Shown one piece after another: positions 1 through 39,557 of a stretch of DNA of 39,557 nt. The stretch's first letter is position 1, and the number at the start of each line of letters is the position of its first letter. This DNA is from Collimonas antrihumi (lineage in GTDB: Bacteria; Pseudomonadota; Gammaproteobacteria; Burkholderiales; Burkholderiaceae_D), in contig NZ_JAGQED010000034.1 of NCBI RefSeq assembly GCF_018304965.1, positions 1-39,557 on the forward strand. Reading direction: 5' to 3'. Position numbers and translations under genes: made by a program. A model generated the notes under the pieces. It made no database searches and was not told the DNA's origin. It saw only the letters and a program-made list of their open reading frames with translations.

Positions 1-160
1 GAGAATCGAACCACGCGCCATCAAGCGAAGACCAAAATCTTACCCTCTACTGACCGAAACTCGGCCTGTAGCAAGAGCGACGGTGCAAAAATACGGTCAT
101 CCGAAAAAGGTTAAGTAAGTGCCATTCGGGTCAGAGTCGAATTGATTGGGTGATCTGTCG
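1..160. other. No gene seen, left edge of window
   Basis: No convincing ORF lies in this stretch, which is the downstream side of ldcA. A short hairpin (CTGTC at 155-159 with GACAG at 167-171) overlaps the ldcA stop codon but has no T-run, so I do not call it a terminator. The first 60 bases faintly resemble an antisense tRNA; see the rejected list. Confidence 0.4.
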
Positions 161-1590
<1,430 letters not shown>

Positions 1591-1593
1591 CTA

Positions 1594-2043
1594 TCAACGG
1601 TCTTCGGAAATCTCGGCCCAGCAATTGGGCGTTTCATGCAGCACCAGTTTTTGCAAATGCAAACCGGTGCCGTAGTGATCCTTGTAAGCCGCCTTGAGGA
1701 TATCGTAGGCGGTGCGCGCCAGATTCTCGACGGTCGGGATGCGATCGATGATGACGGTCTTGTGATCCGGCAGGGTCGCCAGGAAATCGCGCACTGCCGT
1801 GTCTTTTTCGTAGACCAGGAAAGCGTGATCCCATACATCCACCAGATGCTGTTTCGCCAGCGTCTTGATGTCGGAGAAATCCATGATCATGCCGTTGTCG
1901 GAACTGCCTTCGACTTCAATCACCGCGCCGACCAGGGTAATTTCCAGCGTATAACGATGGCCGTGCAGATTGCGGCACTGGCTCTTGTGATCGGGAATCC
2001 GGTGTCCGGCATCGAATTCGAGTTTGCGGGTGATGGTAAGCAT
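1594..2043 (-). CDS. queD: 6-carboxy-5,6,7,8-tetrahydropterin synthase
   Basis: QueD converts 7,8-dihydroneopterin triphosphate to 6-carboxytetrahydropterin, the second committed step to the 7-deazaguanine of queuosine. The 149-residue protein has the PTPS-fold zinc histidines at 14, 27 and 29 (FDAGHR and LHGHRY) and the catalytic cysteine at 23. The later WDHAFL and PTVENLA segments supply the second histidine and the conserved Glu region. It lies 27 bases downstream of queE on the same strand, which supports a deazaguanine operon. QueC and the later queuosine enzymes are not in the window. Confidence 0.95.
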   Translation of the reverse strand: MLTITRKLEFDAGHRIPDHKSQCRNLHGHRYTLEITLVGAVIEVEGSSDNGMIMDFSDIKTLAKQHLVDVWDHAFLVYEKDTAVRDFLATLPDHKTVIIDRIPTVENLARTAYDILKAAYKDHYGTGLHLQKLVLHETPNCWAEISEDR

Positions 2044-2070
2044 AGGTATTCGGTTCTTTATAAAATCTGT

Positions 2071-2706
2071 TCAGGGAATCTGCAGCAGCTTGTGGGTCTG
2101 CAAGCTAAGCTTCCATTTCGGATTGCGCTTGCAAGTCTCAATTGCCAGCGCCAGATTGTGCGCCAGTTGCGGGCCATCCATGGCCTGTACATAGAAATGT
2201 TCGAAATCAAGCGATTCGTATGCCGCCAGCGATTGGCCGATTTGCGGAATCACTACTTTCAACTCATTGCCCTTGCGCAGCTTCAACACTGAACCCATCT
2301 TCGGACTGACGCAAATCCAGTCTATGCCCGGCGGCGGCAGCAACGTGCCGTTGGTTTCGATAGCGATTTCAAAACCGGCCGCGTGCATGCTGTCGATCAG
2401 CGCGGCATCCAGTTGCAGCAGCGGCTCGCCACCGGTGAACACCACGAATTTGCTGGCAGTGTATGTCTCCGGCCAGAGCGCATTGATGGCGCCGGCGAGC
2501 GATTCGCTATCCTTGAACTTGCCGCCACCCTCGCCGTCGGTACCGACAAAATCGGTATCGCAGAACTGGCAGACTGCCGTGCTGCGGTCTTCTTCGCGGC
2601 CGGTCCACAAATTGCAGCCGCTGAAGCGGCAAAACACCGCAGGGCGGCCGGCATGCGTGCCTTCGCCTTGCAGTGTGTAGAAAATTTCTTTGATGCTATA
2701 GGTCAC
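2071..2706 (-). CDS. queE: 7-carboxy-7-deazaguanine synthase (radical SAM)
   Basis: QueE rearranges 6-carboxytetrahydropterin to 7-carboxy-7-deazaguanine using SAM and a [4Fe-4S] cluster. The cluster cysteines are at 31, 46 and 49 (CX14CX2C), the expanded spacing found in proteobacterial QueE rather than the common CX3CX2C. Other marks are FYTLQGEG near the N-terminus, FTGGEPLLQ (the radical-SAM GGEP motif) and ETNGT. The 211-residue length is normal. The start ATG at 2706 has a weak GAGAAG element upstream. It is the first gene of the minus-strand queE-queD-tadA-ldcA run, so a promoter probably lies in 2707-2900. Confidence 0.95.
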   Translation of the reverse strand: MTYSIKEIFYTLQGEGTHAGRPAVFCRFSGCNLWTGREEDRSTAVCQFCDTDFVGTDGEGGGKFKDSESLAGAINALWPETYTASKFVVFTGGEPLLQLDAALIDSMHAAGFEIAIETNGTLLPPPGIDWICVSPKMGSVLKLRKGNELKVVIPQIGQSLAAYESLDFEHFYVQAMDGPQLAHNLALAIETCKRNPKWKLSLQTHKLLQIP

Positions 2707-3067
2707 GGTGCTTCTCGCATAATTTCATCAGCCGGCAATGGAGCAATAACAGCGCAACAGTGGAGCAACAACGGAGCTACGACGGAGCTACATCGCGACA
2801 ATCCGTCGCATGGCCGGCCTGATACGGTCAATACTCGCAGTTTTCCGTCATTTTCTCTATCAAAAACGAAGGCTGTTACTGGTGTGGGAGATAGGTCGAC
2901 TTGCGGGAAAACCGCGTTTTTGCTTCATTTCTGCGTCATAGATATGAAATGACGGGCAAATAGCGACCTAACCCGTCATTTTAACGTAGAACGACCATTC
3001 CCGCGCAACACAGGCAAATCGGGACAAACCGAGACAAACCGGCCTGCCGAATGCAAAAAAATCAAGA
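2707..3067. other. Intergenic region between queE and porin gene
   Basis: This 361-base gap must hold the queE promoter (minus strand) and the 3' end of the porin transcript. Visible structure is a small direct repeat (ACGGAGCTAC occurs twice within 2771-2792, next to related GGAGCAA repeats) and the inverted repeat at 2948-2980. A plus-strand reading frame crosses the region but runs antisense through queE and has no recognisable product. Confidence 0.5.
2948..2980 (-). terminator. Inverted repeat, possible terminator of the porin transcript
   Basis: A perfect 9-bp stem (AATGACGGG at 2948-2956 with CCCGTCATT at 2972-2980) encloses a 15-base loop about 90 bases beyond the porin stop codon. 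On the minus strand it is followed only by TTTCAT-like sequence, so the T-tract is poor. It could equally be a protein-binding site. Confidence 0.4.
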
Positions 3068-4162
3068 TTAGAAATTGACGACCAATCCTGTACTCAATAT
3101 GCCGTAACGCTGATTAAACCGCTGTGCCGTCAGTGTGTTGTAGGCGAAAGGAATCTCGCCGGTGAATTGATGGCTCATGTACTCACCTCTAACAAAAATC
3201 GCGGCATTTTTAACGATTTTGTACATGATTTCCCCCATCAGGATCTGGTTGCTTTTAGTCGCAATCCCGCCCCGGCTTTGAATGATGTCATCGATGTGAT
3301 TGCGATTCAATGCCTGGTATTGATATCCGGCGCGTACCTGCCAATCGTCCATGCTCCACTTCCCCGTCAGCCCGGCTTGGAAATAAACTGCGTTGTACTG
3401 GGTTTCCTTTTGAACGTTGATGCCGTAGGCGCTATTCGGCGCTGAAAAACGATCGATCACGGTATTTGCATTGCACTGCTGCGACAAGGCTCCGACCACT
3501 GCAGTCGAACCGAAATCCACGTTGTAGTGGCAACCGTTTTCGGTGGCGGTGCCGCTAATCTTCCCTACACTGACCCGGCTGCCGCCGGCGCTGACAAACA
3601 TCGACAATTCGGTATGCGCCAGAATTAGCCAGGTATTGATCAGGTCAAGTTGATATTGAACATCCTTAGGGTCAGCGACCGTTACCGAATTCAAGGTGAC
3701 GCCAGCCACCGAGGTAGAAGACGTTTTTGTCAATGCATCCGCATAATTTCCCCACGCACCCAGGCGCAGCGCCATGCTTGGCAAATATCCCGAGCCCTCG
3801 ACCAATTTGTACTGCGCTGCCACCTGCCAGGTGTTGATCTTGGCGACATCGTTGCGATAGGAAATGCGCCTTTCCCACAGCGCCCCGTCCACCCACAACC
3901 GTGGGGTAATCGCTACGCCTGCACGCACGTGCGCGCCGTGATAATCACCTACATTAGTGCCAGCAAAATTCGTGTCTTTATCGCGCGCCTTGAAAACGTC
4001 AACCGTGCTGTTAAGCAGATCATAGCTGGCCTCAACCTGGCCCTCCCCTGGGGTATTGCTTTGGTTGGCAGAAAGAAACGCGTCCATCGGCGCCGCGCTC
4101 GCCGTCGAGGACGCAGCGGCGCAGCATGCCGAAAGACTGAGTGAGAAAAATAGCTTTTTCAT
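3068..4162 (-). CDS. Putative outer-membrane beta-barrel protein
   Basis: The predicted protein has a signal peptide (MKKLFFSLSLSACCAAASS, with cleavage expected after an Ala-X-Ala near ASA), followed by about 340 residues of alternating aromatic and polar strands. It ends ...LVVNF, and the terminal Phe is the classic BAM recognition signal of outer-membrane barrels. A GTG lies in frame at 4171, but the ATG at 4162 has an AGGTG ribosome site six bases upstream and starts the signal peptide properly. No specific porin family is recognised. Two cysteines fall in the second half (GCHYN and QQCNA), perhaps a loop disulfide. It lies downstream of the lipoprotein gene but is separated from it by a terminator, so it is probably transcribed independently. 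Confidence 0.75.
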   Translation of the reverse strand: MKKLFFSLSLSACCAAASSTASAAPMDAFLSANQSNTPGEGQVEASYDLLNSTVDVFKARDKDTNFAGTNVGDYHGAHVRAGVAITPRLWVDGALWERRISYRNDVAKINTWQVAAQYKLVEGSGYLPSMALRLGAWGNYADALTKTSSTSVAGVTLNSVTVADPKDVQYQLDLINTWLILAHTELSMFVSAGGSRVSVGKISGTATENGCHYNVDFGSTAVVGALSQQCNANTVIDRFSAPNSAYGINVQKETQYNAVYFQAGLTGKWSMDDWQVRAGYQYQALNRNHIDDIIQSRGGIATKSNQILMGEIMYKIVKNAAIFVRGEYMSHQFTGEIPFAYNTLTAQRFNQRYGILSTGLVVNF

Positions 4163-4214
4163 TGAAAACACCTAAATAAATCTGTGACGGGAAATCCCGA
4201 AACTTGCACTCACG

Positions 4215-4247
4215 AAAAAATGGAGCGGCCAAACTTCGCCGCTCCAT
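4215..4247 (-). terminator. Intrinsic terminator after the lipoprotein gene
   Basis: A perfect 10-bp GC-rich stem (ATGGAGCGGC at 4220-4229 with GCCGCTCCAT at 4238-4247) is followed on the minus strand by a run of six T. It ends transcription of the 4330-6117 gene about 85 bases past its stop and separates it from the porin gene. Confidence 0.85.
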
Positions 4248-4293
4248 CGTTCTTCAGAATACCTAAACCGGACGGTATCGCTTACTCATTTAT

Positions 4294-4335
4294 TTACTTA
4301 TTTACCTACTTATTTACCTACTTATTTACCTACTT
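4294..4335. repeat. 12-bp tandem repeat across a stop codon
   Basis: Units of the form CTACTTATTTAC recur about three and a half times in a row, with a degenerate unit at the left. On the minus strand each unit reads GTAAATAAGTAG and contains TAA and TAG triplets. The stop codon of the lipoprotein gene (4330-4332) lies in the last unit, so the array gives several reserve stops and sits between the gene and its terminator. Confidence 0.85.
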
Positions 4336-6117
4336 AACAGTCACAATCCCCTGGACACCCAAACCGCTCACCGGTGGCTGATTGGCAGCGGTAACCAGAA
4401 CAGACAACCCTGTCGCAGGGGTGGTGTCCTGTTTGCGCAAATCGAGATTGGACATGACAAATTTCACGTTGAAAGTGCCTTTGAGGTTTTGCAAATTGGT
4501 GAACACCGTACTCTGGTTGCCTGGCTGCGCCTGAATCCCCGCGAGCAAGCGATTGAACAAGATGCCCATATTGAAGTTGACAGCATTGGATGGGCCGACT
4601 GAAATCGAATTTGCAGCTACATTGTTCAGCGTCAGGTTAGCCGTCACGCCGCTAGCGGTCTTGCCGTAGATGTATACCTTGGCCCCTGCCGGTACGGACG
4701 CGGATACCTGATTGCTGGCATCGACTGCGATATTCACTGTATCGATCGACATCTGCAATACTCGCCCGCTGGCGCCAGTGTCCGTCAATTCCAGCGCCAT
4801 ACCCACCGTGGTCGCCTTGACACCGCTGGCGTTAACCGGGATCGGTGTGCCATGAACAACAAACGTGAATCCGACCGTATCAAGAGAAGCCTGTGTAGCG
4901 CCGGTCACGGTCAAACCGCTGGTGAACTGGCTAAGTGTGTAGGTTGTTCCGTTGAGAGCGATCTGGTCGTTTTGGATGGACAGATAATTGGACGGAGTAT
5001 TTAAGGTGCTCGTATCCAATGTCACCGGCGTGCCGGAATTGGTCGACTGCGTGGCAACGTCCGCTTTCAGCTTGGTTCCGGCGGCAGACTTCCCGGCCGC
5101 ATCGCCTGCGATGGAAGCAGCAATGAATTGCTGCAGACTTGTGCCCGCAGCAGTCAAATCAACTTTGCCGGCATTCGCCGTTGTCAACAGCGCCGCGATC
5201 TGATTAGCGGCATCCCCAATCGTGGTATCTGCGTGCAATGATTTAGTCAACGCATTGGAGTCGGTGGATTGCGCCAGGGTTTGCGCTCCGGAAGCAATCC
5301 CCGCTGCGGTCAACGCAGCTACGCTCTTCGGGCTGTACGTCCCGATGTTCTGCTTGGTTACGGTCAACGCCGTAGCGGCGCTGGCCGCCACGTTTGTCAG
5401 CGATTGCTGCACGATGCCGTTCACAAGGGAAACATTGACGTTGCCAGTGGCGTCGACCAGCGTTGCTGTCGTATTAGCGGAGAGCGTCTTCACTACCGCC
5501 TGGACCACTTCGCCATATATTGCCTGGATTGCCGACGTGCTGGTATTTTGCGCCAACGTTCCGATAGTATTGGCGATCTGTTGCATGACCTGTTGCACCG
5601 CCAAGGTTTTTTTCTGCAGATCGGCATTCACCAGCGCACCGGCAGCATTCTTCGCTGCAGGGTCGATCTTGGTTACGTCAGTGCCGGCCGGCAGGCCTAA
5701 TGCGGCGGCCAGCTGAGCAGCGGTCAAACCGGTGTTCACCAGCAAAGTGGTCAGCGGCGTGACAACGGTACTGCCGGCTGAAGCTTTGATCACGCCCTTA
5801 AACGGCAGCCCGGTATCGATATTGGTGCCGCCGCTCGCCACAACCGGACTCGAGCATGCCGGTGAAAACGCAAAATCGCCCTGTCCATTGGTAATGACTA
5901 CCACCTCTCCCGCATCGGCTACTCCATTGTTATTGGTGTCGCACAGCACTTGCGCGCTGCTCAGATAGCCGTCCACGACCTTACCTGAAGCTGTAGCTGC
6001 CGCGACTGGCGCAGGTGGAACGGCCGCGCCGTCACCGCCACCGCCGCCGCACGCCGTTAACGTCGATATCGCCAATGTAACAGCCGCCGAGAGTATTGCA
6101 TTTTTCTTATTGAACAT
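4330..6117 (-). CDS. Large secreted lipoprotein with a calcium-loop-like segment
   Basis: The 595-residue product begins with a lipoprotein signal peptide whose lipobox is LTAC, with the modified cysteine at 23, followed by five Gly and an Asp. Glycine at +2 predicts transfer to the outer membrane. Around residues 58-70 is CDTNNNGVADAGE, a dockerin/EF-hand-like Ca-binding loop common in modular surface proteins. The rest is very rich in Ala, Thr, Val and Asn with few charges, consistent with an elongated beta or helical surface protein. The start ATG at 6117 has an AGGGA ribosome site. No enzymatic domain is recognised. Its position beside the EPS locus makes a matrix or surface role possible, but that is only context. 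Confidence 0.75.
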   Translation of the reverse strand: MFNKKNAILSAAVTLAISTLTACGGGGGDGAAVPPAPVAAATASGKVVDGYLSSAQVLCDTNNNGVADAGEVVVITNGQGDFAFSPACSSPVVASGGTNIDTGLPFKGVIKASAGSTVVTPLTTLLVNTGLTAAQLAAALGLPAGTDVTKIDPAAKNAAGALVNADLQKKTLAVQQVMQQIANTIGTLAQNTSTSAIQAIYGEVVQAVVKTLSANTTATLVDATGNVNVSLVNGIVQQSLTNVAASAATALTVTKQNIGTYSPKSVAALTAAGIASGAQTLAQSTDSNALTKSLHADTTIGDAANQIAALLTTANAGKVDLTAAGTSLQQFIAASIAGDAAGKSAAGTKLKADVATQSTNSGTPVTLDTSTLNTPSNYLSIQNDQIALNGTTYTLSQFTSGLTVTGATQASLDTVGFTFVVHGTPIPVNASGVKATTVGMALELTDTGASGRVLQMSIDTVNIAVDASNQVSASVPAGAKVYIYGKTASGVTANLTLNNVAANSISVGPSNAVNFNMGILFNRLLAGIQAQPGNQSTVFTNLQNLKGTFNVKFVMSNLDLRKQDTTPATGLSVLVTAANQPPVSGLGVQGIVTVK

Positions 6118-6278
6118 TGTGGATCCCTGCCTTTATTTACGTAGTGCCAATGGAGAAAACATAATAAAACTAACGAAATATGACAAATTGCAACAAAATG
6201 TAATAAATATAGTTATTTATCTAAATTTAACATTTATTTTTTGAAATAAGTTTATCTGACGAAAACATTTTTTTGCTG

Positions 6279-6583
6279 CAACAATGATCGAATGAAGCCA
6301 TCTCAAGGCATCAAAACAAATCTTCAAATACGCTCTGCACCGACGGCATCACCGGTCCTTTTGTTTTGATAGGATCAGGATCGCTGACCAGGTATCCATG
6401 ATGATTTGCCTCTGGGTATTTTTTATTCTTCTGTGGCATTGTTGCCTGCCGGGATTATTGTTTCCAGCCGCGAAATTATCATCGGGCTTTTTGCGCCGAC
6501 TTGACCATGCGTTTCAGTTTTCAGGATATTTTTTTGTAAAGTTTCCAGCGGGCATTTTTGTGCCACGTTTGCAGGTCATCTGC
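6279..6583 (+). repeat. Left copy of a ~300-bp inverted noncoding element
   Basis: Read on the plus strand, this segment aligns by eye along its whole length with the reverse complement of 11123-11450, at roughly 80 percent identity with small indels. The best-preserved blocks are CTGCACCGAC near 6336, CATCACCGGTCCTTTTG near 6347 and GCATTGTTGCCTG near 6436. Differences fall on all codon positions and a one-base indel breaks any shared frame, so it looks noncoding. Its end lies about 240 bases before the wcaJ copy 1 start. Confidence 0.8.
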
Positions 6584-6664
6584 CGGCAATGCCGCTTGCC
6601 AGTCCGACAGCCGATGACATTAGACGGTGTTGCTTAATTACCACTCATCAACACATAAACGTAT

Positions 6665-6684
6665 GTGTAACAGCGTGTAACAGC
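6665..6684. repeat. 10-bp direct repeat upstream of wcaJ copy 1
   Basis: GTGTAACAGC occurs twice head to tail, one helical turn apart, about 140 bases before the wcaJ copy 1 start. A related TATAACAGCG lies just after wcaJ copy 2 near 13242. The spacing suits a regulator half-site pair, but no family is identified. Confidence 0.5.
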
Positions 6685-6824
6685 GCAAAAATGGTAAAAA
6701 GAGTAGAATTATGGCAATGAAGATGGTTTTAAGGCAACATATCGACATCAGTAGTCAATAAAAAGCCCCGTACCAACTACTGCGAATAGTAACAACGGCC
6801 GTTAATTGCAAAAAAATCAATTCC

Positions 6825-8240
6825 ATGTTTCAAGTACAAGCTCCAAACTTCAAAAATCCTTTCGAATTTGAATTGTTGAGGCGCCTGACAGATATCATCT
6901 TGTTAGGAATAGCCGGCCATCTTGCCAGCAATTTTCGCTTCGGCGCCCCGCTCGATCTGACGCTCCCGATTCACGCAGTGCTGCTGTATTTTTGCTGCGC
7001 ACTCGCTTTTTTTGCATTTCCGCACTTCGGCCTGTATGCCTCCTGGCGCGGGCGGTTCATGCCGTTCATGTTCGGCCGTCTTATCCTGTCGTGCGCAATG
7101 GTGCTGACGATCGGCCTGACTTTCGGCTTCCTGATTCACGGCGTAGGCGAGGTATCGCGGCTATGGCTTTTTTATTGGTATTTGACGAGCGTCTCTTTGC
7201 TGGTCCTGTATCGCATCGTCGTCTATGGCGCACTGCGCTTTTTACGCAAAAAGGGCATCAATACCAAACGCGTCGTGATTGTCGGTTACGGTAAAACCGG
7301 ACAGGAAATGCACAAGCGCGCGGTGCAGCAAGATTGGTATGGCTACGAGGTAGCCGCGGTGTATGCCGATGAGAAAGATGCCGCCGCCTTGAACACCTCC
7401 GCTGTAATCCACATTGATACCTTGGAAGGCATCCATGATTATGTGGTGGCAAACCATGTCAATGAAATCTGGATCACCCTGCCGATGAGTGCTTCAGCGC
7501 AGCTGCATGAACTGCAGTATTTGTTGCGTAACACGCTGGTCGACATTCGCTGGATTCCCGATATGTTGGGGCTGCAAATGCTCAGCAAACGCATGGTCGA
7601 TTTCCTCGGGTTGCCTACGGTGGATTTGAATCGCCCGGTTTCCCACGGCATGCGCGGCGGCGTCAAGCACTTGCTCGACAAACTGTTTGCGATAGTCGCG
7701 CTCACCGGCTTGGCTCCCTTGTTTGCGGTGATTGCCGTGTGCATTAAAGCCTCCTCTCCCGGCCCGGTATTCTTCAGGCAGGCCAGGCTCGGCTTGAATG
7801 GCAAGAAGTTCATGGTCTATAAATTCCGCTCCATGAAGGTCCATCAAGAACGCGACACCGTGACACAAGCCACACAGGGCGATCCACGCGTCACCCGGAT
7901 CGGGCAATTTCTCCGGAGCACCAGCTTCGATGAGCTGCCGCAATTCATCAACGTGCTCCTCGGCGACATGTCGGTTGTCGGTCCAAGGCCGCATGCGCTG
8001 AAACACAACGAAATCTATGAAGAACTGCTGGAGCTGTACATGGCGCGGCACCGCGTCAAACCGGGCATCACCGGCTGGGCGCAAATTCATGGCCTGCGCG
8101 GAGAAACGGACACTGTCGACAAGATGGAAAAGCGGGTCGAGTTCGATCTGCATTACATCCAGCACTGGTCGCTCCTGATGGATTTCCGGATCCTGGTCTG
8201 GACCACATTCAGAGGGTGGACGAGCACTAATGCTTACTAA
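6825..8240 (+). CDS. Undecaprenyl-phosphate sugar phosphotransferase, copy 1 (WcaJ/EpsB-like)
   Basis: This is the initiating enzyme of EPS synthesis. It transfers hexose-1-phosphate, usually glucose or galactose, from a UDP-sugar to undecaprenyl phosphate at the inner membrane. The architecture is the polyprenyl glycosylphosphotransferase type: four N-terminal membrane segments (about 20-135), a Rossmann-like cytoplasmic domain (about 145-270, [12 protein letters not shown]), a membrane hairpin (about 285-310), then the catalytic domain with [25 protein letters not shown] and PGITGWAQ. The 471-residue length is normal. No ribosome site is seen; the leader is A-rich, like that of copy 2. The coding sequence is about 98 percent identical to 11808-13223 beyond the first 27 codons, and the identity ends exactly at the stop codon. 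Sugar specificity cannot be read from sequence. Confidence 0.9.
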
Positions 8241-8289
8241 TAACAAAAGCCATTCCGGCGCAGCCGCCCTCGTTTTGTGATCTACTCCA

Positions 8290-9564
8290 ATGTCAGTCGT
8301 TGAGCCTGCGAAGCCAGAGCACACAAGCGTGCAATCAAAGCGTGTCATCTGGGGCGCCGTCATTGGCAATGGCCTGACGACCTACGACTTTACGGTGTAC
8401 AGTTTTTCTGCAGTCATCATCGGCAAACTTTTCTTCCCGTCAGACAGCACATTTTCCTCGCTGCTGCTGTCGCTTCTCACATTTGGCGCAGGGTTCGCCA
8501 TGCGCCCTGTCGGCGCCCTGATCATTGGCAACCTGGCCGACAGCAAGGGCCGCAAAGCGGGACTTACCGTATCCATTGCCTTAATGACGCTGAGCACCGG
8601 CATCATCGCGTTCGTACCGCCCTATTCCTCCATGGGTGCGCTATCCACACTGCTCATCATATTGGCAAGGCTGACGCAAGGCTTCGCGGCCGGCGGCGAA
8701 ATCGGCGTCTCCTCTACTGTGCTGATGGAGTTGGCCCCCAGAGATCGCCGCTGCTATCTGGTCAGCTGGCACGCGGCCAGCCAGGCTGCCGCTGCGCTGC
8801 TCGGTGCGCTGATCGGGGCCGGCACGACGATGCTGACGCCCGCAGCTCTACACCAATGGGGATGGCGCATCCCATTCATGGTCGGCATGCTGATCGGGCC
8901 GGTGGGATGGTATATCCGCCGCCACATGGCGGAGGCGCCGATGAAGGGCAGAGGCAGGTCGTCCCTGAAGACGATGTTGGCGCGGCATCGCGTTGCGCTT
9001 TGCTTCGGCATACTGTCGATGTCGGCGCCCACTGCCTGCATTTACCTCATGGTGTACTACATGCCGACCTATCTGGTCAGGTCATTGCATATGCCGCACA
9101 CCATCAGCCTGCTTTCGGCCTGCCTTTCCAGTGCCCTGCTCTTTGCCGGGACGCCCCTGCTGGCCAAAGTCGCCGACCGGCAACGTCTGCGCAAGCCGAC
9201 GCAATACGTGACGCTGATCAGCAGCATCGTGCTGGTATATCCGGTTTTCCTGCTATTGACTTATGGGGTCGGGGAAATGCTCTCACTGCTGATCATCGGG
9301 GCATATACGGCGCTGGCGTTGTGCAACAACGCCGCTACCAGAGTGATGCTGATGGAAGCCTTTCCGCTTCATCATCGGGCGACTGGCATGGCGACAATCT
9401 ACAGCATAGGCACCGTGATTTTCGGTAGCTTTTGCCCCTTTATCGTGACCTGGCTGATCGGCGTGACCGGTAACCCCATGGCCCCCGCGTGGTATCTGCT
9501 GGCAGCCTTATGCGTCAGCCTGTTCGCCCTGCTCTTGTTTCCGGATGCGGTTGAAGATTACTGA
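8290..9564 (+). CDS. MFS transporter, metabolite:H+ symporter (MHS) type
   Basis: This inner-membrane carrier of 424 residues has about 12 hydrophobic segments. The loop between segments 2 and 3 carries the MFS signature GNLADSKGRK, and the AARLTQGFAAGGEIG-like block after segment 4 (visible as ARLTQGFAAGGEIGV) is typical of the MHS subfamily of dicarboxylate, citrate, shikimate and proline/betaine carriers. The substrate cannot be assigned. The gene lies 49 bases after wcaJ copy 1 and converges on the AraC gene, with the REP-like element between them. It is not an obvious EPS function and may have arrived with the AraC gene between the two wcaJ copies. Confidence 0.85.
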   Translation: MSVVEPAKPEHTSVQSKRVIWGAVIGNGLTTYDFTVYSFSAVIIGKLFFPSDSTFSSLLLSLLTFGAGFAMRPVGALIIGNLADSKGRKAGLTVSIALMTLSTGIIAFVPPYSSMGALSTLLIILARLTQGFAAGGEIGVSSTVLMELAPRDRRCYLVSWHAASQAAAALLGALIGAGTTMLTPAALHQWGWRIPFMVGMLIGPVGWYIRRHMAEAPMKGRGRSSLKTMLARHRVALCFGILSMSAPTACIYLMVYYMPTYLVRSLHMPHTISLLSACLSSALLFAGTPLLAKVADRQRLRKPTQYVTLISSIVLVYPVFLLLTYGVGEMLSLLIIGAYTALALCNNAATRVMLMEAFPLHHRATGMATIYSIGTVIFGSFCPFIVTWLIGVTGNPMAPAWYLLAALCVSLFALLLFPDAVEDY

Positions 9565-9631
9565 CCGCCAAGGATTGCAACACTACGCCGCGTTGTAATG
9601 CCGTTCAGTTGAGACGCCAGAGATATCTCCC

Positions 9632-10846
9632 TCATGCGTCGTTCCCGCGAACGCGGGAATCCATTTTCATTGTTTCACTCGGTAATTTGGATCCCCGCGT
9701 TCGCGGGGATGACGGAGCCGCCATGGCGGCTGGCCACGTCATATCACTTAACTGAACGGCATTGCCGCCGCGTTGCGTTTTTTCACCAGCACCTGCAGCA
9801 TTATTCTCGATGTCATTCGAGATACCCCACAACGCCATCGCGCGCAAATCCTGCGGCGACATTTCATAGGCCCGTCTAAAGGCGCGCGTAAAATCCGAAG
9901 CGCTGTTAAAGCCCAGTCCATACGCAATTTTCGATACAGGCAGGTTCGGAAACCTGACCAGTTCGGTGGCTGCCTCGCGTAGCCGGCAATTGCGAATATA
10001 GGCGCCGAGACCGCCTTCGTGTTCAAACAGACGGTACATGGTCGGGCGCGGCAGTTGCAATGCATCCAGCAGACTCGCGGGAGAGAGCGCGGCTTGATGG
10101 AGGTTGGCCTGGACATAGCGCCGTGCCTTGTCAAACATGGCCGCGCGAACCGCAGCGCGCGCATTGCCGCTAAGACTGGCCTGTTTGCCGAATGCGGCGA
10201 GCAGTAGCTGGACACTGCTATCGAGGGCTTTATTTGCTTCGCTTGCACTTATGCCCGGCAGGTTTTTGGCAAGCGCAGCCACATGCTCGACGAGCAGTCC
10301 CGTCAGCGGCGTGGTGTTTTCAAAGACACGGCCGTGAATCGATTCTGCATGAGGCAAGGCGGCTTCTACATTTGCGCGCGGTACAAACAACGTCAGCACC
10401 CGGCAGGAACTGCGATGCATGCGCACCGGCTGATTCATGTCCAGCGCAACAATGCTGGCCAAGGGGCGCTTGCCATTTCTGCTGCGTGGCGCGTGGACTC
10501 CCCCTATGGATTCTATCCCCCCATCCGTGAATACATGAAAAGCATAATCGCGTATGTTATCCGTGGAGATGCGCGCCACTGAACGCCTCAGCAATAGCGC
10601 GTCGGAAACGCAGTCGGTGAATACCCGATCGCCAATTCTGTAACGATCAATTGACGCATTGAATGGCATCTCGAGTTGCGCCAATGACGGCAGCACATCG
10701 ATAACATGGCCGACCCGGTCGCGCCAGGCGAGCAGACGTCGTTGCGGCAGTTCACCCTTCACGTCAAAGCGATCCAGTTTTAAGTTGCCGCCCGGCAAAA
10801 TATTGCCATGCGCATTGTCGTTTTTTGCACTATCCATCATCGTCAT
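9632..10846 (-). CDS. AraC-family transcriptional regulator with a repeat-encoded tail
   Basis: The N-terminal half (about 40-220) resembles the AraC-binding-like sensor domain of NphR/FeaR-type regulators. The C-terminal half (about 235-345) is the double helix-turn-helix DNA-binding domain, with the recognisable LPRPTMYRLFE first helix region and KIAYGLGFNSASDFTRAFRRAYEMSP second motif (shown here by its key residues I-GF-S-FRRAF-like). The final 30 or so residues (SSPRTRGSK ... DSRVRGNDA) are encoded by the REP-like inverted repeat at 9637-9714 and are not part of the family. The start ATG at 10846 lacks a clear ribosome site. Its target may be the convergent MFS gene or a wcaJ copy; the sequence alone does not decide this. 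Confidence 0.85.
   Translation of the reverse strand: MTMMDSAKNDNAHGNILPGGNLKLDRFDVKGELPQRRLLAWRDRVGHVIDVLPSLAQLEMPFNASIDRYRIGDRVFTDCVSDALLLRRSVARISTDNIRDYAFHVFTDGGIESIGGVHAPRSRNGKRPLASIVALDMNQPVRMHRSSCRVLTLFVPRANVEAALPHAESIHGRVFENTTPLTGLLVEHVAALAKNLPGISASEANKALDSSVQLLLAAFGKQASLSGNARAAVRAAMFDKARRYVQANLHQAALSPASLLDALQLPRPTMYRLFEHEGGLGAYIRNCRLREAATELVRFPNLPVSKIAYGLGFNSASDFTRAFRRAYEMSPQDLRAMALWGISNDIENNAAGAGEKTQRGGNAVQLSDMTWPAAMAAPSSPRTRGSKLPSETMKMDSRVRGNDA
9637..9714. repeat. REP-like inverted repeat pair (BIME-like)
   Basis: Two near-palindromes face each other: one around TTCCCGCGAACGCGGGAA (9637-9663) and one around CCCCGCGTTCGCGGGG (9688-9714). Each arm is about 27 bases and is the approximate reverse complement of the other. 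This is the widespread extragenic palindrome with the ATTCCCGCG core found in many betaproteobacteria. A partial copy lies at 39424-39442. It sits between convergent genes but overlaps the 3' end of the AraC gene. Confidence 0.85.
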
Positions 10847-11122
10847 TGGCGCATCGCACTGAGACAGTGCGGACAGTGCGATTTAACCGGCACACATCCC
10901 GCACACATTAATGAACAAGCGGGATTGCGGGTTCTGCCGCCTCTCGTTGCTCATGCTTCCTGACAAGTATCATGCCACACCAATGCCATGTGCATTTCGC
11001 AATTCTTTAGCCCGCCCCATCTGCCATGGCAGCCGGATATGCAAGGTGTTGTTTTTCAGTCCGCGCAAGCAACAAAAACAACAATAAAAACAACAAAACA
11101 ATGAAAGCAATTTCTCGGATTT

Positions 11123-11450
11123 TGGCCAGATGGTCCGCAAACGCGGCACAAAAATGCCCTATGGAAACTTTGAAAAAAAATATCCTCAAAACTGATACAC
11201 ACGGTCAAGTCTGTAGGAAAAATCCTACGATAATTTTGCGGCCGGAAACAATAATCCCGACAGGCAACAATGCCGCAGAATAATAAAAATGCCCGGAGGA
11301 AACTCATCATGGGTGCCTGGCCGGCGATCCGATCAAAAGGACCGGTGATGCTGTCGGTGCAGATTGTATTTGTGAAGATGTGTTTTGATTTTTTTTGATT
11401 TTTTTTTGATTTTTTTGATGCTTTGAGAAGACTTCATTCCGTCATTGTTA
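11123..11450 (-). repeat. Right copy of the ~300-bp inverted noncoding element
   Basis: This is the inverted partner of 6279-6583. Relative to the left copy it carries extra ATCAAAAAAA-type units at one end and diverges beyond about 11123, where a caa-rich stretch follows. Read on the minus strand it leads towards the AraC gene about 275 bases away, just as the left copy leads towards wcaJ copy 1. Relative to wcaJ copy 2 it is backwards. Confidence 0.8.
11383..11420. repeat. T-rich slippage tract
   Basis: Four consecutive units of the form GATT(T)n with seven to nine T occur in a row. The left copy of the surrounding element has only one such unit, so this looks like local slipped-strand expansion. 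Its length may vary between isolates. Confidence 0.7.
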
Positions 11451-11606
11451 CGTTACATGTTACGTATCAAACCGGACGTGATGATCAAGGTCCGATGCGT
11501 GAGCTGATTATTTGAAACTGCTTTTAGCCTTGATTTTTAAGAAAAATTTCCATTTTCCACAAAATGTATTGCGCTACAGAAATTTCTATTCTGAATGAAT
11601 TTCCGG

Positions 11607-11622
11607 CTGGCACGCTCTTTGC
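11607..11622 (+). promoter_or_regulatory. Sigma-54 (RpoN) -24/-12 promoter sequence upstream of wcaJ copy 2
   Basis: CTGGCACGCTCTTTGC matches the RpoN consensus (TGGCACG-N4-TTGC) with the required GG-N10-GC spacing (GG at 11609-11610, GC at 11621-11622). Transcription would start near 11634 and leave a leader of about 175 bases before wcaJ copy 2. No equivalent perfect match was found upstream of wcaJ copy 1. An enhancer-binding activator gene is not in the window. Confidence 0.65.
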
Positions 11623-11807
11623 GGAACGACCGTTGACTGGGCGGTTATCTGCAGCATCAAAAAAGGGAAAAACAAGATCATGAGAGCGTGGAAAAAATTG
11701 GGCAGCCGGCGGCATTCAAATGATGGGAAGTATTGCCAATTGATTGGGGCGGCATTCATGCAGTACTCGTCACGACCGGCTATCGATAACAAAAAAAATC
11801 AAATCCC

Positions 11808-13223
11808 ATGTTTCCAATAAAACTTCCCAGCTTCAAAGGCCCAGCCGAATTTGAATTGTTAGGGCGCCTGACGGATATCCTCGTGCTAGGAATAGCCGGC
11901 CATCTTGCCAGCAATTTTCGCTTCGGCGCCCCGCTCGATCTGACGCTCCCGATTCACGCAGTGCTGCTGTATTTTTGCTGCGCACTCGCTTTTTTTGCAT
12001 TTCCGCACTTCGGCCTGTATGCCTCCTGGCGCGGGCGGTTCATGCCGTTCATGTTCGGCCGTCTTATCCTGTCGTGCGCAATGGTGCTGACGATCGGTCT
12101 GATTTTCGGCTTCCTGATTCACGGCGTAGGTGAGGTATCGCGGCTATGGCTTTTTTATTGGTATCTGACCGGCGTCTCTTTGCTGGTCCTGTATCGCATC
12201 GTCGTCTATGGCGCATTGCGCTTTTTACGCAAAAAGGGCATCAATACCAAACGCGTCGTGATTGTCGGTTACGGTAAAACCGGGCAGGAAATGCACAAGC
12301 GCGCGGTGCAGCAAGATTGGTATGGCTACGAGGTAGCCGCGGTGTATGCCGATGAGAAAGATGTCGCCGCCTTGAACACCTCCGCTGTAATCCACATTGA
12401 TACCTTGGAAGGCATCAATGATTATGTGGTGGCAAACCATGTCAATGAAATCTGGATCACCCTGCCGATGAGTGCTTCAGCGCAGCTGCATGAACTGCAG
12501 TATTTGTTGCGCAACACGCTGGTCGACATTCGCTGGATTCCCGATATGTTGGGGCTGCAAATGCTCAGCAAACGCATGGTCGATTTCCTCGGGTTGCCTA
12601 CGGTGGATTTGAATCGCCCGGTTTCCCACGGCATGCGCGGCGGCGTCAAGCACTTGCTCGACAAACTGTTTGCGATAGTCGCACTGACCGGCTTGGCTCC
12701 CTTGTTTGCAGTGATTGCAGTGTGCATTAAAGCCTCCTCTCCCGGCCCGGTATTCTTCAGGCAGGCCAGGCTCGGCTTGAATGGCAAGAAATTCATGGTC
12801 TATAAATTCCGCTCCATGAAGATCCATCAAGAACACGACACCGTGACACAAGCCACACAGGGCGATCCGCGCGTCACCCGGATCGGGCAATTTCTCCGGA
12901 GCACCAGCTTCGATGAGCTGCCGCAATTCATCAACGTGCTCCTCGGCGACATGTCGGTTGTCGGGCCAAGGCCGCATGCGCTGAAACACAACGAAATCTA
13001 TGAAGAACTGCTGGAGCTGTACATGGCGCGGCACCGCGTCAAACCGGGCATCACCGGCTGGGCGCAAATTCATGGCCTGCGCGGAGAAACGGACACTGTC
13101 GACAAGATGGAAAAGCGGGTCGAGTTCGATCTGCATTACATCCAGCACTGGTCGCTCCTGATGGATTTCCGGATCCTGGTCTGGACCACATTCAGAGGAT
13201 GGACGAGCACTAATGCCTATTAA
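11808..13223 (+). CDS. Undecaprenyl-phosphate sugar phosphotransferase, copy 2 (WcaJ/EpsB-like)
   Basis: This has the same architecture and the same 471-residue length as copy 1, with all catalytic motifs intact ([33 protein letters not shown]). Beyond about residue 28 only a handful of residues differ from copy 1: T/I near 101, S/G near 121, A/V and H/N in the Rossmann-like domain, and V/I and R/H in the catalytic domain. The first 27 codons are clearly more diverged ([16 protein letters not shown] against [16 protein letters not shown]). The leader is A-rich with no clear ribosome site. Upstream is a sigma-54 sequence at 11607-11622, which copy 1 lacks, so the two copies may be expressed under different conditions. 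I see no inactivating change in either copy. Confidence 0.9.
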
Positions 13224-13600
13224 TATTTTATGTGGGCAAATGTATAACAGCGTTAAAATATATGTGTTTTGCGCAACAAATCACAAATATCGGTTCAAAA
13301 GATCGCCACGATCTTGCGGAAAATAATCAAGTCATTGATTTTAAATGATATTTCTTCCGAACCAAAAATAATTCCATGTAGAAACTAACAATAACTAACA
13401 ATTAATCCTCTGCCTATGCGAACAATCTGCTGAGAATAATTCGTAAATATCGCCATAAATAACGCCTAAACAGCGCGAAAAACATACGAAAAAACAACAA
13501 ACGAACAACACCCGAACAACACTAAAACAACGCAAAAACAGCGCCATATCGATCATTCCGAATGGCAACATTGGCGCGCAACAACAAAAAGCAGAATTTC
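13224..13600. other. AT-rich intergenic region after wcaJ copy 2
   Basis: No gene is seen. The first part holds a perfect hairpin (AAGATCG at 13299-13305 with CGATCTT at 13309-13315) nested in a longer region where GGTTC (13292-13296) could pair with GAACC (13359-13363). The second part (about 13470-13550) is an A-rich run of AACAAC-type repeats. These may form the 3' end of wcaJ copy 2 and the leader of the gmm operon. Confidence 0.45.
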
Positions 13601-13710
13601 ATGTCCAGAACAAAATACGCAACTTCAACAGCCCTGCCAAATTTGAAATGTTGCGGTGCCTTGCAAATATTGTCATGCCCGGGCGCCATCGTTCATGGAT
13701 AACAACAGCC
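13601..13710 (+). pseudogene. Remnant 5' end of a third wcaJ-type gene
   Basis: From the ATG at 13601 the DNA aligns with the first 80 or so bases of both intact wcaJ copies. After a one-base deletion the frame starting at 13621 reads NFNSPAKFEMLRCLANIV, matching [18 protein letters not shown] of copy 1. The similarity stops near 13685. It is followed at once by GATAACAACAGCCATTCC (from 13698), which resembles the bases just after the copy 1 stop codon (AATAACAAAAGCCATTCC, from 8239). The simplest reading is a third copy that lost nearly its whole body by internal deletion. The second part of the match is short and less certain. Confidence 0.7.
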
Positions 13711-13790
13711 ATTCCTCGCTAGACATCTGCGCACATCAAAGCGCTGAGTTTTCACACCAGGTGAACGCGAACATCCTGCGTGAGGATAGC

Positions 13791-14267
13791 GTGCCTGCCT
13801 CCGCAACCACGGCATTTCTCGATGCCGGCACGTTTGCAGCCGTGATAGCCAGTACACCACTGATAGCCATTGATCTGATTGTGGAAGATGAGCATGGCGC
13901 GGTACTGCTTGGCCTGCGCAACAATCCGCCGGCGCAAGGTTACTGGTTCGTGCCCGGCGGACGTATCCGCAAAGACGAAACGCGCAACGATGCCTTTGCC
14001 CGCCTGGCGCAAGAAGAGTTGGGACTACAGGCTGTCATGACACAAAGCCGGTGCGTCGGCATCTACGAGCATTTTTATGACACCAATTTCAACGGCACCC
14101 CAGGCGCGACCACGCATTACATCGTGCTGGCCTATTGCCTGCGCATAAAACGTGAATCGCTGCAATTACCGCTCGAACAGCATAGCCAATACATCTGGAT
14201 GCAGCGGGATCAGATAGTGCAGCGCGCCGACGTACATCCCTACGCCCAAGCCTATTTCTTGAATTGA
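13791..14267 (+). CDS. gmm: GDP-mannose mannosyl hydrolase (Nudix)
   Basis: Gmm (WcaH/NudD) hydrolyses GDP-mannose and GDP-glucose to GDP and the free sugar, and may tune the GDP-mannose pool. The protein follows E. coli Gmm closely: FAAVIASTPLIAIDLIVED, GYWFVPGGRI, KDET, and ENF-like HFYDTNF...TTHYIVL. The Nudix box is the variant typical of this family, with Leu after Arg where most Nudix enzymes have RE. The frame stays open to 13656, but the GTG at 13791 has GAGGA just upstream and gives 158 residues, the normal length. The longer forms start inside the wcaJ remnant. It is first in the gmm-manC-gmd-fcl-ugd run. Confidence 0.88.
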   Translation: MPASATTAFLDAGTFAAVIASTPLIAIDLIVEDEHGAVLLGLRNNPPAQGYWFVPGGRIRKDETRNDAFARLAQEELGLQAVMTQSRCVGIYEHFYDTNFNGTPGATTHYIVLAYCLRIKRESLQLPLEQHSQYIWMQRDQIVQRADVHPYAQAYFLN

Positions 14268-14273
14268 GCCACA

Positions 14274-15692
14274 ATGAAGCTTCCACTTATTCCCGTCATT
14301 CTCTGCGGCGGCTCCGGCACCCGGCTGTGGCCCCTCTCCCGCGAGACATATCCCAAGCAGTTTTTGCGCTTATTGGGAGAAGAAACCCTGCTCCAGCAAA
14401 CGATGCTGCGCCTCAGGGAGATAGATGGAATGGGGCCGCCCTTGATGGTGTGCAACGAATCCTCACGTTTTGTGGCGGCAGAACAGCTGCGCGAGATCGG
14501 CATCGACAACGCCCAGATTCTGCTGGAGCCGGTGCGCCGCAATACCGCCCCCGCCATTGCCGTAGCCGCGGTGCATGCGACCGCCAATGGCGAAGACCCG
14601 ATCCTGATGGTACTGCCATCCGACCATGTGATTAAAGATCACGCCGCCTTTAACAATGCGATCCAAATAGCCAAGGACTCGGCCGCTAAAGGTAACCTGG
14701 TCACCTTCGGCATTACTCCGCTAGGTCCTGAGACAGGTTACGGCTATATCCGCGCCGGCGCCGCTGCGCCCGGCCAGGCCCAGCCAGTGTTGCAGTTCGT
14801 GGAAAAACCGGATCGCGCCACCGCCGAACAATACCTTGCCAGCGGCAATTACTACTGGAATAGCGGCATGTTCGTATTCCGCGCCAGCCGCTATCTGGAA
14901 GAGCTGACGCGCTACCAGCCCGATATGGTCGCAGCCTGCCGCGAAGCCGTAGCTTTGGCGCAAAAAGACTTCGACTTCATCCGCATCGACGGCCCGGCCT
15001 ATGCCGCCAGCCCGGACAACGCGATCGACTATGCAGTGATGGAGCGCACCGAGAGCGCCTGCGTAGTCGCAATGGAAGCCGGCTGGAGCGATATCGGTAC
15101 CTGGGCATCGGTATGGGAAGCTGCAGACAAAGATACCGACAACAACGCCACCCAAGGCGACGTCATGCTGCAAGACTGCGAAGATTGCCTGGTGCACGGC
15201 ACCACCCGCCTGATCACGGCAGTCGGCTTGCGCAATACGGTGATTGTAGAAACCTCCGATGCGCTGCTCATCATGGACACCGAGCGCGCGCAAGACACCA
15301 AAAAGCTGGTCGCGCAACTGATCAAGACGAAACGCTCGGAAGCATCCCTGCACCGCGAGGTATCCCGCCCCTGGGGCTCTTACGATTCGATCGGCAGCGG
15401 CAAGCGCTTTCAAGTCAAGCGGATTACGGTCAAACCCGGCGCCAAGCTGTCGCTGCAAATGCACCATCACCGTGCCGAGCATTGGGTGGTCGTCAAGGGC
15501 ACGGCCAAAATCACCAATGGCGATCAGGATTACCTGCTGACTGAAAATCAATCCACCTTTATCCCGGTGGGCGTCGTGCACTCCCTGGAAAACCCCGGAA
15601 AGATACCGCTGGAACTGATCGAAATCCAGTCTGGTGCGTATTTGGGGGAAGACGACATAGTGCGGCTGCAAGACCGTTATGGCCGGACCTGA
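14274..15692 (+). CDS. manC: Mannose-1-phosphate guanylyltransferase / mannose-6-phosphate isomerase
   Basis: This bifunctional type II enzyme makes GDP-mannose from mannose-1-phosphate and GTP, and its C-terminal cupin domain interconverts fructose-6-P and mannose-6-P. The nucleotidyltransferase signature GGSGTRLWPLSR lies at about 12-23, with KQFL after it, and FVEKPD near 178 is the sugar-binding motif. The cupin region (about 360-472) has RPWGSY, LSLQMHHHRAEHW and the metal-binding His and Glu residues. The 472-residue length is standard for AlgA/XanB/ManC. It starts six bases after the gmm stop. It feeds Gmd and Fcl downstream. A separate phosphomannomutase is needed but not encoded here. 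Confidence 0.95.
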   Translation: MKLPLIPVILCGGSGTRLWPLSRETYPKQFLRLLGEETLLQQTMLRLREIDGMGPPLMVCNESSRFVAAEQLREIGIDNAQILLEPVRRNTAPAIAVAAVHATANGEDPILMVLPSDHVIKDHAAFNNAIQIAKDSAAKGNLVTFGITPLGPETGYGYIRAGAAAPGQAQPVLQFVEKPDRATAEQYLASGNYYWNSGMFVFRASRYLEELTRYQPDMVAACREAVALAQKDFDFIRIDGPAYAASPDNAIDYAVMERTESACVVAMEAGWSDIGTWASVWEAADKDTDNNATQGDVMLQDCEDCLVHGTTRLITAVGLRNTVIVETSDALLIMDTERAQDTKKLVAQLIKTKRSEASLHREVSRPWGSYDSIGSGKRFQVKRITVKPGAKLSLQMHHHRAEHWVVVKGTAKITNGDQDYLLTENQSTFIPVGVVHSLENPGKIPLELIEIQSGAYLGEDDIVRLQDRYGRT

Positions 15693-15775
15693 AGCCGGCT
15701 ACGCATGAGCCTGAACGGCTAGTGCCCCCCAAAAAAATTAGTTAAACCAATTACCTAAAACGAAAAAACAGTAGC

Positions 15776-16942
15776 ATGACAAAAGAAATCAACCCTTTAG
15801 CAAATTCGGCTGTACTCCCTACACGCCCTAAAGTCGCACTCATCACGGGCATCACGGGACAAGACGGCTCCTATCTCGCCGAATTTCTGCTCGCGAAAGG
15901 CTATGAAGTCCACGGTATCAAACGCCGCTCGTCGCTGTTCAATACCGACCGCATCGATCACCTTTATCAAGATCCGCACATCCCGAATCCGAAGCTGTTC
16001 TTGCATTATGGCGATCTCAGCGACACCTCCAACCTGACCCGCATCCTGCAACAGGTGCAGCCGGATGAAGTCTATAACCTCGGTGCAATGAGCCATGTGG
16101 CGGTCTCCTTCGAGGCGCCGGAATATACCGCCGATGTAGACGGTGTGGGCACCCTGCGGCTGCTGGAGGCGATCCGCCTTCTCGGCCTGGAAAAGAAAAC
16201 CCGCTTTTATCAAGCATCGACTTCCGAGCTGTACGGATTGGTGCAACAGACTCCGCAACGCGAAACAACACCGTTCTATCCGCGCAGCCCGTACGCAGTC
16301 GCCAAGCTGTATGCCTACTGGATCACGGTCAACTACCGCGAAGCCTACGGCATGTACGCCTGCAACGGCATCCTGTTCAACCACGAATCGCCACGCCGCG
16401 GCGAAACCTTCGTCACCCGCAAAATCACCCGAGCACTGGCCAACATCGCATTGGGCTTGGAGCAAAGCCTGTTCCTCGGCAATATGGATGCGCTGCGCGA
16501 CTGGGGCCATGCCCGCGATTACGTCGAAATGCAATGGCTGATGCTGCAGCAAGACAAAGCCGAAGATTTTGTAATCGCCACCGGCGTGCAATATTCAGTG
16601 CGCCAGTTTGTCGAGGTCGCCGCCCGTGAACTGGGTATCGAGATCGCCTGGCAAGGCCATGGCGTAGAGGAAAAAGGCGTGATTGCCTCGATCAGCGGCG
16701 ACAAAGCCCCAGGTGCGGCTGTCGGCCAGACCATTGTCGCGGTCGACCCCAAATACTTCCGGCCAACCGAGGTGGAAACCCTGCTGGGCGACCCGACCAA
16801 TGCCCGAGAAAAGCTAGGCTGGGTACCGACCACGACATTTGCAGAAATGGTGCAGGAGATGGTTTCTTTTGATCTGGAAGAAGCTCGCCGCCATGCGCTA
16901 CTCAAATCCCACGGCTACAAGGTCGCCATTTCACTGGAGTAA
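15776..16942 (+). CDS. gmd: GDP-mannose 4,6-dehydratase
   Basis: Gmd converts GDP-D-mannose to GDP-4-keto-6-deoxymannose, the first step to GDP-L-fucose and related 6-deoxy sugars. It is an extended SDR with NADP motif [12 protein letters not shown] (about 23-34), KRRSS, and the catalytic set in STSELYG and [12 protein letters not shown] (Tyr-X3-Lys). [17 protein letters not shown] is the substrate-loop block of the family. The 388 residues include about 17 extra at the N-terminus before the first strand; internal starts are not obviously better. An 83-base gap separates it from manC. Confidence 0.96.
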
Positions 16943-17071
16943 CGGGATGCTTGAGTAACGGATGATTGATTCAACCAGTTAAGCACAATAGCGCGGCGTC
17001 TTGCGCCGAATGATTAATCGCGACATATCGATAACCGAGCCCGATGTCGCCATAACCGCACACCAGACACC

Positions 17072-18046
17072 ATGACACTCACTACCAACAACCCAGATAA
17101 GCGTATTTACGTTGCAGGCCACCGCGGCATGGTCGGCTCGGCCATCGTCCGTGCGCTCAAGCAGCGCGGCTACAACAACATCGTCACCCGCACACGCGCC
17201 GAACTCGACCTCATCGACCAGGCTCAAGTGCGCGACTTCTTCACCGCGGAAAAGATCGACGAAGTCTATCTGGCCGCAGCCAAGGTCGGCGGCATCCATG
17301 CCAACAATACTTATCCGGCAGAATTCATCTACGAAAACCTGATGGTGGAAGCCAACGTCATCCATCAGGCATGGGCCACCGGCGTGCAAAAATTGCTGTT
17401 CCTGGGCTCATCCTGCATTTATCCGAGAATGGCCGGACAACCGATCAAGGAAGAATATCTGCAAACCGGTTTGCTGGAACCCACCAACGAACCCTACGCC
17501 ATCTCCAAGATCGCCGGCATCAAACTGTGCGAAAGCTATAACCGGCAGTACGGCACCGACTACCGCAGTGTCATGCCCACCAACCTGTACGGTCCCGGCG
17601 ACAACTTCCACCCGGAAAACAGCCACGTCGTCCCTGCCCTGATCCGCCGCTTTCATGAAGCGATGGTCAACGGCGTGGACAAAGTAGTGATTTGGGGTAC
17701 CGGCACGCCCATGCGCGAATTCCTGTACGTAGACGACATGGCCGAAGCCAGCGTGCATGTAATGGAACTGGAGCGCTCAATCTATGAAGCACATACCGCG
17801 CCGATGCAATCGCATATCAACGTCGGCACCGGTGAAGACGTCACCATCCGCCAACTGGCAGAAACGATCATGAAGACTGTGGGCTTCACAGGTGAACTGG
17901 CGTTCGATACCAGCAAACCAGATGGCACGCCACGTAAACTGCTCGATGTTTCCACGTTAACAAAAATGGGAAAAAAAGCACAAGTCGGGCTCACCGATGG
18001 TCTGAAGAAGGCCTATGAAGCGTTCCTGACGGCAGAACGACTGTGA
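17072..18046 (+). CDS. fcl: GDP-L-fucose synthase
   Basis: Fcl (WcaG) epimerises GDP-4-keto-6-deoxymannose at C3 and C5 and reduces it at C4 with NADPH to GDP-L-fucose. The 324-residue SDR shows [12 protein letters not shown] for cofactor binding, GSSCIYP (catalytic Ser and Cys), [11 protein letters not shown] (Tyr-X3-Lys) and NLYGPGDNF, all diagnostic. The 129-base gap after gmd holds a small hairpin (CGGCG TCTTG CGCCG near 16996) without a T-run. The stop overlaps the next start as GTGA, so ugd is probably translated by coupling. Confidence 0.96.
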
Positions 18047-19365
18047 AAATTACAATCGTAGGCACCGGCTATGTTGGCCTGGTCAGCGGTGCATGCCTGG
18101 CAGAAGTCGGCAATAAAGTCCTCTGCCTGGACCTCGATCCGGCCAAAATCGCCATTCTCGAAAACGGCGACATTCCCATCCACGAGCCAGGCTTGCTGGA
18201 GATGGTCCGCCGCAACGTCGCCGCCGGCAGGCTGCAGTTCACCACCGACATTGACCGCGCGGTGGCCCATGGCAGCATCCAGTTCATTGCGGTTGGCACG
18301 CCCCCCGATGAAGACGGCTCCGCCGATCTGCAATATGTACTGGCAGCAGCCAGAAATATCGGCAGCCGGATGACCGAATATAAGGTGCTGGTAGATAAAA
18401 GCACGGTCCCGGTCGGTACCGCCGACAAGGTCAATGCAGTCATCGCGGAAGAACTGAACAAGCGCGACATCAAGCTGAATTACAGCGTAGTCTCAAATCC
18501 GGAATTCCTGAAAGAAGGCGCGGCGGTCGAAGACTTCATGCGCCCGGATCGCATCGTCATTGGCGGTAACGACGAGCATGCCATCCATCTGATGCGCGAA
18601 CTCTATGCGCCCTTCAACAGGAACCATGACCGCGTCATCGTGATGGACGTCAAAAGCGCCGAACTGACCAAGTACGCCGCCAACGCCATGCTGGCAACAC
18701 GGATCAGCTTCATGAACGAGCTGGCAAACACTGCGGAAAAGCTGGGGGCCGACATTGAGATGGTGCGCCAGGGGATCGGTTCGGATGAACGTATCGGCTA
18801 CCATTTCCTTTATTCAGGTTGCGGCTATGGCGGATCGTGCTTCCCCAAGGACGTCAAGGCTCTGATCAAGACGGCCAAAGATGATGCGGGTGTGACTCTC
18901 AAAGTCCTGAATGCAGTCGAAGAAGCCAATGACGAACAAAAAAGCGTCCTGACCAACAAAATCAAGGCAAGATTCGGCGATAATCTCAGCGGCAAGAAAT
19001 TTGCGGTCTGGGGACTTGCTTTCAAGCCTAACACCGACGACATGCGCGATGCGCCAAGCCGAAAGCTGATCGCCGATCTGTTCGCTGCGGGTGCTACCGT
19101 TACCGCATATGATCCGGTCGCCATGTCAGAAGCAAAGCGTATTTTTGGCGCTGAAACGAGACTTACCTACGCAGACAACCCGCTCACAGCCTGCGAAGGT
19201 GCGGATGCGCTGGTCATCGTCACTGAATGGAAAGAATTCCGTAGTCCAGATTTTGATGTCATCAAAGTCAAACTCAGGAGCCCTGTGATTTTTGATGGCC
19301 GCAATCTTTATGATCTGAAGGTCATATTAAGCACCGGTATTGAATACTTTGCTATCGGGCGATGA
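18043..19365 (+). CDS. ugd: UDP-glucose 6-dehydrogenase
   Basis: Ugd oxidises UDP-glucose to UDP-glucuronate with two NAD. The protein of 440 residues starts with the NAD-binding motif [16 protein letters not shown]. It has the catalytic cysteine in [11 protein letters not shown] (about 265) and the conserved Lys and Asp in [17 protein letters not shown]. The GTG start at 18043 overlaps the fcl stop (GTGA), and the residue pattern requires this start. Its stop in turn overlaps an ATG at 19362. It implies glucuronic acid in the polymer. Confidence 0.96.
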
Positions 19366-19562
19366 ATAGCAATTTGCATTCAACAAAGTGGTTCGTTTCA
19401 ACAATTCCGGCCTGTTCAAAAATGAAGATCATAGACCTCCACCTATGCGCGTCTATGTCGAATACAGGTCATCTGCTTAGATCGAAGGCGTCGATTGTCT
19501 GTTACTTTCTTTCATTCAGTTTAGCAAAGGCAATCAGTCCCTTTAAATTGCGAATCATATGA
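19362..19562 (+). CDS. Possible small protein bridging ugd and wzx
   Basis: A 66-codon frame begins at an ATG that overlaps the ugd stop (ATGA) and ends at a TGA that overlaps the wzx ATG (ATGA). The double stop-start overlap is what a coupled small gene would show and is the main reason to list it. The product is basic, with a hydrophobic stretch near the end ([16 protein letters not shown]). No family is recognised. It could instead be filler at the junction where the AT-richer EPS core was joined to ugd. Confidence 0.3.
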
Positions 19563-20857
19563 CTACCAAGAACAAGCTCTCCCATCGAGTGATTTCCAGT
19601 GTATTTGCGCACCTGTTTTCCCAGGGGGTAACGATCCTGACGCAACTTGGATCACTTCCGGTTTTCCTGCATTACTGGGATATGCAACGCTACGGGGTAT
19701 GGTTAATGCTGTCGGCCTTACCTATTTATCTATCTATGGCTGACGTCGGCATTATGGCCGTAACAGCGAATAAAGTTACCATGCTCGCTGCCAAGGGCGA
19801 TAACGAACACGCCAATAGAGTTTTTCAGAGTGCGCTTGCGCTTGTTCTTGTAGTGTTTTCGCTCGTTGCAATTGCGGCGGTAATTCTTATTTGGTCACTT
19901 GACATCCAGATGCTCGCGCATCCTGGCTCTCGAATTGCCCTTACTTGCCTCACTATTGCAGCGCTCACAACTGCGTTTGGTGGATTGCTTGATGCTGCAT
20001 ACAGGTCTGCTGGGCAATATGCAAAGGTTACCTATTATCTAACAACCACCAGAATCGTTGAGTGGTTAGGTTCTATATTGGGTGTTGCGCTCTTTGGCGG
20101 TATTGAGCATGCTGCCATCGGTTATTTGATAGGTCGTTTGGCGTCAACAATCGTTATTCAACGATTAGCACAACGCGAGGTACAAGCCATCAAATGGAGT
20201 TTTTGCGGTGCTAATTGGAAAGATATGCGTGAAATGCTGCGCCCAGGAATATCTCTTTTTATCTTTCCCATCGCAACGGCTCTTAACGTTCAAGGAATGA
20301 TTTTACTAATCGGCAATACGATGGGCCCCACAATTGCTGCGCTGTTCAACACGTATCGCGTCCTGACACGAGTTATGGTTCAACTACCAACGTTATTTGG
20401 GAAATCACTGTGGCCTGAATTGTCGAGACTATACGCACTAAAGGAGCATGCAAAAATTCACTCGATATATATCAAAGCTACAGCGGTGACCATTGGAATG
20501 AGTATAATTTGCGCGATTTTTTTATATTTCTTTGGCGAGCAAATACTCGCGATTTGGTCGCACGGAAAAATTCACTTTCAGGCGAACATATTTGGTGTGT
20601 TGCTGATCTCAGCGGCATTAACTGGTTTTTGGCAGATTGGCATGGTGGTCCTAGCCTCTACAAATCGCCACCAAAAGCTGTCTATCGCGTTTCTCTTGGC
20701 CTCTTTATCTTCCTTTGGACTTGCAAGTGCCCTAGTCCCAAAGTACGGTCTTATGGGTATAGCAGGATCTCTTATTCTGGTAGAAGTCGTAATGATCTGG
20801 GCAACATTTATCTTTATTCTGAAGGCCCAACGGCCATTGGTTTTAAATACCTTATGA
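19559..20857 (+). CDS. Oligosaccharide flippase (Wzx-like, MATE/MVF superfamily)
   Basis: The 432-residue integral membrane protein has about 12 hydrophobic segments and the PST/MVF layout of Wzx translocases. Its N-terminal VFAHLFSQGVTILTQLGSLP helix is followed by YWDMQRYGVWLMLSALP, a pattern common in lipid-linked oligosaccharide flippases. Its role would be to flip the undecaprenyl-linked repeat unit across the inner membrane before Wzy polymerises it. Its place right after the sugar-nucleotide genes and before wzy supports this. The gene is AT-richer than ugd, marking the start of the variable core. Confidence 0.85.
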   Translation: MTTKNKLSHRVISSVFAHLFSQGVTILTQLGSLPVFLHYWDMQRYGVWLMLSALPIYLSMADVGIMAVTANKVTMLAAKGDNEHANRVFQSALALVLVVFSLVAIAAVILIWSLDIQMLAHPGSRIALTCLTIAALTTAFGGLLDAAYRSAGQYAKVTYYLTTTRIVEWLGSILGVALFGGIEHAAIGYLIGRLASTIVIQRLAQREVQAIKWSFCGANWKDMREMLRPGISLFIFPIATALNVQGMILLIGNTMGPTIAALFNTYRVLTRVMVQLPTLFGKSLWPELSRLYALKEHAKIHSIYIKATAVTIGMSIICAIFLYFFGEQILAIWSHGKIHFQANIFGVLLISAALTGFWQIGMVVLASTNRHQKLSIAFLLASLSSFGLASALVPKYGLMGIAGSLILVEVVMIWATFIFILKAQRPLVLNTL

Positions 20858-20961
20858 CCTGAAAGACGGAAAATGGTGAATCTATCTGCAGGCTTGTTGT
20901 TAATTAGAAAAATGTGCTTTCGAGGGTAATTAGATCGATTGTAATTATATAAGGCAAGTTT

Positions 20962-21984
20962 ATGATAATAGATTGTGATAATGACTTGCAGTTGCTGTCA
21001 AGGTCGTGTGATATCGCAATTATTGGTGGTGGAACTGTTGGCCTAACGATAGCCACGTCCTTATCACGCGCAGGATTTGATACAGTTGTTCAGGAGAGCG
21101 GCGGCGAGTTTTTTGAGTCAAAATCACAATCTTTAAACGATGCGCATGTAACATCCAGGCCACATGCCGGTATTCGCGACGGGCGCGCCAGAGTGTTAGG
21201 GGGCACCTCAACGCTCTGGGGCGGACAACTCGTTCGCTTTAGCAAACTAGACTTGTCCGATCGCCCTTGGGCCAACAGTAACGCTTGGCCTATCACGTTT
21301 TCGGAGCTGACCCCATACTACAAGCGCGTTGCGGAGATTCTCGGATTAGCTCCGTATTTTGATAATGAAATAGCGATTTGGAAGCGCTTCGGCCTGACTT
21401 TACCAATCGAGACCTCCGATTGTGAATTTTTTGTTACCCACTGGCTGAAAGAACCAAATATTGCTCGGCATTTCTCATCTGACATTCGTGAACTGACGAA
21501 TTTATGCGTTGCCTTACACGCGCACGTTACTGACATTCGCTGCGACGAAGGCTCTGACTCCGTTTCAGCTATTAGTGTCCACAACGGAAGAGGAACGTCT
21601 ATCCTGCTAAAGCCACGGGTTGTGATCATGGCAAACGGCACAATAGAAATATCCAGACTTTTACTATTATCAGCAAAATTAAATCCAAAAACACCATGGG
21701 CCTCCAATAAGTGGATTGACAGGGGGTTTCAAGATTGTCTCGATTTGAAGGCGGCAAAGGTTTCCATTCTTGATAAGCGCCGGTTCGGCGACGTATTTGA
21801 TAATATTTTCCTGGGCGGCTTCAAATTTCAACCTAAACTTCGGCAAAGCGATGAGTTCCTTGCCAAGAATGGTCTATTGAATATTGCATGCTCTTATCAG
21901 ATCAAGCATAGGGCAGCTGAAATTTCAACGAAATACTTACATTCATTATTATTCAACATGGAAAGTGTAAAAATAGCACCTTGA
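20962..21984 (+). pseudogene. C-terminally truncated GMC-type FAD oxidoreductase
   Basis: The N-terminus has an FAD dinucleotide fold (DIAIIGGGTVGLTIATSLSRAG, with the ribose-binding acidic residue in VQESGG) and the GMC-like blocks RARVLGGTSTLWGGQ and WPITFSELTPYY. Relatives in EPS clusters usually run to about 500-560 residues and end in a GMC C-terminal domain with a His-rich active-site motif. This frame stops at 340 residues, and nothing resembling the missing domain appears in any frame before wzy at 22148. An AAGG element seven bases before the ATG shows that translation can start. It is probably a deletion remnant, although a shortened active protein cannot be excluded. Confidence 0.7.
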
Positions 21985-22147
21985 ATTAACAGTTGACAGA
22001 GATTATTTTCATTGCAGAACAAATTGGCCAAAATCAATATAACCAATATTATTAATCTAAAAATAAAATACATAGAGTTATACGATCTACATTTATTGAT
22101 CTCACATTGCGAAATTAGGGAGAAAAATAATGGCACCGAGATATTAA

Positions 22148-23581
22148 ATGAATACATCAAAAATTAAAAGTAATTCAGCACCTCCAATATATAGCATTCT
22201 ATTGTTTTTCATTTTAATCACAATCCTGATTTTGAATATTGGGAATAAAAGTATTATTTTTATTGGATCAGAACTACTAATATTATTTTCGATTATATTT
22301 CAATGGAATGAGTTTTTCAAATGCAAATACCCTTCGCTATCCGATGCGACAGTGTTTTGCTTTACCATATTGTTTTTTTACATAGCTCCAATTTTACAAC
22401 TCAATGTTGTTGCGAATATATTAATAAACACATCACCATACAACGATACGTTTGGATCTTACGCAAATTTACTATCTTCACTTTTCATGTTTACATATGT
22501 TTTAACCAGAAAATTCTCCAGAGCTGATGCCTCAAAGAAAATATTAAACAATGTGAAATATGACATAGAAAGGCCGAGAAATATTTTCCTCCTCTTTTTA
22601 TTATTTTTAATTATCTCAGTACTTGCGGCCTTTCTGGCCTATAAAGATATACAAATAAAGGCTATTGCAATAGATGATGCTGATTCAATTTCAATACAAG
22701 ATTTATTTGTAAACAAAGTGCTTTACTTTTTCCCCTATGGCTTTTTGGCACTTACAATAATATACAAAGAAAGTTTGCAAAAATTTAAAGGTCTTTTCTG
22801 GCTGCTATTGGTGTCGGCGACTATCTGTTTACTTATTTGCAAAAATCCGTTGCTAGAAAAGAGAAATGCTCTTGGCCCAATATACATTTCCATCTTGTAT
22901 CTTTGGAATCAAAAAATTCACAACTCGAAGAAATTAACTTTATTTACGCTTCTTTCTATTATTGTGATTTTTTTTCCATTATCCTCAATGTTTACTCATG
23001 TGAAATTTGATGATTGGAGTTTTGATAGCAATGAATTATATAAGGTTATCTCTTCTCACTTTTTAGAGTTGCACTATGATGCGTGGGCGAATTTTCATAC
23101 CGTCATCGAAATTGTAAATGGCCAAAATGGATTTTTATATGGCAGGCAATTATTAGGATCTATTTTATTTTTTATCCCTAGATCGTTATGGCCAGACAAA
23201 GCGTTAGCGACCGGTAATTTTATTGGTAACTACCTCAGTGTCAACCACTCAATGTGGTTCAATAATTTATCTTCGCCCTTAATATCGGAAGCGTATCTTG
23301 ATTTTGGACTAATAGGTGTATTAGCTTACGCTTATTTTCTTGGACGGCTCACCATATTCCTTGACAAATTATCATTTTCAACAAAATCGTGGGAAAGAAT
23401 TGCTGGAATTTTCTTTGCTGTTTATCTTTTTTATGTTCTACGCGGATCATTAATGGTTGCCATTGCTTACGGCACGGGGTCAATAATTGTGTTTATTACA
23501 ATACATTTATTAAACCGTAGAAACTCTAAAGCAAATAGAATCTTAATTAGGAAACAAGAGAATGGATTTTTCTTCAAGTAA
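22148..23581 (+). CDS. Repeat-unit polymerase (Wzy-like)
   Basis: The 477-residue protein is almost wholly hydrophobic, with 11-12 predicted membrane segments and one large periplasmic loop. The loop and following helix carry GRQLLGSILFFIPRSLWP and SEAYLDFGLIGVLAYAY, a pattern typical of O-antigen/EPS polymerases of the oligosaccharide repeat unit polymerase type. It would join flipped repeat units in the periplasm. Base composition is the most AT-rich of the window, as expected for wzy. The best ribosome site (TTAGGGAG) lies before an upstream in-frame ATG at 22130 that reads five codons to TAA immediately before this ATG. Confidence 0.85.
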   Translation: MNTSKIKSNSAPPIYSILLFFILITILILNIGNKSIIFIGSELLILFSIIFQWNEFFKCKYPSLSDATVFCFTILFFYIAPILQLNVVANILINTSPYNDTFGSYANLLSSLFMFTYVLTRKFSRADASKKILNNVKYDIERPRNIFLLFLLFLIISVLAAFLAYKDIQIKAIAIDDADSISIQDLFVNKVLYFFPYGFLALTIIYKESLQKFKGLFWLLLVSATICLLICKNPLLEKRNALGPIYISILYLWNQKIHNSKKLTLFTLLSIIVIFFPLSSMFTHVKFDDWSFDSNELYKVISSHFLELHYDAWANFHTVIEIVNGQNGFLYGRQLLGSILFFIPRSLWPDKALATGNFIGNYLSVNHSMWFNNLSSPLISEAYLDFGLIGVLAYAYFLGRLTIFLDKLSFSTKSWERIAGIFFAVYLFYVLRGSLMVAIAYGTGSIIVFITIHLLNRRNSKANRILIRKQENGFFFK

Positions 23582-23597
23582 GGCAATAAAATACAAA

Positions 23598-23618
23598 TTT
23601 GAAAATTCAATTTTCAAA
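23598..23618. repeat. 21-base palindrome between wzy and a GT4 gene
   Basis: TTTGAAAATT and AATTTTCAAA flank a single C, just after the wzy stop. It is followed by A-runs on the plus strand, so it is not a plus-strand terminator. It may be an AT-rich transcript hairpin or simple AT-rich chance. Confidence 0.5.
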
Positions 23619-23707
23619 AAAAATAGCACCCACAATTATTGATTATCACGAACCCTATTTGAAATTTAAATAATGTGCGCCAATAAAAAAACATTTTTCA
23701 TACACAA

Positions 23708-24856
23708 ATGATTCATATTTATCATAATATTTTATGGTCAAAATACAAGGGGGAAGTTTTTTCTTCCCTTTATAATTTATCACTCGAAAAAAGGATTGAC
23801 ACTTCCATCATTCAAATAGCAAAAACCTCAACTGACCGCGAAGGCTTGAGTAGTGTTGACCTTTCCTATCACCGTTATCCATTCAAGCTCTTGTTTAATA
23901 AAACATATGATTCAATATCTAAATTAACTCTATGCTTTAGTCTGTTTAAGGATGTAAAAAATTCTAAAGCAGATTTAATTGTATTACCTGGATATCATCT
24001 AATTGAATACTGGTTAATGCTTTTAGCGTGCGTGATGACCAGAAAAAAGCGCGCAGTTTTTGTCGATTCCACACGCTATGATCGACCAACATCAAATTTC
24101 AGAGCTTTTTTTAAGCGTATTTTTTTTAGTTTAAATCACGGTTTTTTTTGCTACGGACAAAGAAGCAAGGAATATCTGATTAGTCTCGGTGTACCACCGG
24201 ATAAAATCATTTTCCGTTGTCAGGCTGCCGCTTTGCCTCACAGCTATCGGATGGAAGAAGTGCTGCGCAGTCGCATACAGCGGAACAATATGAGTGTTGT
24301 GCCTTCATATTTGTATGTTGGCCGCCTTTCTCAAGAAAAAGGTTTAGACACGCTGATTCACGCCTTTAAGCGAATCTACCAGCTAACCCCGTCTGCATCA
24401 CTCACCATAGTCGGCAGTGGGCCGTTGTGTGCTGAACTGAGGACACATATTGCATCACTTGGCCTTACAGATGCAGTTCGTTTTACCGGCGGCCTCGATA
24501 TCAATCAATTGGCCGACTATTACCTGAATGCCAGTTGCTTGATATTGCCTAGTCGTAGCGAACCGTGGGGCTTGGTCGCGAACGAGGCTCTCAGCTATGG
24601 CTGCCCAATTATCGTAAGCGACCGTTGCGGTTGCGCTCCAGATTTGATCATTGATGGTAAGACGGGGTATGTGTTTCAGACTGACGACGTAGAAGACCTA
24701 TATCAAAAAATGCTATTAATTCAGCAAACGCTGGCTGACGCAACAAAGGTTGCAAATGATTGTATCAATTTCATACAGAACTTCACACCCGTTAAAGCAG
24801 CTTCGCAAATACTGGACGGCTGTCAGGCCATTTTGTCCAAGACAGGTAGGCTGTAA
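23708..24856 (+). CDS. Glycosyltransferase family 4 (GT4), paralogue of 30049-31209
   Basis: This cytoplasmic, membrane-associated GT-B enzyme of 382 residues should add a sugar to the lipid-linked repeat unit. The C-terminal Glycos_transf_1 domain (about 195-360) shows YVGRLSQEKGLD, the GSGP turn and SEPWGLVANEALSYGCP, which contains the donor-binding E-X7-E motif. The N-terminal half carries HNILWSKYKGEVFSSL and LIVLPGYHLIEYW, both shared with the minus-strand GT4 at 30049-31209. The two are clear paralogues. No ribosome site is visible. The N-terminal half is far more AT-rich than the C-terminal half. Its stop overlaps the next start (TAATG). Confidence 0.88.
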   Translation: MIHIYHNILWSKYKGEVFSSLYNLSLEKRIDTSIIQIAKTSTDREGLSSVDLSYHRYPFKLLFNKTYDSISKLTLCFSLFKDVKNSKADLIVLPGYHLIEYWLMLLACVMTRKKRAVFVDSTRYDRPTSNFRAFFKRIFFSLNHGFFCYGQRSKEYLISLGVPPDKIIFRCQAAALPHSYRMEEVLRSRIQRNNMSVVPSYLYVGRLSQEKGLDTLIHAFKRIYQLTPSASLTIVGSGPLCAELRTHIASLGLTDAVRFTGGLDINQLADYYLNASCLILPSRSEPWGLVANEALSYGCPIIVSDRCGCAPDLIIDGKTGYVFQTDDVEDLYQKMLLIQQTLADATKVANDCINFIQNFTPVKAASQILDGCQAILSKTGRL

Positions 24857-25950
24857 TGGTTTTTTTTGTTGGGCCATTGCCACCGCCTTTACATGGATTT
24901 TCCGCCATTAACCAAAAAATGCTGACGCGTTTATTGGATAGAACGGATGTGCGAATCTTTGACACCACTCCAAAGCACCTGTCGGATGGGAATAAGTGGC
25001 AGCTATTTTTTAAGATTTTTCATTGGCTGCGTTCATTTTGCTTATTCATTTTTCTCATGATCGTAAGGAGGCCGAACGCGCTTTATCTAGGAATGTCAGG
25101 GGGACCGAGACAGCTATTTGACTCGCTCTACATTCTTATCAGCCGGCTTTTCGGCAGCAATATCTTCGTGCATCACCACAGCTTTGCCTATCTGAATGCG
25201 ATCAAACCGTACAACCGTATTTGCATGTGGCTGGCGGGGCGCTCATGCCATATTGTGTTGTGTGATGTCATGGCCGGGAAGCTGGCTGCTGCTTATGGCA
25301 TACCGGAAGAACAGATTTTCATTCTGTCGAATGCAGCATTCCTAGACGAAGAAGGTAGGTTCCAGAACCGCCCCGAAATCTCCCCTGATGGGCTGACGCT
25401 TGGCTTCATTTCGAACATCACGGTTGAAAAGGGTATCGTGGAGTTTTTCGATGTAGTAGCTGGCCTAGTACAACAAGGATTACAAGTCAAAGGGGTGATC
25501 GCGGGACCTGTTGATCCTGCATTGCAAAAGCAGTTTTCCGGCATGTTGGCAGGTCGAAATGATATCGAATATCTCGGTCCGGTTTATGGCGAAAAGAAAG
25601 ACGCTTTTTTTCAAAGCATTGATCTGCTCCTTTTCCCCACCAAATACCAGAACGAGGCAGAGCCGGTCACGATACTAGAAGCATTGCGTGACGGAGTACC
25701 AGTTGTCGCCGCAGGCAGAGGTTGCATCCACTCCATGATTGATCAACGGTCAGGCGCGGTGTTTCCAAACATTGATCAGTACGTCGCTGATGCTACGGAG
25801 TACATCAAGTCAGTGATGACAGGGAGTATTTCCTTAAATGCGCTTTCTGAAAATGCGTTTAACCAATTCAGTGCAATGCGCACTTGTAATGTCGCTCGCC
25901 TTGACGATCTCATCACAAAAATCGCCGGCCCAAAACAACTAACGATCTAA
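24856..25950 (+). CDS. Glycosyltransferase family 4
   Basis: The 364-residue GT-B enzyme starts MVFFVGPLPPPLHGFSAIN, the short Gly-Pro-rich acceptor-side motif of many EPS GT4 enzymes. It continues with a C-terminal donor domain (about 180-345) with GFISNITVEKGI, FPTKYQNEAEPVTILEAL (E-X7-E type) and DGVPVVAAGRGC. The ATG overlaps the previous gene's stop, so it is probably translationally coupled. Donor and acceptor cannot be assigned. It is followed four bases later by the acetyltransferase gene. Confidence 0.88.
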   Translation: MVFFVGPLPPPLHGFSAINQKMLTRLLDRTDVRIFDTTPKHLSDGNKWQLFFKIFHWLRSFCLFIFLMIVRRPNALYLGMSGGPRQLFDSLYILISRLFGSNIFVHHHSFAYLNAIKPYNRICMWLAGRSCHIVLCDVMAGKLAAAYGIPEEQIFILSNAAFLDEEGRFQNRPEISPDGLTLGFISNITVEKGIVEFFDVVAGLVQQGLQVKGVIAGPVDPALQKQFSGMLAGRNDIEYLGPVYGEKKDAFFQSIDLLLFPTKYQNEAEPVTILEALRDGVPVVAAGRGCIHSMIDQRSGAVFPNIDQYVADATEYIKSVMTGSISLNALSENAFNQFSAMRTCNVARLDDLITKIAGPKQLTI

Positions 25951-25954
25951 TGGC

Positions 25955-26515
25955 ATGATGCAAGATTTATCACGTTTCAAACTTCCTCCAAATTTCCGTG
26001 GCCGCTCTGCTTTCGCAGTACAACTGTGGTGGTTTGTACAGGCTATTTTTTTTCACACGTCGCCACAATTTGCTTACGGTTTTCGTCGCTGGCTGCTTCG
26101 GTGCTTCGGTGCGCAAGTCGGCAAACATACAGTAATTCGCCCCAGCGTTACCGTCACTTATCCATGGAAAGTGAAAATCGGCGACCACGCATGGATAGGC
26201 GACAATGTGGTGTTGTATAGCCTCGGAGAGATCGATATCGGCCCCCATGCGGTGGTGTCCCAGTCCAGCTACCTGTGCGCCGCCGACCATGACTACGCTC
26301 AGGTTGACTTCCCTATCCGTGCCCGCAAAATCACCATAGGCGAGCAGGCGTGGGTTGCGGCAGATGTATTCATCGCACCGGGTGTGACGATAGGGGCAGG
26401 AGCGGTTATCGGTGCGCGTAGCTCGGTATTTCGCGATATGCCGGCAGGTATGGTCTGCCTCGGCTATCCAGCCAAACCTGTCAAACCACGAGTTAAAGAA
26501 AAGGCCATCTCTTGA
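25955..26515 (+). CDS. WcaF-like acetyltransferase (left-handed beta-helix)
   Basis: This is an O-acetyltransferase of the hexapeptide-repeat family that would use acetyl-CoA to decorate a sugar of the repeat unit. Hexapeptide turns are visible (IGDHAWIGDNVVLYSL, IGPHAVV, ITIGEQAWVAADVFIAPGV, TIGAGAVIGARSSV). The catalytic histidine is probably the one in AADHDY. The N-terminal SRFKLPPNFRGRS and PWKVKIG blocks match colanic acid WcaF-type proteins. The length is 186 residues. It overlaps the next gene as TTGA. Confidence 0.88.
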   Translation: MMQDLSRFKLPPNFRGRSAFAVQLWWFVQAIFFHTSPQFAYGFRRWLLRCFGAQVGKHTVIRPSVTVTYPWKVKIGDHAWIGDNVVLYSLGEIDIGPHAVVSQSSYLCAADHDYAQVDFPIRARKITIGEQAWVAADVFIAPGVTIGAGAVIGARSSVFRDMPAGMVCLGYPAKPVKPRVKEKAIS

Positions 26516-27747
26516 AAATCCTTCTCTACGGTATCAATTTTGCGCCCGAGCTGACCGGCATAGGCAAATACACCGGTGAAATGGCCGCCTGGTTGGCTGC
26601 GACAGGACACGAAGTACGTGTAGTGACCGCACCGCCCTACTATCCGGACTGGCAAGTGTGGCACGGATATAGTTCGACTCGCTACACGCACGAAGTCTGG
26701 AAAGGCGTCCAGGTCTGGCGCGCACCGTTGTGGGTACCGAAAAAACCGTCCGGACTGAAGCGGTTGATTCATCTTGCCAGCTTTGCGCTAGGTAGCTTGC
26801 CGTTGATGCTGCGCCAGCTAATGTGGCGACCACAAGTGGTATGGGTAGTGGAACCACCATTGTTTTGTGCGCCCACCGCGTTATGCGTGGCACGCCTGAC
26901 GGGGGCACGAGCATGGTTGCACGTGCAAGACTTTGAGGTGGATGCAGCTTTTGCGCTGGGCTTATTGCAGGGTGGGCTAGCGCGTCGGCTGGTAACTAGG
27001 CTGGAGCGCTGGCTGATGCGGCGCTTTGACCGAGTGTCGACGATCTCTGACAGCATGCTGGCGCGCGCTTCTGCGAAGGGAGTGGCTGCAGAACGCCTGG
27101 TTCACTTCCCTAATTGGATAGACCTGGATGCCATCCAGCCTTTGACTGCGCCGAGCAGCTATCGCGTTGAATTGGGTATCCCTGCGGATGCGGTGGTAGC
27201 TCTGTATTCCGGCAACATGGGCGGCAAGCAAGGACTGGAGATCATGGCCGAGGCGGCCCGTTTGTTATCGGACCAAGCGGACTTGCACTTCGTGTTCTGT
27301 GGCAATGGCGCGGGTAAGGCGGAGTTGTTGCGATTAGCAGAGGGGCTGTCGAATGTACGATTCCTGGACCTACAGCCAATGGATCGTTTGAATGATTTGC
27401 TGGGCTTGGCAGACATCCATCTGCTTCCGCAACGAGCGGATGCAGCAGATTTGGTGATGCCATCCAAGTTAACTGGGATGCTGGCCAGCGGACGTGCAGT
27501 TGTGGCGACCGCACATGCGAATACCGAACTGGGTCGTGTGGTGCAATCCTGCGGCCTGCTGGTGGTACCGGGGGATGCGGACGCGTTTGCGGTGACAATC
27601 GGGAACTTGGCGCGCGACCCACTACTGCGGAAAACGCTCGGGCTATCAGGACGCAGACACGCCGAGTTGCATTTGGGGATGGACGGGATTTTGTCGCGAT
27701 TTGAGAGGTGTTGCGAGCGATTATGTGGAGTTACAGAAGGCATTTAG
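26512..27747 (+). CDS. WcaI-like GT4 glycosyltransferase
   Basis: The protein matches the colanic acid glycosyltransferase WcaI type: MKILLYGINFAPELTGIGKYTGEMA at the N-terminus (key residues N, P-E, T-G-IGKYTGE), APPYYPDWQV, VEPPLFCAP and HVQDFEVDAAFALG in the acceptor half, then YSGNMGGKQGLE and PSKLTGMLASGRAVVATA in the donor domain. The length is 411 residues. The start is a TTG at 26512 overlapping the acetyltransferase stop (TTGA), and the strong N-terminal consensus leaves no other choice. Known WcaI proteins act on fucose-containing repeat units; its substrate here is inferred only. Confidence 0.9.
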   Translation: MKILLYGINFAPELTGIGKYTGEMAAWLAATGHEVRVVTAPPYYPDWQVWHGYSSTRYTHEVWKGVQVWRAPLWVPKKPSGLKRLIHLASFALGSLPLMLRQLMWRPQVVWVVEPPLFCAPTALCVARLTGARAWLHVQDFEVDAAFALGLLQGGLARRLVTRLERWLMRRFDRVSTISDSMLARASAKGVAAERLVHFPNWIDLDAIQPLTAPSSYRVELGIPADAVVALYSGNMGGKQGLEIMAEAARLLSDQADLHFVFCGNGAGKAELLRLAEGLSNVRFLDLQPMDRLNDLLGLADIHLLPQRADAADLVMPSKLTGMLASGRAVVATAHANTELGRVVQSCGLLVVPGDADAFAVTIGNLARDPLLRKTLGLSGRRHAELHLGMDGILSRFERCCERLCGVTEGI

Positions 27748-27954
27748 ACGTTTACGTTTATACGTACTTGCGTGAAAAGCCAGCCTTGCGCCACAGGACC
27801 TATGAGGTTGTGGCCTAAGTAGATCATTTCAAAAATACCTCCAACTATCGCGTGTCCGCACCAATAACCCATTGATTTTATTGAAGTGGAATTACGAATA
27901 TTAAGGTTATTTGGGATTACACTAACCAATGCAGAGAAACGAATCGATAGAGCA

Positions 27955-29496
27955 ATGATCTATTTTCCCTCATTTCACCGCTTCAGTACCTACATAACAA
28001 TTACGCTTTTCGTTTTAGGTATGGGCGCTACACCCATAGTTAACACCGCACCCGCTGAGCTTGACGTGAACACTTGGCAGCAAGTGAAAGCAGATGCTGA
28101 ACGTTTCGTCCAGTTAGAATCACCGAAAGCTGTGCATCCGTTTGAACGACATACACCAACGCTCAATTCACAAAAGAAAGTAATTGCGCATTACTTTCCA
28201 ACATTTCCACTGTCCCTCGATAATCAGCCTACGGAGAATGATTATTACGCACGCAATTATTTAAAACGATCGGGTGAAAATAGAAAATTTGCTGCGCAGG
28301 GGGGATATCTTCGCGAAAGACCGTTACCGACAGTTGTATGGCCAGCAAACAGAGCTGCCGAGACGAACCTTGCAATCGAAGTGCTGAGAGCCGAAGCGAT
28401 AGGGATAGATGCCTTCGGAATTGATCTTCTCGAAATCCGTGAAGGTCGGCAGTGGACGACAGCATTGACCTTACTCAATGTGACGCAGCAGGTCTCCAAA
28501 ACCTTCCGCATTGTGCCTGAGCCCGATATGTCTGCCTTGAATAACGTCACTGGTGCCGACCTAGAGGACGCGCTTGCGACCTTTTATCTGCATCCCGCCA
28601 GCTTTCACGTTGCTGATGGCCGCCTGCTTGTCATTCCATTCAAAGCGGAGGCTCGACCTGTTGAATTCTGGAAAACGTTAATCACTAACCTTGCGAAACG
28701 GGGCACGCCGATAGCGTTAATCCCGGATTTCCTAAATCCTTCCTCCGCGAACGTCTTTGCTCCGTTCAGTGATGGCATTACGCTTTGGGGTGGGCGTGAC
28801 CCTGCAAGCGCAGACAGCTATCTAAGACTTGCATCAAACATTTCGTCGTTAGGCTACAAAACTTTGATGATACCGGTCGCACCTCAAGACTTCCGTCCAA
28901 AATCTTCATCTGCTTGGGAAGCTCGTAATTCTGAGGCCTTCCGGCGCCAGTGGGCTGCCGCAATTGATTCACATGCGACGTACGCACATCTTTTGACTTG
29001 GAACGACTATTCCGAGGCGACTGAGATATCTCCGTCAAGTGGAACGCAATTTTTCTTTTATGATTTAACCGCATATTTCGTTGAATGGTTCAAAAGTGGT
29101 TCTGCACCGGCCATTACCGAGGATGTCTTGTATTTTTCGCATCGACGCCAGCTCTTTGACCCGCATGCAGCAGAACTCGGCAGCTCAATTCGCCTTGTTG
29201 GCGATACGCCGTTTGTGAACGACATTGAGGTCGTTGCAATGCTTACCAAACCTGGCGACCTCGAAATTGAAAGCGGCGGAAAGCGCACGCGTTTGCATGT
29301 AAATGCGGGGCTAAACGTTCTCCGTGCGCTAGCTGCGGCCGGGAAGCCAACATTCACTCTTTCGCGAAGGGGACGTACTATCCTTAGAAGGGTTAGTGAC
29401 TGGAACATCGATCCTCTTCCGACGAAGGAAGACGCACTGTATGTAGGAGGCTCAACGTCACGTCGTTTTGTCTCAGTTTCGGAGGTCACTGAGTAA
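27955..29496 (+). CDS. Secreted GH71-like (alpha-1,3-glucanase-type) glycosidase
   Basis: The mature part resembles glycoside hydrolase family 71: KKVIAHYFPTFPLSLDN at the start of the barrel, EAIGIDAFGIDLLE (with acidic residues on the strand end), FRIVPEPDMSA, the IPFKAEA and LIPDFLNPSS strands, DGITLWGGRDPAS, and LTWNDYSEATEISPS near the end, the last being the WNDYGES block of the family. The frame stays open back to 27886, but the ATG at 27955 begins a plausible signal peptide (MIYFPSFHRF then a hydrophobic core to about residue 30). That gives about 513 residues and export to the periplasm or beyond. It is last in the plus-strand EPS run and may trim or degrade the polymer. Confidence 0.75.
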   Translation: MIYFPSFHRFSTYITITLFVLGMGATPIVNTAPAELDVNTWQQVKADAERFVQLESPKAVHPFERHTPTLNSQKKVIAHYFPTFPLSLDNQPTENDYYARNYLKRSGENRKFAAQGGYLRERPLPTVVWPANRAAETNLAIEVLRAEAIGIDAFGIDLLEIREGRQWTTALTLLNVTQQVSKTFRIVPEPDMSALNNVTGADLEDALATFYLHPASFHVADGRLLVIPFKAEARPVEFWKTLITNLAKRGTPIALIPDFLNPSSANVFAPFSDGITLWGGRDPASADSYLRLASNISSLGYKTLMIPVAPQDFRPKSSSAWEARNSEAFRRQWAAAIDSHATYAHLLTWNDYSEATEISPSSGTQFFFYDLTAYFVEWFKSGSAPAITEDVLYFSHRRQLFDPHAAELGSSIRLVGDTPFVNDIEVVAMLTKPGDLEIESGGKRTRLHVNAGLNVLRALAAAGKPTFTLSRRGRTILRRVSDWNIDPLPTKEDALYVGGSTSRRFVSVSEVTE

Positions 29497-30048
29497 AAGT
29501 CGTGATATGGATTCAGAGCGACAGAATGGATACGGAACAAATTAGCCGAGACTGCTCCTCCATTAGATCCCTATTCTCACACCTGCTGATCACTTTTTTT
29601 CGTTACCCAATTCGGTTTCATTCGACTTGCAGAGCTAAAACAATAAGGTGAAGTATAAGCGTCCGGCTAGACTTCCAATTAACCGTATCTGTCAGATGCA
29701 AGGTGGGAGCCTGGCAGCACGTCAGTTATCAGAGATGGGGCTGCTAACAATTTACGATTGCATCACGATGAAAACACTTGTAACGACAAAACCCATCGAG
29801 AGACAGAATAAAAAAATATTACGACGTGTGCGATGTCCAAGCCGTCGAATTTTGAACTTCTTTGTGCTTTTTATTTTCATTAACACACCGCAGAATGACT
29901 TTGTTGAATAAACAGGCGCTAAGTTGTTGATTTATATTTACGCTTATAAAATTCGTAAGAATTTTATCTTTTTAAGGCAATAGTTTATTAACAAAAAATT
30001 AATAGTGATAAAAACTCGAAAACTCAAAAATTTCTATAGACGAGACAA
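29497..30048. other. Intergenic region between convergent EPS operons
   Basis: This is the meeting point of the plus-strand and minus-strand EPS units. An 87-codon frame (29648-29911, GTG start) is basic and matches nothing I recognise; I do not call it. The right part is very AT-rich and holds the hairpin described separately. Bases near 29898-29913 (GACTTTGTTGAATAAA) look like the end of some IS families, but no matching end or transposase is present. Confidence 0.5.
29946..29972 (+). terminator. AT-rich hairpin, possible terminator of the plus-strand EPS operon
   Basis: A perfect 9-bp stem, ATAAAATTC (29946-29954) with GAATTTTAT (29959-29967) and a GTAA loop, is followed by CTTTTT. The T-run suits a plus-strand terminator, but the stem has only one GC pair and is weak. 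It may work from both sides between the convergent operons. Confidence 0.4.
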
Positions 30049-31209
30049 TTAGTATTTCACCGTGGAAATGTCATCTTGCCGACCACTATGCATAAATCCT
30101 TTATACATTTCGGCGGCTGCACTTTTTGGAGTAAATTTGGAAATAATAGCTTTACAGGCAAGTCCCATTTCCAAGCGTTGATCGGCAGTTAACCTCAACA
30201 TCTTCCCCATTGCAATGACCATGGTTTCAGTACTGGATGCATCAACAACAAAGCCGGTAGCATTTTCAATCATTAAATCAGGTGCACATCCGCACTGATT
30301 ACTTACCACTGCCGGACAACCCATTATAAATGCCTCGTTGACAACCAAACCCCATGGTTCGCTCGTACTTGGTAGAACCAGACAAAAGGCGCTTTGATAA
30401 TACTCCACCAGGTCTTGCATTGATTTCCCACCAGCGAATACAATCTTTTCAGAGACACCAAGGGTTTTTGCCAAAATCTGAAGCTGGCCTTTGTCAGGAC
30501 CGTCACCAACCAATACAAGGGATGCGTTGCTATGTTCCTTAGCAACTTCAGCAAAGGCGATAATCAAGCGCTCAAGATTTTTTTCTGCTGCCAAACGCCC
30601 GACATAAAGAAATTTTCTCGATAACGAGGATTGCCAATTTGCTTGTGGACTTTGCTTTAGTGCTTCTTCGAAAACATCTATGGCAGCGGTTTGGCAACGC
30701 ACAGAGATTTTCTCTAACGGCATTCCCAGGTAATGAAGGTATTCAGCACTGCGAGTGCCGTAGCAAAAACCACCATCGACGTTGCGTATAAAAAAACGTT
30801 TAATCGCTTCTTTGTACCATTTACGTGAACGATCATGCATGGTGGAGTCCAAGGACACAATGACGCGACGTCGAGACAACTTTGCGTAGAGCAATACGAT
30901 CCAATACGACAGCTCATGATAGCCTGGAATTAAAACAGTATCGGCTGCGGACTGTCGAACAATGTTAATGAGCGCAACTCCTGCTTTAACTGGGTTAACA
31001 CTTTCTTCGGCCCCCTTAAAAAGAAGGGTGTATGGATACCGATGATTATCGTAGTTAACCTTGCTAAGCCCGATTCTTTCCTTAGATGTTTCCGCAATTT
31101 GGACGAACTCAATTTTGATATCACCCGACTTGCTTAATTCAAATAGTTCGGAAAATACCGCTGCTTTATACGCAGTCCATAAAATATTGTGGATTACAAG
31201 TACTTTCAT
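30049..31209 (-). CDS. Glycosyltransferase family 4, paralogue of 23708-24856
   Basis: This is a GT-B enzyme of 386 residues. The donor domain (about 200-365) shows YVGRLAAEKNLERL, VLVGDGPDKGQL and STSEPWGLVVNEAFIMGCP with the E-X7-E motif, followed by VSNQCGCAPDL. The N-terminal IHNILWTAYKAAVFSEL, KVNYDNHRYPYTLLFKG and LIPGYHELSYW are shared with the plus-strand GT4 at 23708-24856. The two make a diverged pair placed on opposite strands of the same locus. It is last in the minus-strand wza-wzb-wzc unit, 156 bases after the small membrane protein gene. No ribosome site is visible. Confidence 0.88.
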   Translation of the reverse strand: MKVLVIHNILWTAYKAAVFSELFELSKSGDIKIEFVQIAETSKERIGLSKVNYDNHRYPYTLLFKGAEESVNPVKAGVALINIVRQSAADTVLIPGYHELSYWIVLLYAKLSRRRVIVSLDSTMHDRSRKWYKEAIKRFFIRNVDGGFCYGTRSAEYLHYLGMPLEKISVRCQTAAIDVFEEALKQSPQANWQSSLSRKFLYVGRLAAEKNLERLIIAFAEVAKEHSNASLVLVGDGPDKGQLQILAKTLGVSEKIVFAGGKSMQDLVEYYQSAFCLVLPSTSEPWGLVVNEAFIMGCPAVVSNQCGCAPDLMIENATGFVVDASSTETMVIAMGKMLRLTADQRLEMGLACKAIISKFTPKSAAAEMYKGFMHSGRQDDISTVKY

Positions 31210-31365
31210 GGGTTTATTTTTTTTAAAAATTTATCGCTGGTCTGTAACGGCTGTAGCACATAACCATCCTTAATTGAAATAATTCAATTCATAGAGGCAA
31301 CGAAAATAAATTGGTGTGCTTGATTCAATATTTTTGAACAAATCAGGGTTACAGAAAATATATAA

Positions 31366-31920
31366 CTATATTTTCTGATTCCTTTTCAGCAAGTTTTCGT
31401 TCGATTCAATCTGAGATTTTAGACAGTGCAAACACAGTCGCCCATTAAATTTAATACCATTGGTTTGTTCGAGCAAATGCTGAATATAGGCAGAAGTCGA
31501 GCGATCACTCGATAAAGAGTGACAATCCGTACACAAAGATAAATCTTTCAATTCTTTGAGTAAACGCTGATTATTGACATCTTTAATTCTTTGGGTTTGC
31601 ATCACTGCGGCAACGACAAAGAGCAGGAGCATAGACCTGTCTACAAGCTTCAATATGAAGTTAAAAGTCGTAATATCGGTACTACCCGTTCCACAATTCG
31701 CGATCGTCCAGCATAACAAGGCAACGGGAATCATCGCAATACTAACCCATCGACCAAAAAGCCAGAAGGCAAATACAACCGGCACCACATATAGTCCAAA
31801 GACAGTTACCTCATAGCCGGTAACGTAGTCAAGCACAAACGCACCGCCGAACAGGCTTGCCAAGAAAATACTGCGCGTTACTTTCGAAGCACACTGAAGA
31901 CGAGACATAGAAATATCCAT
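31366..31920 (-). CDS. Small membrane protein with four-cysteine C-terminal module
   Basis: The 184-residue product has four hydrophobic segments (about 15-110) in a compact bundle resembling MASE-type sensor inputs, then a short linker helix (QRIKDVNNQRLLKELKDLS) and a module with CTDCHSL and, 37 residues later, CLHCL. The spacing and flanking residues (CxxC, then Y-I-x-x-x near the middle, then CxxC) resemble the C-terminal cysteine module found after PAS, GAF or MASE domains in many proteobacterial signalling proteins (pattern CxxCxxIRDxxGxW...CPxC). CTDCH also fits a haem-c CxxCH motif, but a cytoplasmic location would argue against that. GGAG lies four bases before the ATG. No kinase, cyclase or output domain is present. 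Function is unknown; a sensor for the EPS operon is possible. Confidence 0.75.
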   Translation of the reverse strand: MDISMSRLQCASKVTRSIFLASLFGGAFVLDYVTGYEVTVFGLYVVPVVFAFWLFGRWVSIAMIPVALLCWTIANCGTGSTDITTFNFILKLVDRSMLLLFVVAAVMQTQRIKDVNNQRLLKELKDLSLCTDCHSLSSDRSTSAYIQHLLEQTNGIKFNGRLCLHCLKSQIESNENLLKRNQKI

Positions 31921-31999
31921 GCTACTCCAAACTTGAAAGGTATCGAATCAATTGCATGAGATTAATTTGTGACAAGGATAAATCGTTTTTGAGAAAGCC

Positions 32000-34219
32000 T
32001 TAATATGAATATTGCGTATAACGATATTTACCATATTTATATCCGTAACCATAGCGTCCTGGTCGCAATTTCAGGCCATTAAACAGCACACCATTTGTTG
32101 ACATACCGGCTTGACGCAAACGCTTGATAGACTCTTTGATCTCGCCTGTAGTGCTGATACCAGCACGGGTAATCATGAAAATCGTTGCCGCCTGCGGGCC
32201 GATAATTAAAGCGTCAGTAACTGCAAGTACGGGCGGAGAATCAATCAGCACGTAGTCATAACTCGCAGAAAGCGATTTCAGCAATGCATCAACATTCTCA
32301 TGCAATAATAATTCAGCTGGATTAGGCGGCAAATTGCCGGTAGAAATAAAGTCGAGATTCTCCGTCGCCCCTTTATGCATGACCTGGTCAAGGCTCTTTG
32401 TTCCGGCAATCACATCAGACAAGCCATTTTCTCTTGGCAAACCGAAGTACTGGTTGAGATGACCTTTACGCATATCTGCATCGATCAATATGACGCGCTT
32501 GCCTGTAGCCGCCAGGACTGCCGCGAAGTTGACCGAGACAAACGATTTACCCACTCCCGGCGTCGGACCAGTGAACATGACAATATTGTTTCCTGCATCC
32601 AGCATCGAAAATTGCAGTGCGGTGCGAAAACTACGCAAGCTTTCAATGGAGTTATCCCCAGAGTCGACTTGTGCCAAGACAGACATTTGCTGCGCCTTGG
32701 CCTTTATCAAGACATTCAATTCTTCTTGTTTTTTGCTGTGCGGGACGGTGGCATACACAGTCAGCCCCAGCGCTTGCTCAATCTCATGAGGGTCCTCTAT
32801 TCCGCCATAGAGTGCTTTTCTGATAAATGCACAAATCACGCCAAGAAACAGACCAATCAACACGGCGATCGCGATGACGATTGGACGATTTGGCCTTACC
32901 GGCCGTTCCGGCACCACCGCAGCGTCAACAAGCCGGACATTGCCGACCTTGCCTGCCTTGACCAAGGCCAATTGTTGTGCATTATTCAATAGTGCAGTGT
33001 ACAGATCTGTATTAACTTTGACGTCTCGGGCCAGACGGAGTGCATCTTGTTCCATTAGGGGCAGCTTTTTAATCTGCTCGCCAATGGCTTTCATTTCACC
33101 GCTGATCCCTTTCATCTGGCTGTCGATCCCAATGACGGCAGGGTGGTCAGTCGTAAAGCGAACCAATAACTCTTCCCTTTTTTGTTTTAGTTCTATCAGC
33201 TTGGCTTGGCCGGCAACGGATTGCGCAAGCATCAGTTTTGCTTCCTCACCCAAATCAATGGTGCCGTGGCTGTTGCGGAATTGGTTATATTTGTTCTCGG
33301 ATTGCTCCAGTTGTTTCTTGAGCTCGGGCAACTGCTGATCCAGGAAGGACAGGGATTTTTCGGCTTCTGCCGATTTACGCTCGACGTTCTGGCGTACATA
33401 TTCCCGGCCAATCTGGTTAAGTATGTTACCGGTCAATTTGGGGTTTACGCCTTCCAACGTGATGCCGATGATACCTGATTGCTTGCCCTTTTCCGCAATG
33501 GACATAAGGGACTGCAGATTTTCTATCGTGGTCAAGCGGGAGGCGCGATTCAGCAAAAATTGTGCCCCGGGTTTAGCTGCAAGCAGGTCGACCTTCAGCT
33601 CAATATTGCCATGCGCTGCCGCAACATTAAGCGTTGTTCCAACCTTGCCGCCCAAGCTGATATCTGTGTCGCTTTCGGATAACCGGAATTCACCATTGCT
33701 CCCTGCGGTGAGCACAAAATCTTGATCCTGCAGCGACTCAGGAACATTGAACAGAGAAACTACGATCTGCTCAGCCCCCCAGGAATAACCTCCGTAACCG
33801 AACAGGCCAGGATTGGAGAGCTGTGTTTGTCGACCAGCCAACCAGCCGCCAATGACGGGAAAATATTTGGGTCGTGCCTTGACATAGAGTTGTAGATTAT
33901 CGACTGCGCGCGACACCACCATGCGCGAACGCAGGATTTCTATTTCTGATGTCGCGGCCGTTTTAACATCGAACATCGAAGACAGATCCCCTAATATATT
34001 TTTTGAGGAATTGGGGCTGTCTTCCACCTGAATCAGGATATTCGCTTCGTAAATCGGCTTCGCGATAAAAGCGTAGGCAGTCCCCAGCAAGGTGATCGCC
34101 AGTGCGATGCCGATGATCAACCAGCGATTGACAAAAAGAATATCGAGATACGTTGCCAGGTCGAGTTCATCATCATCTTGCATGATGGCCGGCGCCGAAT
34201 GTTGAAGTGGTGGATTCAT
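32000..34219 (-). CDS. wzc: Polysaccharide co-polymerase and tyrosine autokinase
   Basis: Wzc (EpsB/BY-kinase) controls chain length and export together with Wza. The N-terminal Wzz domain has its first membrane helix at about 30-50, with coiled coil through about 300-410 and a second helix at about 445-465 (PNRPIVIAIAVLIGLFLGV). The C-terminal BY-kinase has Walker A TGPTPGVGKS (about 547-556), Walker A' ILIDADMRKG (about 576-585) and Walker B VLIDSPPVLAVTDA (about 655-668). A tail with eight tyrosines in the last 20 residues (GRYGYGYKYGKY...) forms the autophosphorylation cluster. The 739-residue fused form is the proteobacterial type. It follows wzb by 146 bases, a gap containing the hairpin CACCGC-TT-GCGGTG at 34264-34277. 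Confidence 0.95.
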   Translation of the reverse strand: MNPPLQHSAPAIMQDDDELDLATYLDILFVNRWLIIGIALAITLLGTAYAFIAKPIYEANILIQVEDSPNSSKNILGDLSSMFDVKTAATSEIEILRSRMVVSRAVDNLQLYVKARPKYFPVIGGWLAGRQTQLSNPGLFGYGGYSWGAEQIVVSLFNVPESLQDQDFVLTAGSNGEFRLSESDTDISLGGKVGTTLNVAAAHGNIELKVDLLAAKPGAQFLLNRASRLTTIENLQSLMSIAEKGKQSGIIGITLEGVNPKLTGNILNQIGREYVRQNVERKSAEAEKSLSFLDQQLPELKKQLEQSENKYNQFRNSHGTIDLGEEAKLMLAQSVAGQAKLIELKQKREELLVRFTTDHPAVIGIDSQMKGISGEMKAIGEQIKKLPLMEQDALRLARDVKVNTDLYTALLNNAQQLALVKAGKVGNVRLVDAAVVPERPVRPNRPIVIAIAVLIGLFLGVICAFIRKALYGGIEDPHEIEQALGLTVYATVPHSKKQEELNVLIKAKAQQMSVLAQVDSGDNSIESLRSFRTALQFSMLDAGNNIVMFTGPTPGVGKSFVSVNFAAVLAATGKRVILIDADMRKGHLNQYFGLPRENGLSDVIAGTKSLDQVMHKGATENLDFISTGNLPPNPAELLLHENVDALLKSLSASYDYVLIDSPPVLAVTDALIIGPQAATIFMITRAGISTTGEIKESIKRLRQAGMSTNGVLFNGLKLRPGRYGYGYKYGKYRYTQYSY

Positions 34220-34365
34220 CGTGATTGTATTGGAATGGATTTTTCTAAAACTGTTTCAACATTCACCGCTTGCGGTGAGGGATCTCACATTTACCCGGCT
34301 TTGCCTATGCGCTGTATGCACACCATGCCGGGTCAAGTTTGAAATAACACCCTTGAAACAACACA

Positions 34366-34803
34366 TTAGCTGATATGCACAATTTTCTTTGACATAACGG
34401 CGACACCTTCAGCAATCAGCTGATAGGACTGACGGAATACGGCGAGATCATGCCTGTAAGGATCGGGGATATCATATTTTTCAAATTCACCGAGGCGAAA
34501 CACCTTGCCTTTGGACGAAGAGTATTGGGTCTCGACATGGCGTTTTTGCTCCAGATCCATCGTCAAGATCAGATTGGCTTCGTTGACCATCCAGCTGGCA
34601 AGACTCTGCGCCCGATGTGCGCTGATGTCGATGCCCTGCTCTTGCATGATCTGAATGGAAAACGGGTCTGCGGGGTGACCGATCAAAGCCCCGATACCGG
34701 CTGAGCGCACCGTTTTTTCAGGGAAGGCACGCCGCAGCAAGCCTTCCGCCATCGGGCTGCGGCAGATATTCCCGATGCAGATGACCAGAATGCTATTGAT
34801 CAT
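34366..34803 (-). CDS. wzb: Low-molecular-weight protein tyrosine phosphatase
   Basis: Wzb dephosphorylates the tyrosine cluster of Wzc so that polymerisation and export can cycle. The P-loop CIGNICRS gives the nucleophile Cys9 and Arg15 (CX5R), and the general acid aspartate is in DIPDPYRHD near 113-118. The 145-residue length is typical. The ATG at 34803 overlaps the wza stop as ATGA, so the two are translationally coupled. The gene order wza-wzb-wzc is the enteric group 1 capsule/colanic acid order. Confidence 0.95.
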   Translation of the reverse strand: MINSILVICIGNICRSPMAEGLLRRAFPEKTVRSAGIGALIGHPADPFSIQIMQEQGIDISAHRAQSLASWMVNEANLILTMDLEQKRHVETQYSSSKGKVFRLGEFEKYDIPDPYRHDLAVFRQSYQLIAEGVAVMSKKIVHIS

Positions 34804-35951
34804 TTTGTAACCTGCACCGCGCTGGTTACCGATTGTGCGCTAGGTACAATGAGGCTGACCACCCGGCTCCACTTCGCCAGTCCCGACGCATCTACGTACA
34901 CCACGTCTTTGGCCTTGAGCTCAAAATTCTCCGCCAGGGCGAACGCCACTGGCGAGCGAGCGTCCAGGTAGTACACGATTGGCTCGGCGCTTGATGCGTT
35001 GCGTACCACATACACCTGACGTCCATCGCTGCTGAGCGGGTTGATGCCGCCTGCATCGCCGAGCGCTTCATTGAGCGTCAAGCTACCGTTACGCAATGTC
35101 AGCGTAATCGGGCGACTTACCTCACCCAGCACGAAGACCTTACTTTCTTCACGTGACAGCACGCGAACCGCATCGTCATTGGTCAACAGAATACGGCTAG
35201 GGTTGATCCCTTTTTTCGCTAGCCGGGGCAGATTCACCACGTAAGTTGTGCCCGCGCGGGTGATGTTAACCTGGCTTTGATCCCCTGTCGGCAAAAAGCC
35301 GCCGGCGCGGTTTATTGCCTCTGGCAGCGTCATGGCGATGTCGTTGATGGCCTGGACGCCAGGCGCTTTGATTTCGCCATCGAGATAAACGCGCTGACTG
35401 CGATAAGCCTGTACGCGTAGCGTGAGATCCGGTTTTTTGACGTAACGGGCCAGCTTGGCGGTCAGCACTTTGCGTGCTTCCGCTTCAGTCATGCCGACAA
35501 CTTTGGTAGGCCCCACATACGGAAACTGGACCAATCCATCCTGGTCGACCACAAAACCCGGTGCGGTGCCTGCAGCGGCACCTGCGGAAGAGCTATTGTC
35601 GCCGCCAGATGAGGTAGTTATCGTTGTTAGCGCACCCATAGCAGGTGTGGAAAGTTCAGGATGATCCCAAACCACGACGGAAAGAATATCGCCGCTGCCG
35701 ATGCGATACGGCGCGGGTTTAGTGAGCAGAGGGCTGATATCCTGACTTGGCTGCTGGTCGCGCAATGTTTTTTCGGCTTGCAACAATTCCGGCGTGATTG
35801 GTTTGATCGTCGGCACGACGCCGGAATCCGTCTGTTTTGGCACGTACTTGTCGTCCATATGCATGCCAGGCGCAAGCGCGCATGCTGCCAACAAAGGAAT
35901 TAAGCCGACTACCCCACACATTTTGAGGTGGGTTTTCGTAAAAAAATGCAT
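34800..35951 (-). CDS. wza: Outer-membrane polysaccharide export lipoprotein
   Basis: Wza forms the octameric outer-membrane channel for the polymer. From the ATG at 35951 the protein starts MHFFTKTHLKMCGVVGLIPLLAACALAPG-like sequence (quoted in part), a lipoprotein signal with lipobox LLAAC. It is 383 residues, close to E. coli Wza. The PES domain has YRIGSGDILSVVVWDHPEL, followed by SLBB-like repeats (VYLDGEIKAPGVQAI and KVFVLGEVSRPITL) and a C-terminal amphipathic segment (WSRVVSLIVPSAQSV) that would form the membrane helix. A Gly/Ser/Ala-rich insert (TSSGGDNSSSAGAAAG) lies in the PES domain. The frame stays open to 36230, but AGGT precedes 35951 and the lipobox fits only this start. Confidence 0.93.
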   Translation of the reverse strand: MHFFTKTHLKMCGVVGLIPLLAACALAPGMHMDDKYVPKQTDSGVVPTIKPITPELLQAEKTLRDQQPSQDISPLLTKPAPYRIGSGDILSVVVWDHPELSTPAMGALTTITTSSGGDNSSSAGAAAGTAPGFVVDQDGLVQFPYVGPTKVVGMTEAEARKVLTAKLARYVKKPDLTLRVQAYRSQRVYLDGEIKAPGVQAINDIAMTLPEAINRAGGFLPTGDQSQVNITRAGTTYVVNLPRLAKKGINPSRILLTNDDAVRVLSREESKVFVLGEVSRPITLTLRNGSLTLNEALGDAGGINPLSSDGRQVYVVRNASSAEPIVYYLDARSPVAFALAENFELKAKDVVYVDASGLAKWSRVVSLIVPSAQSVTSAVQVTK

Positions 35952-36083
35952 GAAGTTATTAACCTGATAACGCAAGCCTGCCAAGGCTTCCTGATGTACA
36001 TACAGACAGTAGGGATGCATACTCAAAACAGAACACGCATTAAATTCAAATTTGGTGCCGCAGATAACATAAAAAAACACAAC

Positions 36084-36113
36084 CTTATATTCTACAGTAT
36101 TTACTATGGTCAA
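36084..36113 (-). promoter_or_regulatory. Candidate sigma-70 promoter for wza-wzb-wzc
   Basis: On the minus strand TTGACC (36108-36113) and TATAAG (36084-36089) are separated by 18 bases. Transcription would begin near 36076 and leave a leader of about 125 bases before the wza ATG at 35951. It is the only good pair I saw in the gap, but the call rests on motif match alone. Confidence 0.4.
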
Positions 36114-36189
36114 CTTGCCAAAATGTGTTCTTAAACCAACAAAACCCAAGTATTTCTCAATACCACGCAGCAGCTTCCTTTCCATTAAA

Positions 36190-36212
36190 CTGATGCTCTG
36201 ATGCTCTGATGC
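36190..36212. repeat. 8-bp tandem repeat upstream of wza
   Basis: CTGATGCT is repeated nearly three times head to tail, about 240 bases before the wza start. It may be slippage-prone; no regulator is suggested. Confidence 0.7.
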
Positions 36213-36548
36213 ACGGGATTTGCTGATCAAATAGATGAATAGCAGAAACTAACTGCACTCTGTTCAAGATAATGCGACAAGAGGCGAACTTCTTGGATGA
36301 GCAGGATGTCATAGTAACCACTGACGACGTGCCTGGCGGCAATGCAGGCACTCTGTTTATTGCCGTGATACGCTTCCGACCTGCCGGAAGGATGGCTCCC
36401 TACTCCCGGCACCTTCTGGTCCTTCATTTCAGATGAGTTGCGCAGAAGTTTTTTTTGCTCTATTCCAGGGCAAGCACCTTTTGCATCATATGGCGCTGCC
36501 GCTTCCTGGATTACGGCGTCGCGCCATTGATCGGCAACAGGCTTCGGG

Positions 36549-36563
36549 TGGCACTTAATGTGC
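36549..36563 (+). promoter_or_regulatory. Candidate sigma-54 promoter upstream of PAP2 gene
   Basis: TGGCACTTAATGTGC keeps the GG-N10-GC spacing (GG at 36550-36551, GC at 36562-36563) and a perfect TGGCAC; the -12 half reads GTGC instead of TTGC. Transcription would start near 36574, about 90 bases before the PAP2 ATG. It is weaker than the site at 11607-11622. Confidence 0.4.
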
Positions 36564-36661
36564 TTCCTCGATGTAAATTGATTGAAGCAATTTTGCATCA
36601 ACTTATTTGCGTCAACATATTAATCAATCACCAGTCAACAATTACCTGCAACAACAAATTT

Positions 36662-37267
36662 ATGCTTTCATGGTCCACGATAACCGCTCTTGCAGACACT
36701 AACGTTTTATTACCCGCAGCAGCCGTTTGCGCACTCTGGCTTATATGCGGGCGAGCTTGGCGCATGACCTTATTGTGGTGCTTTCTCTTCACTTTCGGCC
36801 TGGTTTTGGTCGCCGTTACGAAAATCGCTTTTGTCGGATGGGGCATAGGAATTCAATCACTCGATTTCACCGGTTTCAGCGGCCACGCGATGCGGGCTAC
36901 GGCGGTCATGCCGGTGCTGTTTTACTTGCTGCTGCAAAAGGCGCCTCCACTCGCTCGCCTCTCTGGCGTAATACTTGGCTTTGCATTGGGCGTGATCATT
37001 GGCATATCGCGGCTCGTCGTGCATGCCCATTCTGTTTCAGAAGCTGTGACCGGATGTCTCGTGGGGGGCATGGTTGCTCTTAGCTTTTTTTGGTTGTCGC
37101 GTTCCCTGCCCAAGCCTGAGTTGCATCGTTGGCTGATCGTACTGACGCTGATTCCGGTCTTTCTGACGGCGCAGGCAAAGCCGGCGCCGACAGAACGCTG
37201 GCTTAATGGAGTTGCGCTTTACATTTCCGGGCACGACAAACCGTTCGCACGGACTGACTGGGAATGA
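36662..37267 (+). CDS. PAP2-family membrane phosphatase (variant motifs)
   Basis: The 201-residue protein has five or six membrane segments and a degenerate PAP2 signature. Motif 1 keeps the Lys (KIAFVGW) but lacks the Arg-Pro, motif 2 is FSGH, and motif 3 reads SRLVVHAHSVSE, in which the usual final Asp is Glu. The catalytic histidines of motifs 2 and 3 are present. Such proteins in EPS loci are thought to dephosphorylate undecaprenyl diphosphate for carrier recycling; that role is inferred. The frame stays open to 36455, but the N-terminal extension is not membrane-like and the ATG at 36662 starts cleanly. The ribosome site is weak. It is followed by two hairpins and a strong terminator. 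Confidence 0.75.
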   Translation: MLSWSTITALADTNVLLPAAAVCALWLICGRAWRMTLLWCFLFTFGLVLVAVTKIAFVGWGIGIQSLDFTGFSGHAMRATAVMPVLFYLLLQKAPPLARLSGVILGFALGVIIGISRLVVHAHSVSEAVTGCLVGGMVALSFFWLSRSLPKPELHRWLIVLTLIPVFLTAQAKPAPTERWLNGVALYISGHDKPFARTDWE

Positions 37268-37407
37268 GCGTCACCTGATCATCTTTCATTTAATAGACTG
37301 ATTGGTGAGCTAGTGAATGAGCTAGTGGCCGCAGGCTGAAAGCGGCGGAAACTTGGCGGTAAATCTGCAGCACGTAACAGATACCTTGTCAGGGTGCGTC
37401 AAACAGC

Positions 37408-37424
37408 AAGGCGCAGGGCGCCTT
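37408..37424 (+). terminator. Short hairpin before the main terminator
   Basis: AAGGCGC (37408-37414) and GCGCCTT (37418-37424) form a 7-bp stem with an AGG loop, followed only by a short T-run. It may help the terminator 25 bases downstream. Confidence 0.4.
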
Positions 37425-37449
37425 TGTACTCCGGTATTGCGGTAACGGC

Positions 37450-37480
37450 GTGGGCACGATGTGCCCACCCTTTTTTTTTA
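37450..37480 (+). terminator. Strong intrinsic terminator after PAP2 gene
   Basis: GTGGGCAC (37450-37457) and GTGCCCAC (37461-37468) form an 8-bp stem with a GAT loop, followed by CC and nine T. It ends plus-strand transcription about 180 bases past the PAP2 stop and lies just beyond the galE stop of the opposite strand. Confidence 0.9.
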
Positions 37481-37518
37481 TTTTTGATGTCGCTTATTGG
37501 CAATCCTTGGGGGGCTTT

Positions 37519-38544
37519 TCATTTGGCAAATCCGGCTGGATTCATACTTTGCCATCGCCAATGATCCATGCACATATCTCCGAGACTCTTGCGGGCCTCC
37601 CAGTTCAACACTTTTTTCGCCTGCGATGGATCGGCGTAGCAGGTTGCAATATCTCCCGGGCGGCGCGACGTTATGTCATGGGGCACGGTGCGGTTGCTGG
37701 CGATCTCGAATGCGCGGACCATCTCCAGCACGCTATATCCGTGGCCGGTGCCGAGGTTAACGGTGAAGCCTTTGCCTGATGTGAACAATTGATCCAGTGC
37801 CGCCACATGCCCTTGCGCCAGATCGACAACATGGATGTAGTCGCGCACGCCGGTGCCGTCCGGTGTCGGGTAGTCATTGCCAAAGACTGCCAGCCGTTCG
37901 CGCCGGCCTACTGCTACCTGAGCGACGAACGGCATGAGGTTGTTCGGGATGCCGTTCGGATCTTCGCCGATCAAGCCGCTCGGGTGCGCTCCGACCGGAT
38001 TGAAGTATCTCAATACGCCGCAGGCCCACGAGGCATCCGATACTGCCAGGTCGCTTAAAATTTGCTCGACGATGAGCTTCGATCTTCCGTATGGGTTGGT
38101 CGCGCTCAGCGGCGCCGATTCGTGGATCGGTACGGATTGCGGATCGCCGTATACAGTCGCTGACGAACTGAATACGAAATTTTTCACTTTGGCTTTCGCC
38201 AGGGCATGCAGTAGCGTAATGGTGCCGGATACGTTGTTATCAAAGTAGAGCAATGGCTTCTCGACAGACTCTCCCACCGCTTTCAGGCCGGCGAAATGAA
38301 TCACTGCATCGATTGCATGGTCATGCAATATGGCGTCCAGCCTTGCCGCGTCGCGGACATCGGCTTCATGGAAAGAGATTGTGCGCCCGGCAATTTTCTC
38401 CACGCGTGCGATGGCTTCGCGTGTGCTGTTGCTGAAATTATCAATTCCCACTACGACATATCCCGCTGCCAGTAATTCAACACATGTATGCGAGCCGATA
38501 TAGCCAGAGGCACCGGTTACTAAAATAGTTTTGTTTGTCGTCAT
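37519..38544 (-). CDS. galE: UDP-glucose 4-epimerase
   Basis: GalE interconverts UDP-glucose and UDP-galactose through a 4-keto intermediate with bound NAD. The extended SDR shows ILVTGASGYIGSHTCVELL at the N-terminus, FSSSATVYGDP (catalytic Ser/Thr) and NPYGRSKLIVE (Tyr-X3-Lys), then YFNPVGAHPSG and DGTGVRDYIHVVDLA, all diagnostic for GalE. Three start choices exist: TTG at 38592, ATG at 38556 and ATG at 38544. I prefer 38544 (MTTNKTILVTG, 341 residues, close to the 338 of E. coli). The two ATG codons belong to a 12-bp duplication (GTCATGGATGCT-like) and no ribosome site decides between them. It supplies UDP-galactose to the EPS pathway. Confidence 0.94.
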   Translation of the reverse strand: MTTNKTILVTGASGYIGSHTCVELLAAGYVVVGIDNFSNSTREAIARVEKIAGRTISFHEADVRDAARLDAILHDHAIDAVIHFAGLKAVGESVEKPLLYFDNNVSGTITLLHALAKAKVKNFVFSSSATVYGDPQSVPIHESAPLSATNPYGRSKLIVEQILSDLAVSDASWACGVLRYFNPVGAHPSGLIGEDPNGIPNNLMPFVAQVAVGRRERLAVFGNDYPTPDGTGVRDYIHVVDLAQGHVAALDQLFTSGKGFTVNLGTGHGYSVLEMVRAFEIASNRTVPHDITSRRPGDIATCYADPSQAKKVLNWEARKSLGDMCMDHWRWQSMNPAGFAK

Positions 38545-38677
38545 GGATGCTGTCATGGATGCTGCGATGGAAAATGTGGCTTTATTTGCCAAGATGCAAT
38601 TATTATAACAATTTAACCGGTCTGCATACCTTAATCATTCTGAACGGGAAATTCCTTGCGCCGCACATATCTCAAGA

Positions 38678-39250
38678 TCAAAGCGACCACCGTGCCAGCG
38701 GCACATGGCGAGTCCGGCCAAGCAGGCTATGCATCAGAACAAACTCGTTCACTGTCCAACGTATGGGTTCAATCGTTCCTGGCGGAACCAAGCGATTGTC
38801 GTACAACAAAGTGACGTGGGGCGTGTAGTGTGAATTTGCGGTCACGATTCCGGCCTTTTGCAGCGCCCTGGCGAGGATCTTCTGAAACGCCGCCAAGGCG
38901 ACAACACCATCATCGCCCAGCAAGACCAAAGGACGATTACGCGGCCTCCCATGAAAACTCATCGCGCGGTCGAACACAACGTCGAACGGCGCCGCTCTGA
39001 CGCTTGCCGCCGCCTTTATTGCTGCGGCAACGATGTCTTCCGGCAGGCCGAGGTAATCGCCCAGGTAGCTTAAGGTGACATGCAAGCGGCCGACGCCGAT
39101 CGGGCGGCCTTTCAACCCATAGATATCACGCAGGAGCCCCCGCTGCCACGCGATGCTTGCTGCCGCATCCGAAGTCGGGATGAGCGCAAAGAACAGGCGG
39201 TCGGTGGGATGTGGCGTGTCGAAGCCCGGTAGAAAAAACTGTTCAGGCAT
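38678..39250 (-). CDS. thpR: RNA 2',3'-cyclic phosphodiesterase (2H family)
   Basis: ThpR (formerly LigT) opens 2',3'-cyclic phosphate ends of RNA and can also ligate certain tRNA halves. The two catalytic His-X-Thr/Ser motifs of the 2H fold are present: LHVTLSYLG (about 57-65) and PHVTLLYD (about 144-151). The N-terminal RLFFALIP strand is also typical. The length is 190 residues. It lies 85 bases upstream of galE on the same strand; the two functions are unrelated, and cotranscription is possible but not shown. Confidence 0.93.
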   Translation of the reverse strand: MPEQFFLPGFDTPHPTDRLFFALIPTSDAAASIAWQRGLLRDIYGLKGRPIGVGRLHVTLSYLGDYLGLPEDIVAAAIKAAASVRAAPFDVVFDRAMSFHGRPRNRPLVLLGDDGVVALAAFQKILARALQKAGIVTANSHYTPHVTLLYDNRLVPPGTIEPIRWTVNEFVLMHSLLGRTRHVPLARWSL

Positions 39251-39423
39251 AGGGTGAACGCATCCGGGAGGCGGACGACGGCAAATAAAAAAAGGGATTT
39301 CAGTCTACCCCTTTCTTGCAAGACGGGCGCAAGCCAGGGACGTACATGGCGACGCCGTATGATCCTAATGCCGTTAAGTTAAGCCACGAACGGTATTCTT
39401 TAGATGGACCAATGCGGTCACTC

Positions 39424-39442
39424 CGTCATTCCCGCGAACGCG
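39424..39442. repeat. Partial REP-like unit
   Basis: CGTCATTCCCGCGAACGCG matches the left arm of the inverted repeat at 9637-9714 (one base differs), but the second arm is missing. It is a solo or truncated extragenic palindrome. Confidence 0.7.
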
Positions 39443-39503
39443 CACTGCTGTCCGGAATAATTTGATTGACAATGTTGGGAAGGGTTGCAGGTATTGGTCT
39501 AAG

Positions 39504-39515
39504 GGGGTATACCCC
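39504..39515. promoter_or_regulatory. GGGGTATACCCC palindrome, possible operator
   Basis: This perfect 12-bp palindrome, extended by one G on the left, resembles the G-tract/TATA/C-tract operators of CsoR/RcnR/FrmR-type metal or aldehyde sensors. It lies 37 bases before a possible start codon at the window edge. The gene it would control is outside the window, so the assignment is weak. Confidence 0.3.
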
Positions 39516-39557
39516 TGTTTGCCAACTTAAAAACCAAACCTGCAACATGTTCAGCAT

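Follow-up and report, generated by a model that had tools for sequence, protein, structure and literature searches.

The window, i.e., the whole 39,557-nt stretch of Collimonas antrihumi contig NZ_JAGQED010000034.1 analyzed here, carries two wcaJ-type genes, copies A and B, and the 5' stub of a third, copy C. Their setting is as follows (+, forward strand; -, reverse strand):

6825..8240, +, copy A, wcaJ-type initiating phosphoglycosyl transferase, 471 aa
8230..8280, +, 5' scar of gmm downstream of copy A (16 codons, then a stop)
8290..9564, +, MFS transporter gene between A and B
9632..10846, -, AraC-family regulator gene, convergent with the MFS gene
11808..13223, +, copy B, wcaJ-type initiating phosphoglycosyl transferase, 471 aa
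13601..13694, +, copy C, remnant of another wcaJ of which just the 5' stub is left; its 33-codon frame ends over the gmm start (CATGGATAA)
13695..14267, +, gmm, for a GDP-mannose mannosyl hydrolase-like protein (190 aa, counted from the ATG at 13695)

A and B are direct repeats, 4,983 nt apart. The original prediction of two near-identical transferase genes had their coordinates right, and both frames are intact (471 codons each, without an internal stop). Both products contain the CoA_binding_3 and Bac_transf domains and pass the curated TIGR03023 cut-off of 410.75 bits (511.9 bits for A and 507.5 bits for B). By family they are intact WcaJ-type initiating transferases, for which glucose-1-phosphate transferase activity is predicted. 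The cut-off and both Pfam domains are shared with WcaJ, the undecaprenyl-phosphate glucose phosphotransferase of TIGR03023 (a large monotopic phosphoglycosyl transferase), but here two near-identical copies lie within one locus and both stay below the threshold of the narrower WcaJ model NF007518 (381.8 and 377.6 vs. 684 bits). A quick protein tree of 46 rows groups A and B as sisters (SH-aLRT 100) and places L008 and L044, which represent one genome, nearest to them.

Matches were found in 59 of 294 genomes of the family and 8 of 399 of the order, and the genome with A and B (G000) was the only one with two matches on one contig. No second wcaJ copy on the same contig was found in any relative searched. 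Close second copies in one locus are therefore rare. An EPS locus normally has one initiating transferase.

The third 5' remnant, previously placed at 13601-13685, is real. Over ∼104 nt, C aligned to A with a score of 87 and to B with a score of 98.5, while the shuffle maxima were 43 and 52.5 (100 shuffles each). The 5' blocks of ∼100 nt agree at 79/102 (A-B), 73/102 (B-C) and 68/102 positions (A-C), all above shuffles. A special kinship of C with L008, considered from the first codons, was discarded, as C-L008 gave 66/105 against these values for C-B and C-A. C and the C55 paralog share 56/103 positions (score 46.0 vs. a shuffled maximum of 45.0). Read from its own ATG, C is in another frame than A and B, and this frame runs directly into the start of gmm.

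The gmm gene itself is recognized by NF011963 (188.5 bits, cut-off 146), and its start has left a trace behind copy A, where nt 8240-8256 match 13699-13715 at 16 of 17 positions. No other place in the whole window, on either strand, matches the gmm start at 14/17 or better. Because of this scar we take copy A, or its donor, to have formerly stood in a wcaJ-gmm order. The order wcaJ-gmm-manC-gmd-fcl is also seen in L011 and L012, two of the five named relatives (L008-L012), and together with the scar it supports the proposed ancestral order. The order is not general among relatives: L009 and L010 have wcaJ-manC instead, and neither gmm nor manC was matched in ten 19-20 kb stretches around wcaJ from genus mates and C55.

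Base-by-base alignment of A and B, the check proposed with the original prediction, is gap-free and reveals 42 differences in 1416 positions that are unevenly distributed. The first 79 nt hold 19 of these and nt 80-1416 (1337 nt) the other 23 (Fisher p = 2.8e-14), and by maximum likelihood a single change point fits best at nt 79. Both the estimate of about two dozen bases beyond codon 27 and the much stronger divergence of the first 27 codons are thereby borne out. The synonymous divergence follows the same profile, with dS ∼eight-fold higher in the 5' part than in the body (0.452 vs. 0.056). Codons that differ purely synonymously make up 5/27 in the 5' part and 17/444 in the body (p = 0.006), so the 5' divergence exceeds what relaxed amino-acid constraint would give. 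In the body, dN is 0.0059 against the dS of 0.056, with six replacements, and both copies thus look constrained.

A simple tandem duplication of one age, with N-terminal 27 codons that diverge fast for lack of constraint or through different selection in the two copies, could draw on the variable N-termini of the wcaJ family, since the N-terminal residues are poorly conserved and alignments to relatives mostly begin only near residue 8-16. The synonymous contrast largely refutes this explanation, and the flanks also speak against it, which makes it very improbable. Upstream of the ATG ∼15 nt match between A and B, with a score that alone is within the shuffled range; homology of the A, B and C upstream regions beyond this was rejected, as local scores were within the shuffled range too. 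Downstream, the copies were said to lose homology exactly at the stop codon. This is nearly so: two further bases (TA) are shared before the flanks diverge.

The pair could also be an assembly error, in which one gene or two alleles were built as two, or in which flanks were swapped at the shared body. The assembly is a draft of 83 contigs and the longest identical A-B run is 233 nt, yet A and B sit within a single contig, have different flanks and differ at 42 sites, with only six replacements in the body, and completeness and contamination are 99.95 and 0.09. Swapped flanks would, moreover, leave the copy number unchanged. An error of this kind is hardly credible.

Body homogenization by recombination is probably the best reading of the profile. 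Gene conversion within the open reading frame, as originally proposed, is borne out as far as the uneven synonymous divergence goes (dS 0.056 vs. 0.45). Conversion as such is not singled out by it, since the same pattern would result if a fresh body had been joined to an older 5' stub or if the sequence had been imported from another strain. The diverged 5' block is also short, in a family with variable N-termini. No significant mosaic of conversion tracts was found among the 23 body differences (p = 0.28 for the longest identical run). Compared with L008, 14 of these are like B, six like A and three like neither (p = 0.12), and a donor direction based on this polarity was dropped as not significant.

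The strongest competitor to a long-lived pair kept alike is a recent duplication, in which a late copy of one gene's body was joined by recombination to a pre-existing 5' stub. A body-less 5' stub does exist here (C), the 5' boundary falls at one point (nt 79), and the lack of significant clustering among the body differences is what one event would leave. However, A or B must then have been a stub first, besides C, and the two bases at most that the downstream flanks share leave no long common flank to mark a recent copy. We regard this course as rather unlikely. As the pair was seen on one contig in none of the relatives searched, only the 5' ends indicate how old the duplication is.

Copy B is preceded by a second group of features:

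11447..11464, +, enhancer-like near-palindrome GTTACGTTACATGTTACG upstream of B
11608..11622, +, sigma-54 -24/-12 promoter motif TGGCACGCTCTTTGC
11680..11820, +, decayed start of a lipoprotein gene apparently once served by this promoter (from alignment and translation); its 46-codon frame overlaps the start of B

The sigma-54 -24/-12 core is TGGCAC-N5-TTGC, and the motif before B is its sole exact match in the window. Motifs with one mismatch occur at chance level (8 vs. 5.2 expected), and only the exact motif with conserved surroundings is therefore counted. In five genus mates the palindrome is conserved at 18/18 positions and the core at 14-15/15, against 59-67/135 for the spacer. The palindrome has three sites in its own genome. 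At all 28 sites read a sigma-54 motif lies downstream of it, with a spacing of 143-145 nt at 25 of the 28 and of 143 nt before B. A similar lipoprotein start follows the unit at 26 of the 27 sites read elsewhere in the genus (the site in the window excluded), and the decayed start before B has 18-21 of its first 30 nt in common with the mates. The genome also encodes RpoN (PF04552, 225.3 bits).

No such motif was found in front of A (800 nt searched), C (377 nt) or 16 further wcaJ genes (up to 800 nt each; 15 from relatives, plus the C55 paralog). The promoter regions of A and B thus differ, as had been suggested, and that of B is a recognizable sigma-54 unit. As the lipoprotein start before B has decayed but the unit itself is preserved, B, perhaps together with the EPS operon, has probably been rewired to RpoN. 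Between B and gmm no plus-strand terminator was predicted, the two candidates there being on the other strand. Sigma-70-like promoters on both strands number five before A (2.1 expected) and four before gmm (1.3 expected), an excess too weak for any single one to be named.

The order of events, any direction of transfer, the expression of the copies and the benefit are what we infer from features present in the sequence itself: two intact copies, a change point, a stub, a gmm scar and a conserved promoter unit. The ancestral EPS locus would have had a single wcaJ directly before and overlapping gmm. Copying inside the locus may have placed this gene at three sites (A, B, and C), after which the 5' ends would have diverged until roughly a quarter to a third of their positions differed, and C would have been reduced to its stub in front of gmm by loss of the body. 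At a later stage A and B would have recombined, by gene conversion or an equivalent replacement of the body, so that the sequence from nt 80 to the stop became nearly identical again. The exchange would have halted where homology was already poor, leaving A and B with separate promoters and separate N-terminal 27 codons. B would have landed behind the sigma-54 enhancer-promoter and the decayed start of a collagen-type lipoprotein gene, and RpoN with an enhancer-binding protein would therefore probably activate B and possibly also the EPS operon that follows it in the same direction. We consider this history of triplication, 5' drift, later body homogenization and capture of B by a sigma-54 unit reasonably probable.

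Two intact collagen-type lipoprotein genes of the cell would then be co-activated with B, while A would be expressed otherwise. The two copies might provide redundancy or condition-specific initiation, with the C55 paralog (70%) as a possible third source. A more tentative suggestion, which we hold to be possible rather than probable, is that the EPS operon was recruited through B into a small genus-wide sigma-54 regulon for collagen-type surface lipoproteins. Matrix protein and polysaccharide would start together, A would serve as a differently timed second start, and recombination would keep the enzymes near-identical so that mainly their timing differs.

Redundant initiators and conversion of duplicates have precedents; what stands out here is the probable capture of a promoter. 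HfsE, PssY, and PssZ (CC_0166, CC_2384, and CC_2425) are redundant initiators in Caulobacter crescentus (PMC11340318). As here, more than one enzyme would serve the same first step, but those genes do not form one locus, whereas A and B have near-identical bodies and lie 5 kb apart. For tufA/tufB of Salmonella enterica, also a near-identical pair, conversion was measured between copies 762 kb apart in inverse orientation (PMC5485169). Conversion is deduced here, and A and B, unlike the inverse tuf genes, are direct repeats that could also recombine into a deletion. In Burkholderia cenocepacia a biofilm polysaccharide is under RpoN/BerB control, where RpoN acts through berA (PMC5552954). Sigma-54 with an enhancer-binding protein would be common to both cases of EPS production (predicted from sequence here), but the predicted site at B lies directly before the initiating transferase and seemingly comes from a lipoprotein gene. 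A literature search gave no published account of gene conversion in initiating glycosyltransferases, and no report of this arrangement was noticed among titles and the opening lines of abstracts. The locus is a natural case of a duplicated pathway-committing enzyme with one protein body under two different fronts. The front of B probably derives from a surface-lipoprotein gene, whose sigma-54 enhancer-promoter is conserved. If true, matrix protein and matrix polysaccharide would belong to one regulon, an example of regulatory rewiring by rearrangement.

The original prediction was silent on the sigma-54 unit, on the MFS and AraC genes, and on an inverted repeat of ∼300 nt. The MFS gene (MFS_1/Sugar_tr) and the AraC gene (HTH_18) have relatives in the same convergent arrangement in G008 (L072). 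Searching plasmid records with 6300-14300 gave no match. The arms of the inverted repeat are:

6280..6582, +, arm 1, between the lipoprotein gene 4330-6117 and copy A
11127..11449, -, arm 2, between the AraC gene and the enhancer of B

They pair with 81% identity over 273 nt and 86% over a further 37-nt piece, and a search of the own genome matched just these two arms.

Copies A (6825–8240) and B (11808–13223), the two intact WcaJ-type EPS-initiating transferase genes, are each 1416 nt long and align without gaps, and both proteins score above the WcaJ cut-off. Of the 42 differing positions, 19 fall in nt 1–79 and 23 in nt 80–1416 (the body, 98.3% identical with 23/1337 positions differing), and a single change point is best placed at nt 79. 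This base-by-base alignment confirms the near-identical copies with diverged 5′ ends of the original prediction. Codons 1–27 have dN 0.240 and dS 0.452, compared with dN 0.0059 and dS 0.056 for codons 28–471. A tolerant N-terminus is not the whole cause of this contrast, since purely synonymous codon differences follow it too (5/27 vs. 17/444, p = 0.006). The body codons differ by 6 replacements and 17 silent changes, as would be expected for two constrained genes.

The proposed third 5′ remnant, stub C (13601–13694, before gmm), is also real. It aligns to the 5′ ends of A and B with scores of 87 and 98.5 (maxima in 100 shuffles 43 and 52.5), is out of frame from its own ATG, lacks the body and runs continuously into gmm. 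Its frame (13601–13702) terminates over the gmm start codon and may still work as a leader whose translation is coupled to that of gmm. Within the 5′ blocks, made up of 25 upstream and ≈80 coding nt, A and B share 79 of 102 positions, B and C 73 and A and C 68; by comparison with the 98.3% identical body, all three fronts thus look old. The copies would accordingly be old, with bodies later made alike by recombination that halted where homology was already poor. The gene conversion originally proposed is partly supported by the presence of the body/5′ contrast at synonymous sites as well, but it is not told apart from the fusion of a new body to an older stub, which would look like homogenisation, or from import from another strain: the body differences show no mosaic (p = 0.28) and no significant polarity (the nearest relative, L008, agrees with B at 14 of the 23, with A at 6 and with neither at 3; p = 0.12).

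An ancestral wcaJ-gmm order had also been suggested. Behind A lies a gmm scar: 16 of the 17 positions in nt 8240–8256 agree with the start of the gmm gene that follows C, and this is the sole such place in the window. Gene order was compared among the named relatives L008–L012, with the distant Bacteroidales match L013 left out; L008 and L011 belong to one and the same MAG. In L011 and L012 wcaJ is followed by gmm, manC, gmd and fcl, while L009 and L010 have manC and lack gmm. In L008 (76% identity) manC is reduced to a 37-codon tail with 94.6% identity to that of the window. At L008 8001–9514 the wcaJ of the related MAG is followed by just these last 37 codons, and the tail looks like the scar of a lost wcaJ-manC order. 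Neither gmm nor manC had a match in ten 19–20 kb stretches around wcaJ from genus mates and contig C55 of the own genome (L024, L026–L034). Two relatives and the gmm scar downstream of A thus speak for the wcaJ-gmm order, which is nevertheless not general. Its absence from the genus-mate stretches slightly lowered our confidence in recombination between old copies, which as the best explanation overall we still regard as fairly probable.

The assembly is a 4.72 Mb draft of 83 contigs (99.95% complete), and contig C27 in full forms the window of 39,557 bases. To the right of the copies lies an EPS locus with gmm, manC, gmd, an epimerase gene (called fcl), ugd, wzx-like, wzy-like, glycosyltransferase and GH71-family genes, followed by wzc, wzb and wza on the opposite strand (names assigned by us from Pfam families). 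A second wcaJ relative (70% identity) lies on C55 with wza/wzc relatives nearby, and two more distant ones are found on C22 and C44.

The region before copy B contains the following elements:

11447–11464, near-palindrome, enhancer-like
11608–11622, sigma-54 (−24/−12) motif, unique in the window as an exact match

Together they form a unit shared with five aligned genus mates, which agree with the window at 18/18 palindrome, 14–15/15 core and 59–67/135 spacer positions. Matches with up to one mismatch are about as common as chance predicts (8 in the window, 5.2 expected); the motif counts because of its conserved surroundings. The palindrome (≤1 mismatch) occurs in 13/15 genus genomes; of the two without it, one is 86% complete and one has 1.7 Mb. 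Counting each site once, there are two in 11 of the 12 other carriers, three in G002 and three in the own genome. All 28 sites read (25 from genus mates and three from the own genome, the window's among them) have a sigma-54 motif downstream, 143–145 nt away in 25/28, when two pyrimidine positions are left free. Apart from the window's site, 26/27 head a similar lipoprotein start, recognised in genus mates by the first residues only; the exception is one G002 site (L105), where a different frame comes after. PF15984 ("bacterial collagen, middle region") is present in the genes at both other own-genome sites, and a ShlB-type transporter gene comes next after the one on C44. In the genus mates (L085, L086, L092–L115, L119), collagen-type lipoprotein genes stand behind a small sigma-54 unit that is strongly conserved and mostly occurs at two sites per genome.

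Before B this lipoprotein start is decayed, with 18–21 of its first 30 nt common with the mates, and yields a 46-codon frame overlapping the start of B. A search with a slightly stricter motif and hand-set gene starts found no sigma-54 motif upstream of A (800 nt) or C (377 nt), nor upstream of 16 further wcaJ genes (up to 800 nt each), namely the C55 paralogue and 15 from relatives. On these grounds B looks as if it stands behind a captured, still conserved enhancer-promoter; an RpoN gene is present in the genome. The predicted unit could drive the EPS operon as well, since all listed genes from B through to the end of the GH71-family gene at 29496 are codirectional and no plus-strand terminator is listed in the widest gap (471 nt, B to gmm) by a scan up to 20000. 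The same scan gave two weak plus-strand candidates within the wzx-like gene, with an overall candidate total under chance level.

Close paralogue pairs are rare. In the family, 59/294 genomes match at E ≤ 1e-150, three of them more than once (the own genome G000, G009 and G106) and only G000 twice on one contig. In the order, 8/399 match at E ≤ 1e-120, with several matches in G000 and G598 and a one-contig pair only in G000. Within the genus, 10/15 genomes match at E ≤ 1e-100 (three matches in G000, two in G009). All these counts cover close paralogues only, as the strict cut-offs, and for family and order the restriction to the best four or five candidates per genome, would miss distant second initiators. 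Cells with more than one initiator are already described, as in Caulobacter with HfsE/PssY/PssZ (PMC11340318), and so is conversion between duplicates, as in the tuf genes (PMC5485169). A survey reports 26 long-lasting prokaryotic cases of such conversion, and a search of its main text gave no match for glycosyltransferase, sugar transferase or exopolysaccharide (PMC6053082). Two equal initiators are ordinary as a biochemical reading; near-identical bodies with one putatively captured sigma-54 promoter are an uncommon, testable combination.

Between A and B lies a convergent MFS and AraC pair, which in G008 sits on a different contig from wcaJ. From the interval between AraC and the B enhancer, ≈300 nt reappear inverted between A and the lipoprotein gene at 4330–6117 (81% over 273 nt):

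6280–6582, inverted repeat, arm beside A
11127–11449, inverted repeat, arm before B

Own-genome matches occur only at these two places, and the match stops at the enhancer of B. In one place the repeat reads toward the lipoprotein gene, in the other toward the sigma-54 unit of B, an arrangement resembling inverted copying of two lipoprotein gene fronts. Together with the different position of the MFS and AraC pair in G008, it indicates that the locus was rearranged more than once. A 46-nt piece of it matches weakly upstream of the G008 AraC gene (E = 7.6e-4). The AraC protein similarity to the G008 relative stops near residue 339/404. A dispersed repeat (9595–9765), found at 93–99% in at least 15 further places of the own genome, extends into the AraC gene at its 3′ end, with about the last 44 codons inside the repeat.
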